This document shows, piece after piece, positions 1-64,000 of a stretch of DNA of 64,000 bases. The DNA is taken from NCBI RefSeq assembly GCF_014646055.1, contig NZ_BMMS01000006.1, positions 62,001 through 126,000 on the forward strand, read 5' to 3'. The position numbers and the translations under genes were made by a program. The notes beneath the pieces are model-generated. The model saw only the letters and a list, made by a program, of their open reading frames with translations. It did not search any database and was not told where the DNA came from. The number at the start of each line of letters is the position of its first letter. Within the stretch, counting starts at the first letter, position 1. Source of the stretch: Wenjunlia tyrosinilytica (GTDB lineage Bacteria > Actinomycetota > Actinomycetes > Streptomycetales > Streptomycetaceae).

Positions 1-612
1 TGGTTCCAGGGCATCCGCAACCCGGAGCTGCGCGACCGGCACGACTACAAGTTCGCCTGGTGGGTGGTCTACGCCACCCTCCCGATCGTGGCCGTCGGCC
101 TGGCGGCCAAGAAGCTCATCGACGGCCCGCTGGGGTCGCTCTGGGTGGTCGCGGGCTCCCTGATCGTCGGCAGCGCCGTGATGTGGGCGGCGGACCAGAT
201 GGGCCGCCACAAGCGCGGTGAGGACGACATCGACTTCAAGGACGCCATGATCGTCGGCTCCTCGCAGATCCTCGCCCTGCTCTTCCCCGGCTTCTCCCGC
301 TCCGGCGCCACGATGTCCACCGCGCTCATCCGCGACCTGGACCGGGTGGCCGCCACGCGTCTGTCGTTCTTCCTGTCCATCCCGGCCCTCACCGGCGCCG
401 GCCTGTACGAGCTGAAGGACGCCACCGGCGGCGGGGTGGGGCTCGGCCCGCTGGCGGTCGGCACGGTGGTCTCGTTCGTCGTCGCCTACGCCTCGATCGC
501 CTGGCTGCTGAAGTTCGTCGCCAAGCACTCGTTCAACGCCTTCGTGGTGTACCGGATCATCATCGGCGTCCTGCTCTTCGGGCTCCTGGGCGCGAACGTC
601 ATCAGCGCCTGA
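1..612 (+). CDS. uppP: Undecaprenyl-diphosphatase UppP/BacA, C-terminal part
   Basis: The reading frame is open from the first base of the window, so the 5' end lies outside it. The visible 203 residues are hydrophobic with several membrane segments and carry the family motif PGFSRSGATM, whose serine and arginine belong to the active site. UppP recycles the C55 lipid carrier of peptidoglycan synthesis by removing one phosphate from undecaprenyl pyrophosphate at the membrane, and can give bacitracin resistance. Identity is confident from the motif; the missing N-terminus cannot be judged. Confidence 0.93.
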   Translation, partial: WFQGIRNPELRDRHDYKFAWWVVYATLPIVAVGLAAKKLIDGPLGSLWVVAGSLIVGSAVMWAADQMGRHKRGEDDIDFKDAMIVGSSQILALLFPGFSRSGATMSTALIRDLDRVAATRLSFFLSIPALTGAGLYELKDATGGGVGLGPLAVGTVVSFVVAYASIAWLLKFVAKHSFNAFVVYRIIIGVLLFGLLGANVISA

Positions 613-614
613 TC

Positions 615-690
615 GGCGGCCCCGCGGCGGCGTTGTGGCGGCCCCGCGGCGGGGTCGCGGCGACCCGGCGGCGGGGTCGCGGCGGCTTGC
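615..690. repeat. Short GC-rich direct repeats after uppP
   Basis: A 16-bp G/C-only stretch starting at 615 recurs at 637, and a 15-bp stretch (GGCGGGGTCGCGGCG) at 648 recurs at 670, both with a 22-bp period. The copies are imperfect and non-coding and fill the space between uppP and the BlaI gene. Confidence 0.55.
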
Positions 691-767
691 GACGGGGGTG
701 CGGCGCCCCCGGAGGGGCACGGCGAGTGATCCGCCGCTTGGGACCCTACGCGCTGTAAGGTGCAGAC

Positions 768-1259
768 ATGGCAGGCACCGGACCCATGGACACCGGACCC
801 ATGGACGCAGGCACCGGACCCATGGGCACGTCGGCGAGGCGGGGCCCGGGAGAGCTGGAGAGCGAGGTCCTGGCCGCGCTCTGGGCCACCGACCGCCCCC
901 TCACCCCGGCCGAGATACAGGCCGAGCTGGGCGGGGACCTGGCCTACAACACCGTCCACACCATCCTCAAGCGCCTGTACGACAAGGCCCTCGTCATCCG
1001 TGACGCCGAGGGCCGCAAGGGCGCCTACCGCCCGGCGAAGAACGCCGCACAGCTCTCCGCCGAGGCGATGCACAAGGCGCTCGAGCGCGGGCCGGACCCC
1101 ATCGCCACCCTCCAGCAGTTCGTCTCCGGGCTCGGCCCCGACGAGGAGGCGGCCCTGCGCGCCTTCCTCGCCGCCGAGGACCGTGCGCGGCGGACGGCGG
1201 AGGAGCGGGACGAGCGGTCTCCCGAACAGGCCCCCGCGAGGGCTCCGGCCGAGGGGTAG
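768..1259 (+). CDS. BlaI/MecI/CopY-family transcriptional repressor
   Basis: A 163-residue winged-helix protein. The segment around residues 25-95 (GELESEVLAALW, then AYNTVHTILKRLYDKALV) is the BlaI DNA-binding domain, and the C-terminal helices would dimerise. The family represses genes for beta-lactam, copper or membrane-stress responses and is normally inactivated by cleavage by a neighbouring M56 sensor protease. The ATG at 768 has AAGG at a suitable distance. Three further in-frame ATGs (786, 801, 822) sit in a repeated ACCGGACCCATGG element, so the true start could be later. The M56 partner expected directly downstream is only a remnant, so the normal release mechanism may be missing. 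Confidence 0.85.
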   Translation: MAGTGPMDTGPMDAGTGPMGTSARRGPGELESEVLAALWATDRPLTPAEIQAELGGDLAYNTVHTILKRLYDKALVIRDAEGRKGAYRPAKNAAQLSAEAMHKALERGPDPIATLQQFVSGLGPDEEAALRAFLAAEDRARRTAEERDERSPEQAPARAPAEG

Positions 1260-1265
1260 GGCGCC

Positions 1266-1490
1266 GTGCGCTTCGACGTCCATGTGCCGCCGGCGCTCTC
1301 ACTCCGGCCGTACATTCCGCGGCCCGTCCCGCCCCCCGCCCCCGCCCGCCGCCTGGCGGTGGCCGCCGTCCTGGCTCCGGGCCTGGCCCCCGTCCTCGTG
1401 CCGCCGAGGCGACCGGTGACTTCCTCCACCTCCTGGACCGCCTCCTGATCCTGGCTTCCCACGGACGCCCGCGGCGCCGACCGCTCCTCC
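1266..1490 (+). pseudogene. Remnant of an M56 (BlaR1-like) metallopeptidase gene
   Basis: BlaI genes in Streptomyces are usually followed within a few bases by an M56 membrane peptidase of about 300 residues. Here a 60-codon frame starts at 1266 with an M56-like N-terminus (MRFDVHVPPALSL, later ARRLAVAAVLAPGLAP) and stops at 1448. Near the stop, another frame continues the expected sequence (FLHLLDRLL), which suggests a frameshift. No HExxH protease motif or later membrane segments exist before the next gene. I infer a gene lost by frameshift and large deletion. The homology is from memory and moderate. Confidence 0.5.
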
Positions 1491-1678
1491 CCCTCCTTCC
1501 CGCGTGGCCGGACCACCGCCCCCGTAGGGGCCGGCGGGGCGCGCGAGTGAAAGTTTCTTTCGGGGGCGGGAACCGTTTCCGCCGGAACAGGCGTCAATGC
1601 GAGTGACACATGCAGAGAGCACCTTTCATAGGGCTCTACCCGGAATGTCACCGAGCCGGGGGAAGAGGGGACACATAC

Positions 1679-2170
1679 ATGAGCAAGCGCCGTATCACCC
1701 GCAAGGCCGTCGTGGCCACCGGCGTCGCCGCCGTCCTGCTGCCGCTCACCGCCGTCGCCACGGCGCAGGCCGCGGGCACGCAGCACGGTGCCGCGACCCA
1801 CACGCGGTCTGCGGCTGCGGCACCCACCGCGTCGGGCACTCCGGACTCCGCCCTGACCCGGATCAACGACTTCTACGGCGCCTACATCGACGCCGGCTCG
1901 GAGGAGGGCGGCGGCAAGCTCGCCACCGAACTGCGCAAGTTCTACCTGACCAAGGGCCTGCAGAAGAAGCTCGCCAAGTGGGAGGACAAGAACCACGCGG
2001 ACGGTGTGCTGCGCGCCCAGAGCATCCCCTCCAAGTGGAGCGTCACCTCCGACGGCAGCGGCGCGGGCCACACCTGGGCCACCGTCAAGCTGACCTGGGG
2101 CGGCGGCGTGGTCACCAAGATCCACGTCCAGGCCGACCTGGCCACGAAGAAGATCTCCGACATCAAGTAG
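1679..2170 (+). CDS. Small secreted protein of unknown function
   Basis: A 163-residue protein starting at the ATG at 1679, behind a purine-rich GGAAGAGGGG; an upstream in-frame ATG at 1610 lacks one. Residues 1-32 form a Sec signal peptide with an RRITRK basic region and an AQAAG cleavage site. The mature part opens with an Ala/Thr-rich linker, then a small domain (about residues 55-163) with DSALTRINDFYGAYIDA and an all-beta-looking end. It resembles short exported stress proteins that keep a DUF3828-like fold, but I do not recognise a function. It is followed by a strong terminator, so it is probably transcribed alone. Confidence 0.7.
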   Translation: MSKRRITRKAVVATGVAAVLLPLTAVATAQAAGTQHGAATHTRSAAAAPTASGTPDSALTRINDFYGAYIDAGSEEGGGKLATELRKFYLTKGLQKKLAKWEDKNHADGVLRAQSIPSKWSVTSDGSGAGHTWATVKLTWGGGVVTKIHVQADLATKKISDIK

Positions 2171-2191
2171 TCCGGCACCACCGCACTTCGG

Positions 2192-2232
2192 CAGGGCCCG
2201 GTCCATCACCACACCACCAGGACCGGGCCCTG
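2192..2232 (+). terminator. Rho-independent-like terminator hairpin
   Basis: Arms CAGGGCCCGGTCC (2192-2204) and GGACCGGGCCCTG (2220-2232) are a perfect 13-bp inverted repeat around a 15-nt loop, 21 bp after the stop of the secreted-protein gene. There is no T tract, which is usual for Streptomyces. Confidence 0.8.
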
Positions 2233-2402
2233 TCGGCATGCCCGCGCTCCCCAGCCGGGGCGCCGGCTCAAGCCAGCCTTAAGGGAACTTAAAATCCACG
2301 CCATCGGGATGGCTCGCGCCCGCGCGCCTCTGCTGGGATGGCGGCCGGTGGTCTGACCACTGCCGGCCGTCCGCCAACCCCCCACATCTGTAGGAGATCT
2401 CA

Positions 2403-3227
2403 GTGGCACATCCCCAACTGCGCGGCGGAACCGCAAAGCGCAGGGCCGTCATCCTCGCGGGGTCGGCCGTGGCCGTCTCGGCGATAGCCGTGGCCGGTAC
2501 TCACGCCATGGCTTCCGTCAACGCGCCTGCCGCCGCCCCGACGTGGAAGCCGATGTGGCAGCCGGGTCCGGCCAAGGACGGACTCGGCGCCTTCGAGGGC
2601 GTCGAGGACGACCGCGCGGGCTCCCACGCGGGCGTCAAGCACATCTACGTCAAGGGCGGCGCCTACCGCTTCGACATGCATCTTCGCGACCGCGACAGCT
2701 CCACCGACCGGCAGCGCAACGAGGTCAAGGGCATGCACGCGGGCGGCAAAAACCTGGAGATCCTTCAGGGCCAGACCTGGCGGTTCACGTACTCGATGTT
2801 CATCCCCGACACGCTGCGGGCCACCAAGAGCTTTACCCACATCATGCAATTCAAGGAGCCGGGCAATGGCACCGCTCCGATCATGACGCTCTCTCTGCGC
2901 CTGAGCGGGGGAAAGCCGACCATCGAACTGAACTCCGAGTCCTCCGGAAAGATCGTGGCGCGCACCGATCTCGCCCCGCTGTGGAACCACTGGATCACCA
3001 ACCAACTCGACGTCACCTTCAAGGACGGCACGGCGGGCAAAGTCCACTGGACCGTCAAAAAGGGTGCGTCGAAGGCGATCGACGTCACCAAGGGCGGCCT
3101 GGACACCTGGCTCGGACCCGACCGTGCCCGCCCGAAGTGGGGGATCTACCGGTCCCTCAACGACAAGGACGGCCTCCGGGACACATATCTGCTGCTCAAG
3201 GACTTCAAGGCCTTCAAGCGGACCTGA
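2403..3227 (+). CDS. Secreted polysaccharide lyase (heparin lyase I / PL20-like)
   Basis: A 274-residue exported protein starting at a GTG preceded by AGGAGATCTCA. The N-terminus (about 40 residues) holds basic residues KRR, a hydrophobic core and an Ala-rich cleavage region, Tat- or Sec-like. The rest is a single beta-jelly-roll domain of the polysaccharide-lyase family, seen in the order WRFTYSMFIPD, HIMQFKE, IMTLSLRLSGGKPTIEL, WNHWITNQLDVTFKDGTAGKVHWTVKK and PKWGIYRS. Family members cleave uronic-acid polysaccharides by beta-elimination outside the cell. The exact substrate cannot be told from sequence. The chitosanase next door supports a role in polymer degradation. Confidence 0.75.
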   Translation: MAHPQLRGGTAKRRAVILAGSAVAVSAIAVAGTHAMASVNAPAAAPTWKPMWQPGPAKDGLGAFEGVEDDRAGSHAGVKHIYVKGGAYRFDMHLRDRDSSTDRQRNEVKGMHAGGKNLEILQGQTWRFTYSMFIPDTLRATKSFTHIMQFKEPGNGTAPIMTLSLRLSGGKPTIELNSESSGKIVARTDLAPLWNHWITNQLDVTFKDGTAGKVHWTVKKGASKAIDVTKGGLDTWLGPDRARPKWGIYRSLNDKDGLRDTYLLLKDFKAFKRT

Positions 3228-3322
3228 GTGGGCGTGAACGATCCGCTCCACAAGCGAAACGAATAACTCCACACCCCTTGGCGCCTGCTTCCGGCAGTGC
3301 TTCAATATGGCCCACATCCGAC

Positions 3323-3335
3323 AGGAAACTTTCCT
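3323..3335. promoter_or_regulatory. Palindromic operator upstream of the chitosanase gene
   Basis: AGGAAACTTTCCT is a perfect odd-centred palindrome (6-bp arms) ending 42 bp before the chitosanase start codon. From memory, actinomycete chitosanase genes are controlled by the ROK-family repressor CsnR through a short palindrome of this kind in this position. I infer a CsnR-type operator; no csnR gene is visible in the window. Confidence 0.6.
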
Positions 3336-3377
3336 AACAGATGCTGCCGTGAACCCTTTCCGAAAACGGAGAACAAC

Positions 3378-4253
3378 GTGGAGCAAACCCACGAGAACCG
3401 ACCCCGCGTACGTCGCAGGGTCGTCCTGGCGACCGGCCTCGTCGCCGCGGTGTCCGTGCCGCTGGCGATGATGACGGTGAGCAACGCCGCCGAGCCGTCG
3501 AAGACCCACACCACCACCACCGTCGTCGCGAAGGCGGCGGGCAGCGGCCTCGACGACCCGCAGAAGAAGGACATCGCGATGCAGCTGGTGTCCAGCGCCG
3601 AGAACTCCTCGCTGGACTGGAAGGCCCAGTACAAGTACATCGAGGACATCGGCGACGAACGCGGCTACACGGCCGGGATCATCGGATTCTGTTCCGGGAC
3701 CGGCGACATGCTCGACCTCGTGGAGCTGTACACCGACCGCAAGCCGGGCAACGTCCTCGCCAAGTACCTCCCGGCGCTGCGCAAGGTCAACGGCTCGGAC
3801 TCGCACTCGGGTCTGGACCCGAACTTCACCAGGGACTGGGAGAAGGCCGCCTCCGACTCGGCCTTCAAGAAGGCCCAGGACGACGAACGCGACCGCGTCT
3901 ACTTCAACCCGGCCGTCAGCCAGGCCAAGAAGGACGGCCTGCGGGCCCTGGGCCAGTTCGCGTACTACGACGCCATCGTCATGCACGGTGACGACGGCGA
4001 CCGCGACAGCTTCGGCTCGATCCGCAAGAACGCCCTGAAGAAGGCCAAGCCGCCGTCCCAGGGCGGCGACGAGAAGACCTACCTCAACGCCTTCCTCGAC
4101 GCCCGCAAGGTCGCGATGAAGCACGAGGAGGCCCACGCCGACACCAGCCGGGTCGACACCGAGCAGCGCGTCTTCCTCAACAAGGGCAACTTCGACCTGA
4201 ACACGCCGCTGAAGTGGAAGGTGTACGGCGACTCGTACGAGATCGACAGCTAG
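3378..4253 (+). CDS. csnA: Chitosanase, glycoside hydrolase family 46
   Basis: A 291-residue secreted enzyme that endo-hydrolyses beta-1,4 bonds in chitosan. The GTG at 3378 follows GGAGAAC. An RPRVRRRVVLATG signal peptide ends near residue 35. The mature domain has the GH46 start DDPQKKDIAMQLVSSAENSS, whose glutamate is the proton donor, and GDERGYTAGIIGFCSGTGDM, whose aspartate activates the attacking water in the Streptomyces N174 enzyme. The rest (YFNPAVSQAKKDGLRALGQF, ending TPLKWKVYGDSYEI) is also typical, and length fits the family. Expression is probably controlled through the palindrome at 3323-3335. Confidence 0.93.
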   Translation: MEQTHENRPRVRRRVVLATGLVAAVSVPLAMMTVSNAAEPSKTHTTTTVVAKAAGSGLDDPQKKDIAMQLVSSAENSSLDWKAQYKYIEDIGDERGYTAGIIGFCSGTGDMLDLVELYTDRKPGNVLAKYLPALRKVNGSDSHSGLDPNFTRDWEKAASDSAFKKAQDDERDRVYFNPAVSQAKKDGLRALGQFAYYDAIVMHGDDGDRDSFGSIRKNALKKAKPPSQGGDEKTYLNAFLDARKVAMKHEEAHADTSRVDTEQRVFLNKGNFDLNTPLKWKVYGDSYEIDS

Positions 4254-4468
4254 CAACCGCCGTGGCGTCGTGGCGCCTCGCGCGTCCGCGGCGTCGCAGC
4301 ACCCGGTCCCGGCTGTTCCTCATGCGGCCGGGATCGGGCGCGGTCTCAACCCCGCCTGTCCTAAGCCGGTCCTGGGAAGAACAAAACAGCTTTTGGCGCT
4401 GAGTGACGATCTTGAGCAAGGAGGCCCTGGAGGTCCCTCTTTGCCGGCGGGGTCAGTCGCGACGTGGA

Positions 4469-4488
4469 GCAGGTCCGTCCGGACCTGC
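4469..4488. other. Small inverted repeat in the csnA-LTD gap
   Basis: GCAGGTCC and GGACCTGC are a perfect 8-bp inverted repeat with a GTCC loop inside the 342-bp gap 4254-4595. It is too far from csnA to be a convincing terminator and may be an operator or mRNA hairpin before the next gene. I see nothing else in this gap. Confidence 0.4.
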
Positions 4489-4595
4489 CCGCATTGTTCG
4501 TAGCGCGTTCAGTCGATCGCCGGTGCGCCCAAGCGCCGCCGGAGTGTGAGCGCGCTCCTCCCCTGACCAAATCCCTGAAAAGAGGACCGGCCATC

Positions 4596-6023
4596 ATGGG
4601 TAAGCACTTAAGAAGACGAGCCCACATCACCACCGTTGCCCTGCCCCTCCTCGCCGTTGGCCTGACCCTGCTCGCCCTCGGAGAGTTCGACGCTCCGGCC
4701 TCGGCGCAGTATCGGTCCACGGTGCGGATCAACGAGATCGAGTCGGGCGGCGGCAGCCCCGGCGGCTGGGTCGAGCTCGTCAACACGGGAACCGCCGCGG
4801 TCGATGTGTCCGGGTGGATCGTGAAGGACGACGACGACTCCCACTCCTACAAGATCGGCAAGAACGAGTCGATCGCTCCCGGCGCGTTCCTGGCGCTGAA
4901 CGTCGAGCCGTCGTTAGATCTGGGCAGTTCGGACGCGGCGCGGCTGTTCCGGGCGGACGGCTCCACCTTGGTGGACTCCCACACCTGGACCAACCAGGCC
5001 ACCACCACTCTCGGGCGGTGCGCGGACGGTAAGGGCGCGTTCACCAAGACCACCGCCTCGACCAAGGGCGCGGCCAACGCCTGCGGCGGCGGGGGCGGTG
5101 ACCCGACTTCCCGCACCACGCTGCCCGGCGGCGCGTCGGTAAGCGTCGCCGACGACTCGAACGTGTTCGGGGAGAACCTCAGCGGTCTGTCCTTCGAGAA
5201 CGCGGACGTGCTGTGGGCGGTGCAGAACAGCCCGAGCAAGCTCTACCGGCTTGTGCCCAAAGGCGCGAACTGGCGTCCCGACAAGGCCGGCGGCTTTGGA
5301 TCCGGCAAGACTCTGCGCTACGCGAACGGCAAGGGCGAGCCCGACGCCGAGGGCGTGGTTTTCACTCCCGACGGCCTGTTCGTCGCCACCGAGCGCGACG
5401 GCGACGGTTCCAGCCTGCCGAAGGTCCTGCGCTTCGATGCCTCCTCCAAGGCGTCCTCGCTGAAGGCGACCGCCGAGTGGGACCTCACCTCCGACCTGCC
5501 CGACCTGCCGGACAACGACGGACCCGAGGCCATCTCGTTCATCCCGGACTCGTTCCTGACCGCGCAGGGCTTCCGCGACGAGCGCACCGGCGCCGCCTAC
5601 GACCCGGCCACCTACCCCGGCCACGGCAGCGGCTTGGTCTTCGTCGGCGTTGAGGACGACGGCAGCGTCCACGCCTACGCCCTCGACCAGTCCGGCGACG
5701 ACTTCACCCCCGTCGCCACCATCACCAGCGGCTTTCCCGCCGTGATGGACCTGGAGTTCGAGCCCGCCACCGGACACCTGTGGGTGGCCTGCGACGACAC
5801 CTGCCAGGGCCAGACCAAGACCTTCGACATCAACGCCAAGGGCAAGTTCGCCCTCACCCACACCTTCAACCGACCCGCCGGCATGCCCAACCTGAACAAC
5901 GAGGGCCTCGCCTTCGCCCCCGAGACGGCATGCACGTCCGGCCGCAAGGAGGCCGTCTGGTCCGACGACGGCAACGACGGCGGCCACGCACTGCGCGCCG
6001 GCACCTTGAACTGCATCCCCTGA
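4596..6023 (+). CDS. Secreted lamin-tail-domain protein with beta-propeller-like C-terminus
   Basis: A 475-residue exported protein; the ATG at 4596 follows AGAGGA. A hydrophobic signal peptide (residues about 10-36, ending SAQ) precedes a lamin-tail/LTD domain (about 42-150: VRINEIESGG, GGWVELVNTG, DVSGWIVKDD), a small Ig-like adhesion module. A Gly-rich linker leads to a domain of about 300 residues (SGLSFENADVLWAVQN, AEGVVFTPDGLFVATERDGDG, EGLAFAP) that looks like a phytase-esterase-like or SdiA-regulated-type beta-propeller with acidic, probably Ca-binding, loops. The reaction is not determinable. A 14-bp perfect terminator follows. Confidence 0.75.
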   Translation: MGKHLRRRAHITTVALPLLAVGLTLLALGEFDAPASAQYRSTVRINEIESGGGSPGGWVELVNTGTAAVDVSGWIVKDDDDSHSYKIGKNESIAPGAFLALNVEPSLDLGSSDAARLFRADGSTLVDSHTWTNQATTTLGRCADGKGAFTKTTASTKGAANACGGGGGDPTSRTTLPGGASVSVADDSNVFGENLSGLSFENADVLWAVQNSPSKLYRLVPKGANWRPDKAGGFGSGKTLRYANGKGEPDAEGVVFTPDGLFVATERDGDGSSLPKVLRFDASSKASSLKATAEWDLTSDLPDLPDNDGPEAISFIPDSFLTAQGFRDERTGAAYDPATYPGHGSGLVFVGVEDDGSVHAYALDQSGDDFTPVATITSGFPAVMDLEFEPATGHLWVACDDTCQGQTKTFDINAKGKFALTHTFNRPAGMPNLNNEGLAFAPETACTSGRKEAVWSDDGNDGGHALRAGTLNCIP

Positions 6024-6029
6024 CACCAG

Positions 6030-6062
6030 CAGGGCGGGGCGGCCTCCAGCCGCCCCGCCCTG
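6030..6062 (+). terminator. Strong terminator hairpin after the LTD gene
   Basis: Perfect 14-bp inverted repeat CAGGGCGGGGCGGC / GCCGCCCCGCCCTG with a CTCCA loop, 6 bp after the stop codon. With the hairpin at 6077-6114 it separates convergent genes. Confidence 0.88.
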
Positions 6063-6076
6063 GGTGCCGCAGGGAC

Positions 6077-6114
6077 GTCGAAAGCCGTGGTCCGCGAGGA
6101 CCACGGCCTTCGAC
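6077..6114. terminator. Second terminator hairpin between convergent genes
   Basis: Two 17-nt arms (6077-6093 and 6098-6114) pair at 16 of 17 positions around a GCGA tetraloop. It is symmetric in function and probably stops transcription from the ligase gene on the minus strand. Confidence 0.8.
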
Positions 6115-6273
6115 CGTATCGACGCGCCCGGCCGGGGGCCGGGCCACCGCGACCCCACCGTCGCCGACTCGCCGCTGCACCTCGGCGTGCCGGGGGGCCT
6201 CCGGCCGGAGCCGTTCGTCTGTCGCCCGTGCCCGCCGTCCGCGTCCGGTGCGGCTCAACCGCTCTGCGCGGCC

Positions 6274-7809
6274 TCAACCGCCCAGCGCCAGGACCGTGTC
6301 CACGGAGTCGGCCTCCGCCGCCGTCTTGTCCTCCCTGTAGCGCAGGACTCGTGCGAAGCGCAGCGTCACCCCCGCCGGGTAGCGGGTGGAGCGCTGCAGT
6401 CCGTCGAAGGCCACCTCCACCACCAGCTCCGGCCGCACCCGGACCACCCAGCCGTCGTCGCTGACGGCGAGTTGGCGCAGGCGGTCGGTCTGCCAGGCCA
6501 GGAGCACGTCGGTGAGGCCCTTGAAGGTCTTGCCGAGCATGATGAAAGTGCCGTCCTCGGCCCGCGCGCCCAGATGGAGGTTGGACAGCTTCCCCGTGCG
6601 CCGCCCGTGGCCCCACTCCGCGGCCAGCACCACCAGGTCGAGGGTGTGCACGGGCTTGACCTTCAGCCAGGACGCCCCGCGGCGGCCCGCGCTGTAGGGC
6701 GCGTCCAGGGCCTTGACCATGACGCCCTCGTGGCCGCGCTCGAGGACGTCCGCGGCGAAGCTCCTCGCCGCCTCCCGGGTCCCCGGGTCCGCCGGATCCT
6801 GCGCCACGAGCCTGCGCACCCGGCGGGGATCGGGCGCCACCCGGGCCAGTTCGGCCCACCGCTCCTGGGTCGACAGCTCCAGCAGGTCTCGCCCGTCCAC
6901 GGCGAGCAGGTCGAAGAAGACGGGCGACAGCGGCATGGACGCCCGGGCCTCCTCGACGCCTCGCCGTGAACCGACGCGGGAGGAGGTCTCCTGGAACGGC
7001 CGGGGCCGTCCCTGATCGTCCAGCGTGATGACCTCGCCGTCGAGGACGGCCCGGTCGACCGACAGCTCCCTGGCCGCGGCGACCACCTCCGGCAGGCGGC
7101 CGGTGATCTCGTCGAGGGTGCGGGTGTAGACGCGCACCTCGTCCCCGACGCGGTGCACCTGCACCCGGATGCCGTCGAGCTTCTCCTCGACGACGCAGGG
7201 TCCGAGCCGGTCCAGCGCCTCGTCCACGTCCTTCGCCGTCTGGGCGAGCATCGGCAGCACGGGCCTGCCGACCTCCAGCCGGAAGTCCGCAAGCGCCTCC
7301 GGGCCCCGGTCGAGCAGTGCCTCGGCCACCGCGCCCAGCGAACCGCCCAGCATCACCGCCCTGCGGACGTCCGCGGGAGCCGCGCCGACCGCCGCGGCCA
7401 CGCCCTCCACGGCGAGCGCGTCCAGCGCGCCCTGGCGCAGTTCCCCGCCGATCAGCCGGAGCAGGAAGTCCTGCTCCTCCTCGGTGGCGGCGGACATCAG
7501 CTCCCCCACGAGCCGCCTGCGCTCGGCGGTGGCGCCTTTTCCGGACACGGCGGCGATGCGGCTCAGGGCCTCATGCACCTCCAGCACCGCCAGCCGCGGC
7601 TCGTCGGCGGGGGCCGGCCGCTCGCGCAGAGTGCTCCACCCGACCCCGGTCCGGCGCTGCGGCAGCCTTCCGGAGAGGTAGGTGATGACGACGGGAGCCT
7701 CCTCGGGCTCCACCTGCCGAAACAGCTCTGCGAGCAGGCCCGCCTTCTCCGACCGGGCAGAGGTGGCGGCCACCGCACGGGAGGTCCTGGCGAGCTCGGC
7801 AAGCAACAT
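6274..7809 (-). CDS. ligB: ATP-dependent DNA ligase (LigB type)
   Basis: A 511-residue ligase. An N-terminal helical DNA-binding domain (residues 1-200, with SGRLPQRRTGVGW typical of actinobacterial LigB) precedes the adenylation domain with nucleotidyl motif I EEKLDGIRVQVH (catalytic lysine), LDGEVI, and later GHEGVMVKALDAPY and SWLKVKP; an OB domain ends the chain. It seals nicked DNA using ATP and is a secondary ligase beside NAD-dependent LigA. I chose the ATG at 7809 (MLLAEL) because mycobacterial LigB starts the same way; an ATG 6 codons upstream is also open. Confidence 0.92.
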   Translation of the reverse strand: MLLAELARTSRAVAATSARSEKAGLLAELFRQVEPEEAPVVITYLSGRLPQRRTGVGWSTLRERPAPADEPRLAVLEVHEALSRIAAVSGKGATAERRRLVGELMSAATEEEQDFLLRLIGGELRQGALDALAVEGVAAAVGAAPADVRRAVMLGGSLGAVAEALLDRGPEALADFRLEVGRPVLPMLAQTAKDVDEALDRLGPCVVEEKLDGIRVQVHRVGDEVRVYTRTLDEITGRLPEVVAAARELSVDRAVLDGEVITLDDQGRPRPFQETSSRVGSRRGVEEARASMPLSPVFFDLLAVDGRDLLELSTQERWAELARVAPDPRRVRRLVAQDPADPGTREAARSFAADVLERGHEGVMVKALDAPYSAGRRGASWLKVKPVHTLDLVVLAAEWGHGRRTGKLSNLHLGARAEDGTFIMLGKTFKGLTDVLLAWQTDRLRQLAVSDDGWVVRVRPELVVEVAFDGLQRSTRYPAGVTLRFARVLRYREDKTAAEADSVDTVLALGG

Positions 7810-7825
7810 GCCCCCATCGTCCCCC

Positions 7826-7911
7826 ACCGGCTCCGCCCCCGCCCGAAACCGCTCCCGCCCGTGACCGGCTCCGCCCGAAACCGCTCCCGCCCGAAACCGG
7901 CTCCGCCGGGG
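7826..7911. repeat. 16-bp direct repeats upstream of ligB
   Basis: Five imperfect units begin with ACCG at 7826, 7848, 7864, 7880 and 7896 (consensus ACCGSCTCCSCCCGAA; the first has a 6-bp insertion). They lie in the 483-bp divergent gap before ligB. The right part of the gap has an AT-richer patch near 8174-8200 that probably holds the promoter of the oxidase gene at 8293. Confidence 0.7.
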
Positions 7912-8292
7912 CTGGGCGGGTTGCCGTCGGGGGCTTCGACCCCGCCGGGAGTGGGACTTCCCGCCGCCTTTCCCGCCGGTTCGTCGCCCCGGACAGAGCT
8001 GCCGCTCGTACCGGGCGGACGCGTCCGTCCGGAGGAAAAAGCCGCGGCTCCCTCCCGAGCGGGAGCGGCATCCGCGACTCGGCCCACGGCCCGTCAGTTC
8101 CGGTTTCCGGGGCTGCTGGTAGCGCTGCGTCCGGTGCTCCCGACGCCCGCTCCCGCCACCCGCTCCGGAGCAGATGGTTGCTTATTGTGATCTTATCTCA
8201 CCGTACGTGACCACTGTCCCCTGCGAAAGGCGCGCCGTCCCCGCGCGCCGTATCGCTGTGCCCCCGTGTCCCCACTCATGAGGAGCAGCACC

Positions 8293-10158
8293 ATGTCCCG
8301 CGGAAGACTCTCCGCGGTGATCTCGGCATGCGCCGTGATCTCCGCGCTCACCACGACCACCCTCGTCTGCGCCACCCCCTCCTCCGCCCACGACCACGCC
8401 GGTCAGGAGGCCGCGACCCCGGCGGCCGGTCACCGTCCCGGCCATGCCGAGCCCGACGAGGCCGCCGTGCTCGGCAAGGAGCACGCCGAGGCGCACGCCA
8501 GGACCCGTGAGCAGGCCCAGGCCCTCGCCGACTACCCGCAGCCGACCCGTACCGCCCGCCTCAAGGCGCTCACCGAGTCCCAGGCCACCACCAACAAGAA
8601 TTTCAACCCCAAGGACTCCGGCCAGTTCAGGGAGTACTTCCCCTCCCCGGACTTCGGGGCCCACATCGCCCAGCTGCCCACCGGCAAGGTCCTGCTGTTC
8701 TCCTTCGAGCGTGTCGAGACCGACCCCACCAAGGAGCCCGCCCCCACCAATGTGATCGGCCCCGAGAACGCCGGCCGCGCCTACCTGTGGGACCCGTCGA
8801 AGGGCACCGGCACGGCGGCGTTCACCAAGGTCACCCCGCCCTCCGTCGTGATGCCGGACGGCACCGGCACCGCGCGCCCCGCCCCCTTCTTCTGCGCCGG
8901 GCACGCCTTCCTGCCCAATGGGATGCTCGGCGTCTTCGGCGGCAACCTCGGCGGCAACGGCGGCACCGGCGCCAAGCTCTCGCTCGTCTTCGACCCGTGG
9001 ACCGAGACCTGGTCGATGAACGAGGACATGTCCGTCGGGCGCTGGTACCCCTCCGTCGTCACCGGCGCCGACGGACGTCAGCTGATCATGTCGGGCCAGT
9101 CCGAGCTCGGCTGGGGCACCCCCACCCCCGTCGTCGAACGCTTCCCCGCGCTCAACCGCCCGGTCCCGACGAGCCCGACCGACACCCCGCGGTTCGTTCC
9201 CGTGGACCGCTTCAAGGTGGACGCCCCGTTCAAGACCGACTACCCGCACCTGTTCTCCCTGCGTGACGGGAAGATCTACGGGCTCGGCCGCGACTTCGAC
9301 CAGCAGTGGCTCTTCGACCCGGTCAACGAGACCCGCGCCGACCTGCCCCCGCGCATCGACGGCACCAACCGCACCTATGGCTCCGCCGTGCCGCTGCCCG
9401 GCGGCTTCAGGGGCCCGGACTCCGTCCTCGTCCTCGGCGGCGACCGCAACGACCCGAACACCTACCAGCTCGTCTCGGGCAACAAGTGGAAGACCCAGGA
9501 GCCGAGGGCGTTCGGCCGCACCCAGGACGACACCCTCCTCATGCCCGACGGCAACCTTCTGACGGTCAATGGCGCCTTCGACATCCGCGACTACGGCAAC
9601 GGCCCCTACAACCCCAACGCGGACCTGAAGTACCGCCAGATCGAGACCCGCGACGCCCAGGGCGACTGGAAGCTCGGCCCGGTCCAGCGCCTGCCCCGCG
9701 GCTACCACTCCAACGCCGTCGTGATGCCGGACGGACGGGTCATGATCACCGGAGACGAGCTCCAGCAGATCGCCAACGACCCGGACATCAAGGACGACAT
9801 GAACGGCAGCATCGAGATCTACGAGCCCGCCTACCTGCACAACGGGGCCCGTCCCGACCTCGGCGCGGTGCCCATGGGGCCCCTCGCCCACGACGAGCGG
9901 TTCACCGTGTCCACCTCCTCCGCCCGGGACGTCAAACGGGCCGTCCTGCTGGCGCCCACGACCGCCACCCACTCGGTCAACACCAGCCAGCGGCACATCG
10001 AGCTGCGGATCAAGAACGTCGGCAGCGGGCAGCTGGAGCTCCAGGCCCCGCCCTCGTCCGCCGCGGCCCCTCCCGGCTACTACATGCTCTTCCTGCTCAA
10101 CGAGGAGGGCGTGCCCAGCGTCGCCAAGTGGCTCTCCTTCGGCCCGGCGAGGAGCTAG
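8293..10158 (+). CDS. Secreted mononuclear copper-radical oxidase (glyoxal/galactose oxidase family)
   Basis: A 621-residue exported enzyme; the ATG at 8293 follows AGGAG. A Sec signal peptide covers residues 1-33. The body is a seven-bladed Kelch-type propeller ending in a DUF1929 domain. All Cu-site residues of galactose oxidase can be placed: Cys201 (FFCAGHA) and Tyr252 (GRWYPSV), which form the thioether radical cofactor, axial Tyr471 with His472 (RGYHSNAV), and His560 (ATHSVNTSQRH). The family oxidises alcohols or aldehydes and makes H2O2. It is 4 bp from the DyP gene, so product and consumer of H2O2 are probably co-expressed. Streptomyces GlxA is a relative, but its CslA partner is absent here. 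Confidence 0.88.
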   Translation: MSRGRLSAVISACAVISALTTTTLVCATPSSAHDHAGQEAATPAAGHRPGHAEPDEAAVLGKEHAEAHARTREQAQALADYPQPTRTARLKALTESQATTNKNFNPKDSGQFREYFPSPDFGAHIAQLPTGKVLLFSFERVETDPTKEPAPTNVIGPENAGRAYLWDPSKGTGTAAFTKVTPPSVVMPDGTGTARPAPFFCAGHAFLPNGMLGVFGGNLGGNGGTGAKLSLVFDPWTETWSMNEDMSVGRWYPSVVTGADGRQLIMSGQSELGWGTPTPVVERFPALNRPVPTSPTDTPRFVPVDRFKVDAPFKTDYPHLFSLRDGKIYGLGRDFDQQWLFDPVNETRADLPPRIDGTNRTYGSAVPLPGGFRGPDSVLVLGGDRNDPNTYQLVSGNKWKTQEPRAFGRTQDDTLLMPDGNLLTVNGAFDIRDYGNGPYNPNADLKYRQIETRDAQGDWKLGPVQRLPRGYHSNAVVMPDGRVMITGDELQQIANDPDIKDDMNGSIEIYEPAYLHNGARPDLGAVPMGPLAHDERFTVSTSSARDVKRAVLLAPTTATHSVNTSQRHIELRIKNVGSGQLELQAPPSSAAAPPGYYMLFLLNEEGVPSVAKWLSFGPARS

Positions 10159-10162
10159 CGCC

Positions 10163-12052
10163 ATGGCGGGAGCGACCACCACGACGACAACCGGTCTGCC
10201 CCTGCGCGAGAGCAGGGAGATCCAGGGCGATGTGCTGGCCGGGTTCAAGAAGGACAACGTCCAGCTACTCCTGCTGAAGTTCGAGGACGAGCAGCGGGCG
10301 CGCACCTGGCTTCGCAGGCTCCGGCCCAGGATCGCCACGACCCGGCAGGTGGCGACCTTCAACGCCGCCTTCAGCGAGGCGCGCAAGCACTCCGGAGGCG
10401 ACGACCCCAAGGCACTGAACGCGTTGTGGCGCAGCGTCAGCTTCACCTACGAGGGTCTGAGGATCCTGGCGGGCAAGGACCCGTTGCCCAATCCCCCCGG
10501 GGCGAGCACCCAGGAGGCATTCGTCCAGGGCCCTGCCCATCGGGCGGGAACGCTCGGTGACACGGGCGAGAACTCCCCGGAGAACTGGCTGTTCGGCAAT
10601 GGCAAGGGACAGGTCGTCCACGCGGTGCTGACCATCGCCGCCGACCAGGCCAAGGACATGCGGGCGGCGCTGAGCCAGGAGCGCCAGGAGGCCGCCACGC
10701 ACAAGATCGTGATCGTCTTCGAGCAGGACGGCACGACCCTGGAGGGAAGCCGCAGGGGCAAGGAGCACTTCGGCTTCAAGGACGGCATCAGCGAGCCGGC
10801 CGTGTTCGGCTTCGACGAGCCGGACCCGGACAACCCGGAGTACGAGAAGGGCAAGCCCGGCACCCGGCTCATCCCGCCGGGGGAGTTCGTCGTCGGCCTC
10901 GAACGGGTCGGCAACCGCCCCTCCGGCATGCCGCGGTGGGCGGAGAACGGCTCCTTCCAGGTGGTGCGCCGGCTCGCCCAGGACGTCCCGGGCTGGTGGG
11001 CGCAGGTCGGTGCGCGGCTCAAAGAGCTGAAGAACGCCAAGGCCGTGCCGCCGGAGGCCACGACCGAGTGGCTGGCCGCCCGCTTGGTCGGCCGCTGGCG
11101 CTCGGGCACTCCGGTGGCCAAGTGCCCGCACGCGGACATGCCCAGCGACGCGGAGGCGTGGTCGGACAACGACATCAGCTACCGCGACGACCCCGAGGGG
11201 GAGATCACTCCGCTGTTCTCCCACCTGCGCAAGACCAGCCCCAGGGACGGTCTGGTGCTCAAGCCCGGCGGGCCGTTCGTGCCGGAGAAGGGCGAGCTCG
11301 ACGGCAGGCGGATCATGCGGCGCGGCATCCCCTACGGCCAGCCGTTCGACCCGGCGGCAGCGGACGCCAACGGCCCGGACGCGCCCCGCGGCCTGGTCTT
11401 CGTCTCCTACCAGTCCGACCTGGTCCGGCAGTTCGAGTTCATGCAGAAGGACTGGATCAACGACCCCGACTTCCCCCGGCGCGTCCCCTCGGTCGGCTCC
11501 GACCCCATGGTCGGCATCCCGACCGACGTGGACTTCAAGGGCAGGAAGCTGCGTTTCGAGCAGTTCGTGCGGACCGAGGGGGCGGTGTACGCGTTCACGC
11601 CGTCGCTGTCCACGCTCGACATGCTCGCCGACGGCAGGCTGGAGGAGGGCGGACCGGCGGGAGACCAGGTCGTCACCGCCCCGTTCACCCTCTGGGCAGC
11701 CGGTTCCGGCGGTTCGGGGGGCTCGGGCGGCGGGTACGGCTCCGGCTCCGCGCCGACCGACTCGATCGACGCGGGCAAGGCCAAGCTCGTCATGCGGCAG
11801 GACGGTGACCTCGTCGTCCTGGACGAGCGCGGGCAGGTCCGCTGGTCCTCCAACACCAAAGGGTCCGGCGGTGTCCGTGCCACCTTGCAGGAGGACGGCG
11901 ACCTGGTCATCTTCAACAAGAGCGACGCTCCGCTGTGGAAGTCCCGCACCCATGGCAACCCGGGCGCCCGGCTGGTCGTCCAGACCGACGGCAATGTCGC
12001 GATCTACACCAGCGACGGCAATCTGATCTGGCAGACCGGCACGGCCCACTGA
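10163..12052 (+). CDS. DyP-type peroxidase fused to a bulb-type mannose-binding lectin domain
   Basis: A 629-residue protein with no obvious signal peptide. Residues 1-515 are a dye-decolorising peroxidase: GFKDG (204-208) with distal Asp207, and proximal heme ligand His354 in SHLRKTSPRDG. A Gly/Ser linker (about 518-535) leads to a B-lectin domain with three QxDGxxxxx strands (MRQDGDLVVLD, LQEDGDLVIF, VQTDGNVAIY), the mannose-binding repeat. The GAGGAGC ribosome site lies inside the end of the upstream oxidase gene, showing translational coupling. The lectin may hold the enzyme on a polysaccharide. How it would leave the cell is unclear. Confidence 0.88.
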   Translation: MAGATTTTTTGLPLRESREIQGDVLAGFKKDNVQLLLLKFEDEQRARTWLRRLRPRIATTRQVATFNAAFSEARKHSGGDDPKALNALWRSVSFTYEGLRILAGKDPLPNPPGASTQEAFVQGPAHRAGTLGDTGENSPENWLFGNGKGQVVHAVLTIAADQAKDMRAALSQERQEAATHKIVIVFEQDGTTLEGSRRGKEHFGFKDGISEPAVFGFDEPDPDNPEYEKGKPGTRLIPPGEFVVGLERVGNRPSGMPRWAENGSFQVVRRLAQDVPGWWAQVGARLKELKNAKAVPPEATTEWLAARLVGRWRSGTPVAKCPHADMPSDAEAWSDNDISYRDDPEGEITPLFSHLRKTSPRDGLVLKPGGPFVPEKGELDGRRIMRRGIPYGQPFDPAAADANGPDAPRGLVFVSYQSDLVRQFEFMQKDWINDPDFPRRVPSVGSDPMVGIPTDVDFKGRKLRFEQFVRTEGAVYAFTPSLSTLDMLADGRLEEGGPAGDQVVTAPFTLWAAGSGGSGGSGGGYGSGSAPTDSIDAGKAKLVMRQDGDLVVLDERGQVRWSSNTKGSGGVRATLQEDGDLVIFNKSDAPLWKSRTHGNPGARLVVQTDGNVAIYTSDGNLIWQTGTAH

Positions 12053-12076
12053 CCCGGCCTGGCCCCGGGCTCCGGA

Positions 12077-12117
12077 GCGACCGCCCGCCGACGGGAGAGC
12101 CGTCGGCGGGCGGTCGC
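12077..12117. terminator. Bidirectional terminator between convergent genes
   Basis: A perfect 18-bp inverted repeat (arms 12077-12094 and 12100-12117) with a GAGAG loop, between the DyP-lectin gene and the convergent ArsR gene. Confidence 0.9.
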
Positions 12118-12133
12118 CTTCGTCGGACCGTCC

Positions 12134-12478
12134 TCAACCGTCCCGGTCGTTGACCACGAGGTCGAGCAGGCCCGGGAAGCGCCGGTCGAACTCCGGGCGG
12201 CGCAGCCGGTTGGTGCGCTTGCGGCCGATGTCCCGCTGCTCGACCACACCAGCGTCCCGCAGCACCGCGAAGTGATGGCTGAGCGCTGCCTTTCCCACCG
12301 GCACGTCGAACGAGCCGCAGGTGCGTTCCCACTCGTCCGAGGCGGCCAACTCGCGTACCAGCCGCAGCCGTACCGGGTCGGCGAGGGCGGCCAGCGCCGC
12401 TGTCAGCGCGACCTCGTCGGGGTGGGTGTGCGAGGGGGCGGCCCGGTGGCTCGGTCTGGTGGCGGCCGTCTCGGCCAT
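12134..12478 (-). CDS. ArsR-family winged-helix repressor
   Basis: A protein of 114 residues from the ATG at 12478, which has GGGAAGG upstream, or 134 from the ATG at 12538. The wHTH runs ALADPVRLRLVRELA, then GKAALSHHFAVLRDAGVVEQRD. No metal-binding CxC motif is present; a single cysteine (ERTCGSFDV) could be a redox or electrophile sensor. It is divergent from the quinone oxidoreductase gene and probably represses it through the inverted repeat between them. Confidence 0.82.
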   Translation of the reverse strand: MAETAATRPSHRAAPSHTHPDEVALTAALAALADPVRLRLVRELAASDEWERTCGSFDVPVGKAALSHHFAVLRDAGVVEQRDIGRKRTNRLRRPEFDRRFPGLLDLVVNDRDG

Positions 12479-12548
12479 GGCGCTCGCCTGCCTTCCCTGT
12501 GTCGCTGATCCGCTTGCGGACTGTTCGATGATATCCATACACTCTAAT

Positions 12549-12568
12549 TGTTCGACGCTGATTGAACA
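12549..12568. promoter_or_regulatory. Candidate ArsR operator in the divergent gap
   Basis: TGTTC (12549-12553) and GAACA (12564-12568) form an inverted repeat centred in an AT-rich island just upstream of the quinone oxidoreductase start at 12589. I infer binding by the divergent ArsR protein. Confidence 0.5.
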
Positions 12569-12588
12569 TACTCGGTGGAGGAGCCGCT

Positions 12589-13572
12589 ATGCGTGCCGTT
12601 GTGATGGAGGACTTCGGTGACCCGGATGTGCTGAGGGTGGTGGAGATCGAGGCGCCCGAGCCGGATGCCGGAGAGGTGGCCATCGACGTCGACTACGCGG
12701 GCATCAGCTTCGCCGAGGTCAAGGCCCGTGCCAGGGGCGGCTACGGTGCACGCCCCTTCCACGTCCCCGGCTTCGAGGTGGGCGGACGGGTGCGCGCGAT
12801 CGGCCGGGGCGCCGAGGGGCTGACGGTCGGCCAGCCCGTCGCGGCCTTCCTTCCGGGCGGCGGCTACTCCGAGGTCGCCCTGGCCTCCGCGGCCACCGTC
12901 TTCCCCCTGCCGGAAGGGGTCTCCACCCGCACGGGTGCCACCTTGCCGACGGTGCTGCCGACCGCTCACGCCCTCGTCCACGAGGTCGGCAGGCTCAGCC
13001 GGGGCGAGAGCGTGCTGGTGCAGGGCGCGGCCGGGGGTGTCGGCACGGCGGTCGCGCAGGTCGCCAAGGCGGCGGGCGCGGGAGCGGTGTACGGCGTGGT
13101 CTCCCGGGCCGACAAGGTCGACCACGCCCTCAAGCACGGCTACGACGAGGTGTTCGTCGGCGACCGCTTCTTCGAGGAGGTACGGCGGGTGACCCGCGGG
13201 CGGGGCGTCGACCTCGCCCTCGACCCCGTCGGTGGTCAGACCTTCTACCGCACCCTGGAGTCGGTGTCCCTGTACGGGCGGGTCGTCACCTACGGCAATG
13301 CCAGCTTCGCCGGACCCCTCCAGGTCGGACAGGCGGAGCTGTACCCGGGCGGCAGCCGGGCCGTCGCGGGATTCTCGATGATCGCGCTGGCCGCCACCCA
13401 CCCCGCGGCCCTGCGGGAGCTCGCCGCCGCGTCGTTCCAACTGGTCGCGGACGGCGAGGTCTGCCTCCCGGTCACGGCGGAGTTCTCCCTGGAGGACGCC
13501 CCGCGCGCCCACCGGCTCATGGAGAGCCGCACTTCCACGGGCAAGCTCCTCCTGCGCGTCGCCGAGAGCTGA
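12589..13572 (+). CDS. Zinc-independent quinone oxidoreductase (MDR family, NADPH:quinone reductase-like)
   Basis: A 327-residue medium-chain dehydrogenase/reductase. The ATG at 12589 follows GGTGGAGGAG. It has a GroES-like N-terminal domain (DVDYAGISFAEVKAR, HVPGFEVGGRV) and a Rossmann domain with VLVQGAAGGVGTAVAQ. The structural zinc cysteines and catalytic zinc ligands of alcohol dehydrogenases are absent, which fits quinone reductases. It probably reduces quinones or electrophilic enones with NADPH, in line with control by a neighbouring redox-type ArsR protein. Confidence 0.85.
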   Translation: MRAVVMEDFGDPDVLRVVEIEAPEPDAGEVAIDVDYAGISFAEVKARARGGYGARPFHVPGFEVGGRVRAIGRGAEGLTVGQPVAAFLPGGGYSEVALASAATVFPLPEGVSTRTGATLPTVLPTAHALVHEVGRLSRGESVLVQGAAGGVGTAVAQVAKAAGAGAVYGVVSRADKVDHALKHGYDEVFVGDRFFEEVRRVTRGRGVDLALDPVGGQTFYRTLESVSLYGRVVTYGNASFAGPLQVGQAELYPGGSRAVAGFSMIALAATHPAALRELAAASFQLVADGEVCLPVTAEFSLEDAPRAHRLMESRTSTGKLLLRVAES

Positions 13573-14017
13573 CCCCGCCCTCCCGCGCATGGCACCGCGT
13601 GCCGCCGAGCGGCCCCCGATACCGAAGGTGAAGTATGGGGCAAGACCCAGTATCTCCTCGGTGTCCGGCGCGAACTGAGCATGGCTCAGCAGGCCCGGCG
13701 GCAGCGGTGATCCCTCGAGGGCACCGCGTGCCCGTCCACTGCCGCCCTGACCCGCCTCCCCTCGACGCAAATGAGTTGTCCCAGGTCAGGGCTGGAATGA
13801 ACGGCTTCTCCGCCGTCGTTCCGAGCACCCCGGATCCCCCCGCCGAAGGCCGACGGGGGGGTGGTACAAGGCGCGCACAACAGGGGCTCGCGCTCGGCTC
13901 GTAAGGCGCGTGGGTGGCGCTTAGGCGCTGTTGTGGCCGGACATATGCGGGGGGAAGATGCCCCGGAGCCGGGAGCGCCGACCCGGTGCCTCGGGGGAGC
14001 AGAAAGAGGGGACAACG
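13573..14017. other. Non-coding gap upstream of the terpene synthase
   Basis: This 445-bp gap has no convincing gene. It holds a small palindrome CTGAGC-ATG-GCTCAG at 13675-13689 and G/C-rich imperfect hairpins, and presumably the terpene synthase promoter. No clear terminator for the upstream reductase is visible. Confidence 0.5.
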
Positions 14018-15046
14018 ATGCCTCAGGGAACCGAACTCCACATACCTTTCCCACCCGGGATCAGTCCCGACCACGACGCCGCCCGCGAGCGCAATATCGC
14101 CTGGGTCCGTGACATGGGACTCGTCGGCAGTGACGAATCCATGGAGCGCTACCGCTCATGGAGGGTGGCGGAACTCGCCGCCCGCACCAACCCCCGTGCC
14201 ACGGGGGACGACCTCGACCTCATCTGCGGGGTGCTGTCCCTCGCCTTCCTCTTCGACGACCAGTTCGACGGCCCTCTGGGGTGGCAGCCCGACCGCGCCT
14301 CCGGTGTGTGCGGCGCGATGATCTCCGTCATCGACGGTTCCCCCATCGCTCCCGAGTACGAGGGCACCCCGCTGGTGCGCTCCTGGAAGGACCTGTGGCA
14401 GCGGACCGTCCCCGGCATGTCGGACGACTGGCGCTCGCGCGCCGGCAGGAACTTCGCGGCCAACTACTCGGTCTACGTGCAGGAGGCCGAGAACCGCCAC
14501 GGAGGCACCCCTCCGCCTCTCGATGTCTACCTGGACATGCGCCAAAAATCCGTCGACATGCACCCGCTGCTCGACATGGTCGAGCGAGTGGGGCACTTCG
14601 AGCTGACACCGGCCGAGTACTACAGCCCCCATGTCCAGGAGGTCCGGCGGATCGCCGCCGACGTGATCGCGTTCAACAACGACATCTCCTCCCTCGAGAA
14701 GGAGTCGATGCGCGGTGACCCGCACAATCTCGTCCTCGTGCTCATGCGTGAGATGCGGTGCTCGCAGCAGGACGCCATCCAGGAGATCAGCGCCATGGTC
14801 AGGACCCGGATCGAGCGGCTGAGGGTCCTGGAGTCCCAGTTCCAGCGGTCGCCCGCCGGAACCGGCCGTGCCGCCCTCCAACGCGATCACCGGGAGCTCT
14901 TCCTCGACGGCGTCCATGCCTGGATCCGCGGATGCTACGACTGGGAGGCCACCACGGACCGCTACGCCGTCCACACCGCCACCTCCGCCCATGAGCCCGG
15001 CTTCAGCGAGGACCTGATCAGTCCCCGCTGCCAGGTTCGTCGCTGA
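14018..15046 (+). CDS. Class I terpene synthase (sesquiterpene cyclase-like)
   Basis: A 342-residue cyclase. The ATG at 14018 follows AGAGGGG. It has the Mg-binding acidic motif DDQFD (80-84) and the NSE triad NDISSLEKE (221-229), plus a C-terminal DRY pair (ATTDRY), the standard set for bacterial farnesyl-diphosphate cyclases. The N-terminal FPPGISPDHD is also typical. The product cannot be predicted by eye. Its 3' end overlaps the convergent P450 gene by 29 bp, so a cyclase and a P450 of a conservon lie back to back, which suggests, but does not prove, a tailored terpene. Confidence 0.9.
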   Translation: MPQGTELHIPFPPGISPDHDAARERNIAWVRDMGLVGSDESMERYRSWRVAELAARTNPRATGDDLDLICGVLSLAFLFDDQFDGPLGWQPDRASGVCGAMISVIDGSPIAPEYEGTPLVRSWKDLWQRTVPGMSDDWRSRAGRNFAANYSVYVQEAENRHGGTPPPLDVYLDMRQKSVDMHPLLDMVERVGHFELTPAEYYSPHVQEVRRIAADVIAFNNDISSLEKESMRGDPHNLVLVLMREMRCSQQDAIQEISAMVRTRIERLRVLESQFQRSPAGTGRAALQRDHRELFLDGVHAWIRGCYDWEATTDRYAVHTATSAHEPGFSEDLISPRCQVRR

Positions 15047-16568
15047 ACCACCGCGCGACGGCCTTCCACCACGGCCTGCGCCGGGACGGAGGCCGGGACG
15101 GACGCGGGGACGGCATGCCGGCCGGCCCCGCCGGGGGCCCGCCCGGCGACCCGGGGACCGCAGTGGCGGTCACCAGCGGCGGCATCTGCGGCATGGACGC
15201 ACGCATGGAACGCGGGGACCGCACCGGTGGCGCCTGCTCGGGAACGGGCATCGGGGACCGGGGCCCGAACTTCACCGGCAGCGCCGCCAGATGGCGGGTC
15301 CAAGTAGAAGAGCGCCAGGCCAGCTCGGACTCCGGGACCGCCAGCTCGACGTCCGGCAGCCGCGTCAGCAGGATGTCCACGGCCGTGTCGGTGATGGCCC
15401 GTGCCACATCCTGACCGGGGCACTCGTGGGGCCCTCCGCTGAACGACAGGTGGGCGCGGTTGCCGTGCATCGAGGCGCCGAGGTCCGGGCGGATGAGGGG
15501 GTCGACGTTCCCGGCGGCGAGGCCGAGCAGGAGCATGTCCCCGGACCTGATGTGCCGTCCGGCCAGTTCGCTGTCACCCGTGGCCCACCGCGCGGGGAGC
15601 ACGACGGTCGGCGGCTCGTCCCACAGCACCTGCTCGACCGCGTCCTCGAGCGTCATCCGGACGCCCGCGAGCGACGCGCGGAAGCGGTGGTCGGTCAGCA
15701 CCATCCGCACGGTGTTGGCGATCAGGCTGGTGGTGTTCTCGTTCGCGGCCAGCATCACGAGCCACAGGTGGTTGAGCACCTCGTCGTCGGAGAGCCCCGC
15801 GCGGTGCTCCATCAGCCACGACGCCAGATCGGCGCCGGGCTCCTCGTGCCTGCGGGCCACGAGCTGCCGCAGCGTGCTCCTGATGTACTCGTTGCCCTCG
15901 ACCGCCTTCTCCGAGCCCTTGATCAGCTCGAGGGCGGCCTCCACGATCCGCGGCCCGTACTCCTCGGGCATCCCCAGCAGCTCGGTCAGCACGATCATGG
16001 GCAGCTGCTGGGCGTACTGGGTCAGCAGGTCGGCCCGGCCGTCCTCGCAGAAGCCGTCGATGATCTGGTTGGCGAAGCGGGTGACATGGCGCCGGATGCC
16101 CCGGCGGTCGAAGCGCCCGAGGCTGTCGATGACCGCCTCGCGCAGCCGCCGGTGCTCGTCCCCGTCCGCGGACACGCAGTCGGGACGCCAGCCGATCACC
16201 GGCAGGAGGGGCGAATCCTGGGGGACCCTGCCCTCACGCAGCTCGCGCCACCTGCGCGAGTCACGGGAGAACCGGGTGGGGGTGCGGACGACCTCGAGGA
16301 TCTCCCGGTAGCCGAGGACCAGCCACGCCGGGATGTCCCCGGTGAGCAGGACCGGGGCCACTTCGCCGTGCTGGGCGCGCAGCCGGGCGTAGACGCCCAT
16401 CGCATCGCTCTCGTGCTGCGGTCCGAACAACCGCACGGGTGCCTTGCCGTCGGTGTCCCACTGGTGGGCCGGGCAGCCGGGAGGGGGGCCGGCGGACAGC
16501 GGGCCGGGATGCGCCGCGGCGCCGCGCTGGGTGTGAAGGCGGATGTCGTCGGGGGGCAGGGCGTTCAC
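15018..16568 (-). CDS. CYP157-type cytochrome P450 of a conservon (CvnE), lacking ExxR
   Basis: A 516-residue P450 starting at GTG within a 4-bp GTGA overlap with the GTPase stop. The heme-binding loop FSGGPHECPGQDVAR has ligand Cys383. The I-helix reads NENTT rather than AGxET. The K-helix position reads EQVLW (312-316) in place of the nearly universal ExxR. CYP157 enzymes of Streptomyces conservons are known for exactly this loss (EQSLW in CYP157C1). The last 80 residues are a Pro/Arg-rich low-complexity tail. Substrate and redox partner are unknown. Confidence 0.9.
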   Translation of the reverse strand: MNALPPDDIRLHTQRGAAAHPGPLSAGPPPGCPAHQWDTDGKAPVRLFGPQHESDAMGVYARLRAQHGEVAPVLLTGDIPAWLVLGYREILEVVRTPTRFSRDSRRWRELREGRVPQDSPLLPVIGWRPDCVSADGDEHRRLREAVIDSLGRFDRRGIRRHVTRFANQIIDGFCEDGRADLLTQYAQQLPMIVLTELLGMPEEYGPRIVEAALELIKGSEKAVEGNEYIRSTLRQLVARRHEEPGADLASWLMEHRAGLSDDEVLNHLWLVMLAANENTTSLIANTVRMVLTDHRFRASLAGVRMTLEDAVEQVLWDEPPTVVLPARWATGDSELAGRHIRSGDMLLLGLAAGNVDPLIRPDLGASMHGNRAHLSFSGGPHECPGQDVARAITDTAVDILLTRLPDVELAVPESELAWRSSTWTRHLAALPVKFGPRSPMPVPEQAPPVRSPRSMRASMPQMPPLVTATAVPGSPGGPPAGPAGMPSPRPSRPPSRRRPWWKAVARWFSDEPGSGD

Positions 16569-17185
16569 TTCGGCTCCGGGGTGACGGCGAGGGAGTAGAG
16601 GTAGCGCATCAGCGTCATGAGCACGTCCCGGCTCGACGTCCTCTTGCGGGCGTCGCAGTCGAGCATGGGCACGGACTCGGGCAGGTCCAGGGCCGCCCTC
16701 AACTCCTCCATCGAGTGCACGGGGGCGCCGGGGAAGGTGTTGACGGCGACCACGAACGGGACACCGCGCTCCTCGAGGCGCCCGATCACGTCGAAGCTGA
16801 CCTCCAGGCGGCGGGTGTCGACCAGGACCACGGCGCCCAGGGCTCCCTGGAACAGCCCGTTCCACAGGAACCAGAAGCGCTCCTGGCCGGGAGTGCCGAA
16901 CAGGTACAGCACCAGCTGGTCGTTGATGCTGATCCGGCCGAAGTCCATGGCCACGGTGGTCGAGGTCTTGCGCTCCACACCGGCGGTGTCGTCGACGCCG
17001 ACACCCGCCTGCGTCATCGTCTCCTCGGTGGTCAGCGGTCTGATCTCGCTCACCGAGCCGACCATCGTTGTCTTGCCGACCCCGAAGCCGCCGACGACCA
17101 CTATCTTGACCGCGGCGGTGACCGAGGCGGGCAGGGTGTCCTCGCGGCTCGGACCCGTGTGCCGGTCAGAGCTTTTGCAGTCCAT
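16565..17185 (-). CDS. Conservon small GTPase, CvnD/MglA-like
   Basis: A 206-residue Ras-like GTPase. P-loop VGGFGVGKTT (31-40), G3 FGTPGQERF, and a G4-like VNTF are visible. In conservons it acts with CvnB and CvnC next to the membrane sensor CvnA, in a scheme likened to eukaryotic G-protein switching. It overlaps the DUF742 gene by 20 bp upstream and the P450 by 4 bp downstream, so the set is one operon. Confidence 0.93.
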   Translation of the reverse strand: MDCKSSDRHTGPSREDTLPASVTAAVKIVVVGGFGVGKTTMVGSVSEIRPLTTEETMTQAGVGVDDTAGVERKTSTTVAMDFGRISINDQLVLYLFGTPGQERFWFLWNGLFQGALGAVVLVDTRRLEVSFDVIGRLEERGVPFVVAVNTFPGAPVHSMEELRAALDLPESVPMLDCDARKRTSSRDVLMTLMRYLYSLAVTPEPK

Positions 17186-17525
17186 GCATCACCGCTTCCA
17201 ATAGCTCGACGTCGGGCAGCGACGCGGGAGTGACGGGCGCGCGGGCCTCGACCCGCCCGTCCCCCAACAGGTCGGCGAGCAGCACCTTGACGACGCTGAC
17301 CGGCAGGGCCAGGTATGCCGAGATCTCGGCGAGGGACAAGGGGTACTGGCACATCCGCACGATGGCGGAGTGCTCGGGCAGCATGTCCGGCTGCGGGGCG
17401 GACCGGGACACGATCAGCGAGACAAGGTCGAGCGGTGCCTGCTCGCTCGCGTCGCTGCGGCCGCCGGTGATGATGTACAGCCGCTCGGGCTGTTCTCCTT
17501 CGGACTTGTCCTCCGGTCCGCTCAC
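17166..17525 (-). CDS. Conservon DUF742 protein, CvnC
   Basis: A 119-residue protein with the DUF742 signature: RLYIITGGR, then EHSAIVRMCQYPLSLAEISAYL and SVVKVLLADL with a winged-helix look, ending VELLEAVMHGLQKL. In conservons it bridges the roadblock and GTPase parts. It overlaps both neighbours (4 bp with CvnB, 20 bp with CvnD). Confidence 0.92.
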   Translation of the reverse strand: MSGPEDKSEGEQPERLYIITGGRSDASEQAPLDLVSLIVSRSAPQPDMLPEHSAIVRMCQYPLSLAEISAYLALPVSVVKVLLADLLGDGRVEARAPVTPASLPDVELLEAVMHGLQKL

Positions 17526-17926
17526 GTGACCCGCCCGTCCACTCGCGGCGGGCTGTTGAGGTGGCCGCCGAGCCTGGCCACGAGATCTCGCATGCGCTGG
17601 CCCATCAGGCCCGCGTCCACTCCCTCGTCGGCCAGCACCGCCAGGTAGGCGCCCGTGCCGGCCGCCATCAGATAGAAGAAGCCGCCGCTCATCTCGATCA
17701 CGACCAGGCGCATCCGCCCGTCACCGTGCGGGAGTTCGGACGCCACCGCCACCGAGAGGCTCTGCAGCCCGGCGCACGCGGCGGCGAGCCGGTCGGCGAC
17801 GTCCTCGTCCGTTCCGTACTTCGCGATGCGCAGGCCGTCCGCGGACAGCACCACTACGTGACGGGTCTGGGGAACGCTCGTCGCGAGGTCCTTGAGCATC
17901 CAGTCCATGTCGGGCCGCTGTGTCAC
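17522..17926 (-). CDS. Conservon roadblock/LC7-domain protein, CvnB
   Basis: A 134-residue roadblock/LC7 protein (MDWMLKDLATSVPQTRHVVVLSADGLRIA). The family regulates small GTPases, here presumably CvnD. It lies 2 bp downstream of cvnA and overlaps cvnC by 4 bp. Confidence 0.92.
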   Translation of the reverse strand: MTQRPDMDWMLKDLATSVPQTRHVVVLSADGLRIAKYGTDEDVADRLAAACAGLQSLSVAVASELPHGDGRMRLVVIEMSGGFFYLMAAGTGAYLAVLADEGVDAGLMGQRMRDLVARLGGHLNSPPRVDGRVT

Positions 17927-17928
17927 GG

Positions 17929-19422
17929 TTACTCACTCTCATCCAGTGGCCCGTCGCCATTGCGGCGGACGGGCCCGTCCGTCGGCGCCTCACCGGAAAC
18001 ACCGCTGTGGAAGGCGGCCAGCCAGATACCCGGCTGGACGGGAGGGTCGGCCGGTGCCGGCGTCTCGGGAGCGGTGACAGGGACGGCGGTGGGCGCGGGT
18101 GCGGAGCCCGCGCGGGCGGGGCGGGGCAGCGGAGCCGCGTTGCGGCGGCGGCGCCGCTGGGGCAGACCGTTGGCGGTGCGGCCGGCGATGACCGGCTCGT
18201 CCTCCTCCTGGTTCGCCACCGTGACCGACGCCGGTACGGGCATCGACACGAGTCCGGCTCCCGGGTAGGTGTCGGGCATGGGGGCCGTGGTGATCACGTC
18301 CCGGGGGACGACGAGCACGGCGCGGACGCCTCCGTAGGCGGAGGGCCGCAGCGACACCTGGAAGCGGTTCGACCGCACCAGGCGGCCGACCACGGCCAGA
18401 CCGAGCCGGGGCGCCTCACCGAGGTCGGTCAGGTCCAGCCCGATCGAGGCCTGGGCCAGCACGCGTTCGGCCCGGTTCAGGGCCTCCTCGGTCAGGCCGA
18501 CGCCGGCGTCCTCGATCTCCACGGCGATGCCGGACTGCACCTCGGTGGCCGTCAGATGCACACGGGTGTGCGGCGGCGAGTACCGGGTGGCGTTGTCCAG
18601 CAGCTCGGCGAGGGCGTGGATGAGCGGCTCGACGGTGGGACCGAGCACGGCGACGTTCGCGACCGAGTGCAGGTCCACCCGGCGGTAGTCGAGGATCCTC
18701 GACATCGCTCCGCGCAGCACGCTGAACAGGGTCACATTCTTCAGCCACTGCCGACCCGGCCGGGCGCCGCCGAGGACCGCGATGCTGTCCGCGAGGCGGC
18801 CGATCAGCGAGTTGCCGTGGTCGACGTGCAGGAGGTCGCCGAAGACCGCGGCGTCGTTGCCGTGCCGGTGCTGCATCTCCCGCAGGTCCTGGGCCTGCTG
18901 GTGGACGATGGCCTGCACACGGCGGGCGATGTTGACGAACGCCCGCTGCGCGGAGTCCCGGAGCTCCTCCTCCGCGACCACGGCATCCACGAAGGTGCGC
19001 ACCACCCGCTGGTGCGCCGCCTGGAACTGCGAGTCGACCTCGAGCTCGGAGCAAGAGGCGCGCAGCACCTGCTCGGGGTGCTCTCCCCGCTGCAGCCGGG
19101 CCACCGCGTCCGGCAGCACGACCTCGGCCAGCCGGGCGGTCTCCGCCGCCTGGTTGGCGAGCAGGCGCCTGAACTCGGCCTCCTGCGCGGCACATCGGTG
19201 ACGCAGAGCGGCATTGGTCCGGCCCCGGCGCACGGCCTCGGCCGACACGGCGGCCAGCAGCGCGACGGCCACCGCCCCGCACCAGGCGACGGGAGCGCGC
19301 GCCCCGGCGGAGACGACGGGCACGGCGAAGGCGGTGAAGACCGCCATGACGGCAGGGGGGAGCAGCCATATGCGAGCGGAAGCGGGCCGTTGGACTCCGG
19401 GTGACGATCCAGCGCGAACCAT
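17929..19422 (-). CDS. Conservon sensor histidine-kinase-like protein, CvnA
   Basis: A 497-residue membrane sensor. The ATG at 19422 has GAGGGT 8 bp upstream. Two membrane segments lie near residues 18-62, separated by a very short loop, so the sensor part is nearly all internal. A helical region follows, then an HATPase_c domain with N-box HALAELLDNATRYSPP and G-box EDAGVGL, and a Pro/Ala/Arg-rich tail of about 100 residues. The classic phospho-acceptor H-box is not obvious, as is usual for CvnA. It heads the cvnABCD-P450 operon. Confidence 0.9.
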   Translation of the reverse strand: MVRAGSSPGVQRPASARIWLLPPAVMAVFTAFAVPVVSAGARAPVAWCGAVAVALLAAVSAEAVRRGRTNAALRHRCAAQEAEFRRLLANQAAETARLAEVVLPDAVARLQRGEHPEQVLRASCSELEVDSQFQAAHQRVVRTFVDAVVAEEELRDSAQRAFVNIARRVQAIVHQQAQDLREMQHRHGNDAAVFGDLLHVDHGNSLIGRLADSIAVLGGARPGRQWLKNVTLFSVLRGAMSRILDYRRVDLHSVANVAVLGPTVEPLIHALAELLDNATRYSPPHTRVHLTATEVQSGIAVEIEDAGVGLTEEALNRAERVLAQASIGLDLTDLGEAPRLGLAVVGRLVRSNRFQVSLRPSAYGGVRAVLVVPRDVITTAPMPDTYPGAGLVSMPVPASVTVANQEEDEPVIAGRTANGLPQRRRRRNAAPLPRPARAGSAPAPTAVPVTAPETPAPADPPVQPGIWLAAFHSGVSGEAPTDGPVRRNGDGPLDESE

Positions 19423-19741
19423 CTGCACCCTCAGAACAGTTGAATGGATGGAAGGACATGCGGGCTGCGGCGGCATCGGCGGGCCACCGGGCAGATACGT
19501 CGACCGCCCGGCCGCACCCGCGGGACCCCGTGTCGTAGCGGATGCGGGCAGCGTCGCGCGCCCGCGGACCCGAAGGCCGCGGACCACCGGGACCTGTGGA
19601 CCCGCCCGGTCTGCGGCACCGGCCACAGCGAGCATGCGCATGGCGTAATCGCGTCAAGGCGCTGCGCCACAAGCCAGGAGCATAGACCGTTCCGCTTCGA
19701 CCAAGAGGCCCGTCTCTCTGAATGATCGTTTTTTCAGGTGG

Positions 19742-19783
19742 AACGACTAGTAGAAAGATCATGTGTGCGAATTTCTAGTCGTT
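19742..19783. promoter_or_regulatory. Inverted repeat in the AT-richer region upstream of the conservon
   Basis: AACGACTAG (19742-19750) and CTAGTCGTT (19775-19783) are perfect 9-bp arms 24 bp apart, inside the 496-bp gap 19423-19918. This part is clearly AT-richer than its surroundings and also has a T6 run near 19729. It is a plausible promoter or operator region for cvnA; the rest of the gap shows no gene. Confidence 0.5.
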
Positions 19784-19918
19784 TCCCTGGTGTTGATGAC
19801 CGCATCGATGACCGATGGTGTCGGGTGGTGGTCGGGAGGGGATATGACTTGATCATGTTCCGGCGTCAGGGGAGGGGGCGGCGATCATCCTCGAACTGCG
19901 CGCCGGTTGTGGATCGGT

Positions 19919-19958
19919 GTGGGCGCCGTCCGCAGACCGGTCTTCGGACGGCGCCCAC
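19919..19958 (-). terminator. Terminator after the VOC gene
   Basis: Arms GTGGGCGCCGTCCG (19919-19932) and CGGACGGCGCCCAC (19945-19958) are a perfect 14-bp inverted repeat. The loop itself contains the palindrome AGACCGGTCT. It lies 17 bp beyond the stop of the minus-strand VOC gene. Confidence 0.85.
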
Positions 19959-19975
19959 GCTCGCTCTTCCGACGG

Positions 19976-20347
19976 TCAGCCCCGGGCGGGCAACTGCTGC
20001 ACCGCCCAGGCGTTGCCGTCCGGGTCGCTGAAGAAGACGAACGAGCCCCAGGGGAACTCCTGGACCTCGCTGACCTCCACACCCCGCCCGGCGAGTTCCG
20101 CCCGTGCCGCCTCGATGTCCGCGACCACCAGCTGCAGGCCCTTGACCGAGCCGGGCGCGCTGTCGACGATCCCGGTCCCGAGCGCGATCGAGCAGGCGGA
20201 GCCGGACGGTGTGAGCTGCACGAAGCGGATCTCGTCGCTGACCTTGTGGTCGTGGTCGGCGTTGAAGCCCACCTTCTCCGTGTAGAAGGCCTTCGCCCTG
20301 TCCACATCGGAGACCGGCACCGCCACCAGCTCGAGCTTCCAGTCCAT
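19976..20347 (-). CDS. VOC-family (glyoxalase/bleomycin-resistance-like) protein
   Basis: A 123-residue vicinal-oxygen-chelate protein; the ATG at 20347 follows GGAAGAGG. Two beta-alpha-beta-beta-beta modules are visible (ELVAVPVSDVDRAKAFYTEKVGF; KGLQLVVADIEAARAELAGRGVEVSEVQ), ending in the common FSDPDGNAWAVQQ. Such proteins include lyases, dioxygenases and drug-binding resistance proteins; specificity cannot be told here. It has its own terminator. Confidence 0.85.
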   Translation of the reverse strand: MDWKLELVAVPVSDVDRAKAFYTEKVGFNADHDHKVSDEIRFVQLTPSGSACSIALGTGIVDSAPGSVKGLQLVVADIEAARAELAGRGVEVSEVQEFPWGSFVFFSDPDGNAWAVQQLPARG

Positions 20348-20688
20348 GACGCCTCTTCCCTTCCTCCGCCGCCGATCTCGCGAGATGGGCGCTGAGATCC
20401 GCTGACTTTCGCCGACTGAATTATTGGGTTCGCTGAGGAAGAGACTACGAGGCATTGCGGACAGCTCCGGTCCGCAATGCCGTCCGGCGAGGTGCGGCCG
20501 GTGCCGTCCGGTGCCGGGGCGAACCGGGAACCGGCCGCCTGGCTGGGGCGCGAGCCGATGGGCGGGTGAACGCGGGGGATCCCGGGTGGGCGGTCCAGGG
20601 GGCCGGGGTGCCACGGGGCCGGGGTGCCGTTGGAACCGCCCGCCCGGCGGAACCGTTCCCCTGGGGGGACGGCGACGAGGGGGCGGGG

Positions 20689-22062
20689 ATGGTCGAGCTG
20701 GTTCCAGGCGCCAACAGGCCGATGCCGGAGGGCGCCGTCTCAATCCGGGTGCGGGGCCCGTTCGACGTGTCCGTCCTCATCACCGGTGACGACGGGAAGG
20801 TGGCGGGCGACGGCGACTTCGTCTTCTACAACCAGCCGTCCGCCCCCGGCGCCCGGCTGAGCGGAGACACGGTGACCGTGGACCCCCGGCGGCTGCGTCC
20901 GGGGGCCGGGCGGGTGACCGTGGTCGTCGCCGCCGCAGCCACCGGCACCCCGCTCGGTCGACTGCCCGCCCCGGCCATGGTGGTCACCGGTGGCGGTGGG
21001 ACGGTCCTGGCCCGGTTCACCCCGCCGCGCCCGACAGTTGAGAGGGTCCTGCTCGTCGCCGAGCTCTACCGGCGCGCAGACCAGTGGAAGCTGCGGGCCC
21101 TCGGACACGGCTATGCGGAGGGCCTGGCCGCCCTCGCCCGTGACTTCGGCGTCGACGTCGAGGAAGAGGCCGAGCCCGAGCGCGAGGCCGAGCCCGAGCG
21201 GTACGGCGGGCAGCCGGGAGCGGGGCACGGCTGGCAGTCGGCCGTGGGGTACGGCGGGCAGCCGGGCGGGGCGGCCGACGGCCCGGACGGCTTCCTCCAC
21301 CTCGTCAACGCCGAACGCTCCCGGGTGGGCGCCCCACCGGTGACCGTCGACCCGAGGCTGGCCACCGCGGCCCGTACCCACGCGTCGGCCATGGCCGCCC
21401 AGGGCCTCCTCGCCATCGAGGGCCCCGACGGGACGTCGGTCTTCCACCGCGTGGCCGCCGGCGGCTACGCCTACCTCTCCATCGCCGAGCAGATCGTCTC
21501 CGGGCCGCGTACCCCGGGCGAGTTCGTGTCCTACTGCCTGGGCGAGGGGAAGTACACCGGCACCTTCCACGACCGGGCGTTCACGCAGGTGGGGATCGGC
21601 AGCGCCGTGGGCGGCCGGTCCGGGGACGTCTACTGGACCGCGCTGTGGGCCCGGCCGTTCACCGCGGCGGGCCTGGCCGATGTGGCACGGGAGGTGATCG
21701 CGCTCACCAACGCCGAACGGGCGGGTGCCGGGCTGGCGCCGCTGGCCCCCGACATGCGCCTGACCGCGGCGGCGCAGGGCCACAGCGACGACATGGTCAC
21801 CCGTGACTTCTACTCCCACACCACGCCGGAGGGCCGTGAACCGTGGGACCGGGCCGCCTCCGCCGGATGCGCCCACCGCGGCATCGGCGAGAACATCGCC
21901 TGCGGCCAGCGCACCCCCGCCGAAGTGGTCCTGGGGTGGATGAACAGCCCGGGCCACCGCGCCAACATCCTCAAACCCGACTTCACGCACATCGGCATCG
22001 GGTACGCCACCGGCAGCCGTGCGGGCACCTACTGGACCCAGCTGTTCGGCATGGCCCGCTGA
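20689..22062 (+). CDS. TerD-domain protein fused to two CAP (SCP/PR1) domains
   Basis: A 457-residue protein from the ATG at 20689, after a G-rich leader; the longer frame upstream is low-complexity and I exclude it. Residues 1-170 are TerD-like (LVPGANRPMPEG, ISIRVRG-type strand, DGDFVFYNQPSAPG, VERVLLVAELYRR), a Ca-binding tellurium-resistance fold. A Glu/Gln/Gly-rich linker leads to CAP domain 1 (about 203-330), whose active-site histidines look partly lost. CAP domain 2 (about 340-457) is canonical: QGHSDDMVTRDFYSHTTPEG, GIGENIA, MNSPGHRANIL. No signal peptide is seen although CAP domains usually act outside the cell. Confidence 0.82.
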   Translation: MVELVPGANRPMPEGAVSIRVRGPFDVSVLITGDDGKVAGDGDFVFYNQPSAPGARLSGDTVTVDPRRLRPGAGRVTVVVAAAATGTPLGRLPAPAMVVTGGGGTVLARFTPPRPTVERVLLVAELYRRADQWKLRALGHGYAEGLAALARDFGVDVEEEAEPEREAEPERYGGQPGAGHGWQSAVGYGGQPGGAADGPDGFLHLVNAERSRVGAPPVTVDPRLATAARTHASAMAAQGLLAIEGPDGTSVFHRVAAGGYAYLSIAEQIVSGPRTPGEFVSYCLGEGKYTGTFHDRAFTQVGIGSAVGGRSGDVYWTALWARPFTAAGLADVAREVIALTNAERAGAGLAPLAPDMRLTAAAQGHSDDMVTRDFYSHTTPEGREPWDRAASAGCAHRGIGENIACGQRTPAEVVLGWMNSPGHRANILKPDFTHIGIGYATGSRAGTYWTQLFGMAR

Positions 22063-22160
22063 CCCGGCCCGCCGACGGTTCCCCGCCGGCAGCCGGGCCG
22101 CGGTTGCGGTTGCTCCGAGGCCCCTGAATCCCCCCGGCCGTCGCGCCCACGGGCACCCGC

Positions 22161-22442
22161 GTGGAGATCCCCCTCGTCGACGGACAGGGCGGCGGACCGC
22201 GAGGCACCCTGGAACGTCTGCGCCCGGAACCCGGGGACATGCTCCCGAGGGACGGTGTCCCTATCACCGGCTTTCGCCTGTCCCTCTTCAAGGGGATGGG
22301 CAGTACCCGCGGCAACGCGGAAACGAGCTTCATCCGCAGCGTGGACAACGCCGTGGACCGCTTTCACGCGGGGGTCGTGGCTCAGTTGGATCCCGTGCCC
22401 GCGCGCCGCGTTCAGGCCGCCGAGCCGGTGGCCACCGGGTGA
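22161..22442 (+). CDS. Short hypothetical protein or gene fragment
   Basis: A 93-codon frame starting at GTG without a clear ribosome site, in the 445-bp gap between the TerD-CAP gene and the kinase. The composition (GDMLPRDGVPITGFRLSLF, SFIRSVDNAVDRFHAG) looks more protein-like than its shadow frames, but I recognise no family. It could be a remnant. Confidence 0.3.
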   Translation: MEIPLVDGQGGGPRGTLERLRPEPGDMLPRDGVPITGFRLSLFKGMGSTRGNAETSFIRSVDNAVDRFHAGVVAQLDPVPARRVQAAEPVATG

Positions 22443-22507
22443 ACTCCGCGTCGGCCTGGGCTGCTTGACTGGACTCCGCAAGGGCCGGTGCGGGTGAAGG
22501 GGCGGGC

Positions 22508-25000
22508 ATGGAGGAGTTGGGGGCGGACGATCCCGGGGAGGTCGGCGGGTACCGGGTGCGGGGGCGGCTGGGGATGGGCGGGATGGGGGCGGTCTATCTC
22601 GCCTACACCCGTGGTGGCCAGGCCGTCGCCCTGAAGGTGATCCGGCGGGAGTTCGCCCAGGACCTGGAGTTCCGTCGGCGGTTCACCCGTGAGGCCGAGG
22701 CGGCCCGGCGTGTGCAGGGGCCCTACACCGCGGCCGTGGTGGACAGCAATACGGAGGGGCCGCAGCCGTGGCTCGCCAGCGCCTATGTGCCCGGGCCCTC
22801 GCTCAGCGCCGCCGTGCGCCGGCATGGACCGCTGCCCCTGCCGACGGTGTTCCAGCTGACGGCCGGAGTGGCCGAGGCGCTCCAGTCCATCCACAGGGTG
22901 GGGGTGGTCCACCGGGATCTGAAGCCCTCCAATGTGCTGCTGGCCTCGGACGGGCCCCGCGTCATCGACTTCGGCATCGCCCGGGCGGCGGACGCCACGG
23001 CGTTGACCGGATCGGACGCCCGACTGGGCACGCCCGCCTATATGGCGCCGGAACAGATCTCCGGCGGTGATGTGGGCCCAGCGCTGGATGTCTTCGCGCT
23101 GGGCCTGCTGACGTACTTCGCCGCCACCGCGGGCCATCCGTTCGGTGAGGGGAGCGGGCATGCGCTGCTGTACCGGATCGTGGCCGAGCAGCCGGACCTG
23201 AGCGCCTGCCCGGCCGAGCTGCGGGATCTGGTCACCGCCTGCCTGGCGAAGCAACCGCACGAGCGGCCCACTCCCTCCGAAGTGATCGACCTCTGCGCCG
23301 AACGGGCGGGTGAGGGGGTACTGGAGAGGGTGTCGCATGGGTGGCTCCCACCGGCGGTGGCCGGGCAGGTGCCGCGGCGGGAGCCGACGCCCCATCCCAG
23401 CCCCGTGCCGGCGGATGTTCCGCCGGTGGCCCCTGCGGTCCTCCCACCGGTTGCCCCTCTGGTTGTCGCCCCGCCGCCCTCTGCTGCCCCGCCGCCCTCT
23501 CCTGCCCAGGCGGCCGACCCACCCACGCGGCCCCCGCTGTCCCCGGCCCCGGTCCCCACCCCCTCGCCCGAGCGGAGCGGGCGAAGGTCCCCGGCACGGA
23601 TCGCCGGTGCGCTGCTTGCGGCTCTGGTCGTCATCGGCGGGGCGACATTCGCCGTCGTTCAGCTCACCGGGGACGGCAAGGGCGAGGGCAGCGGTGGCAA
23701 CCCCGCGGCGGGAGGGAAGCCCCTGGGCGACATCGTCGTCGCCGGGAAGCCTGTCACCGGGTCACGGCGCCTGGATGACAAGGGGACAACCGTGCCCTAC
23801 CAGCGCACCTACACCGCGGGCGAGTTGTACTCCTCCGTCACCGGCTTCCGTTCGCGTGCCTACGGGTCCAGCCAGCTCGAGGCGATGTTCCAGTCCGTCC
23901 TCGACGGCACGGACGGACGGCTGAGCAAGTCGTCCGGACCGGGCAACGTGGTGACGACGATCGACCCTTCCGTCCAGAAGGCGGCCTTCGAGGCGCTGGG
24001 CGACAAGAAGGGCGCGGCCGTGGCGATCGACCCGTCCAACGGGGCCATCCTCGGGCTGGTCAGCACGCCCTCGTACGACCCGTCGGTCTTCAGCGGGAAC
24101 AGCACGTCGGACAAGGCCAGTTGGACGAAGCTCAACGGGGACGCCACCGGTCCGCTGCGCAACCGCGCCCTGCGCGAGACCTATCCCCCCGGCGCCACCT
24201 TCCAACTGGTGGCGGCAGCGGCGGCGTTGGAGAGCGGCCTGTACCGGTCGGTCGACGACAGGACCGACAGCCCGGATCCCTATGTCCTTCCCCGGACCAG
24301 CACCCAGGTCACGAGCGGCGACACCTCGGGCGCCTGCGCGAACGCCAGCCTGCGCACCGCGCTCGTCCTCTCCTGCTCCAACGTCTTCGCGAAGGCGGCC
24401 GCCACGCTCGGGGAGGACAAGGTGAGGGCGACCGCGGAGAAGTTCGGCTTCAACACCGAGAAGCCGAAGGTGCCCGTGGCGGCCGCGCAGAGCGTCTTCC
24501 CGGAGGGGATGCGGTCGGCGGAGGTGGCGCTGTCGGGCCTCGGGCAGTTTGAGGTGCGGGCGACGCCGCTCCAAATGGCCATGGTCTCCTCGGCGCTGGC
24601 GAACGGCGGCAAGCTGTTCTCACCGCACATGGTGGCGCGGCTGACCGACTCACGCGGCAGGACGCTGCGGACGTACGGAGGCTCCAAGCCCTCGCAGGTG
24701 GTCAGCGCGAACACGGCGAGCGAGCTGCGCAAGGCGATGGTCGACGTCGTCATGGACGGCACGGGCGGGGGCGTCCGCCTCCACGACACCCTGGTCGGCG
24801 GCAAGCCCGGCATCACCCAGACCTCCGAGGGAGGCCGACAGGCGCGGTACACCTGGTTCACCTCCTACGCCCAACGCGGCACGAACGGCAAGGAAGTGGC
24901 CGTGGCGGTGGTCGTGGAGGACCCGTCACCCACCTCCGCCGCCGACGGCGGCCTGGCCGCCCGGATCACCAAACGAACGATTTCGGCGGCCTTCGACTGA
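22508..25000 (+). CDS. Transmembrane Ser/Thr kinase fused to a catalytically dead penicillin-binding domain
   Basis: An 830-residue fusion. Residues 14-270 are an intact Hanks-type kinase: GMGGMGAVY P-loop, Lys43 (ALKVI), HRDLKPSN with Asp137, DFG 154-156 and GTPAYMAPEQ. A Pro-rich linker (280-360) leads to one membrane helix (about 365-386), then an external PbpA-like transpeptidase domain (about 400-830). Its motifs are all altered: SxxK is ATFQ (563-566, in YPPGATFQL), SxN is SCS (622-624) and KTG is KPG (766-768). It should therefore not acylate with beta-lactams in the normal way. In related bacteria kinase and PbpA are separate genes and the kinase senses wall fragments by PASTA domains. 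Here a pseudo-PBP takes that place, probably as a sensor. Confidence 0.93.
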   Translation: MEELGADDPGEVGGYRVRGRLGMGGMGAVYLAYTRGGQAVALKVIRREFAQDLEFRRRFTREAEAARRVQGPYTAAVVDSNTEGPQPWLASAYVPGPSLSAAVRRHGPLPLPTVFQLTAGVAEALQSIHRVGVVHRDLKPSNVLLASDGPRVIDFGIARAADATALTGSDARLGTPAYMAPEQISGGDVGPALDVFALGLLTYFAATAGHPFGEGSGHALLYRIVAEQPDLSACPAELRDLVTACLAKQPHERPTPSEVIDLCAERAGEGVLERVSHGWLPPAVAGQVPRREPTPHPSPVPADVPPVAPAVLPPVAPLVVAPPPSAAPPPSPAQAADPPTRPPLSPAPVPTPSPERSGRRSPARIAGALLAALVVIGGATFAVVQLTGDGKGEGSGGNPAAGGKPLGDIVVAGKPVTGSRRLDDKGTTVPYQRTYTAGELYSSVTGFRSRAYGSSQLEAMFQSVLDGTDGRLSKSSGPGNVVTTIDPSVQKAAFEALGDKKGAAVAIDPSNGAILGLVSTPSYDPSVFSGNSTSDKASWTKLNGDATGPLRNRALRETYPPGATFQLVAAAAALESGLYRSVDDRTDSPDPYVLPRTSTQVTSGDTSGACANASLRTALVLSCSNVFAKAAATLGEDKVRATAEKFGFNTEKPKVPVAAAQSVFPEGMRSAEVALSGLGQFEVRATPLQMAMVSSALANGGKLFSPHMVARLTDSRGRTLRTYGGSKPSQVVSANTASELRKAMVDVVMDGTGGGVRLHDTLVGGKPGITQTSEGGRQARYTWFTSYAQRGTNGKEVAVAVVVEDPSPTSAADGGLAARITKRTISAAFD

Positions 25001-25066
25001 GCCTGCCATTCGGCCGAGCCCTGCCTTCGACCGAGCCCGGACCGAGGGCGTCGTACAGCACGGCGG

Positions 25067-25200
25067 TCATCGTGTGATCGCCGCCTTTCGCTCGATGCGG
25101 TGGGCCGGCAGTGCGGCCGGGATCGTGATGGCGAGGTAGAGCACACCGGTGGTGAGCAGGATCGCGATCACCGCGACGACGTCCTGGACGGCTTCTTCCC
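25067..25200 (-). pseudogene. C-terminal remnant of an amino-acid ABC-transporter permease
   Basis: The minus-strand frame ends TTGVLYLAITIPAALPAHRIERK, which closely matches the last helix and basic tail of polar-amino-acid ABC permeases. Upstream the sequence loses similarity and runs into the antisense cyclase remnant, so only about 40 codons survive. It is a family assignment by eye. Confidence 0.45.
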
Positions 25201-25204
25201 CTAG

Positions 25205-25880
25205 GCGGCCGGCCAGTTCGACGGCCTGCGCCACCGCCGCCACCACGGACACGGCTTCTACAACGGCACCCCGGACGCCGAGATCGCCGAGGGCAGCCCG
25301 GCGCTGGGCATCCAGCGCTGGGCCGAACGCGGCATCGTCACCCGAGGGCTCGTCCTCGATGTGAGCCGGTTCCGGCGGGAGACGGGGCGGCCGATCGACC
25401 ACGAGCGCGCAGAGCACCTGGACGCGGAGTCGCTGAGCGCCACCGCGCGAGCCCAGGCCGTCCACCCCCGCCCGGGTGACGCCCTCCTCCCGCACACCGA
25501 CTGGCGCAGTGGTAGCTCGGCCTCGACTCGGCAGCGCAGCGGCGGGTCCGCGAGCCCCGCCGATTCACCGGCGTCGACCAGGACCATGACGTCCTCGCCT
25601 GGCTGTGGGACCACCGTTTCGCCGTGATCGCCGCCGACACCTTCGCCTTCGAGGCACTCCCCGCCCGGACCGGCTCCCCCTTCGGCGGCGGGACCGACAG
25701 CGGCATGATGCACCAGCGCCTCATCGCCCTCCTGGGCTTCGCGATCGGCGAGCTGTGGCGCCTGACCCCCCGGCCGAAGCCTGCGCGAGCGACCACCGCT
25801 GGACCTGCCAACTCGTAGCCGCGCCTTTGAACCTCCCGGGCGCCGCGGGCTCCCCCGCCAACGCCACCGCGATCCGCTGA
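25205..25880 (+). pseudogene. Frameshifted remnant of a cyclase-family (kynurenine-formamidase-like) gene
   Basis: Pieces of one cyclase-family protein are read in three frames in the right order: QFDGLRHRRHHGHGFYNGTP and RWAERGIVTRGLVLDVSRF (25214-25512), then an in-frame TAG at 25513 where WYLGLD is expected, then WLWDHRFAVIAADTFAFEAL and MMHQRLIALLGFAIGELWRL (to about 25764), and finally QLVAAPLNLPGAAGSPANAT ending at a stop at 25880. At least two frameshifts, one nonsense change and loss of the N-terminal third make it non-functional. It abuts the permease remnant. Confidence 0.75.
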
Positions 25881-25986
25881 CCCGGACCGCTGACCCGGAC
25901 CGCTGCGCCGGACCGCTGCGCCGGACCGCTGCGCCGGGTTGATGCGGCCCGTCCCGGCGGTACGGGCGCGTGAGCTGCCCGCCGCC

Positions 25987-26607
25987 TCACACCCACCCGC
26001 GTTCGCGGGCGAGGCGGGCGGCGGTGTGGCGGTTTTCGGCGTGCAGTTTGGCGGTGGCGGAGGAGAGGTAGTTGCGGACGGTGCCGGGGGAGAGGGATGC
26101 CCTGCGGGCGATCTCGGCGATCGGGGCGCCGTCCGCGGCCAGTTCCAGGACCTCGGCCTCACGGGCCGTCAGCGGGGAGTCCCCCGCGCTGATGGCGTCG
26201 GCGGCCAGGTCGGGGTCGATGTAGCGGCCTCCGCTGTGCACGCTCCGGATGATCTCGGCGAGCCGTTGCGCCGACACCGTCTTCGGCACAAAGCCGCGCA
26301 CCCCTGCGGCGAGGGCACGCTTGAGGTGACCCGGCCGGCCGTGGCCGGTGACGATCATCGTCCGGCACTCGGGCAGCCCGGTCCTCAGCGCCGTCGCGAC
26401 CGCCACGCCGTCCTTCCCGCCCGGCATCTGCAGATCCAGTACGGCGACGTCCGGCCGGTGTGCCATGGCCATGGCGACCGCCTCCGGCCCGGAAGCCGCT
26501 TCCGCCACGACCAGCAGGTCGTCCTCGTACGACAGCAGCGCCGCCACCGCGCCGCGGATCAGATGCTCGTCGTCCGCGAGCAGCACCCTTATGCGCTCGG
26601 CTCGCAT
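25987..26607 (-). CDS. LuxR/NarL-type response regulator
   Basis: A 206-residue two-component regulator. The receiver domain has ADDEHLIRGA, phospho-acceptor Asp58 (DVAVLDLQMPGG) and FVPKT. The C-terminal LuxR HTH reads SPLTAREAEVLELAADG, then IARRASLSPGTVRNYLSSA. Its start overlaps the sensor-kinase gene by 19 bp, so the pair is translationally coupled and almost certainly cognate. It probably controls the ABC exporter genes upstream in the same operon. Confidence 0.92.
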   Translation of the reverse strand: MRAERIRVLLADDEHLIRGAVAALLSYEDDLLVVAEAASGPEAVAMAMAHRPDVAVLDLQMPGGKDGVAVATALRTGLPECRTMIVTGHGRPGHLKRALAAGVRGFVPKTVSAQRLAEIIRSVHSGGRYIDPDLAADAISAGDSPLTAREAEVLELAADGAPIAEIARRASLSPGTVRNYLSSATAKLHAENRHTAARLARERGWV

Positions 26608-27887
26608 ACCGCGTCGCCCCCCTTCGGCGGCGCGAGGGGCGAGGACCGGACCGGGGACCCTGCCGGCGCGGCGCCGGGGTCGCGTGGCAGGGGGACTCCC
26701 ACCGTCAGACGGAAGACTCCCGCCTTCGACTCGGCGGCCAGCGTGCCCCCGAGCGCGTCGAGTCGTTCCCGCAGCCCGGCCAGCCCCGAGCCGGCCGTTC
26801 CGCGTTCGGCGGAACCCCCGGCGGGCTCGGGCACACCGTCGTTCTCCACCGTCAGCACCACCGAGGCGCCCAACGCCAGGTGGATCGTGCAGCGCCGTGC
26901 CTCGCTGTGCCGCAGCACATTCGTCGTGGCCTCCCGGATCACCCAGCCCAGCGCCGTCTGGATCTGTGGCGGCAGCGAGCCTCCGCGGTCCCCCTCGGCC
27001 CGCCCGTCGACGCCCGCCGCGCCCAGGACGGACAGCGCACCGGCCAGTTCGACCGCCAGATCGGCCTTGCGGTAGCCGCGCACGACCTCGCGGACCTCGC
27101 GCTGCGACTCCTGGGCGATGCGCTGGATCTCGATCATCTGCTCCACCACCTCGGGCCTGCCCCGCCGTGCCAGATGCACGGCGAGCTCGCTCTTGAGCGC
27201 GATCACCGCCAGATTCCGTCCCATCACATCGTGGAGGTCCCGCCCGAAGCGCAAACGCTCCTCGGCGACCGCCAGTTGCGACTGCACCTCGCGGGCGGCG
27301 TCCAGTTCCCACACCGCGCTCAGCAGCCAGGCCGAGCAGCCGCTGGTGATCACCCACCCGAATCCCGCGAGGAGCACGGCGACGGCGATGACCAGGGCCT
27401 CGTCACCGAGCCCCAGCACCGCCGCCACCGCGGCCGTCCCGGCCGCCGTGCCGAACACGGTGCAGAGCATCCGGCGCGTCCCCCGGATGGCGAGCACCAG
27501 AGCGCCGAGACCGAACGCGGTGAAGACGACGACGGGCGCCGGTACATCCGCAGCGTTCGAGATGGTCCCGGTCGCCCGCGCCACCAGCGTCGCGACCGCG
27601 CCGAGGCCGGAGAGCACGACGACGGCGACGAACAGCCGGTTCGGCCGGTCGCGGCGCCCCAGCGCCCAGTCCAGGGCCCTGGACGACAGCATCGCGCACA
27701 GCAGGGCGTGCAGGGCGACGAGCGCCGACAGCCCCGCGGCCAGCCATTCCGGGAGGTCCCCCTGCCCGACGGTGAGGCCGATCAGGCCCAATTCGAGGAG
27801 CGCGAAGGAGTGGAACGACCCCCGTGTGTACAACTCGATCCGGGCGGGGTCGCTCCGCCGGTCCCACCAGCCCGTCAGTCTCGACAT
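26589..27887 (-). CDS. Sensor histidine kinase (HisKA_3 class)
   Basis: A 432-residue membrane kinase; the ATG at 27887 follows GGAGAG. Six or so membrane helices (residues 25-195) form the sensor, followed by dimerisation helix FGRDLHDVMGRNLAV with phospho-acceptor His219, N-box REATTNVLRHSEA and G-box GSGLAGLRERL. This is the DesK/NarX-like class that pairs with LuxR regulators and often watches membrane state or antibiotics. The 68-bp gap to the permease gene contains three copies of GGATTTCC. Confidence 0.92.
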   Translation of the reverse strand: MSRLTGWWDRRSDPARIELYTRGSFHSFALLELGLIGLTVGQGDLPEWLAAGLSALVALHALLCAMLSSRALDWALGRRDRPNRLFVAVVVLSGLGAVATLVARATGTISNAADVPAPVVVFTAFGLGALVLAIRGTRRMLCTVFGTAAGTAAVAAVLGLGDEALVIAVAVLLAGFGWVITSGCSAWLLSAVWELDAAREVQSQLAVAEERLRFGRDLHDVMGRNLAVIALKSELAVHLARRGRPEVVEQMIEIQRIAQESQREVREVVRGYRKADLAVELAGALSVLGAAGVDGRAEGDRGGSLPPQIQTALGWVIREATTNVLRHSEARRCTIHLALGASVVLTVENDGVPEPAGGSAERGTAGSGLAGLRERLDALGGTLAAESKAGVFRLTVGVPLPRDPGAAPAGSPVRSSPLAPPKGGDAVCEPSA

Positions 27888-27955
27888 CGTCTCTCCGGTG
27901 GGTCGGCGGATTTCCGGGTGGTGAGCGGGATTTCCGGTCGGCGGATTTCCCGTGG

Positions 27956-28741
27956 TCAGCGGCGCGGTTCCCAGCGGAACCATCGGCGTACAGCAAACAC
28001 GGCCAGGCCCGTCCAGACCAGTGCCGTGGCCAGCGCCCCGAGCACATCATGGGCCCCGACGCCGCCGACCCACCCGGCCCGGACGAGTTCCAGTACCGGG
28101 GTCATCGGCAGCAGGCGGCACACATTCGCCAGCGCGTCCGGCATCGTCTCCAGGGGGATGATGAGTCCGGAGCCCACCAGCGACAGGAACAGCAGCGGCG
28201 TCGTGGTGATCTGGGCCATCTCCACGGTCCGCGTGATGACCGTGGACGCGGCGGCCAGCGCCGTCAGCAGGACCAGTCCCAGGGCGACTGCGGCCACCAG
28301 GAGTTCCGCTCGCTCGGGCATGTCGAGATCGAGCAGTGCCGTCCCCGCTGCGATCAGCACCAGGCACTGCACGAGCGCCACCGCCACCGCCGGGAGGGCC
28401 GTGCCGACCAGGATCTCCAGGTCGCTCGCCTCGCCCGTGCGCAGCCGCTTGAGCACCAGCTCCTCACGCCGCGCCACATACACGGTCACGAGGTTGTAGT
28501 AGACGACGAAGAGCAGGACGAAGCCGACGCCGCCGCTCATCGACACGGCGTTCACATCCAGCCCGGTCTTCTCGAGGTCCATCTGCGCGATCGTCGGGCG
28601 CATGACGGCGACCATGCCGACGGGCAACAGCAACGCGGTGAGCATCGCCAGGGTGTTCCGTGACAGCAGGGTGAGTTCGGCCCGCCCGAGCGCGGTCACG
28701 CGGCCCATGGGGGTGGTCGTGGTGGTGATGGTCGCCGTCAT
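27956..28741 (-). CDS. ABC-2 type transporter permease
   Basis: A 261-residue integral membrane protein with about six helices, typical of ABC-2 export permeases (FVVYYNLVTVYVARREELVLKRL, then LIIPLETMPDALANVCRLLPMTPVLELVRAGW). It overlaps the ATPase gene by 4 bp. With the ATPase it forms an exporter for an unknown drug, lipid or peptide, in a four-gene unit with the two-component system. Confidence 0.9.
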   Translation of the reverse strand: MTATITTTTTPMGRVTALGRAELTLLSRNTLAMLTALLLPVGMVAVMRPTIAQMDLEKTGLDVNAVSMSGGVGFVLLFVVYYNLVTVYVARREELVLKRLRTGEASDLEILVGTALPAVAVALVQCLVLIAAGTALLDLDMPERAELLVAAVALGLVLLTALAAASTVITRTVEMAQITTTPLLFLSLVGSGLIIPLETMPDALANVCRLLPMTPVLELVRAGWVGGVGAHDVLGALATALVWTGLAVFAVRRWFRWEPRR

Positions 28742-29673
28742 GCCGCACCTTCCGTCCTGTTGCCCGCGATCACGAGGAACGCCTCCTCCAGCGACGCCGA
28801 GCGGGCGTCCAGCCGGTCCAGCCGCACATTCCGCTCCTCCGCCCAGCGCAGCAGGACGGTGAGCGACTTCTGGAGCCGCTCGGTCCGCAGGGTGACGCGC
28901 CCGTCCCGCACCTCGTGCCCGAGCACGTCCAGTCCTGGCAGGGGCGGCAGGTCACCCAGGAGCAGGCCGTCCGGCAGGCCGAAGGAGATATGGGCCGGAC
29001 GGGCGGCCGTGACCTGCGCGGGAGTACCGGAGGCGACGATCCGGCCCTCCCGCATGATGGCCAGCCGGTCGGCGAGGGTCTCCGCCTCCTCCAGGTGGTG
29101 CGTGGTCAGGAGCACGGTCGTGCCGCCGGCCTTCAGCTCCCGCACCAGCTCCCATGTGTCGCGACGCGCCTCGGTGTCGAGCCCGGCCGTCGGCTCGTCC
29201 AGGAACAGCACCTCCGGCTGCCCCAGCAACGCCAGTGCCAGGTCCAGGCGCCGCCGTTCACCGCCGGACAGCTGCTTGGTCCGCACCCTGGCCCGCGCGC
29301 TCAGCCCGACCATGCCCAGGACCTGGTCCACCGGCCGCGCGCCGCTGACGCAGCCCGCCCACATCCGGGCGGTCTCGGTCACCGTGAGGTCGGAGGGGAA
29401 GCCCCCTTCCTGGAGCATCATGCCGACCCTCGGCCGGATCCGGGCCCTTTCCGCGCGGGGGTCGTGGCCCAGGACGCGGACCGCCCCGCCGCTCGGCCGG
29501 GCCAGTCCCTCCAACAGCTCGATCATGGAGGTTTTCCCGGCCCCGTTGGTCCCCAGCAGCGCGAACAGCTCACCGCGCGCCACCTCGAACGACACTCCCC
29601 GTACGGCCTCGAAGCCGCCCCCGTACCGGCGGCACACCTCGGCGGCCTCGATCACGCTCTCCTCGATGTTCAT
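28738..29673 (-). CDS. ABC transporter ATP-binding protein
   Basis: A 311-residue ATPase of the drug-exporter type: Walker A GTNGAGKTS, signature LSGGERRRLDLALAL, Walker B VLFLDEPTAGLD, and the H-loop TTHHLEEAE. The C-terminal extension (DUF4162-like, RTERLQKSLTVLLRWAEE) is usual for this class. It is the first gene of the operon ATPase-permease-kinase-regulator, a layout typical of antibiotic-sensing export systems. Confidence 0.92.
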   Translation of the reverse strand: MNIEESVIEAAEVCRRYGGGFEAVRGVSFEVARGELFALLGTNGAGKTSMIELLEGLARPSGGAVRVLGHDPRAERARIRPRVGMMLQEGGFPSDLTVTETARMWAGCVSGARPVDQVLGMVGLSARARVRTKQLSGGERRRLDLALALLGQPEVLFLDEPTAGLDTEARRDTWELVRELKAGGTTVLLTTHHLEEAETLADRLAIMREGRIVASGTPAQVTAARPAHISFGLPDGLLLGDLPPLPGLDVLGHEVRDGRVTLRTERLQKSLTVLLRWAEERNVRLDRLDARSASLEEAFLVIAGNRTEGAA

Positions 29674-29875
29674 GCCATCAGCGTCCGGCCTCGCGACCGC
29701 CCGGAGCGGTGCGCACTGTCATCAACTGAGATGACGTATGTCATGGGCGGCCGTCAGGAGCGCGCGTCGCGCCGCACCTGGGCGGCGGCGGGAGGTGCTC
29801 GGGCAGGAGCGCGCCACCTGTCGGGACATCGCGGATCGTCCTATGATCGTTACTCCGTGTGCGAGGGGGGCGAAC

Positions 29876-31975
29876 ATGGCGGCAGGCGGTTCGGCGTCAC
29901 GGCGGGCGCAGGAAGCACGGCGGCAGGAGCGGCTGTTACGCGAGCAGTGGCGGGCGGCCGGCCGTCGGGCCCGCCGCTGGGAGGCGGCCGGCGAGGGGGA
30001 GCGGCGGGTCGCCGCTCAGTTGCTGGTGCTGACCGAGCGGGGGTGGCGGCTCCTCGTGGACCGGCGGTGGCCGGGTACGCGCGAGGCCAATGTGGACATG
30101 CTCCTCGTCGGTCCGGGCGGCGTCTTCGTCATCGACGTCAAGAACTGGCGGGCCGCTCCCGAGCCTTCGGACGGCCGGCTGTGGGCCGGTGGTGAGTCAC
30201 GTGACGATCACGCGCGCAAGCTCATCCGGATGACCAAGACCGCCGAGGGCGCGGTGGCGGCGCTGGGAATGTCCCCCGTGGCCGTTCAGCCGCTCATGGT
30301 CTTCGCGGGGCAGCGCGTCGACGCCGAACTGGGCAGGATCCGGCTGCTGGGCGAGTACGAGGTCGGGCCCGCGCTGCTGTCGCAGAGCCGTCGTCTGCGG
30401 GCGGATTCGGTCCGCGTCATCGCCGACCAACTCGAGCGCGTCTTCCCCGACTACGAGGGATCGGACCTCACGGAAGCCGCCCCGGGAACACCTGAGACGC
30501 CCGAGGGACCCGACGTGCCCGCGAAGCCCCGGAACGACGACGGCTCCGACGGCCTCTTCGACCTCGAGGGCCTGCGCGAGGCCGCCCTCGACGAGGCACG
30601 GCGGGCCCCCATCGAGCAGTGGATGACGTTCCTCCACCCCGACCAGGTCGCGCTGGTCCGCCGCAACTGGGAGGGCCCCGCGCGCATCACCGGCCCGGCC
30701 GGCACCGGAAAGACCGTCGTCGGCCTGCACCGCGCGGCCTACCTCGCCCAGCGCACCACCGGCCGGATCCTGTACGTCACCTTCGCCAACAACCTGCCCC
30801 GCGTCCAGGGCACCTTCCTCAAGACCATGTCGCCCGCCGTGGCGGACCGGGTCGACTTCCGCAGCCTCCACTCCTGGGCGCAGGAGTTCCTCCATGGCCG
30901 CGGTGTGCCCGTCCGCCTGCACGGGGACAAGGCGGAGACGGCGTTCAGCCTCGCCTGGAAGCACGTCGGACGCGAGAGCTGCCTCGCCGAGATCGACCCG
31001 GCGCCGGGCTACTGGCGCGAGGAGATCGACTACGTCATCAAGGGCCGCGGCATCACCTCCTTCGAGGAGTACGCCGCCGTGCCCCGGCGCCGCCGCCGGG
31101 CGACCCTGCGACGGCCGCACCGGCAGGCGGTCTGGGCGCTGTACGAGGCCTACGAGTCCGGGCGCGTCGAGCGCGGGGTGCACGACTTCAACGACGTCCT
31201 CTCCCTGGCACTGGCCGAGGCGGGCAACGCCGCCAAGTCCCCCTACGCCGCCGTGATCGTGGACGAGGTCCAGGACCTGACGCTCGTCGGCGTCAGGCTG
31301 CTCCACGCCCTGGTCGGCGATGTCCCCAACGGCCTGCTCCTGGTCGGGGACGGACAACAGGCCGTCTATCCCGGAGGGTTCCGGCTGTCCGACGCGGGTA
31401 TCGACATCCGCGGTGGACGGGGGCAGGTGCTGCGCACCAACTACCGCAACAGCAAGGAGATCCTGGACGCCGCCCTCGAACTCGTCGCCAAGGACGACTT
31501 CGAGGACATCGACGGCCTGCGCACCCCCGGTCGGCGCGACATCGACCTGACGTACTACGACGGCCGGGTGCACCGCGTTGTGACGCCAACGGTCGCCGTG
31601 CACGACCAGGCCCTTCTCGACTCCCTGCTCGCCCTGCCGTCGTCCGAGCGCGCCGACGCCGCCGTGCTGTGCCCCTCGATGCGGGCCATCGGCCACTACC
31701 GGCGCCTGCTGGCGCAGGCGGGCATCGAGGTGCGCCTGCTGGAGCACTACGACGGCCGGCCCGTCGAGGCCGTGAAGCTCGGCAGCTACCGCCGCGCCAA
31801 GGGCCTGGAGTTCAAGCGCGTCTATCTGCCCCAGCACGATGCCGCGTCGACGCACGAGTCCGCGGCGTCCGAGACCGCGCGTGAGCGTGAGGAACTCGCC
31901 CGCAGCCGGCTGTTCGTGGCCATGACGCGAGCCCGGGATGTGCTGTGGCTGGGCAGCGTCCGGCCGGATCGCTGA
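29876..31975 (+). CDS. NERD nuclease-domain / UvrD-like SF1 helicase fusion
   Basis: A 699-residue protein; the ATG at 29876 follows GCGAGGGGGG. After a basic N-terminal helix, a NERD domain (about residues 40-165) shows the nuclease-like ANVDMLLVGPGGVFVIDVKNW, with acidic and lysine residues in place. A linker leads to an SF1 helicase with Walker A GPAGTGKTVV (about 275), VIVDEVQDLT (about 462), LLVGDGQQAVYPGG and terminal FVAMTRARDVLW. It presumably unwinds and cuts DNA; repair or phage defence are both possible. No recognised defence partner lies next to it. Confidence 0.87.
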   Translation: MAAGGSASRRAQEARRQERLLREQWRAAGRRARRWEAAGEGERRVAAQLLVLTERGWRLLVDRRWPGTREANVDMLLVGPGGVFVIDVKNWRAAPEPSDGRLWAGGESRDDHARKLIRMTKTAEGAVAALGMSPVAVQPLMVFAGQRVDAELGRIRLLGEYEVGPALLSQSRRLRADSVRVIADQLERVFPDYEGSDLTEAAPGTPETPEGPDVPAKPRNDDGSDGLFDLEGLREAALDEARRAPIEQWMTFLHPDQVALVRRNWEGPARITGPAGTGKTVVGLHRAAYLAQRTTGRILYVTFANNLPRVQGTFLKTMSPAVADRVDFRSLHSWAQEFLHGRGVPVRLHGDKAETAFSLAWKHVGRESCLAEIDPAPGYWREEIDYVIKGRGITSFEEYAAVPRRRRRATLRRPHRQAVWALYEAYESGRVERGVHDFNDVLSLALAEAGNAAKSPYAAVIVDEVQDLTLVGVRLLHALVGDVPNGLLLVGDGQQAVYPGGFRLSDAGIDIRGGRGQVLRTNYRNSKEILDAALELVAKDDFEDIDGLRTPGRRDIDLTYYDGRVHRVVTPTVAVHDQALLDSLLALPSSERADAAVLCPSMRAIGHYRRLLAQAGIEVRLLEHYDGRPVEAVKLGSYRRAKGLEFKRVYLPQHDAASTHESAASETAREREELARSRLFVAMTRARDVLWLGSVRPDR

Positions 31976-32044
31976 TGTCCCTGGCCACTGACCGTGCGGT
32001 ACGCCCCGGATGTCACCGCTCCCCGGATGTCCCCTCCCCGCATG

Positions 32045-32956
32045 TCACCGCTCGGCGGTCGCGCGCAGGACCGGCTTCACATCGAGAACGGGAGTGCCGT
32101 CGATCGCTTCGAGACCGCTGACGGTGATCGCGTCGCCGTCGTCCTCGACATCGGTGATGGTCACCGTGTGCAGCCCGATCGGGTTGGGGCGGTCCGGTGA
32201 CCGGGTCGAGAACACGCCCTGGCGAGGCCGGTCGGTGTTGCCGCGAGGGTGGACGGACAGCACATCGCGAGAGCCCTGGTGGAGCCAGGTCAGGAGGACC
32301 ACCTCCTCGCCCACCCGCAGATCGGCCGCCGCCTCCCGCAGCTCGGGCCGGAAGACGATTCGCGCGGCCGGTGCTCCTTCGTCGCCCTGCTTGGGCGCGC
32401 CGGCGCGGTCGGTCAGCGGTGATTCCACCCGGCCGACCGGGCGCACGGGGTACTCCGGCTCGCTCGGTCCCGCCTCCCGACCTTCCGCTCCTTCCGTGTC
32501 AGGTACCACCCACGTCCCGTCGCGCATGAGGTCGCGGTCGGTGAGTTCGTTGGCCTCCCGCCAGGCCTGCAACCGCTGCGGCTCGATGCGGAAGTAGAGA
32601 TAGGAGGTGGTGAGCTCACGCGGGTCGAAGCCCGTCTTGGCGGCGAACGCGTCGCCGAGTCCGCCGGTGAGCTCGGTGGCCGCGAGCGGGCGCACCGTAC
32701 CCTCGATGAGGACGAGATCGCGGGTCGGGCCGATGCCGAGGCGGACCTTGCCGGTGCCCCGCAGATTGCGGCCGGTGGGGCTGGAGGCCGGGGTGGAGAC
32801 CAGCAGGGTGCCGCCGTCCCACAGGAACGACAACGGGATGAGGTAGGGGGTCCCTCCTTCCTCGTCGGCCGTGGCCACCCAGGCGTCGACGTCGTGCTCG
32901 AGCCGGTTCAGCGCGTCCTGCCTGCGCTGCTGAGGGGTGCGGGGCGGCGGGGTCAT
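32045..32956 (-). CDS. Fusion of a PNPOx-like flavin-binding domain with a TrmO/TsaA-like domain
   Basis: A 303-residue two-domain protein. Residues 1-145 are a pyridoxamine-5'-phosphate-oxidase-like split barrel (DVDAWVATADEEGGTPYLIPLSFLWDGGTLLV, TRDLVLIEGTVRPL), as in F420- or FMN-dependent reductases. Residues 165-300 are TrmO-like (VRPVGRVESPLTDRAGAPKQ, then RGNTDRPRQGVFSTRSPDRP), the enzyme that N6-methylates t6A37 in tRNA-Thr with SAM. The two activities have no known link. Each domain looks complete, so a sequencing join of two genes is unlikely. Confidence 0.85.
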   Translation of the reverse strand: MTPPPRTPQQRRQDALNRLEHDVDAWVATADEEGGTPYLIPLSFLWDGGTLLVSTPASSPTGRNLRGTGKVRLGIGPTRDLVLIEGTVRPLAATELTGGLGDAFAAKTGFDPRELTTSYLYFRIEPQRLQAWREANELTDRDLMRDGTWVVPDTEGAEGREAGPSEPEYPVRPVGRVESPLTDRAGAPKQGDEGAPAARIVFRPELREAAADLRVGEEVVLLTWLHQGSRDVLSVHPRGNTDRPRQGVFSTRSPDRPNPIGLHTVTITDVEDDGDAITVSGLEAIDGTPVLDVKPVLRATAER

Positions 32957-33144
32957 GGTGGGCGGGTCTCCTCATCGCTGATCGGATCAATCAGGCGGGC
33001 AGGACACGGGTGGCGGGAACGGGGCAGGGACGCGGGTGGCGCGAAAGGCCGGCCGCGGCCCCGGCACCATGTGACCGGGACGATCGGGGTGATCAAAGGA
33101 ATCATGCCCCGCCCTGCGCCCGTTCGCCGTGGTGCCGGGTGTAC

Positions 33145-33489
33145 TCAGGCGGGCTGGACGAGTCCGATGACATTGCCGTCCGCGTCCTTCACGGTGGCGA
33201 TCAGCTTGCCCTCGCCGACGTCGCCGATCTCCTGCTGCGCCTGCGCGCCCGCGTCCAGGAGCGCCTGCACACTGCTCTTGATGTCGTCCACCTGCCAGTA
33301 GGTGACCGGGCCGGTCATGCCCTTGCGGTGGCCGTGGGGATCGAGGCCCACATCCAGGCCGTCGACGTCGTAGCCGACGTAGTAGGCCTCGTCCATGATC
33401 GGCTCGACGCCCAGAAGCGCGCCGAACACGGCCTTCGCCTTCGCCAGGTCCTGCACGGGGTAGATGATCGTCTTGATGCCGTTGGCCAT
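33145..33489 (-). CDS. VOC-family protein
   Basis: A 114-residue vicinal-oxygen-chelate protein; the ATG at 33489 follows AGGAG. Visible modules are IKTIIYPVQDLAKAKAVFGALLG and VTYWQVDDIKSSVQALLDAG, ending DADGNVIGLVQ. It is divergent from the ECF41-like sigma factor gene, and ECF41 factors typically control a neighbouring small metabolic gene, so this is the likely target. Confidence 0.85.
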   Translation of the reverse strand: MANGIKTIIYPVQDLAKAKAVFGALLGVEPIMDEAYYVGYDVDGLDVGLDPHGHRKGMTGPVTYWQVDDIKSSVQALLDAGAQAQQEIGDVGEGKLIATVKDADGNVIGLVQPA

Positions 33490-33505
33490 GGTGTACTCCT
33501 GATTC

Positions 33506-33537
33506 GTGATGCCGTGATGCCGTGATGCCGTGGTGTC
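33506..33537. repeat. Tandem 8-bp repeat upstream of the VOC gene
   Basis: GTGATGCC occurs three times without spacing (33506, 33514, 33522), followed by a degenerate fourth copy GTGGTGTC. It lies in the untranslated leader of the VOC gene, 17 bp before its start. Confidence 0.75.
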
Positions 33538-33607
33538 GTTCGCTCGTCGGATCGACCGGATCGTGTCCGTCACTCCTATGACAGACCGCGACGGAGGAAT
33601 GTGACGG

Positions 33608-34486
33608 ATGGAAGAGCACGAGTTTCTGGCGGAGCGCTTCGAGGCGCACCGCCCCCACCTTCGGGCCGTCGCCTACCGAATGCTCGGCTCGTCCAGCGAT
33701 GCCGAAGACGCTGTTCAGGAGGCATGGCTGCGGGTCAGCCGCTCCGACACCGGCGATGTGGAGAACCTGGGCGGATGGCTGACGACGATCGTGGCGCGCG
33801 TCTCGCTGAACATGCTCCAGTCCCGGAAGTCACGGCGTGAGGATCCACTGGACGCCGGCCTGGCCGAGCCGCCCGCGCCGCGCGAGGAAGGCGTCGATCC
33901 CGAGTACGAGGCACTGCGGGCCGACGCCGTCGGGCGGGGGCTGCTCGTCGTGCTCGACACCCTGACGCCCGCCGAACGCCTCGCGTTCGTGCTGCACGAC
34001 ATGTTCGCCGTGCCGTTCGACGAGATCGCCCCCATCGTCGAGCGCTCGCCCGCCGCCGCGCGGCAGCTCGCGAGCCGCGCCCGCCGCCGGGTGCAGGATT
34101 CGGACGCCGGCTGCGGCGCCGATCCGGTACGCCAGGGGGAGGTCGTGGACGCCTTCCTCGCGGCGTCACGCGAGGGTGACTTCGACGCGCTGCTCGCCCT
34201 GCTCGACCCGGATGTCGTCGTGCGCGCCGACAGCGCGGCCGTGGCCGCGGGCGCGGCGAGCGAGGTCCGCGGCGCGTCGGCCGTGGTCAGCACCTTCCTG
34301 GGCCGCGCCCGGGCCGCGCAGTCGGCACTCGTCGACGGAGCGGCGGCGGCCGTGTGGGCCCCGGGCGGGCGGCCCCGTGTCGTGTTCGGCTTCACGATCA
34401 CGCCCGCGGGCAGGATCACAGCGATCGAACTGCTCGCCGACCCCGCGCACCTGGGCCGACTGGATGTGAAGATCCTGGAGGTCTGA
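33608..34486 (+). CDS. ECF sigma factor with SnoaL-like C-terminal domain (ECF41/SigJ type)
   Basis: A 292-residue sigma factor. Sigma-70 region 2 (FEAHRPHLRAVAYRMLGSSS, DAVQEAWLRV) and region 4 (LTPAERLAFVLHDMFAVPFD, SPAAARQLASRARRRV) are followed by a SnoaL-like domain (about 185-292, VVDAFLAASREGDFDALLAL). In ECF41 factors this fused domain replaces a separate anti-sigma factor and tunes activity. It reads divergently from the VOC gene and is followed by an FAD oxidase, both likely regulon members. Confidence 0.88.
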   Translation: MEEHEFLAERFEAHRPHLRAVAYRMLGSSSDAEDAVQEAWLRVSRSDTGDVENLGGWLTTIVARVSLNMLQSRKSRREDPLDAGLAEPPAPREEGVDPEYEALRADAVGRGLLVVLDTLTPAERLAFVLHDMFAVPFDEIAPIVERSPAAARQLASRARRRVQDSDAGCGADPVRQGEVVDAFLAASREGDFDALLALLDPDVVVRADSAAVAAGAASEVRGASAVVSTFLGRARAAQSALVDGAAAAVWAPGGRPRVVFGFTITPAGRITAIELLADPAHLGRLDVKILEV

Positions 34487-34609
34487 CGGCCGGCGCGCCC
34501 GGTGGCCGGGCGGACCTCGGGGCCGCCGGCTCCTCGGGTTGAGGCTTCCCGCGTTCGGCGTAGCGTGGGATGAGGCGGCTCCGCAAGAGCACGTGGAGCG
34601 CGGGGAGCG

Positions 34610-34629
34610 CGTGGTCCACGTGGACCACG
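34610..34629. promoter_or_regulatory. Perfect 20-bp palindrome upstream of the FAD oxidase gene
   Basis: CGTGGTCCACGTGGACCACG is a perfect even palindrome, 44 bp before the oxidase start. Neighbouring sequence repeats the CACGTGGA half. Its size and symmetry fit the operator of a dimeric repressor such as TetR. No such regulator is adjacent. Confidence 0.7.
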
Positions 34630-34673
34630 TGGAGCACGGAGAGCACGTCCGGCACGAGGAGCGGGTGGCGTCC

Positions 34674-36044
34674 ATGGGCAAGCCCTCGATCAACCAGCTG
34701 CGGGAACGCGTGCATGGAGCGGTGGTCACTCCGGACAGCGGCACATATGACGAGGCGCGCACGGTCTACAACGCGATGGTCGACCGGCGCCCGGCCGCCG
34801 TTGTGCGGTGCGCCAACGCCGGTGACGTCATGGCCGCGGTGGAGTTCGCGCGCGAGAACGACGCCGATCTGGCCGTGCGCGGCGGTTCGCACAGCGTGCC
34901 GGGCTTCGGTACGTGCGACGACGGAGTGGTCGCCGACTTGTCCGGGATGCGAGGTGTCCGCGTCGATCCGACACGGGGGACGGCCCGTGCGGAGGGCGGG
35001 GCGACATGGGGCGACTTCAACGCCGCGACATACCCGTTCGGCATGGGCACAACCGGCGGCATCATCTCCACGACCGGCGTCGGCGGCCTCACCCTCGGCG
35101 GCGGCATCGGGCACCTGTCACGACGACTGGGCCTGAGCTGCGACAACCTCGTCTCGGCCGATGTGGTGACCGCGGACGGCCAGTTCCTCGTGGCGAGCGA
35201 GAAGGAGCACGACGACCTGTTCTGGGCCCTGCGCGGCGGCAGCGGCAACTTCGGGGCGGTCACCTCGTTCGAGTTCAGGCTCAGCCCCGTCAAGGACATC
35301 TACGGCGGCTTGATGCTCTTCGAGATGGAGGACGCCGGGGCGATACTGCGTACATTCCGCGAGGTCATCGCCGACGCGCCGGAGGAACTCGGCGCGTTCC
35401 CGGCCTTCCAGATCGCCCCGCCGCTGCCCTTCATCCCGCAGGACCGGCACGGTGACACCTTCGTTTTGATCGTGGCGTGCTGGACGGGCCCGCTGGAGGA
35501 GGGGGAGAGCGCGCTCCGGCCGTTCCGCGACGCGGCCCCGGTGGTCGCCGAGCACATCGGCCCGATGCCCTATCCCGCGCTGAACAGCGCGTTCGACGCA
35601 CTGGTGCCGCCCGGGCTGCAGCACTACTGGAAGGCCAACTTCGTCACCGAGCTGACCGACGCGGCGATCACGGCGCATCTCGAGCACGCACCGGGGCTGC
35701 CCGCCGTGAACTCGACGGTCCACATCTACCCGATCAACGGGGCCTGCCACCGGGTGCCGCAGGAGGCCACGGCCTTCTCCCACCGGGACGCCTCGTTCGC
35801 CACCGTGATCGCCGGAATGTGGCCCGACCCGGCTGCCAACGAGGCGAACACCGCCTGGGTGCGCGACTACTACGAGGCGACGGCGCCCCACTCCGAGGCG
35901 GGCGGCTACGTCAACTTCATGGCCGAGGACGACCAGCCCCGGGTCAGGTCCAACTACGGCGCCAACTACGACCGCCTGACGGAAGTGAAACGCGCCTACG
36001 ACCCGGGCAACCTCTTCCACCTGAACCAGAACATCAAGCCGTAG
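34674..36044 (+). CDS. Berberine-bridge-type FAD-linked oxidase, bicovalent flavin
   Basis: A 456-residue oxidase of the PCMH/BBE family. The FAD domain has RGGSHSVPG with His73 and RLGLSCDNLVSADVVTADG with Cys156, the two residues that link the flavin in bicovalent enzymes. The substrate domain follows and the BBE C-terminus NYGANYDRLTEVKRAYDPGNLFHLNQN is intact. These enzymes oxidise alcohols, sugars or secondary metabolites and release H2O2. The ATG at 34674 (AGGAG 12 bp upstream) is preferred; the frame upstream is a repeat-rich leader. Its regulator may bind the palindrome at 34610. Confidence 0.9.
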   Translation: MGKPSINQLRERVHGAVVTPDSGTYDEARTVYNAMVDRRPAAVVRCANAGDVMAAVEFARENDADLAVRGGSHSVPGFGTCDDGVVADLSGMRGVRVDPTRGTARAEGGATWGDFNAATYPFGMGTTGGIISTTGVGGLTLGGGIGHLSRRLGLSCDNLVSADVVTADGQFLVASEKEHDDLFWALRGGSGNFGAVTSFEFRLSPVKDIYGGLMLFEMEDAGAILRTFREVIADAPEELGAFPAFQIAPPLPFIPQDRHGDTFVLIVACWTGPLEEGESALRPFRDAAPVVAEHIGPMPYPALNSAFDALVPPGLQHYWKANFVTELTDAAITAHLEHAPGLPAVNSTVHIYPINGACHRVPQEATAFSHRDASFATVIAGMWPDPAANEANTAWVRDYYEATAPHSEAGGYVNFMAEDDQPRVRSNYGANYDRLTEVKRAYDPGNLFHLNQNIKP

Positions 36045-36120
36045 CCGCCGGGACGGGGTCAGCGCAGCCCCCGCCACGATGCTCCGGTGGGCTCGGCCTT
36101 CGCGGACCCGTACGAGCTTT

Positions 36121-36202
36121 CGTTCCAGCTGAGGGACGCCCGTTTCCAGCTGAGGGACGTCCGTTCCAGCTGAGAAACGTCCGTTTCTAGATGAGGGACG
36201 TC
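36121..36202. repeat. Four tandem 20-21-bp repeats at the end of the LysR gene
   Basis: Units starting CGTT at 36121, 36141, 36162 and 36182 share the consensus CGTTTCCAGCTGAGGGACGTC. The last copy covers the 3' end and stop codon of the LysR gene on the minus strand, so the array probably arose by duplication outward from that gene end. Confidence 0.85.
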
Positions 36203-37062
36203 AGTGAGGAGGCGAAGTCCCTGATCTTGACGTTCTCGTTGTCGGTGCGCCAGCTGACCACGGCCCTCGCCGGCGGCAGGCCGGTCAGGGGCACGAACAC
36301 CACCTCGGGGTGGCGGTAGTACTGCGTCAGCGCGGTGGAGGTCGCGCAGACCTCGTTGCTCGTCGCGACCCGGCTGAGCATCTCGTGCTGAGTATTGACC
36401 ACCCGTCCCCTGGGGATGGGCAGGCCATTGGGCGTGGTGTGCGGCAGGAACCCCTTGCGGACCTCGCTGGGCGTCGCCCGCGGCAGCTCCACCATCGTGT
36501 GCTCGGCGAGTTCCTCGGCGCAGACCGACGATCTGGCCGCGAGTGGATTGTCACTGGCGACGGCGAGCACGCGGGGATACTCCGCGATCACCGGGCCGCT
36601 CGTCAGGTCGGGCTCCTGAACGGGCCAGATGGTGACCTGCATATCCACCTCCGCCCGGCGCAGCGGGCCGAAGTAGTCGGACCAGCGGGTCTCGGTCATG
36701 CTGACCGACCAATCCGGATGCGCACGGCGGAAGTCGGCCACGGACGAGTTCACCGCACCGGCGAACGGGCCGAGGAATCCGATGCGCAGTTCGCGCGCGA
36801 AGGCCCGGGTCTCCTCGATGGAGCGCTGGAGTCCGTCGAAGTTCGGCTTCACCCGTTCCAGCAGGAAGCGACCGGTCGGGGTGAGAGTCACCCTGCGGCT
36901 TGTGCGGTCGAACAGCTTGCCGCCGATGCGGCGTTCGAGCGACTGGATGAGCTGGCTCACCCGCGGCCGGGACAGCCCCAGCCGGTCCGCCGCTCTGGCG
37001 AAGTGGAGTTCCTCGGCGAGGACCAGGAACGCCTCGATCTCTCCGAGTTCGGTAAATGCCAC
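36187..37062 (-). CDS. LysR-family transcriptional regulator
   Basis: A 291-residue LysR protein. The N-terminal wHTH reads EIEAFLVLAEELHFARAADRL, then SRPRVSQLIQSLERRIGGKLFDRTSRRVTLT, typical of the family. The effector domain follows (ELRIGFLGPFAGAVN, AEVDMQVTIWPV). The target is unknown; the convergent oxidase and divergent clpP genes are neighbours. The stop codon lies in a tandem repeat. Confidence 0.9.
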   Translation of the reverse strand: MAFTELGEIEAFLVLAEELHFARAADRLGLSRPRVSQLIQSLERRIGGKLFDRTSRRVTLTPTGRFLLERVKPNFDGLQRSIEETRAFARELRIGFLGPFAGAVNSSVADFRRAHPDWSVSMTETRWSDYFGPLRRAEVDMQVTIWPVQEPDLTSGPVIAEYPRVLAVASDNPLAARSSVCAEELAEHTMVELPRATPSEVRKGFLPHTTPNGLPIPRGRVVNTQHEMLSRVATSNEVCATSTALTQYYRHPEVVFVPLTGLPPARAVVSWRTDNENVKIRDFASSLTSLI

Positions 37063-37130
37063 TTACCGATCGTACAGAAGATGGGCCTTGATGGGTTGTT
37101 GACGCTTCGCGACGATGGGATCACTCCGAC

Positions 37131-37163
37131 GTAGGCCCTTCCCGCGGGGGAGGAAGGGCCTAC
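37131..37163. other. Strong hairpin in the LysR-clpP divergent gap
   Basis: GTAGGCCCTTCC and GGAAGGGCCTAC are perfect 12-bp arms with a 9-nt loop. Such a terminator-like hairpin is out of place between divergent genes; it may be a leader structure of the LysR mRNA or the leftover of a lost gene. The rest of the 306-bp gap holds the palindrome CTGCCGGCAG at 37279, a candidate operator for the clpP genes. Confidence 0.7.
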
Positions 37164-37368
37164 CGACGGGAGAGTCGTCCTCCCTGCCCGGCCCGCCACA
37201 TCCGGCGTGCGACGGTGGCCGCCCTGCGCCGGGTCGTGGGCCGAACGTCGGCCGCCCGCTCTGCCATGAGCGAATCTGCTGCCGGCAGGATTCCCGATCG
37301 AGCCTCGAAATCCGTCCCACAGTGGAGCCACCGCGGCAACTCCGGCCGCGCCACGACAAGGAGGACCG

Positions 37369-38022
37369 ATGGCTCCACTCATCACCGGCCGCGACCCAGC
37401 TCTCAACCCCCGAGCCTCCGAAGGCGATACACCCGCCACACGGTTCGACGACCATCTGGCCGCCCAACTCCTCACGCAGCGGATCGTCCTCCTCGGCACA
37501 GAGGTCGACGAGGTCTCCGCCAACCGCGTCTGCGCGCAACTCCTCCTGCTCTCGGCGGAGGACCCGCGCACCGACATCAGCCTCTACATCAACAGCCCGG
37601 GCGGTTCGGTGACGGCGGGCCTGGCGATCTACGACACGATGCGCCTGATCCCGAACGACGTCTCCACGCTCGCCATGGGGTTCGCCGCGAGCATGGGGCA
37701 GTTCCTTCTCACCGTCGGGGCGAAGGGGAAGCGCTGCGCGCTGCCGAACGCGCGGATCATGATGCACCAGCCGTCGGCCGGCATCGGTGGGACCGCGGCC
37801 GATGTGGCGATCCAGGCCGAGAACCTCCAGTTCATGAAGAAGGCCATCGAGCGGATCACCGCGGAGCACACCGGCCAGAGCGAGGAGGCGATCTCGCGCG
37901 ACGGTGACCGCGACCGGTGGTTCACGGCCGAGCAGGCGAAGGAGTACGGCATGGTCGATCGCGTCGTCGACTCGCTCGACGACGTCCGCCCGGCCGGTTC
38001 GAGGCGACGGGTGGGGCTGTAG
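37369..38022 (+). CDS. clpP3: ATP-dependent Clp protease proteolytic subunit (ClpP3-like)
   Basis: A 217-residue ClpP with an ideal AAGGAGGACCG ribosome site. The triad is complete: Ser108 ([10 protein letters not shown]), His133 (IMMHQPSAG) and Asp178 (RDGDRDRWF). It assembles into barrels that degrade proteins fed by Clp ATPases. Two closely spaced clpP genes followed by an XRE regulator ending in LAA match the Streptomyces clpP3-clpP4/popR arrangement, a backup to ClpP1P2. The second subunit starts 2 bp after this stop codon. Confidence 0.92.
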
Positions 38023-38024
38023 AC

Positions 38025-38627
38025 ATGAGTCAGTACACCATCCCGACCGTCGTCGAGCGCACCCCGCAGGGGGAGCGGGCCTACGACATCTACAGCCGAC
38101 TGCTGTCCGAGCGGATCATCTTCCTCGGCACGGAGATCGACGACGGCGTGGCCAACGTCGTCATCGCGCAACTGCTCCACCTCGAGTCGTCGAGCCCGGA
38201 GCGCGAGATCGCGATCTACATCAACTCGCCCGGTGGCTCGTTCACCTCACTCATGGCGATCTACGACACGATGACGTTCGTCGGTGCGCCGATCTCGACG
38301 TTCTGCGTCGGACAGGCTGCCTCGACGGCGGCGGTGCTCCTGGCCGGGGGTGACTCCGGGCGGCGGTACGTGCTCGAACACGCCCGGGTCCTGCTGGGGC
38401 AGCCGTCGAGCGGCGGACGGCAGGGAACGGTCTCGGACCTCGGCCTCCAGGCCCAGGAGATGCTGCGGATCCGCTCCCAGGTGGAGGAGGTCCTGTCCCG
38501 GCACACGCCCCATGAGGTGGCGACGCTGCGCGCGGACATGGACCGCGACAAGGTGTTCACCGCGCACGAGGCGGTGGCATACGGCCTGGCGGACGAGGTG
38601 CTGAGCCGACGGATCGCGGCTGCCTGA
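38025..38627 (+). CDS. clpP4: ClpP-family subunit lacking the catalytic histidine (ClpP4-like)
   Basis: A 200-residue ClpP homologue. The handle and head regions align well ([19 protein letters not shown]; catalytic-position Ser100 in GQAASTAA; Asp171 in ADMDRDKVF). Where ClpP has MxHQP, this protein reads [10 protein letters not shown], so the catalytic histidine is Gly125. The codon is GGG and the frame is clean. It is therefore probably inactive alone and works as a structural or modulating partner in mixed rings with the preceding ClpP. Confidence 0.9.
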
Positions 38628-38676
38628 GGCCCGGGTGGGCCCTCGCGGCAACCGCGATTCCGGGAGCCGGCAACCG

Positions 38677-39186
38677 TCAGGCGGCCAGACGCACTTCGCC
38701 CTGGCGCGAGGCCACCGGGGCACCGCCGAGCCGGGTGCTCAGCCGGGTGACCGAGGCGGGGGAGGTGCGCTTCCTCACGACCGACCGTGTTGACGGTGCC
38801 GACCTCGCCGACCTGGCCTCGTCGAGGCGGGCGAGCTCGCCCTGGGCCAGGGCGAGCAGGTCGGCCAGGCCGAGACCGAGGGCGTGGGCGGCGGCCGCGA
38901 GGACTTCGGACGAAGCCTCCTTGCGGCCGCGCTCGAGCTCGGAGAGATAGGGCATCGAGATCCGCCCGGCCTCGGCGACGTCCTTGAGCGTGCGTTCCTG
39001 CGCGAGGCGTTCGCGGCGCAGGACGTCACCGACGATGTGCCGCCACAGGGGCTCCTTCGCGGCGGGTGCGGCCGCGGGTGCCGGGGAGGCCGCGGCCGGG
39101 ACCGCGGCCGGGACCGGGGGGCGAGCCGGTGCCTGAGCCGGTGCCGGTGGTGTGACGCGGGTCTGGTTCGGCGTGTGGTTGCTCAC
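38677..39186 (-). CDS. popR: XRE-family regulator, PopR/ClgR-like, with C-terminal LAA
   Basis: A 169-residue HTH protein. After a Pro/Ala-rich N-terminus (about 45 residues), the HTH domain DVLRRERLAQERTLKDVAEA, then GRISMPYLSELERGRKEASS, matches the ClgR/PopR family that activates clp genes. The chain ends VRLAA; in Streptomyces such alanine ends make these activators substrates of ClpP1P2. The position next to clpP3-clpP4, convergent, supports PopR. The GTG at 39186 overlaps its own GGGGAGG, so the exact start is uncertain. Confidence 0.8.
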   Translation of the reverse strand: MSNHTPNQTRVTPPAPAQAPARPPVPAAVPAAASPAPAAAPAAKEPLWRHIVGDVLRRERLAQERTLKDVAEAGRISMPYLSELERGRKEASSEVLAAAAHALGLGLADLLALAQGELARLDEARSARSAPSTRSVVRKRTSPASVTRLSTRLGGAPVASRQGEVRLAA

Positions 39187-39388
39187 CTCCCCAGGGTAGG
39201 AGCGCCGCGCTCGCCGGGGAGCCAGGCGGCGTTCAGCCCTCGGCGGACAGGGAGCCCGCGTGGACAGGGAGCTCGCGTGGACAGGAAGCCTGCGCGGAAC
39301 CCGCCCGAATCGTGAAGCGCGCGGGCTGTCGCCGATGAGTTCCGGTGCCCGCTCCGGTCTTATGGGTGGGAAGAAAGGAAGTGCACCC

Positions 39389-39997
39389 ATGACCGACGTG
39401 ACGGGATCCGGCACACCCATGATCGATCTGGAACCGGCCGCGCGCCGTATCGCCCTGCTCGCCGAAGGCGTCACCAACGACCAGCTCACCGCGCCCACAC
39501 CCTGCCCGGGGTGCGCGGTGCGCAACATGCTCGGGCATCTGATCGGCCTGAGCGTCGCCTTCCGCGACGCCGGGCGCAAGGAGCTCGGCGAGACGACCGG
39601 CACTCCCCCGAACGCCGTCGTGCCCGACATCGAGGACGGCGAGAGCTGGCGCACCGAGCTCCCCCAGCGGCTCGACGAGCTCACCGCCACCTGGCGCGAC
39701 CCCGAAGCGTGGGAGGGCATGACCCAGGCCGGCGGCCTCACCTTCCCGGCCGCCGAAGCGGGCCGTGTCGCCCTGAACGAACTCCTCATCCACGGCTGGG
39801 ACCTCGCCCGCGCGACCGGCCAGCCGTACGACCCGGACACCCTGTCCCTGGAAGCGTCGTACGCGATGCTCGCCCCTACGGCGAACGAACGGCCCCCGGG
39901 CGGACCGTTCGGCCCGGCGGTCGAAATTCCGGCCGACGCCCCGCTCCTCGACCGGGTCATCGGCCTGAGCGGCCGAGACCCGTCGTGGAAGCCGTGA
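39389..39997 (+). CDS. TIGR03086-type maleylpyruvate-isomerase/DinB-like protein
   Basis: A 202-residue protein; the ATG at 39389 follows AAAGGAAG. It has the MDMPI N-terminal fold: TPCPGCAVRNMLGHLIGLSVAF with metal-ligand histidine and a second histidine in LNELLIHGWDLARATGQP, ending DRVIGLSGRDPSW. These actinobacterial proteins are putative metal-dependent thiol transferases, perhaps using mycothiol; function is not established. A paralogue lies at 40667. Confidence 0.85.
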   Translation: MTDVTGSGTPMIDLEPAARRIALLAEGVTNDQLTAPTPCPGCAVRNMLGHLIGLSVAFRDAGRKELGETTGTPPNAVVPDIEDGESWRTELPQRLDELTATWRDPEAWEGMTQAGGLTFPAAEAGRVALNELLIHGWDLARATGQPYDPDTLSLEASYAMLAPTANERPPGGPFGPAVEIPADAPLLDRVIGLSGRDPSWKP

Positions 39998-40111
39998 CGA
40001 GCGTGCGGGGCGCCGAGTCGGTGCGGATGCCGGTGCCGGTGCCGGTGCCGGTGCGGGTGCGGGGGCCGGAGCCCATACCGATGTGGGTGCGGGTGCCGGT
40101 CGGGTGCCGGG

Positions 40112-40618
40112 TCAGCAGTTGTACCTGGACCCGACCCGCAGCCCCGCGCCTGCGGGCAGCCCGAGCGCGGTCGCGCCGACATGGCGCGAGCCGGTGACGG
40201 TGGTGCCGGAAGAAGTCCCCCGGAAGCTCCAGAGGGCGCCGTTCTCCGTGCCGTCCAGGGCGCCGACGAGGACCTCCGCGCGCCCGTCGCCATTGGTGTC
40301 GACGACCTTCAGCCCGATGCCGAAGTCTCCCTGCGCCTTGGCGGTGCCGGGCACACCGGAGGTGCTCGAGGTGAAGGCCTTGGCGCCGGTGCCGCTCAGC
40401 CCGCCCTTGCGGCCCGGCAGCACAGTGACCTTCCCGGCGTTCTCCAGGCCGCCGTAGTCCTCGTTGGGGGCACCGACGGCGACGTCAGGGTAGCCGTCAC
40501 CGTTGACGTCGCCCACCGACACCGCGCTGCCGAAGTCGTCCGTGCCGTCGTCGGAGTCGGGCACTCCCGGTATGTCCTGCGTGAACACCACGGGCTTGCG
40601 CCCGGGGTCTCCACTATC
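40112..40618 (-). pseudogene. 5'-truncated FG-GAP repeat (integrin-like propeller) gene
   Basis: About 165 codons hold two and a half FG-GAP units (VVFTQDIPGVPD, FGSAVSVGDVNGDGYPDVAVG, FGIGLKVVDTNGDGRAEVLVG) and an intact stop at 40112. The frame has no signal peptide and, upstream of about 40618, changes to unrelated sequence (MAPWAPHRAGRDS). Full-length relatives in this window (60874-62328 and 62601 onward) have seven such units. I read this as the 3' end of a third paralogue cut off by recombination next to the 40667 gene. Confidence 0.7.
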
Positions 40619-40666
40619 TCTTCCCGCCCTGTGCGGCGCCCACGGCGCCATGACCGGGACTCGCTC

Positions 40667-41221
40667 TCAGGGATTGCGGCCGATGAAGGCCAGCAGGCGG
40701 GTCTGGACGTCGGCGCTCGCGGGGACCTCGACACGGGTGCCGTACTGCCCGCTGTTGCGGAGGACGTCGTCCAGCGGCAGCATCCCGTCGAGCAGTTCGG
40801 CGCATTTGCCGGGATCGAGGCTCTCGTCCTGGCCGGTGGCCCGGGCCAGGTCCCAGGTGTGCATGAAGACGTCGGCCGTGTAGAAGCGGGCGACCGCCTG
40901 GTCGAGGGGGACCTCGCCGATGTGCGGGTTCGACAGCACCTGCCCCGCCGTGGCGGGATCGTCGAGGAGGGCCTGCACCCCGTCGCTGTGCACCGTCCAG
41001 GCCGCCAGGGGGTCGTCGTCCACCGACGGTCCCTTGGGCAGCTCCACTCCGGCGCCGGCCTTCAGGAAGTCCGGGAACCATTCGACGAGATGACGCACCA
41101 CGTCCCGTGCGACCCATCCCTCGCACGGCGCCGGGTTGTCCCATGCCTCCGGACGCACCCCGCGGACGCGATCGGTGAACCCACCCGCGATGACGCGGTG
41201 TTCTTCGGCTGCGCTTGTCAC
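40667..41221 (-). CDS. TIGR03086-family metal-binding protein
   Basis: A 184-residue DinB/MDMPI-like protein starting at GTG with GGAGGC upstream inside the end of the preceding gene. Motifs: APCEGWVARDVVRHLVEW and FYTADVFMHTWDLARATGQ, with the three metal-ligand histidine positions. It follows the SRPBCC gene by 4 bp in an ArsR-SRPBCC-TIGR03086 operon, a recurrent actinobacterial set of unknown biochemical role. Confidence 0.88.
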   Translation of the reverse strand: MTSAAEEHRVIAGGFTDRVRGVRPEAWDNPAPCEGWVARDVVRHLVEWFPDFLKAGAGVELPKGPSVDDDPLAAWTVHSDGVQALLDDPATAGQVLSNPHIGEVPLDQAVARFYTADVFMHTWDLARATGQDESLDPGKCAELLDGMLPLDDVLRNSGQYGTRVEVPASADVQTRLLAFIGRNP

Positions 41222-41225
41222 GATC

Positions 41226-41813
41226 TCAAGCCTCCGGCTCGCTGCGTCGGTCGGCGTCGGCGCGGACGCCGTGGTCGTCGCTGTCGCCGCTCTCGTTTCT
41301 GCCGTCTCTGTCGTCTCTGCCGTCTCTGTTCAGCAGTTCGTCGAGCCGTTCGTACCCTTCCCGCACGCCATGTTCCATGCCGCTCGCGAGCGCCGCGTCG
41401 CGGGTCTCCAGGGACTCCATCAGCGATCTGGTGGTGACCCGGGTGCGGCCACCGAGGTCCTCGAAGACGGCCGTCTCCAGGCTGACGCCGTCCGGGAAGT
41501 CCTCGAAGGTGAAGGTCTGCACGATGCGGTCATGGGGGCGCACCTCGTGGAACACGCCGTGGAAGCCGTACTCGGTCCCGTCCTCGTCTCGGTGCACATA
41601 GCGGTACGACCCCCCGCTGCGGGCGTCGTACTGGTCGATCCGCATGGCGAGCCGGCGCGGTCCGAGCCACTGGACGACCAGGTCGGGCTCGGTGTACGCG
41701 CGGAACACGCGCTCCGGCGGAGCGTCGAACTCCCGGGTGATCAAGATGGTGGGCAGGGCCGGGTCGGCCGCTATCCGCGTCTCGTGACGATGGTTCGTGT
41801 TGGTGGTGCTCAT
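41226..41813 (-). CDS. SRPBCC/AHSA1-domain protein
   Basis: A 195-residue START-like protein (PTILITREFDAPPERVFRAYTEPDLVVQWLGPRRL; GGSYRYVHRDEDGTEYGFHGVFHEV; GMEHGVREGYERLDELL) with a highly acidic tail. Such AHSA1 proteins bind small hydrophobic ligands. The start overlaps the ArsR stop by 4 bp. Confidence 0.88.
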   Translation of the reverse strand: MSTTNTNHRHETRIAADPALPTILITREFDAPPERVFRAYTEPDLVVQWLGPRRLAMRIDQYDARSGGSYRYVHRDEDGTEYGFHGVFHEVRPHDRIVQTFTFEDFPDGVSLETAVFEDLGGRTRVTTRSLMESLETRDAALASGMEHGVREGYERLDELLNRDGRDDRDGRNESGDSDDHGVRADADRRSEPEA

Positions 41814-42184
41814 GATGCTTCTTCCTTCGTCGACTTGCCCGTCACCGGCTGCTCGTCCGCCCGCCCGTCCATCTGCTCGAGGACGGCGTCGAGACGGCGG
41901 AAACGGTCCTCCGCCTCACGCCGGTAACGCTCTATCCATTTCGTCATCAGGTCGAACACCTCTGCCTCGAGGTGGCAGGGCCGCCGCTGAGCGTCCCTGC
42001 TGCGACTGACCAGTCCGGCGTCCTCCAGGACCTTGATGTGCTTGGACACGGCCTGGACGGTGACGTTGTACGGCTCGGCCAGTTCATTGACCGTGGCGTC
42101 CCCCGCGGCGAGCCGGGCCACGATGTCGCGCCGGGTCGGGTCGGCCAGTGCGGAGAGCACCCTGGACAGCTGGTCGTCGGCCAC
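41810..42184 (-). CDS. ArsR-family regulator of the SRPBCC operon
   Basis: A 124-residue wHTH protein, starting at GTG 42184 with GAGG upstream: QLSRVLSALADPTRRDIVARL, then YNVTVQAVSKHIKVLEDAGLVSRSR. No metal-binding cysteine pair, as in the ArsR type paired with SRPBCC proteins. It is first in the operon and divergent from osmC; the long inverted repeat 42198-42264 is its probable operator. Confidence 0.88.
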   Translation of the reverse strand: MADDQLSRVLSALADPTRRDIVARLAAGDATVNELAEPYNVTVQAVSKHIKVLEDAGLVSRSRDAQRRPCHLEAEVFDLMTKWIERYRREAEDRFRRLDAVLEQMDGRADEQPVTGKSTKEEAS

Positions 42185-42197
42185 CTCATACCTCGCA

Positions 42198-42264
42198 TAT
42201 TCAACCGCTTGGTTAAATTCAACGTACGCCGGGAGCTGTGTGTTGTCAACCAAACGATTGAATA
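42198..42264. promoter_or_regulatory. Long inverted repeat, probable ArsR operators
   Basis: Two 17-bp arms, TATTCAACCGCTTGGTT (42198-42214) and AACCAAACGATTGAATA (42248-42264), are complementary at 15 of 17 positions. The first also contains the dyad AACC-GCTT-GGTT. They flank an AT-rich core between the divergent arsR and osmC genes and could bind two repressor dimers. Confidence 0.75.
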
Positions 42265-42382
42265 GCCCCGTGGGGCGGACGGCGAGCGCCGAGTCGGGCG
42301 ATCCGGCGCGTCGGAAGCCGGGGGCGGCTGTCGCAGGGCGGACGATCAAGCGAGACGTCATCCAGATACAGGAGGATTCATC

Positions 42383-42808
42383 GTGGCCACCACGCGCACC
42401 GCCCACACCGAGTGGGAAGGCGAACTCATCAAGGGCTTCGGAGAGGTCACGCTCGACTCCTCGGGAGTCGGCAACTTCCCCGTGACCTGGGCCTCCCGAG
42501 CCGAGGAGCCCCATGGCAGGACCAGCCCGGAGGAACTGATCGCCGCCGCCCACTCCAGTTGTTTCTCCATGGCCCTGTCCAACACGCTCACCAAGGCCGG
42601 AACCCCGCCGACGCGCCTCACCACGAAGGCAGCGGTCACCTTCGAGCCGGGCACGGGGATCACGGGAATCCATCTCACCGTGGAGGGCCAGGTGCCGGGT
42701 ATCGAGGAGGCCGCGTTCAAGGCGGCGGCCGAGGACGCGAAGGTCAACTGCCCGGTGAGCCAGGCCCTGACGGGCACAACGATCGGACTGACCTCAACGC
42801 TGCTGTGA
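42383..42808 (+). CDS. osmC: OsmC/Ohr-family peroxiredoxin
   Basis: A 141-residue OsmC protein starting at GTG with GGAGGA upstream. The two redox cysteines of the family are present: AAAHSSCFSMALSN (peroxidatic) and VNCPVSQALTG (resolving). It reduces organic hydroperoxides in the cytosol. The divergent ArsR operon suggests shared regulation. Confidence 0.92.
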   Translation: MATTRTAHTEWEGELIKGFGEVTLDSSGVGNFPVTWASRAEEPHGRTSPEELIAAAHSSCFSMALSNTLTKAGTPPTRLTTKAAVTFEPGTGITGIHLTVEGQVPGIEEAAFKAAAEDAKVNCPVSQALTGTTIGLTSTLL

Positions 42809-42994
42809 CCAGGCGCGGCTCACGCGTCGCGCAGCCGGAACGCCGCCCCGCCCGCCGGCCGCGCTCGCGCCACCGCTCGTCGCCAGGGGTGCCGCGCGGA
42901 TGCCTCTGCCCGGGAGCGATCTGCGAAGTCCGATCTCGCCGTGTCGATCCAGGCCACGCCCGGCCCGGCCGTCAGACTGACCGCTAGGAGGCCG

Positions 42995-43372
42995 GTGAGC
43001 ACGCAGCGGAACACGTCGGACCTGCTTCAGGATCTTCTGGCGGTCATGCGGACACTCTGCGGCGAACCCGGCGAGCCCATAAACGGCATCCCTGTCCGGG
43101 CATTCGAGTCGACTTCCCAGCATGTTCACGGGCATCACAGCGGCGTGGCGATCGATAGCGAGGCAACCCGGGCGATGGTGACCGCAGTTCCAGGAATCGG
43201 TCACTGCCGGCTAGATGTGCGCCACGAGGGCTTCGGCAAGGGCCGCCTGCTGGCGGATGTCCGTACCTCCGGCCCTATCTCGGTGGAAGAGTTGCTCCGC
43301 GCGTTGCATGCAAGGCAGCCGTGGTTCGCTGGCTCTGTCGTGCCTGACGAGATCCTGATCAACCCATCGTAA
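42995..43372 (+). CDS. Hypothetical protein at the left edge of the island
   Basis: A 125-residue protein from the GTG at 42995, which follows TAGGAGGCC; the longer frame upstream has no such site. I recognise no family. It shows a helical N-terminus (TSDLLQDLLAVMRTLCGEPG), His-rich HVHGHHSG, and strands GHCRLDVRHEGFG and RLLADVRTSG before ISVEELLRALH. It ends at a strong terminator shared with the convergent oxygenase-pyruvate kinase gene. Confidence 0.6.
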   Translation: MSTQRNTSDLLQDLLAVMRTLCGEPGEPINGIPVRAFESTSQHVHGHHSGVAIDSEATRAMVTAVPGIGHCRLDVRHEGFGKGRLLADVRTSGPISVEELLRALHARQPWFAGSVVPDEILINPS

Positions 43373-43373
43373 T

Positions 43374-43409
43374 GGGCCCCGCCCCGGCCGTATGGCCGGG
43401 GCGGGGCCC
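43374..43409. terminator. Perfect 16-bp terminator between convergent genes
   Basis: Arms GGGCCCCGCCCCGGCC (43374-43389) and GGCCGGGGCGGGGCCC (43394-43409) with a GTAT loop fill the whole space between the two convergent stop codons. Confidence 0.92.
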
Positions 43410-45254
43410 CTAAACGCTGTCGTCGCGGTAGAGTTCGGCGCGCTCGATCACTCGTCGCATGACATCCACCACCTGGACAGGGTGTTGCCCGAACCCCGTC
43501 TCGCCAGCCAGAACCAGAGCATCGGCCCCGTCCAACACCGCGTTCGCTATGTCGGACACCTCGGCTCGAGTGGGACGCGCGTTGTGCCGCATGGAGTGGA
43601 GCAGCTGGGTGGCGACCATCGAGAGCCTCCCCCTGCTGGCGCATTCGGCGACGATTCTTTTCTGCACGATGGGCACGTCTTCGAACGGGATCTCCAGCGC
43701 CAGGTCGCCTCGTGCAACCATCAGACCGTCAAACGCGTCCGCCATGGCTGGGATCTCGTTGACGGCGTCCGGATGCTCCTCCTTGCCGATGATCGCCAGA
43801 CCTTTGGCGAGTGCGCGCAGTTCCGCGTGGTCCTCCTTGGAGGCGAACGACAGGGCGACCATGTCGACCCCCAACCTCCGCGCGAAGTGCAGGTCGTCGA
43901 TGTCCCGCTCTACAAGGCCAGCGGAACATCTTGCTACGTTTGGCATGGTCACCCCACGGCCGTCGGTGACCGGCCCGCCGTCGATGACCTCGCACAGCAG
44001 CTCTTCGGGTCCCGCCTCCACGACGACGAGGAGGACGGCTCCGTCGTCGATTAGTACCTTGTTACCGGGCGACACCCCGTCGGAAGGCCATGGGTGAGAG
44101 ACCCAGGTGGAGTGTGAAGTACTGCTCGCAGGCCGAGTGGTCAGGACGACCGTGTCCCCCACCGCCCACTCGGCGCGCCCTCCGGGAAGGGCGCCCAGGC
44201 GGTTTTTCCGACCCTGTAAGTCCGCCAGGAGACGGACTTTGCGACCGTGTTCCGCGGACACCTCCCGGACGATGCGGGCGGTGTTGACGTGCCGTTCCCT
44301 GGTCCCGTTGCACATGCTGAGTCGCACGATGTCCACGCCCGCCAGAATGAGGCCCTCGATGCACGCACGCTTCTCGCTTGCCGAGCCGATCGTCGCGACA
44401 ATCGCCGTGCGCCTCGCCACTGTGCTGTTCATCGCGCCCCTACCGATCCGTCGAGGTTGATGTGGGTCCTCCTTGACGCTGCACCGGTGGTACTCCCGGA
44501 TGAAGTTGTCCGGATCGGCGACCACCACCGGCGTGACTCCGTGCAGGATCCCGGCGCCGGGCATGTTATTGACGAAGATCACCTGGTCGGGACCGGGAGC
44601 GCCCAGGTCGATCCCGCACTCGGCCAGGGCAGCGTCCTGATGGCGGGCGCTGAGGACGGGCTTGCTCCCCGGAGTGGGTTCCGCCGACCACTCGAACACG
44701 TCATCGAATCGCAGCTTGTGTCGGTGCATGTACGAGCGGATGTCCACCAGGTGTAACGCGCCGCCGGTGAACCCGGATACGGGCCCGTACAGGTGCGAGA
44801 AGAGCAGGGCCTCCCGGTCGATGTGGAGCTTCTTGAAGCTCCAGTTACTTCCGTACAGTTCAGGCGGTATGGCCCCGTCCGTGAGGGTTTTGGTCTTGAT
44901 TCGGCAGCAAATTGCCCGATCGACGTCGGAGGATCGAGTCATGAATTCGGCCCAAACTTCGCGAAACAGCGCCTCGTGGAAGGTGTGCGCTTTGCCCAGC
45001 CCTGGCTGCCGGGGGAGATCGATCACCCGGGCGGCGCCTGGGCCTGAGCTCTTTCCATCTCTGATCAGCAACTCCGCTATGGAGTGGATCAGCGTTCGGG
45101 GCATCTTGGCCGACTCGTAGTCGACGCTGTGCTCTGCCAGGCTCACGTCGATGCCGGCGAAGGGCCGGGGGGCGGGGTGCGCTCCCGACGGAGCGGCCAT
45201 CCGGTCGAGAGCGGACCGTCGCTTCATCATCATGTCAACTGCTGGATTCGGCAT
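43410..45254 (-). CDS. Fusion of a 2-oxoglutarate/Fe(II)-oxygenase-like domain and a short pyruvate kinase
   Basis: A 614-residue protein; the ATG at 45254 follows AAAGGATGG. Residues about 85-262 resemble a 2OG-Fe(II) oxygenase with the facial triad His144-x-Asp146 (KKLHIDREAL) and His238 (GILHGVTPV). From Met275 the chain is pyruvate kinase: IVATIGSASE, VDIVRLSMCNGT, DLQGRKNRLG, IIGKEEHPDAV, VARGDLALEIP, VATQLLHSM, PTRAEVSDIANAVLDGADA. The metal and PEP residues (K-x-E, ARGD, T) are kept, but the RLNFSHG loop reads RLSMCNG, and the C-terminal allosteric domain is missing. Met275 could be an internal start. I know of no described fusion of this kind. Confidence 0.82.
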   Translation of the reverse strand: MPNPAVDMMMKRRSALDRMAAPSGAHPAPRPFAGIDVSLAEHSVDYESAKMPRTLIHSIAELLIRDGKSSGPGAARVIDLPRQPGLGKAHTFHEALFREVWAEFMTRSSDVDRAICCRIKTKTLTDGAIPPELYGSNWSFKKLHIDREALLFSHLYGPVSGFTGGALHLVDIRSYMHRHKLRFDDVFEWSAEPTPGSKPVLSARHQDAALAECGIDLGAPGPDQVIFVNNMPGAGILHGVTPVVVADPDNFIREYHRCSVKEDPHQPRRIGRGAMNSTVARRTAIVATIGSASEKRACIEGLILAGVDIVRLSMCNGTRERHVNTARIVREVSAEHGRKVRLLADLQGRKNRLGALPGGRAEWAVGDTVVLTTRPASSTSHSTWVSHPWPSDGVSPGNKVLIDDGAVLLVVVEAGPEELLCEVIDGGPVTDGRGVTMPNVARCSAGLVERDIDDLHFARRLGVDMVALSFASKEDHAELRALAKGLAIIGKEEHPDAVNEIPAMADAFDGLMVARGDLALEIPFEDVPIVQKRIVAECASRGRLSMVATQLLHSMRHNARPTRAEVSDIANAVLDGADALVLAGETGFGQHPVQVVDVMRRVIERAELYRDDSV

Positions 45255-45327
45255 TCCACCATCCTTTTACGAGACATTCGGACTGCCGGCTGTCCGTTCA
45301 ACTACTCAAACGCTCCGCAAGACAGGA

Positions 45328-46107
45328 TCAGCCGATCGACGGCACTTCCGCACCACCGGTTGCTGCGCTGTCAAGAACGCTGAGCATCCACTCAGAAAGG
45401 CTGCAATCCGCCCGTTGTGCGGCTCCCTCCCAAAGTTTTCGCCGGTGCTGGGCGATCTCGAGCCGGATGGAGGCAGGCTCTCCCAGGGAGGTCGAATCGG
45501 GATCACCGGGCAAGCCCTTCAGCCTGCGGCGCAGTTCATTTCTCGACCAGCAAAACTCCGCGGCCTGGCTCAGCCACATGTCCTGCTCGGCTTCCGGGAG
45601 ACGCGCGACTTCGGCATGGTGCTGCACACTCAGGCTGTCTCGCCGGCGAGACACGGGGAACTTCCTGGCCAGCCACGCATAGTTGCGCAGCGTCTGGTAA
45701 TCGAGTGAGGTTTCCGCTATCGCCCTTCGATAGCGTTCCCGGAACCTGTTCTGGCCGTACACCAGGCAATCGCCCAGCCACCAAGCGGACGAGACCGCGA
45801 TGGCGGCCAGCCTGTCACCGACCGACTTCCACTCACTAATGGACAGCCGGTCAGGCAATGACAACGATGTCCGTCTCGTCAGTACCTGGTGTCCTAAGTC
45901 GGATTTGCGCGTTCCAACCGCTCGATCACGACTCTCACTCCGCACGCAGCGAGCCCCCTTGGAGATCAACGATGTTGTCAGCATCCTGAGTCGCGCTGTT
46001 GAGTCGCGCAAGACGGAATCATCGTCCACGGGCCCGTCATCTGCTGTATAGCCGCAGGGCGTCGGCGTGACGAACTCCGGCTCGGAGATCGTACTTGCCG
46101 TAACCAA
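45328..46107 (-). CDS. LmbU-family transcriptional regulator
   Basis: The C-terminal 180 residues match the LmbU/NovE family of antibiotic-cluster activators: LTRRTSLSLPDRLSISEWKSVG-type segment, SSAWWLGDCLVYGQNRF, SLDYQTLRNYAWLARKFPVS, QHHAEVARLPEAEQDMWL, WSRNELRRRL. In lincomycin and aminocoumarin producers these proteins activate biosynthesis genes. The furthest start is TTG at 46107, giving 259 residues; ATG at 45984 is another choice, and neither has a strong ribosome site. It lies 73 bp upstream of the oxygenase-pyruvate kinase gene, same strand, and divergent from the exporters, which suggests it controls both. Confidence 0.88.
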   Translation of the reverse strand: MVTASTISEPEFVTPTPCGYTADDGPVDDDSVLRDSTARLRMLTTSLISKGARCVRSESRDRAVGTRKSDLGHQVLTRRTSLSLPDRLSISEWKSVGDRLAAIAVSSAWWLGDCLVYGQNRFRERYRRAIAETSLDYQTLRNYAWLARKFPVSRRRDSLSVQHHAEVARLPEAEQDMWLSQAAEFCWSRNELRRRLKGLPGDPDSTSLGEPASIRLEIAQHRRKLWEGAAQRADCSLSEWMLSVLDSAATGGAEVPSIG

Positions 46108-46208
46108 CTTGGCCGTTTCCTAGCGGTTGGCCGGTTCCCGGCTAGGGTCGGAAACGCGCTGGTGCGGACGGCGCGCTTCCTGAAGCGCCAACGGTTCAAG
46201 GAGGGCCG

Positions 46209-46295
46209 ATGTCACTGTATGGTCGGTCGCTGTGTTGGTCTCACTGCTGCGTTCGCACCTGGCCCCATACAGGCGATCCATCGCGTTGCTGGTAG
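46209..46295 (+). CDS. 28-residue leader ORF overlapping the ABC exporter start
   Basis: The best ribosome site here, AAGGAGGG (46197-46204), is placed for the ATG at 46209. That ATG opens a 28-codon frame (MSLYGRSLCWSHCC at its start, four Cys and three Trp in all) ending at TAG 46293-46295. It overlaps the first 21 codons of the exporter, whose GTG at 46232 has only a weak site. It may couple translation or be a small peptide; no homology known to me. Confidence 0.4.
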   Translation: MSLYGRSLCWSHCCVRTWPHTGDPSRCW

Positions 46296-47968
46296 CACTG
46301 CAATTAGTGCAAGCTACGACGGCGCTCTCCCTGCCGACTCTGAGCGCCGACATCATCAACAAAGGGGTCGTGAGAGGCGATACCCATCACATCATGTACA
46401 CCGGTGCCGCAATGGGACTTCTGGCGGTGCTCGAACTCTTCTCTGTGATCGGCACGGTTTTTCTTGGGGTTCGTACGGCCGCAGCGGTCGGCAAGGATAT
46501 CCGAGCCTCGGTGTTCCAGCGAGTGCAGAGCTTCTCTGCGCGTGAGGTCTCAAAGTTCGGTGCACCTTCGCTGATCACCCGAACGATCAACGACGTCCTG
46601 CAGGTGCAGATGTTCCTGATGATGACCTTCACCTCGATAGTGACGGCACCGGTGATGCTTGTCGGCGCCATAGCCATGGCGTGCAGCCAGGACATCCCTC
46701 TCGCTGTGTTGCTACTGACGATCGTGCCGGTTTTGACCCTTCAGGCGAGCTCGATCTTCCGCCGATCGCGTCCACTGTTCCGCGTGATCCAGCGTCGCAT
46801 CGACATATTGAATCAGGTACTGCGAGAACAGCTGGATGGCGTTCGAGTCATTCGCGCCTTCGTGCGGGACGAGCATGAGCAGCGGCGTTTCGAACGCGCC
46901 AACGATGCACTGACTGACGTCTCACTGCGGGCCGGCCGACTGACTACATTGCTGTATCCGTTGATGTTCACCACGATCAATGCGTTCAGCGTACTGGTGG
47001 CATGGTATGCGGCACGCAGGATTGACAGCGCGGGCACCGAGATCGGAGTCCTGACCGCCTTCTTGGGCTACCTCATGCTCATCCTGACATCCGTCGCGAC
47101 CGCGACGTCCGTGTTCATGATGGTCCCCCGCGCATCAGTGAGCGCCGAACGCATCCAGGAAGTCTTGCACACCGAATCCAGCGTCGTGCCGCCGCTGCAT
47201 CCCGCACGGCGGCGGCAGCGTCGCGGCGTCGTGGAGATGCGCGGGGCCAGTTTCAGATTTCCGGGAGCCGAGGCAGCGGTGCTGCGTGACATCGGTATGG
47301 TGGCCCGTCCCGGTGAGACCACGGCGGTCATCGGATCCACCGGGGTTGGCAAGACGACGTTGCTCAGACTGATCTGCCGACTCCTCGACGTCACGAGCGG
47401 GCAGGTGTTGGTGGACGGTGAGGACGTGCGGAACATAGATCAGGCCGCGCTTACGGACCTCATCGGCCTCGTCACTCAGCGGCCGTACTTTTTCTCCGGG
47501 ACCGTGGCGTCAAATCTGCGACACGGTCGGCCCAATGTGACGGACGAGGAGCTGTGGCGGGCACTGGACGTGGCGCAGGCGCGAGGATTCGTGGAACGGC
47601 TGAATGGCAGCCTGCACTCGCCGATTGCGCAGGGCGGCACCAACCTGTCCGGCGGGCAGAGGCAACGGTTGGCTATAGCCCGGGTGCTCGTCCGGCGGCC
47701 CCGCATCTACCTGCTCGACGATTCCTTCTCGGCACTGGACTACACGACCGAGGCCGCGCTGCGCGCGGCGCTGGCACGGGAGACGGCCGATGCCACCCGG
47801 GTGATCGTTGCCCAACGTGTCGGCAGCATCCGGGACGCCGACCGGATCGTGGTGCTGGACAGCGGCATCGTCGTCGGAACCGGCACCCACAACGAACTGA
47901 TGGCAGGCACCCCGACATACCGGGAGCTTGCGCTTTCCCAGCAGCTGTCCCAGGAGGGGGCCAGGTGA
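46232..47968 (+). CDS. Half-size ABC exporter, subunit with degenerate catalytic site
   Basis: A 578-residue TMD-NBD protein: VSLLRSHLAPYRRSIALLVA start, six membrane helices, then Walker A GSTGVGKTT, signature LSGGQRQRLAIAR and Walker B IYLLDDSFSALD. The catalytic glutamate after Walker B is Asp, as in the weak site of heterodimeric exporters. It overlaps the second exporter gene by 4 bp. Together they probably export the product of this island or a toxin. Confidence 0.9.
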   Translation: MLVSLLRSHLAPYRRSIALLVALQLVQATTALSLPTLSADIINKGVVRGDTHHIMYTGAAMGLLAVLELFSVIGTVFLGVRTAAAVGKDIRASVFQRVQSFSAREVSKFGAPSLITRTINDVLQVQMFLMMTFTSIVTAPVMLVGAIAMACSQDIPLAVLLLTIVPVLTLQASSIFRRSRPLFRVIQRRIDILNQVLREQLDGVRVIRAFVRDEHEQRRFERANDALTDVSLRAGRLTTLLYPLMFTTINAFSVLVAWYAARRIDSAGTEIGVLTAFLGYLMLILTSVATATSVFMMVPRASVSAERIQEVLHTESSVVPPLHPARRRQRRGVVEMRGASFRFPGAEAAVLRDIGMVARPGETTAVIGSTGVGKTTLLRLICRLLDVTSGQVLVDGEDVRNIDQAALTDLIGLVTQRPYFFSGTVASNLRHGRPNVTDEELWRALDVAQARGFVERLNGSLHSPIAQGGTNLSGGQRQRLAIARVLVRRPRIYLLDDSFSALDYTTEAALRAALARETADATRVIVAQRVGSIRDADRIVVLDSGIVVGTGTHNELMAGTPTYRELALSQQLSQEGAR

Positions 47969-49929
47969 CCACGCAGCGGTCCGCGTCCCGACAGGCTCCC
48001 GGCCCGATCCCGCCGCCGGGCCCCGCTCGGCTGGGCAGCCCGACTGCCCAGCCGTCGACGAACTTCAAGGTGACAGCTGGACGGCTGCTCGCGCTGATGC
48101 GTTCCCAGCGGTCGCTGCTGCTCTGGATGCTGGCGCTCGGGCTCACCAGCATCGTCTTGAACGTAGTCGGCCCGATGATTCTGGGTCATGCCACCGACCT
48201 GATCTTCTCCGGCTTCATCGGACATCACATGCCTGCCGGGGCCACCCGGGTGGAGGTCATCGATCACTACCGGCAGCAGGGCGACGGGACACTCGCCGAC
48301 ATGCTTCGGTCGACAGACTTCACACCCGGACGCGGTATCGATTTCACGATGGTGCACATCACGCTGATCGCGGCGCTTGCGGCAAGCGTGGGGAACGGAG
48401 CATGCTGGATCATCCAGGGCAGGGTCACCACGAAGATCGTTCAACGGACGGCATTCCAACTCCGCGGCGATATCGAGGCCAAGCTGGCGCGGTTGCCTCT
48501 GTCGTACTTCGACCGGCAGCCGCGTGGCGAGGTACTCAGCCGTGCCACGAATGACATCGACAACATCGTGCAGACCCTTCAGCAGACGGTGAGCTCGGTC
48601 ACCAACTCGCTGCTGCTGATCGTCGGTGTGCTGGCCATGATGTTTTGGATCTCGCCCCTCCTGGCTCTGGTTGCTCTGGTGATCGTTCCGATCTCGGTGT
48701 TCCTCACCTCGGTCCTGCGCAGACGGGCGGCGCCGCAGTTCGCACGGCAGTGGAAGACGACAGGCGAACTCAACGCGCATATCGAGGAGGTATACACCGC
48801 TCATGACCTGGTCAGGGCGCACGGCCTGCAAGCCGACTGCGACACGGCGTTCCGTCGGCTGAACGACTCGCTTTCCCAGTCGGTCTCCAGAGCCCAGTCG
48901 GCCGGCGGGATCGTCCAGCCCGCCTTGACGTTCCTCACCAATGCAAGCTACGTACTGGTGGCTGTCATTGGTGGTCTCCAGGTCGCCATGGGAGGCCTGT
49001 CGGTCGGTGCGGTCCAGGCGTTCATCCAGTACTCGCGCCTGTTCAGTGGGCCACTGACGCAGTTGATGAGCCTGGTGAGCGTGGTCCAGTCGGGCGTGGC
49101 CTCGGCGGAGCGCGTGTTCGAGCTGCTGGACGCCACAGAGCAGAGCGGGGAACCCGAGCTTCTGGTCGGACAGAAGCCACGGCAGGGGTATGTCCGCTTC
49201 GAGGATGTCTTCTTCCGGTACGAGCCGGACAAGCCGCTGATCGAAGGCCTGTCGCTGTCGGTCGAGCCGGGACAGACGGTGGCCATCGTCGGCGCCACAG
49301 GAGCCGGCAAGACCACCCTCGTCAATCTGCTTCTGCGGTTTTACGAAATCGATAGCGGTCGAATCACCGTGGACGGGGTCGATGCCAGCGCCATGTCACG
49401 GGACGATCTCCGCTCTGGCATAGGCATGGTCATGCAGGACGTGTGGCTCTTCAGCGGCACCATTGCCGAGAACATCGCCTTTGGAACGGACGGCGCCACG
49501 CGCGAGGCGATTGAGGAAGCTGCGCGCGCCGCTCTTGCCGACCGCTTCATCCGAACGCTCCCGCAGGGATACGACACGTTGATCGGTGTCGAGGGGACGG
49601 AGCTGAGTATCGGGGAGAAGCAGCTCCTGACCATCGCCCGGGTGTTCCTCGTCGACCCTGTGATCCATGTACTGGACGAGGCGACTAGTTCGGTCGACAC
49701 CCGTACGGAAGTGCTAGTCCAGCGGGCGATGGCGCGGCTGAGCCAAGGGCGCACCAGCTTTGTCATCGCGCACCGACTCTCCACGATTCGGGAGGCGGAC
49801 GTGATCCTCGTACTGGAGGACGGCACCATCGTCGAGCAGGGCAAGCATGCTCAGTTGCTCGCTACAGGAGGCACCTACGCGCGACTGCACGCAGCCCAGT
49901 TCATGCATTCGGCCGAGAATGCCGAATGA
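47965..49929 (+). CDS. Half-size ABC exporter, catalytically competent subunit
   Basis: A 654-residue TMD-NBD protein starting at GTG inside the GTGA overlap. A Pro-rich tail precedes six membrane helices with a longer first external loop (about residues 85-130). The ATPase has Walker A GATGAGKTT, signature ELSIGEKQLLTIAR, Walker B IHVLDEATSSVD and H-loop AHRLSTIREAD. It is the consensus half of the heterodimer formed with the preceding gene. Confidence 0.9.
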   Translation: MTTQRSASRQAPGPIPPPGPARLGSPTAQPSTNFKVTAGRLLALMRSQRSLLLWMLALGLTSIVLNVVGPMILGHATDLIFSGFIGHHMPAGATRVEVIDHYRQQGDGTLADMLRSTDFTPGRGIDFTMVHITLIAALAASVGNGACWIIQGRVTTKIVQRTAFQLRGDIEAKLARLPLSYFDRQPRGEVLSRATNDIDNIVQTLQQTVSSVTNSLLLIVGVLAMMFWISPLLALVALVIVPISVFLTSVLRRRAAPQFARQWKTTGELNAHIEEVYTAHDLVRAHGLQADCDTAFRRLNDSLSQSVSRAQSAGGIVQPALTFLTNASYVLVAVIGGLQVAMGGLSVGAVQAFIQYSRLFSGPLTQLMSLVSVVQSGVASAERVFELLDATEQSGEPELLVGQKPRQGYVRFEDVFFRYEPDKPLIEGLSLSVEPGQTVAIVGATGAGKTTLVNLLLRFYEIDSGRITVDGVDASAMSRDDLRSGIGMVMQDVWLFSGTIAENIAFGTDGATREAIEEAARAALADRFIRTLPQGYDTLIGVEGTELSIGEKQLLTIARVFLVDPVIHVLDEATSSVDTRTEVLVQRAMARLSQGRTSFVIAHRLSTIREADVILVLEDGTIVEQGKHAQLLATGGTYARLHAAQFMHSAENAE

Positions 49930-50007
49930 ATCGGCTCAGTGAGTTGCCGACAGTCGGACGCTGTCACCATCTCACATTCTTGTCATCTCAGTACCGGAAG
50001 GCACCTC

Positions 50008-51020
50008 ATGGGCATCAGTGATCCAGCTCGCGATGCGTCGGCTCTCGGATGGCGCTACTGCGATGAGCCGTTCTCTCCCCACCCACTGCATCTCGACGCC
50101 AGCAATGACTGGCTCGACGCAAACTGCTACACGGACTTGTGGATCGAACTGCTGCACGGACTGGGCCTTGATCCGACGCCCATGTTGTCGTTCACCCTGG
50201 GAATCGATTTCGAGGGGGACCAATGGACGTTCTTCAAGCCCCCGGCTCAGGACCTCTGGTCGTTGTACGGTATCGACCTCATCGAGCTGATGGTCTATGA
50301 GCCACTGGACCGGCACGCGGCAACACAGCTTGCGATGGGCAGGATACCGATCATGGAGGTCGACGCGTACTTTCTGCCGGACGTCCCGAGGACGTACCAC
50401 TGCGAGCACGCCAAGACGACGATCGCCGTCGTAGCTGTCGACCCGTCGACCGGTGTCGCCCGTTACCTGCACAACGCCGGATGCTTCCAGTTGCAACGCG
50501 ACGACTACGCCGGAGCCTTCCGAGTCGGCGCACACGCAGTCGACAGCACCCAGCTCGCTCCGTATGTCGAAGCGGCGAAGGTGACTGGCGCACCCGCACG
50601 CAGGCGCGCCCGGGCCGACCTCGTTGCGATCGCCATGGACAACGCGGCCCGCCACGTGGCGCGCCGTGGTGGTGGGGACGCTATGGAGACCTTCCTGGAC
50701 CGTTTTTTCTCCGACGTCACACGGATGACGGAGGAGGACCCGGGGGGGGCGACGGCTATGCGTTCGCAACTCTGCGGCAGCTCGGAGCCGCCTCGGCCAT
50801 GGCGGCCCGCTTCGCCCGCTGGCTGGCCCACGCCGGAGCTGTGGACAGATTCGACGAGGCAGCGGACTCGCTGGACGCCGTGTCCCAGTCCGCCAAACGG
50901 CTGATCCTTAAGGCCGCCCGCGCCGTGGCGACCGGACGCCCGCTGACCGCCGACGCCACCTTTGCGGGAATGTCGGCCGCCTGGCACCGCGCGGGCAGGC
51001 AGCTAGCCCAGGCGCTATGA
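50008..51020 (+). pseudogene. DUF1839-family protein, interrupted by a frameshift in a G8 run
   Basis: The N-terminal 245 residues match DUF1839: HPLHLDASNDWLDANCYTDL, ELLHGLGLDPTPMLSFTLGI, DFEGDQWTFFKPPAQDLWSLY, VDAYFLPDV, TTIAVVAVD, LHNAGCFQL. After EEDPGG the frame becomes nonsense, while the next frame continues the family sequence (GYAFATLRQLGAASAMAARFARWL) to a stop at 51020. The switch lies at eight G residues, 50742-50749; one more G would restore a protein of about 338 residues. It may be a real mutation, a phase-variable tract or a sequencing error. DUF1839 proteins occur near amino-acid:carrier-protein ligases, but none is seen here. Confidence 0.75.
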
Positions 51021-51063
51021 GTGCTTTCTGCTGATGCCGCACAATCATGATTGGAGCCCAGCG

Positions 51064-51801
51064 ATGGAGATCGTCTACTCATGCCAGCCGATGTCCGGAG
51101 CCGTCAACGAGGACTTTGTGCTCGGCACCGAAGACTTCGTCATTGTCATGGACGGCTGCACTTCGCTGACGGAGTCGACCGGCTGCATCCATGATGTGCC
51201 CTGGCTTGTTCGCCGCCTCGGCGGCCATCTGTTCAGAGCTTTGACAGCCGAAGAGGGCGTACCACTGAGGAACGCGCTGGCCGACGCCATCAACTCTGTA
51301 TGCGCCGACCATGCCAGCACCTGCGATCTGAGCAATCCCGATAGCCCGTCGACTACCGTGGCCATCGTTCGCCGAGCTGGCGGCTGGCTGGACTGCCTGG
51401 TGCTGGCAGACTCGCCGGTCGTTGTGGAGATGCGTGACGGATCGGTGGCAACAGTCCGTGACACCCAGAATGCGCCCCTGCCGGGCAACAACCGCGACCT
51501 GCGCAATACCGACGCGGGGTTCTGGGTCGCGAGCACCAAGCCCGAGGCTGCCGCCAAGTGCGTCACCGACCGCTGGCCTCTTGACCGGCTCCGCCGGGTC
51601 GCCGTCCTCACCGATGGCGTGACTCGTCTGGTCGAACGCTATGGGTGGACCTACGAGAAGCTCATGCACGAACTCGATCAGTCTGGGCCGGCCGCCCTCA
51701 TCAGGACCGTCCGCGAGGCGGAACTCGCGACCGAACGCGGCCGGTTCCGGGGCAAGCACCACGATGACGCGACCGCGGTGCTGTGTGCGTTTCAAAGCTG
51801 A
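51064..51801 (+). CDS. PP2C-like protein phosphatase
   Basis: A 245-residue protein; the ATG at 51064 follows GGAG. The PP2C metal motifs are recognisable: NEDFVLGTEDFVIVMDGCTS (motif with Asp), VAVLTDGVTRLVE, and HHDDATAVLCAF near the C-terminus. It is a stand-alone phosphatase without sensor domains, last gene of the exporter strand. In this locus it might act on a regulator or on a small phosphorylated intermediate. I have no direct evidence for the substrate. Confidence 0.82.
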   Translation: MEIVYSCQPMSGAVNEDFVLGTEDFVIVMDGCTSLTESTGCIHDVPWLVRRLGGHLFRALTAEEGVPLRNALADAINSVCADHASTCDLSNPDSPSTTVAIVRRAGGWLDCLVLADSPVVVEMRDGSVATVRDTQNAPLPGNNRDLRNTDAGFWVASTKPEAAAKCVTDRWPLDRLRRVAVLTDGVTRLVERYGWTYEKLMHELDQSGPAALIRTVREAELATERGRFRGKHHDDATAVLCAFQS

Positions 51802-51838
51802 CGATGAGGCGGTCCGCTGCTGTATACCCCCGATTTCG

Positions 51839-51942
51839 GTGTGCGTGTTCTCCGCGCCCGACGAAGGAAGCACCGAATATTACCTCCAGACCGCAAGGGA
51901 GGTCGGTGAACTGCTGGCCTCCCGCCGGTGCAGACTGATCCG
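51839..51942 (+). pseudogene. 5' fragment of a LOG-family (lysine decarboxylase-like) gene
   Basis: From GTG at 51839 the frame reads VCVFSAPDEGSTEYYLQTAR and EVGELLASRRCRLI, the start of LOG-family phosphoribohydrolases. Where YGGG should follow (about 51943) the sequence changes to the integrase end in another frame. Only about 35 codons remain. Confidence 0.6.
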
Positions 51943-52202
51943 CCTTCCGTTTCTACGACCTACGGCATACCGGAAACACTCTGGCGGCCGACACTGGGGC
52001 GAAGATGAAGGACCTCATGGTCCGGGCCGGCCAGTCCTCGCAGAAGGCTCAGCTGATCTACCAGCACACCACGCTGGAGCACCAACACCGGATCGCCGAG
52101 GACATCGACGCCGAGGTCCGTGGCCGCCGCAGCAAGACCGCCCAGGGCACGGAACCCGAACCCCCGGCGGCCCCGGAGGTGGAAAACAGGCGCGAGGCCT
52201 GA
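51939..52202 (+). pseudogene. 3' remnant of a tyrosine site-specific integrase
   Basis: The frame is entered from a stop codon at 51936 and encodes the C-terminal catalytic part of an actinomycete ICE/phage integrase: FRFYDLRHTGNTLAADTGAK (arginine and histidine of the active site) and QKAQLIYQHTTLEHQ with the nucleophile tyrosine, then a charged tail ending at 52202. The N-terminal arm-binding and core-binding domains are absent, so it cannot integrate or excise DNA. Confidence 0.85.
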
Positions 52203-52385
52203 TCGCTGGGGCCTGCGTGTCGGCCCGGGCCGGGATCTCTCGGCCCGGGCCGACATGTGGTTGGACACTCAGGGATGCGGGCCGTTTTTCCTGGGCGCCG
52301 ATGACGTTCGTTCCCGCCGCCGAGGCTTGGCATCAGGGCGCCGGTCGGGGAGCCCGTAACGGCGTCATTCGGACCCTGTGAGCCT

Positions 52386-52637
52386 TTCTGGCACGGATCT
52401 GGCACGGCCATCACGGCCTTCGTCGAACCCGGTCAGCGAAGCATCAAAATGCCTCAACCGAACCTGTTCACCCACGCATTTCACCCCGGAATAGGTCAAG
52501 ATCGGCGCTTTTCTGTGGCGTAGATCACTTAAAATGCGTCTCACTATATGGGCACTAACGGTCTCTCAGGGGTACTGGCGGTCAAAGAGTGACTTCGGAG
52601 GCTGGTTTTCCGCGCGTTCTGGCACGGATCTGGCACG
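52386..52637. repeat. Two copies of a double TCTGGCACG element, integrase arm-type sites
   Basis: The nonamer TCTGGCACG occurs twice, 2 bp apart, at 52387-52406 and again at 52618-52637; with one preceding T the 21-bp blocks are identical. They lie between the integrase end and tRNA-Gly, where arm-type binding sites of tyrosine integrases are expected. The 210 bp between them are AT-richer and hold no gene. Confidence 0.75.
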
Positions 52638-52666
52638 ACGACCCCGAAGAGGTCTAGGCAACAAGT

Positions 52667-52693
52667 AAGCCCCAGGCTTCTGACCTGGGGCTT
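52667..52693. terminator. Terminator between integrase remnant and tRNA-Gly
   Basis: Arms AAGCCCCAGG (52667-52676) and CCTGGGGCTT (52684-52693) form a perfect 10-bp stem with a 7-nt loop. It lies 5 bp beyond the encoded CCA of the minus-strand tRNA, so it probably ends that transcript. Confidence 0.8.
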
Positions 52694-52700
52694 TGTGTGG

Positions 52701-52771
52701 AGCGGGTGACGGGAATCGAACCCGCGCTCTGAGCTTGGGAAGCTCATGTTCTACCATTAAACTACACCCGC
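52701..52771 (-). tRNA. tRNA-Gly (anticodon CCC)
   Basis: On the minus strand the acceptor stem GCGGGTG pairs with CACCCGC, the D-arm contains TTTAATGGTAGAAC, the anticodon arm is TGAGC-TTCCCAA-GCTCA with anticodon CCC, and the T-arm has GGGTTCGATTCCC. The discriminator base is T and CCA is encoded (52698-52700). It is the likely integration site of the neighbouring element. Confidence 0.95.
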
Positions 52772-52989
52772 GTAGTTCGCCTAAGGGGCAACCAACGTCG
52801 CATACTCTACCTCATCGCAAGCTCCCGGTGCCCACGTGCCTCGGGGGCTTGTTTTGCTGTGTGGGGGTACGGGTGTTGGAGGGTTGGGCGTACCGTGGGT
52901 GTGCGGTCGTGGCGTGTGCGGTTTGTCCGGTAGATCCCCTAATGTGGCGTTCGCTGTTTGAGTGTGGGGAACGTTCAGGGGAGTGACCG

Positions 52990-53205
52990 ATGGAGCGCAC
53001 CGTCGTCCGTTGTGCCGAAGGGCATCTGTTCAGCACCAGTGCCTTCCCGATGCAGAATCTCGGGCCCGACCGGCTCGGTCCCGGGCGGTTGCTGCGGTGC
53101 CCTCGGTGCGCGCGGTTGCGCAGCGCCGTGCGCGCGGATCTCGCGGGGCTCACCGGGGAGCAGATCGAGCGTGCCCGCAGGCTCGACGCCGACGCGATCG
53201 TCTGA
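52990..53205 (+). CDS. Small zinc-ribbon-like protein
   Basis: A 71-residue protein with two paired-cysteine/histidine clusters (VVRCAEGHLF and LLRCPRCARLR), as in small metal-binding ribbons, and a helical C-terminus (LTGEQIERARRLDADAIV). Function unknown. It sits between tRNA-Gly and dcd on the same strand as dcd. Confidence 0.65.
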   Translation: MERTVVRCAEGHLFSTSAFPMQNLGPDRLGPGRLLRCPRCARLRSAVRADLAGLTGEQIERARRLDADAIV

Positions 53206-53289
53206 CGGGGCCGAGAGGCAGCACGAGGCAGGTCGCACGCGCCCCGGCCCGATTGGGCCCGGCGCGTGTGGCCGCGTACGCTCGGTCCC

Positions 53290-53865
53290 GTGCTTCTCTC
53301 AGACAAGGACATCCGCACCGAGATCGACGCAGGTCGGGTGAGGATCGATCCGTACGACCCGCAGATGGTGCAGCCGTCGAGTATCGACGTCAGGCTCGAC
53401 CGCTATTTCAGGGTGTTCGAGAACCACAAGTACCCTCACATCGATCCCGCGGTCGAGCAGCCTGATCTGACCAGGCTGGTGGAGCCGGAGGGCGACGAGC
53501 CGTTCATCCTGCACCCCGGGGAGTTCGTGCTCGCGTCCACCTACGAGGTCGTGTCGCTGCCCGAGGACGTAGCCTCGCGGCTGGAGGGCAAGAGCTCGCT
53601 GGGGCGTCTGGGGCTGCTGACGCACTCCACGGCAGGGTTCATCGACCCCGGCTTCTCCGGGCATGTGACCTTGGAACTCTCGAACGTCGCCACGCTTCCG
53701 ATCAAGCTGTGGCCCGGGATGAAAATCGGCCAGCTGTGCATGTTCCGGCTGAGCTCGGCCGCCGAATTCCCCTACGGTTCCAAGCGCTACGGCTCGCGGT
53801 ACCAGGGGCAGCGGGGGCCGACGCCTTCGCGTTCGTTCATGAACTTTCACCGGACCCAGGTCTGA
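53290..53865 (+). CDS. dcd: dCTP deaminase
   Basis: A 191-residue enzyme, exactly the usual length, starting at GTG. It matches Dcd throughout: [41 protein letters not shown] (substrate-binding SS and Arg), [20 protein letters not shown] with catalytic Glu, and [10 protein letters not shown]. It converts dCTP to dUTP, or directly to dUMP in the bifunctional actinobacterial type, for dTTP synthesis. Confidence 0.97.
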
Positions 53866-53877
53866 GGGGTCGCACGG

Positions 53878-54375
53878 ATGGGCGACGAACGCGAGAAGCT
53901 CAGCTACCCGCTCTTCGGTGAGGCCGTGCGCGAGCTCGCGCAGACCATCGCCGACGACGGCTACGAGCCCGACATAATCCTCTCCATCGCCCGGGGCGGA
54001 CTCTTCGTCGCCGGCGGCCTCGGGTACGCCCTCGGGGTCAAGAACCTGCACGTCATGAACGTCGTTTTCTATGAGGGCGTCGGCAAGACCCTCGACATGC
54101 CGGTCATGCTGCCGCCCGTGCCCAACGTGGTCGACTTTTCGGAGAAGAAGATCCTCGTGGCGGACGACGTGGCCGACACCGGCAAGACGCTCAAGCTCGT
54201 GCACGACTTCTGCGCGGGCAATGTCGCCGAGGTGCGGTGCGCAGTGATATACGAGAAGCCGCAGTCGCTCGTGAAGTGCGAATACGTGTGGAAGCACACC
54301 GACAAGTGGATCAACTTCCCCTGGAGCGTTGAACCGACTGTCGTGCGTCGTGAGGGGCAGGTCCTGGACGCCTGA
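53878..54375 (+). CDS. Phosphoribosyltransferase
   Basis: A 165-residue type I PRTase; the ATG at 53878 lies 12 bp after dcd with GAGGGG upstream. The PRPP-binding loop ILVADDVADTGKTLK and the flexible-loop region are visible, with IARGGLFVAGGLGYALG at the nucleotide side. It probably salvages a purine base (hypoxanthine/xanthine-like); the exact base is not clear. It forms a nucleotide-metabolism pair with dcd. Confidence 0.88.
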   Translation: MGDEREKLSYPLFGEAVRELAQTIADDGYEPDIILSIARGGLFVAGGLGYALGVKNLHVMNVVFYEGVGKTLDMPVMLPPVPNVVDFSEKKILVADDVADTGKTLKLVHDFCAGNVAEVRCAVIYEKPQSLVKCEYVWKHTDKWINFPWSVEPTVVRREGQVLDA

Positions 54376-54580
54376 TCGGGCTGTTTCCGGTGGCGCGCGC
54401 GCCGGACAATAACTCCGCCCGTCCGGGCCTCGGGGGAGGGGCGCCGAAGGGCGGAGGATTGGGCACGCATGCGCCCTACTGGCTGCGTAGGACCTCGCCG
54501 AGCTCGGGCAGCTGCTGGCTCGGGAGGTGGAGCCATGCAGCTTCGCCGAGACCGTTCGGCTCCAAGGGCACGTTCATGCG

Positions 54581-55114
54581 TCACGTCGACTCCTCGGTCG
54601 GGCAGTGGGGCGCCGATGGGCCCACGCGCAACAGGCACCAGACGGATTTGGTTGTGCGTGCTGGCACCCCGACGCCCCAGTCGTCGGCAAGGAGACTGAG
54701 CAGCAGCAGGCCACGCCCGCTTTCGTCTCTCGCGGATGGACGGCGGCGCAGGGGGATCGTCGTGGAGTCGTCGTCACCAACGGCGATGAACACCTCGCCG
54801 GGCAAGGTCCGTACGGTGACCGTGACGCTTGCGCCGCGGGAATGTTCAACGGCGTTGGTCACAAGCTCACTGGTCAGCAGCCGTGCGTCCTCGGTGCGCT
54901 CGGTGAGACCTGCGCGGCGCAGGGCGTGCACGACGTCGGTGCGCGCCGTGCGGACCATGGCGGGGACGCGTTCGTACGTGGTCTGCATCAGCAGCGTGTC
55001 GCGGTTTGCACAGGGCCGGCCCGCGGGGAGTAGAGACAGGCGGCCGGTGTGTCTCGCAGTGCTGCCGATCGGTGGTCGTTCCCAATGGGTCGCGCTGATG
55101 TTGTCCGTCTCCAT
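54581..55114 (-). CDS. ATP-binding anti-sigma-factor-like protein (RsbW/HATPase_c)
   Basis: A 177-residue GHKL ATPase; the ATG at 55114 follows GAGGGGCAC. N-box LLTSELVTNAVEHSRGA, G1 VGDDDST and G2 DESGRGLLLLSLLADDWG are present; no kinase H-box. In Streptomyces such small proteins act as anti-sigma factors or partners of XRE regulators. It is divergent from the XRE gene at 55281, a common pairing. Confidence 0.88.
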   Translation of the reverse strand: METDNISATHWERPPIGSTARHTGRLSLLPAGRPCANRDTLLMQTTYERVPAMVRTARTDVVHALRRAGLTERTEDARLLTSELVTNAVEHSRGASVTVTVRTLPGEVFIAVGDDDSTTIPLRRRPSARDESGRGLLLLSLLADDWGVGVPARTTKSVWCLLRVGPSAPHCPTEEST

Positions 55115-55280
55115 TGCCCGTGCCCCTCGTCGATGACGGCCGGTTTCCTTGGCGGCAACATCAAGGGAACCGCGATGAGTTGGAACACTCCACGGCATCC
55201 ATGCGGCAGTCTTGACGCACGTTCGATGCACGGGCGCACCGCCTGGGTGCGGGCAGGTTGGGGCGTGGAAGGGGACCGTC

Positions 55281-56537
55281 ATGGGCCTTGCCGAACGGCG
55301 GAAAGTCCTGGGCTACAGTCAGGAAGGGCTCGCTCATGCGCTCGGCGTGGACCGTACAACGGTTGGGCGTTGGGAGAGTGGACGGTCCGAGCCACAGCCG
55401 CCATTACGGCCGAAGTTGGCCGAGGCACTGCAAGTCGACCTTGTTGAACTCGACGCCCTGGTGGCTCGGTCACCAACTTCACCCCAGGAGTCAGCAGGGT
55501 TGCCGTCCAGCAACCACCATGGCTCAGGGGACATCGACGACATGATCCGACGCGGGTTTCTGCGTGTTATTGCCGTAACCGGGGCTCTTGCCGCCCTGCC
55601 TGCCGATGAAGCCGGGGCTATCGTCGAGGGAACAGAGCGGGGGCGCTCCGCCGACTTCCTGCGTATGAACGGTCACTTATGGCAGGTGTACCAACTTGCC
55701 CGTTCCAAGAGGTCTGTTTATCCGATCGTGTGGGAACAGCTCATGTCGTTGAACAAGACGCTGAGCGGCCGATCCGACTCAGAAGCCCGCGCATTGTGCC
55801 GCGCCGCGGGCGATCTCTTCCAGCTTGCCGGTGAACTGGCATTTGATGGGAACCGCTACACGGACGCGGCTGCGTCTTACACTCTCGCCGCGTCCGCGAG
55901 TAGGGACGCGGGATCGTTCGACCTGTGGGCCTGTGCCTTGGTCCGGCATGCGTACGTCGACCTGTGTGAGCGCCAGTTCGCCGAGGCTGTACGCACGCTC
56001 TCGGCCGCTGAGGGAGTCGCGAAGCGAGGGGACAGCACGCTGTCGACCCGCTATTGGGTCGCCTCGGTGCTGGCCGAGGCGTACGCCGGTCTCGGTGACC
56101 TGAGCGCGTGCGAGCGTTCCCTTGATCGCGCCGAAGAGGTGTTGCACCTCGATGGCTTCGCGCACAACGGCGGATGGCTCCGCTTCGACGGTTCCCGACT
56201 GGCCGAGGAACGCGGCGCGCGGTACGTCCAACTCGGCCGCCTCGACCTTGCCGAGACTGCGCTCACCAGTGCGTTGGATCAGGGCGCCCTCGCCCAAGGA
56301 CAGTCGTTCCGGCGTCGCGGCGTCACGCTTGCCGACCTTGCCGCAATTGGAGCGAAGCGGCGTGATCCCGAGCAAGTTCTCAGGTTCGGTCGTGAGGCTG
56401 TGCAGCTTGCTCACGAGTCCTCTTCCGGCTACGTCGCTCGTAGACTCCAGGGGCTGCGCCGCGAACTTGGCCCCGTGGCGCGTGACGCCCGTGTGGCTGA
56501 GCTCGGGGCCGAGATCGCCGCTTTGAGCACGACGTGA
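55281..56537 (+). CDS. XRE-family regulator with TPR-like C-terminal domain
   Basis: A 418-residue protein; the ATG at 55281 follows GAAGGGGACC. The N-terminal HTH (AERRKVLGYSQEGLAHALGV, DRTTVGRWESGRSEPQPP) is followed by a linker and a long helical domain with TPR-like repeats (DLFQLAGELAFDGNRYTDAAASYTLA-type, AEAYAGLGDLSACERSLDRA). This architecture is common in Streptomyces developmental and signalling regulators. The downstream small gene at 56552 is probably co-transcribed. Confidence 0.87.
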   Translation: MGLAERRKVLGYSQEGLAHALGVDRTTVGRWESGRSEPQPPLRPKLAEALQVDLVELDALVARSPTSPQESAGLPSSNHHGSGDIDDMIRRGFLRVIAVTGALAALPADEAGAIVEGTERGRSADFLRMNGHLWQVYQLARSKRSVYPIVWEQLMSLNKTLSGRSDSEARALCRAAGDLFQLAGELAFDGNRYTDAAASYTLAASASRDAGSFDLWACALVRHAYVDLCERQFAEAVRTLSAAEGVAKRGDSTLSTRYWVASVLAEAYAGLGDLSACERSLDRAEEVLHLDGFAHNGGWLRFDGSRLAEERGARYVQLGRLDLAETALTSALDQGALAQGQSFRRRGVTLADLAAIGAKRRDPEQVLRFGREAVQLAHESSSGYVARRLQGLRRELGPVARDARVAELGAEIAALSTT

Positions 56538-56551
56538 CGAGAGGGGTTGGC

Positions 56552-56917
56552 ATGTCGCAGACGGAGGGCGCGCGACTGTTCCGCGAGGCATGGATCGCGG
56601 GCGTACGCGAGCACTTTCCGGGCGAGCCGAAGCCGGGCTACGTGACCCCTTGGGAGGACACCCCGGATTGGGAGCGGCAAGCCGCGGGCGCCGTGTACGA
56701 GCAGGTGCACCAGTTCCTCATCGTGAGCGACGGTCACGCCTCGCGATTGACGCGTGAGCAGAAGGGCCGATTCGTCGCAACGTGCTGGACGGCACAGATG
56801 TTCAAGCACTTCGAGGACCCAAAACCTGGCTACGTGGCTGACTGGCCGGACCTGCCTGACTGGCAGAAGGAAGCCGACTCGGACATCTTCGAGGCGATCG
56901 AGAAGTCGCTGAACTGA
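56552..56917 (+). CDS. Small protein with an internal duplicated PKPGYV...PDW motif
   Basis: A 121-residue acidic protein; the ATG at 56552 follows GAGAGGGG and lies 14 bp after the XRE gene. Two halves repeat the pattern PKPGYVxxWxDxPDW followed by a helix (residues about 28-45 and 91-108). No family is known to me. Position suggests it works with the XRE regulator, perhaps as a co-regulator like the small proteins of whiJ/bldB-type loci, but it is not one of those by sequence. Confidence 0.7.
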   Translation: MSQTEGARLFREAWIAGVREHFPGEPKPGYVTPWEDTPDWERQAAGAVYEQVHQFLIVSDGHASRLTREQKGRFVATCWTAQMFKHFEDPKPGYVADWPDLPDWQKEADSDIFEAIEKSLN

Positions 56918-56951
56918 AGGAACTCCTTGCTCCGACCAGCCACCGCCGAGT

Positions 56952-56969
56952 GCGCCGGCCCTCCGGCGC
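56952..56969. terminator. Short hairpin between convergent genes
   Basis: GCGCCGG and CCGGCGC form a 7-bp stem with a CCCT loop, between the small-protein gene and the convergent AlaX-like gene. It is followed by a doubled CCAACGTG. Confidence 0.5.
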
Positions 56970-57011
56970 GCGCCAACGTGCCAACGTGCCGGCCCGTCGG
57001 CGGGCGCTGGG

Positions 57012-57878
57012 TCATGCGCGTTCGGCGGTGGTCACCGCCGTCAGCTCCGTTCCGTCCTCGTTCAGCGACAGCACCGTCGTGAGCGACGAGAGTTCGGCGA
57101 GGCTGTGCGGGTGGGTGCCGCCGCAGGAGAGGGACGCGGTGGTCTCGGGTAGGGCGCAGGTCCACTTGCGGTGGGCGGTCAGCTCCGGACCGGGGACCTC
57201 GATGGACACCGGCGCCTCGGCCGCGAGCCAGCCGGACAGACGGGCGTTGACGGCCTCGGTGATCGCGGGAAGGTCGTCGGCCAGGCCCTCGGTGGTGAAG
57301 CCCTTCTTGCGCAGCGACTTGCCGAGGCGGTAGACGTCCGTGCTGGCGCCCTCCGCGATACGGGAGGAGGCCATGGCGAGGGAGTCGAAGTCCGGGCTTC
57401 CCAGGGCATCGGTGCGGGCGTCCTTGCGCCACCGCCCGGCGAGGGCCTCGTTGAGCGCCAGGGCCAGCAGGTGGCAGCCGGTGTGCGCGGTGGACAACGC
57501 GGCCCGGCGGTCGGCGTCGACGTGCAGGGCGGCCTCGGTGCCGACGAGCGCCGACGGGTCCTCGTCGACGATGTGCAGGGCCAGCCAGGTCCACTCCTCG
57601 TCACCGCGGCGGACGGGGATGTCCTCGCCGATGAACAGCTCGCCGCCCTCCGTGGCATTCGTGGCGGCGGTGAGGACATCGACGACCTTGAGATCGGCCA
57701 GGGTGCCGGTGTCGGCCGGCTGGTCGGGCCAGGTGTGGTCCAGCGGGTGGAACGGGGTCTCCTCCGTCACCACGCCGTAGCGGCCGTCGGGAAGCGGGTG
57801 CACCGCGAGGACGGTGGAGCGTCCCTCCACGGAGCCGCTGGGGAAGGTGACCTTGGTGGTGGGGAGGGGGAGGGGCAT
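57012..57878 (-). CDS. Alanyl-tRNA editing protein (AlaX-like hydrolase)
   Basis: A 288-residue protein with the AlaRS editing-site zinc motifs HxxxH (TAHTGCHLLALALNEAL) and CxxxH (SLSCGGTHPHSLAEL). An N-terminal beta-barrel-like domain (VEGRSTVLAVHPLPDGRYGV) precedes it. Such free-standing proteins hydrolyse mischarged Ser- or Gly-tRNA-Ala. The ATG at 57878 has only a weak purine stretch; repeated AACGAAAG lies just upstream. Confidence 0.85.
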   Translation of the reverse strand: MPLPLPTTKVTFPSGSVEGRSTVLAVHPLPDGRYGVVTEETPFHPLDHTWPDQPADTGTLADLKVVDVLTAATNATEGGELFIGEDIPVRRGDEEWTWLALHIVDEDPSALVGTEAALHVDADRRAALSTAHTGCHLLALALNEALAGRWRKDARTDALGSPDFDSLAMASSRIAEGASTDVYRLGKSLRKKGFTTEGLADDLPAITEAVNARLSGWLAAEAPVSIEVPGPELTAHRKWTCALPETTASLSCGGTHPHSLAELSSLTTVLSLNEDGTELTAVTTAERA

Positions 57879-58026
57879 TAGTCGTTCTTTCGTTCTTTCG
57901 TTGGGTGTTTTCCGCGTGTGGCGGCCGGTCCGGGCGCCGGCGCCCGACCACCGGCGGCCGACTGCCGAGGCCATCTTCCGGCGGCCGTCTGCCAGCGGCT
58001 ATGCACCGGCGGCTGTCTCCGGACGG

Positions 58027-59085
58027 TCAGCTGCCGATCGTCGGGAGTTTGAGCAGGACCAGCAGCGCGATCAGCTGGATGGAGCACGCGCCCAGCGCCC
58101 GCGGCCACGGCAGGTCGTGCGACTTGCCGACCATGGACGTCAGCAGGGCTCCGCCCATCAGCCAGGTGGCCCAGCCGAGGACCTGCACGAGGGTGTTGCC
58201 GGACGGGAGGAAGATCGCGAACAGCAGGCGGGGCGCGTCGGTCATCGAGGTGATCAGCATCGACAGCCCGATGGTCGGCGCCCATGCGCCGTCGCCGCCG
58301 AGCTGGCGGGCGAGGGCATTCGTGACGGCGCCCAGCATCACCATGCTGATGATCACGGCCACGGCGCTCATCAGCACCCAAGGCACACTCGTGGACGTCG
58401 AGGCCTTCAGGATGTCGTGGCGCGCCTGCTCGAAGCCGAAGACGGCCAGGATTCCGTAGATGAACGTGACGACGAGGGCGGGGCCCCACACCTGGTAGTC
58501 GCGCATCTGCCAGAACGTGGACTGCGGGCGCAGCATGAGGCCGCTCAGCAGTTGCTTCCAATGCAGCCGAGGGCCCGACGGCGGGCCGTTGGTCTGGCCG
58601 GCCCGGTAGGTGGCCACGTACCCGTCGTCGTAACCGCCGGGGTTGTAGCCGTCCTGGTCGCCGTACCCGCTGTAGTAGGGGTCGGACTGGCCGTCCGGGC
58701 CCTCACCGATGGTGAAGGCGCGGGTGTGGCCGGCGCCGTCGTTGTATCCGCCCGGACCGTGACCGCCCGGACCGTGGCTTCCGGGACCGTATCCACCTGA
58801 GCCGTGGCCTCCCGGACCGTATCCTCCCGGGCCGTACCCCTGGCCCGGCGCGCCTCCGGGGCCGTGGCCCGACGGCCCGTTGCCGTACTGGGAGCCGAAG
58901 TACTCCGGCTCGTCCGGCGAGCCACTGGAGGGACCCGGCGCACCGGGCTGACCCGAGGGGCCCGGCGGCCCCCAGGGGCGGGCATGCGGATCGTTGCCCG
59001 GGTACGGCGGAAGGACCGGCCCGGAGCCGGGTTGCGCTTGCGCGGGACGATTGTCCCTTCCTCGTCCCATCCTGAATCCAGCCAC
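58027..59085 (-). CDS. Yip1-family membrane protein with Gly-rich N-terminus
   Basis: A 352-residue protein. Residues 1-175 are low-complexity, with repeated GPGGYGPGGHG-type units and many Tyr, Pro and Gly, predicted cytoplasmic and disordered. Residues 185-350 are a Yip1 domain with five membrane helices (WGPALVVTFIYGILAVFGF, LMSAVAVIISMVMLGAVTNA, ending IALLVLLKLPTIG). Function unknown. Start is GTG at 59085 or ATG at 59070; neither has a clear ribosome site. Confidence 0.8.
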   Translation of the reverse strand: MAGFRMGRGRDNRPAQAQPGSGPVLPPYPGNDPHARPWGPPGPSGQPGAPGPSSGSPDEPEYFGSQYGNGPSGHGPGGAPGQGYGPGGYGPGGHGSGGYGPGSHGPGGHGPGGYNDGAGHTRAFTIGEGPDGQSDPYYSGYGDQDGYNPGGYDDGYVATYRAGQTNGPPSGPRLHWKQLLSGLMLRPQSTFWQMRDYQVWGPALVVTFIYGILAVFGFEQARHDILKASTSTSVPWVLMSAVAVIISMVMLGAVTNALARQLGGDGAWAPTIGLSMLITSMTDAPRLLFAIFLPSGNTLVQVLGWATWLMGGALLTSMVGKSHDLPWPRALGACSIQLIALLVLLKLPTIGS

Positions 59086-59207
59086 GTCATCGAACGTACC
59101 CGCTTCATCACGCTCCGGCCTCCACCACAGGGACTATTCCGGGGCATTGCTGCGAAGCTGTGACAAGCCCTAGGGGAACCCCGAGGGGGTGGCCCTACCA
59201 TCGCCGG

Positions 59208-60407
59208 ATGGGGCCCGAGCAGCTGCGCAGCGCCAGGTGGGACATCACTCTCGTCTTCTTCGTCCATGGCGCCGTCTACGCCAACTGGGTGCCGCGCATC
59301 CCCTTGATCAAACGGGAGCTCGGCCTCGGCGACGGCTCGCTCGGGCTGGCCCTGCTGGGGGCGCCCGTCGGGGTGGTCCTGGCGGTGCGGGCGGCCTCGT
59401 GGACGACGGCCCGCTGGGGCAGCCGGGCGGTGACGCGGGGCGCCTCGCTGGCGACGTGTGCCTCGCTGGTGCCGATCGGCGTCGCCTGGAACCTGGGCTC
59501 GCTGATGGCGGCGCTGCTGGTGATGGGCGCCTCGCTGGGGCTGATGGACGTGGCCATGAACGCGCAGGGCGTCGTGGTCGAGCGCGGCTACAAGCGTCCG
59601 ATCATGTCGAGCCTGCACGGTTCCTACAGCGTTGGGGCGCTCGTCGGCGCGTTGGCGGGGTCGGGCGCCGCGCACTTCGCTGTACGGCCGGTGGCGCACT
59701 TCGCGGTCGCCTCGGCCGTGCTCGGGACGGTGGTGTGGTTCGGCTCGCGCAGGCTCCTGCGGGACGACGGCGAGCTGTCCCAGGACCAGCCGAGCGGTGG
59801 GGGCGGGCGGCTCTTTCGCGGGTACGCGGCCGTCATGCTGCTCGGGGTGGTGGGTCTGTGCTCGTTCGTCGGTGAGGGCGCTGTGGCCGACTGGAGCGCG
59901 GTCTATCTGAGGGAGGACCTGTCGGTCTCGGCGGGCCAGGCCGGGCTCGGATACGCCGGATGCGCGATCGCGATGGCGGTGGGGCGGCTGAGCGGGGACC
60001 GCCTGGTGGCGCGGTTCGGGCCGGTGACGGTGCTGAGGGTGGGCGCGCTGGTGGCGGGGCTGGGCCTCGGACTGGGGCTGCTGGCCAGGAACCAGCCGGT
60101 GGCCATAGCTGGGTTCACCCTCTTCGGACTGGGCATCGCCCCGGTCGCCCCGATCACCTTCAGCGCTGCCGGGAACCTGCCCGATGTGCCCTCCGCGACG
60201 GCCATCTCTCGGGTGACGGGGATCGGCTATCTCGGCTTCCTCGCCGGGCCCCCGCTCATCGGGTTGGTGGCCGAAGTGGCCGGGCTGGGCTGGGCGTTGG
60301 TGATTCCCGCCGGGCTCGCGGCGGTGATGGTGCTACTCGCGGGCGCGACCGCCCCGGCCCGCGCGGGCAGCGAGGACGGGGCCGGGGAGGCCGCGTGCGA
60401 GCGGTGA
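59208..60407 (+). CDS. MFS transporter
   Basis: A 399-residue major-facilitator protein with about 12 membrane helices and the family loop RAASWTTARWGSRAVTR between helices 2 and 3. The N-terminus RWDITLVFFVHGAVYANWVPRIP resembles fucose-permease/YbjJ-like exporters. Substrate unknown. Its TGA stop is also the first TGA of the 14-bp tandem array that follows. Confidence 0.88.
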   Translation: MGPEQLRSARWDITLVFFVHGAVYANWVPRIPLIKRELGLGDGSLGLALLGAPVGVVLAVRAASWTTARWGSRAVTRGASLATCASLVPIGVAWNLGSLMAALLVMGASLGLMDVAMNAQGVVVERGYKRPIMSSLHGSYSVGALVGALAGSGAAHFAVRPVAHFAVASAVLGTVVWFGSRRLLRDDGELSQDQPSGGGGRLFRGYAAVMLLGVVGLCSFVGEGAVADWSAVYLREDLSVSAGQAGLGYAGCAIAMAVGRLSGDRLVARFGPVTVLRVGALVAGLGLGLGLLARNQPVAIAGFTLFGLGIAPVAPITFSAAGNLPDVPSATAISRVTGIGYLGFLAGPPLIGLVAEVAGLGWALVIPAGLAAVMVLLAGATAPARAGSEDGAGEAACER

Positions 60408-60866
60408 CTTCTCAGAAGTGACATTTCGGAAGTGACGCCTCAGAAGTGACGCCTCAGAAGTGACGCCTCAGAAGTGACGCCTCAGAAGTGACGCCTCAGA
60501 AGTGACGCCTCAGAAGTGACGCCTCAGAAGTGACGCCTCAGAAGTGACGCCTCAGAAGTGACGCCTCAGAAGTGACGCCTCAGAAGTGACGCCTCAGAAG
60601 TGACGCCTCAGAAGTGACGCCTCAGAAGTGACGCCTCAGAAGTGACGCCTCAGAAGTGACGCCTCAGAAGTGACGCCTCAGAAGTGACGCCTCAGAAGTG
60701 ACGCCTCAGAAGTGACGCCTCAGAAGTGACGCCTCAGAAGTGACGCCTCAGAAGTGACGCCTCAGAAGTGACGCCTCAGAAGTGACGCCTCAGAAGTGAC
60801 GCCTCAGAAGTGACGCCTCAGAAGTGACGTCTCAGAAGTGACGTCACAGAAGTGACGCCTCAAAAG
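60405..60866. repeat. 33-copy tandem array of a 14-bp unit
   Basis: TGAC recurs every 14 bp from 60405 to 60853. Copies 3 to 30 (60433-60824) are identical TGACGCCTCAGAAG; the two at the left edge and three at the right edge are diverged. There are no spacers, so it is not CRISPR. The array starts in the MFS stop codon and ends 8 bp before the FG-GAP stop codon, filling the whole convergent gap. Fourteen is not a multiple of three and it encodes nothing. Confidence 0.97.
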
Positions 60867-60873
60867 AGTGCCG

Positions 60874-62328
60874 TCAGCCGGTCAGGGCGGTGCCGAGACC
60901 CGCCTCGTGGCGGCCGTCGGGCACGCCGAGCGTGTCGGCGGTGAGCCGCACGGAGCCCTTCGTGGTGATGCCGTCCTTGGAACCCTTGAGGTTCCACAGC
61001 GCGCCCTTCTCCTTCTGCGACATGGGCGCACCGACCGTCAGGTCCGCGTAGCCGTCGTTGTCGATGTCGGAGAGGAGGACGGAGAAGCCGAACTGGTCGT
61101 AGGAGGCGGCCTTGCCGGGTATGCCCGGGGTGTCGACGTTGAAGGCCTTCGAGCCCTTCGCGGTCAGCCCGGTCGGGGAGCCCTTGAGGACGGTGACCGC
61201 ACCGCCGTACCAGAGCTCGTCCGTCGGGTCCTCGTGGGGCACTCCGATCGCCAGGTCCGCGCGACCGTCCTTGTCGGTGTCGGCGGCGGACAGCCGCCAG
61301 CCGAACATGTCGTCGGTCTCGGACTTGTCCGGCACACCAGGGGTGTTCTGGTCGATGACCTGGGCGGGGCGGTTCGGGTCGAGCCCGTTCGCACCGCCGT
61401 AGCGGATGGTGACCTTGCCGCCCTGGACGGAGTCGGGGGTGCCGTTGTCGGAGTTGTCCCACTGGTTGCCGACGACGAGGTCCCCGTAGTGGTCGCCGTC
61501 GAAGTCGGCGATGGCCGTGATCAGGCCGCGGGGGAGGGGGTCGGCGCCCTTGAGGCCGGAGGGGGAGCCCAGGTAGAGGCGGTTGGAGTTGTTGTCGTCG
61601 TCGTTGCTGATGCCGTTGACGACGAGGTCGGCGGCGGCGTCGCCGTTGACGTTGCCCGAGGTGAGGACGAACGCGCCCGCGTTGTCGCCCCAGATCGGCG
61701 CGGTGATGGAGAACGTGCCGCCGTTGCCGCCGCTCTTGGTGAATCCGCCCTTGTAGATCCATACGGTCGCGGCCGTGGCGCCGATGGCGAGGTCGGTCTT
61801 GCCGTCGCCGTTGTAGTCGCCCGCGGCGACGGACTGGCCGAACGCGTCGTGCTTGCCGGGCGCGGGGTCGGCCACGGTGGTGCCGCCGCTCAGTCCGGAG
61901 GCGGAGCCCCAGATGATGGTGACCGTGCCGCCGTCCTTGTCCTTGCCCACGTCCTCGCCGGGCGTGCCGACGGCGAGGTCCGCGTAGCCGTCCGCGTTGA
62001 AGTCACCGGTGTGGACGGTGGTGCCGAACGCGTCGCCCGTCTCGGCGGTACCGGGCACACCCGGGCTGTTCTGGGTGATGATCTTCTTCTTCGAGGTGAG
62101 GCCGTTCTTGGAGCCGTAGGCGACCGCGACCGCGCCCGCCATGCGCTTGCCGCCGACATGGGCGGCGGGAGCGGTGGCGGCGACATCGCGGTAGCCGTCA
62201 CCGTTGAAGTCGCCCTGGAGCTTGGACGGCGTGGCGGCGCCGGCCGGGCCGGCCACGGCGACGAGGGCGGAGGTGACGAGAACGGCGGTGGTGGCGCAGG
62301 CCGCGACGCGCGAAGCGCGTGTGCGCAT
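60874..62328 (-). CDS. Secreted FG-GAP repeat (integrin-alpha-like propeller) protein
   Basis: A 484-residue exported protein; the ATG at 62328 follows GGAGACC. A signal peptide (residues 1-33, ending AGA) precedes about seven FG-GAP units, each with a Ca-binding D-x-[ND]-x-DG loop (DFNGDGYRDVA, DFNADGYADLA, DYNGDGKTDLA, DFDGDHYGDLV, DTDKDGRADLA, DIDNDGYADLT). The fold is a seven-bladed propeller. Such proteins are extracellular and of unknown binding partner in Streptomyces. A paralogue follows upstream on the same strand. Confidence 0.88.
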   Translation of the reverse strand: MRTRASRVAACATTAVLVTSALVAVAGPAGAATPSKLQGDFNGDGYRDVAATAPAAHVGGKRMAGAVAVAYGSKNGLTSKKKIITQNSPGVPGTAETGDAFGTTVHTGDFNADGYADLAVGTPGEDVGKDKDGGTVTIIWGSASGLSGGTTVADPAPGKHDAFGQSVAAGDYNGDGKTDLAIGATAATVWIYKGGFTKSGGNGGTFSITAPIWGDNAGAFVLTSGNVNGDAAADLVVNGISNDDDNNSNRLYLGSPSGLKGADPLPRGLITAIADFDGDHYGDLVVGNQWDNSDNGTPDSVQGGKVTIRYGGANGLDPNRPAQVIDQNTPGVPDKSETDDMFGWRLSAADTDKDGRADLAIGVPHEDPTDELWYGGAVTVLKGSPTGLTAKGSKAFNVDTPGIPGKAASYDQFGFSVLLSDIDNDGYADLTVGAPMSQKEKGALWNLKGSKDGITTKGSVRLTADTLGVPDGRHEAGLGTALTG

Positions 62329-62456
62329 GGAGGTCTCCTGATGCTGCGATCGGTGGATCGGCGTATATCGGCTTATGGAAGTCCTGTTGATGGCGACGGC
62401 TGCCAGGCGGGCCGGGTTGGCTCCGTGGCGGAGATCCGCCAACGCCCCCGCTCAGC

Positions 62457-62560
62457 CCCGTGAACGACCCCCGTGAACGACCCCCGCGAACGGGCCCGGG
62501 GAACGACCCCGCGAACGGCCCCGTGAACGGGCCCGGGGAACCGCCCCCGGGAACGGGCTC
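62457..62560. repeat. Degenerate GAACG/CCCC repeats between FG-GAP genes
   Basis: The element GTGAACGACCCCC occurs twice at the left edge, followed by variants (GCGAACGGCCCC, GTGAACGGGCCCGGGG) up to about 62560, in the 272-bp gap 62329-62600 between the two FG-GAP genes. Otherwise this gap holds only the leader of the 62328 gene. Confidence 0.7.
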
Positions 62561-62600
62561 ACTCGGCCGCGCCGCCAAAGGGCTCCCCGTCAACCGCGGC

Positions 62601-64000
62601 TCAGTGGTTCAGCGCCGACCCGAACCGCTTGCCCTTGCTCTCCAGGCCGAAGGTGTCCGGGTCGAACGCCCTCGCCCCCGTCGTCGTCAGCCCCGTCGCC
62701 GACCCGTGCAGCACCCAGAACGCCCCGTCGAGCGCGTTCTCGTACGGCGCGGTGGCCGCCAGTTCCGCCTGGCCCTCCCGCGTCGTGTCGTACAGCCGCA
62801 CCGCCCAGCCGAAGCGGTCACCGTTCTCCGCCGTCCCCGGCACGCCCGCCGTGTCCTGGTCGATGACCTGCGCCCCGCTGCCCGTCAGCCCTGTGGGCCC
62901 GCCCTTCAGCAGCACCACGGAGCCGGCGTCGGTCAGCTTGCCCACGTCCTCGCCGGGGGCGCCGACCACCACGTCGGCGTACGAGTCGCCGTAGGCGTCC
63001 CACCCCGTCGCATCGCCGACGCTCACCGAGCGGCCGAACCGGTCGCCCTTCTCATTCGTCCCCGGTACTCCGGCGGTGCTCTGAGTGAACGTCACCGACT
63101 CGCGCTCGCCGCCGGGACCGCGCCGGCTGCCGTACCAGAGCCTCACGTAGCCGGAGCCCGCGCTGGGATCGGTCCCGGCCTGGGGCGAGGCGAGCCCCGT
63201 CACGAGATCGTCGTAGCCGTCGTGGTCGACGTCCCCGATGTCGCCGGTGTCCCCGCTCTTGAGGTCCTTGCTCCAGGTGAGCCCGTGGGCGCCGCCGAGG
63301 AGCACACCGGTGAACGGCAGGCGGGTGGTCCTGGACATGCCGAAGACCACGAGGTCGTCGTGGCCGTTGTCGTCGAGGTCGCCGGAGGCCGCGTCGTTGA
63401 TGGTCGCGGCCTCGAACGGCGGGAGGCCGTGCGGGCCCGGTCCCGGCACGGAGACGGGCTTGCCGACGGGGCCGTTGCGGGTGAAGCCCTTGGAGTAGAC
63501 CCACAGGCGGGAGTTGGTCAGGACCGCGATGTCGGCCCTGGAGTCGTTGTCGAAGTCGCCGGTGGCCAGACCCCGGCCGAACATGGCCCCGGACACCGCC
63601 CCCGGCTCCACCAGCGACGAGCCGCCGCTCAGGCCCTCGGAGCCGCCCCGGACGACCGTGACCGATCCCTGGTCCGAGCCCGTGGACAGGTTCTCTCCGT
63701 AGGAGCCGATGACGAGGTCGGCGTACCCGTCGTTGTCGAGGTCCGCGCTGGTGACGCTCTCGCCGAAGTGGTCGCCGGTCTCCGCGCTGTCCGGGACACC
63801 GGGGGTGTCCTGCGTGAGGACGGTGCGGCGGCCGGGCTCGGCGCCCTTGACGGTGCCGTAGGCGACCACGACGGCACCGGCTCCCGTGTGCCCGCCGACG
63901 GTGGCGTCGGGGGTCGCGACGACGAGGTCCTGGAGGCCGTCGCCGTTGAAGTCGTCGCTCACCGGGGCCGAGACGGCGTCGGCGTGCGTCCAGGGCACGG
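62601..64000 (-). CDS. FG-GAP repeat protein, 5' end outside the window
   Basis: The frame is open to the right edge; 466 residues are visible and the signal peptide is missing. FG-GAP units are evident (DFNGDGLQDLVVATPDA, DLDNDGYADLVIG, DFDNDSRADIAVL, DLDDNGHDDLVVF, DVDHDGYDDLVTG, YGDSYADVVVGAPGEDVG). It is a paralogue of the gene at 60874 and of the truncated copy at 40112, with TQDTPGVPD-type linkers in common. Confidence 0.87.
   Translation of the reverse strand, partial: VPWTHADAVSAPVSDDFNGDGLQDLVVATPDATVGGHTGAGAVVVAYGTVKGAEPGRRTVLTQDTPGVPDSAETGDHFGESVTSADLDNDGYADLVIGSYGENLSTGSDQGSVTVVRGGSEGLSGGSSLVEPGAVSGAMFGRGLATGDFDNDSRADIAVLTNSRLWVYSKGFTRNGPVGKPVSVPGPGPHGLPPFEAATINDAASGDLDDNGHDDLVVFGMSRTTRLPFTGVLLGGAHGLTWSKDLKSGDTGDIGDVDHDGYDDLVTGLASPQAGTDPSAGSGYVRLWYGSRRGPGGERESVTFTQSTAGVPGTNEKGDRFGRSVSVGDATGWDAYGDSYADVVVGAPGEDVGKLTDAGSVVLLKGGPTGLTGSGAQVIDQDTAGVPGTAENGDRFGWAVRLYDTTREGQAELAATAPYENALDGAFWVLHGSATGLTTTGARAFDPDTFGLESKGKRFGSALNH

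Follow-up and report, generated by a model that had tools for sequence, protein, structure and literature searches.

The window, a stretch of 64,000 nucleotides from the soil actinobacterium Wenjunlia tyrosinilytica, carries at 22508..25000 (+) an ATG-initiated open reading frame that encodes a single protein of 830 amino acids, which the translation and Pfam matches describe as a receptor-type Ser/Thr kinase with a pseudo-transpeptidase ectodomain. A Hanks-type kinase domain of the AfsK-like subfamily with complete catalytic motifs (residues 15-260, 22550..23287 (+); Pfam Pkinase, 1.8e-42) is followed by a proline-rich juxtamembrane linker (about residues 275-364, 23330..23599 (+)) and a single transmembrane helix of the kinase-family type (about residues 365-386, 23600..23665 (+)). 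The remainder consists of PBP_dimer_2, the PbpA dimerisation/pedestal domain (residues 407-473, 23726..23926 (+); 1.3e-14), and a non-catalytic transpeptidase domain (residues 502-824, 24011..24979 (+); 1e-44). All three Pfam matches lie far above their cut-offs. Those in this last part (54.6 vs 27 bits for PBP_dimer_2 and 153.4 vs 22.1 bits for Transpeptidase, with curated cut-offs) place it in the PbpA-type PBP fold, and its best solved relatives are the M. tuberculosis PbpA structures 3lo7 and 3un7 (E 1.9e-52). A chance reading frame is ruled out by the highly significant matches of both domains, an open stretch of 843 codons, and a third-position GC content (GC3) of 0.93 in the PBP part. 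The hydrophobic helix is preceded by the arginine-containing sequence RSGRRSPAR, which places the kinase in the cytoplasm and the PBP part outside. The membrane anchor of the PBP family itself is missing from the fusion, as shown by comparison with the standalone proteins L009-L012; these four best contig matches are standalone, intact PBPs.

Directly upstream of the fusion gene, positions 20455-22062 (+) contain a TerD domain and then CAP/SCP matches in two stretches, and positions 25205-25820 (+), just downstream, contain the remains of a cyclase-family gene (PF04199, continued in another frame) that is apparently a pseudogene. At 13931-19641, a terpene-cyclase-like protein with the motifs DDQFDG and NDISSLEKE adjoins a P450, a small GTPase, and a histidine-kinase-like ATPase, a gene set that resembles a Streptomyces conservon with a terpene gene.

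The kinase half contains the glycine-rich loop GMGGMG (residues 22-27), the catalytic Lys43, HRDLKPSN (residues 135-142, with Asp137), DFG (residues 154-156), and APEQ (residue 180), and thus belongs by sequence to the Hanks-type Ser/Thr kinases; the description of an active-looking kinase in the first-pass annotation stands. The match to the AfsK equivalog model NF053615 of NCBIfam reaches 285 bits over residues 1-368 only, vs the required 1300, so that by its profile scores the protein is a kinase-domain relative of AfsK, not AfsK. The PASTA kinase model NF033483 is matched with 203 bits, vs a cut-off of 450, in the kinase part only, and the Pfam PASTA domain is absent. The closest paralogue of the kinase in its own genome is C32:20499 (62%), and in this genome and its congener the kinases of the AfsK-like set end in many different sensors, beta-propellers among them. 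L152 and L173, the AfsK-like proteins closest to the fusion kinase, have an unnamed C-terminal sensor (LPAGY...) with two cysteines, found in both genomes of the genus.

Loss of the transpeptidase active site

Alignment with M. tuberculosis PbpA and relatives confirmed the first-pass readings of the three catalytic motifs, namely ATFQ at the SxxK position (residues 563-566, 24194..24205 (+)), SCS at the SxN position (residues 622-624, 24371..24379 (+)), and KPGI at the KTGT position (residues 766-769, 24803..24814 (+)). The corresponding substitutions are S563A, K566Q, N624S, and T767P, together with T769I, A770T, and G773S, while Ser622 of SxN and Lys766 of KTGT are retained. With ATFQ, SCS, and KPG in place of SxxK, SxN, and KTG in the alignment of all relatives, the ectodomain falls outside the class B PBP transpeptidases, and the earlier view of a dead ectodomain with a preserved fold agrees with the two Pfam domains, the match to 3lo7/3un7, and the loss of the catalytic Ser and Lys. 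The catalytic motifs are intact in all 47 of the 47 close standalone relatives; the catalytic Ser is present in 97/97 active-type relatives and the catalytic Lys in 96/97, vs 0/10 for either residue in the dead proteins (the fusion and nine lipoproteins described below). Acylation of the ectodomain by penicillin or substrate would not be possible, and covalent penicillin binding is an expected negative, since residue 563 offers no nucleophile. The stretch from Cys610 to Cys623 (24335..24376 (+)) is bounded by two cysteines that are conserved in all active and dead relatives examined.

The substitutions are not spread evenly over the domain. When conserved sites are defined as those kept in at least 93% of 100 PbpA-type relatives, 111 such sites are obtained, of which the fusion has changed 17 and kept 94. 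The changed sites comprise 10 of the 27 near the motifs vs 7 of the 84 elsewhere (Fisher p 0.001, with motif surroundings of about ±7 to 10); the clustering persists with a narrower range of ±5 (p 0.018), and is weaker when invariant sites of the standalone group alone are used (p 0.03, or 0.13 for ±5). Identity to the standalone consensus is 58-70% over residues 404-720 and only 37-50% over residues 721-830, a level of conservation below that of the KTG and C-terminal parts within the canonical PbpA group. Judged from the clustering of changes at the active site and the poorer identity of residues 721-830, the catalytic end of the fusion is relaxed and the remainder is held. Structure prediction from a five-row alignment gave a pLDDT of 33 and no interpretable model.

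Origin and relatives of the PBP half

The PBP half most resembles a standalone PbpA paralogue that is common in Streptomyces, with up to 60-61% identity, vs 48-49% to the canonical PbpA of its own genome, the gene of which adjoins that of the genome's retained PASTA kinase PknB (C8). The fused stretch starts at PLGDIVVAG, right after the membrane anchor and juxtamembrane stretch of the standalone protein. Pairwise dN/dS between the fusion and active PBPs is about 0.53, a value near saturation and affected by G+C bias that is informative only in being below 1.

A phylogeny of 101 PBPs placed the fusion beside a protein from genome G025 with ETFQ and SCA at the first two motifs. Searches with this protein, and then with a profile, gathered further dead relatives, giving nine lipoprotein-like PbpA relatives (L222, L231, L232, L233, L260, and L265-L268), one in each of nine other Streptomycetaceae genomes, all of which lack both catalytic residues, Ser and Lys. 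Their genes include those in L222 (3045-4442, +), L260 (5151-6497, -), L261 (5256-6689, -), L262 (5105-6448, +), and L263 (5088-6455, -). The translations of all nine dead lipoproteins have a signal peptide with a lipobox-like cysteine at its end, and in the five that were scanned Pfam still matches Transpeptidase and PBP_dimer_2. The residues at the catalytic Ser position in the nine are E, E, G, A, A, A, T, A, and G, and those at the Lys position are Q, H, Q, S, S, S, S, S, and H.

The fusion groups with five of the lipoproteins with 99/94 support and in 100% of bootstrap trees, and with all nine, when the motif columns are masked, with 97/89 support and in 99% of bootstrap trees; clade support by ultrafast bootstrap is thus 97-99%. 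Pro430 and Arg448 are common to all ten dead proteins and are absent or rare in the 97 active-type relatives, and the dead-clade members aligned share a loop deletion before VVTTIDP. However, a topology that places the fusion among the active standalone PBPs, apart from the dead lipoproteins, was not rejected by the AU test (p 0.104). In plain identity the fusion is closer to active PBPs, at 60%, vs 44-48% for the dead lipoproteins, and its terminal branch is long (0.56-0.61). The evidence that the ectodomain belongs to a small clade of dead PbpA-like proteins is therefore good but not conclusive. Between dead lipoproteins, dN/dS (NG86) is 0.31-0.52, similar to the value of 0.36 for an active PbpA pair; no shared neighbourhood was seen around the dead lipoprotein genes. 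At least two lipoprotein genes look damaged, L267 at its C-terminus and L221 by a stop. The latter (G025:C21:10974-12227) is a tandem copy of L222 on the same contig, and its stop codon coincides exactly with the position of the catalytic Ser. A degenerate PBP with STFT, GCD, and TSG (L209, G017:C88:28127-29425, -) belongs to another PbpA-like paralogue group and apparently represents an independent loss. The clade of dead lipoproteins is apparently previously undescribed, and a literature search of incomplete coverage yielded no description of PBPs as pseudoenzymes and none of a kinase fused to a transpeptidase.

The outer domain was also used as a query in 61 relatives, 395 Streptomycetaceae, 393 Streptomyces, and 351 Actinomycetes, samples that overlap, and no second match above 61% identity, and no second fusion, was found among them. 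In 223 loci fetched, including those with the longest open frames, a two-domain frame was present only in copies of the window's own locus. Long open frames of 700-1400 codons upstream of many PBP matches were rejected as fusions and attributed to G+C-rich read-through; 0 of 40 inspected regions, most of them picked for such frames, had an in-frame kinase. Viral contigs contained no relative of the fusion, a plasmid search returned chiefly matches of kinase length and none spanning most of the gene, and the congener G001 lacks both the fusion and the standalone paralogue, with a neighbourhood that is not syntenic. By these searches with the outer domain, the kinase-PBP architecture is known so far from one genome alone, and it cannot be regarded as an established conserved system. 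There are consequently no fusion orthologues in which conservation of AxxQ and KPG could be compared, and the dead lipoproteins vary at the catalytic Ser (E/G/A/T) and Lys (Q/H/S) positions. Intact motifs, which in orthologues would have weakened the idea of a binding domain, do occur in the nearest PBPs, but these are standalone enzymes and not orthologues of the fusion.

Possible roles of the ectodomain

We consider with moderate confidence that the protein is a receptor kinase that uses a pseudo-transpeptidase as a docking or sensing module for wall synthesis, with the PBP part derived from the dead PbpA-like clade. An AfsK-like kinase with its membrane helix would have been joined to the extracellular portion of a PbpA-type class B PBP, with the junction at a natural domain boundary (..PLGDIVVAG..). 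The ectodomain may bind, without reaction, something at wall-synthesis sites, the candidates being nascent peptidoglycan and a partner, for instance a SEDS/PBP complex, contacted through the retained pedestal and transpeptidase body, and this binding would place or dimerise the kinase, allowing trans-autophosphorylation and a signal inside the cell. Purifying selection for a non-catalytic role is likely, given that the fold, both cysteines, and the coding signatures are retained and that the losses lie around the active site; given its apparent membership of a clade of similarly dead enzymes, the ectodomain has probably been retained for binding and sensing rather than being in decay.

It is unlikely that the PBP module is purely a tag that positions the kinase at growth sites or holds its dimer together, with no regulated sensing. 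PBP_dimer_2 is retained in both the fusion and the lipoproteins, and the PknB ectodomain is needed chiefly for localisation (PMC3145798). A mere tag, however, leaves the loss of the catalytic centre unexplained if an intact PBP module would serve, and neither the membrane anchor nor the juxtamembrane stretch of the PBP remains in the fusion. In PBPs, it is this anchor and stretch that usually contact SEDS partners.

Somewhat less probable is a kinase switched by non-covalent binding of D-Ala-D-Ala stem peptides or beta-lactams in the dead groove, although the PbpA fold and groove region are recognisable, Ser622 and Lys766 are kept, and PASTA kinases are precedents for the sensing of wall fragments. 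In SxxK enzymes, peptides lie along the beta3 strand, and the KTGT threonines normally hold the carboxylate of the ligand. With Ser, Lys, Asn, and both KTGT threonines replaced, covalent capture and the usual carboxylate contacts are gone, T767P also disturbs the beta3 strand, and the replacement residues vary among the dead relatives, unlike those of a conserved ligand site. Beta-lactams, one of the ligands proposed by the first-pass annotation, are thus disfavoured, because both KTGT threonines (T767P, T769I) are lost besides Ser and Lys; a protein partner, or a different part of peptidoglycan, is the more plausible ligand.

A chance recent fusion that drifts without function while its PBP half decays would fit the occurrence in one genome only, the decayed cyclase gene directly downstream (25205-25820), the far lower conservation of residues 721-830 than of the remainder, and the long terminal branch (0.56-0.61). 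We consider it improbable, since the frame remains open over 843 codons with a GC3 of 0.93 across the PBP part, the losses cluster at the active site, 94 of the 111 family-wide conserved sites are kept, and related dead lipoproteins persist in nine genomes; the earlier preference for selection over decay is strengthened by this clade and this clustering. An assembly or frame artefact joining two genes, conceivable in a draft of 172 contigs, is highly improbable, as the junction is in frame and exactly at a domain boundary with no stop or frameshift, and the genome holds no near-identical duplicate of either half that an assembler could have confused with it.

The existence of the lipoproteins suggests that non-catalytic PBPs form a class in Streptomycetaceae, and this pseudo-transpeptidase clade is the more general finding, with the fusion as a variant among receptor kinases. 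More tentatively, the whole family might consist of non-catalytic sensors or regulators of wall synthesis, usually lipoproteins with separate partners and here fused to a receptor kinase; the protein would then represent a new type of wall-sensing kinase and would point to how the dead lipoproteins signal. The fusion makes signalling by PBP folds without catalysis directly testable.

Comparison with known systems

The fusion shares with the dead PbpA-like lipoproteins its PBP clade in the tree, the N-terminal module boundary, the loss of Ser and Lys, and the retained cysteines, whereas the lipoproteins are lipid-anchored, carry no kinase, and have a shorter KTG region. The order PBP_dimer_2 and Transpeptidase is that of the PbpA class B PBPs (M. 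tuberculosis PbpA, the Streptomyces SCO3847 type, and the second standalone paralogue), from which the fusion differs in lacking the PBP anchor, in being joined to a kinase, and in having lost all catalytic motifs. Streptomyces AfsK-like kinases with beta-propellers or other C-terminal sensors have the same kinase family and general layout, but the sensor module of the fusion is PBP-derived. The penicillin receptors BlaR1 and MecR1 combine an inner protease domain with a sensor that still has its serine and that the drug acylates. The fusion resembles them as a transmembrane receptor with a sensor related to SxxK enzymes, but its sensor lacks Ser and Lys and its inner domain is a kinase.

The reading of wall state by receptor kinases is best known for PASTA repeats. 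Like the PASTA-type kinases PknB, PrkC, and Stk1, the fusion combines a cytoplasmic Hanks kinase, one membrane helix, and an extracellular module related to the cell wall; in contrast to them, its kinase is AfsK-like and not PknB-like, and in place of PASTA repeats it has a whole PbpA-type dimerisation and transpeptidase module. The PASTA ectodomain of PknB binds muropeptides and localises the kinase (PMC3145798), and the PBP module would do in the fusion what the repeats do in PknB, so that a kinase with a dead wall-building enzyme as its ectodomain would be a second solution beside PASTA repeats.
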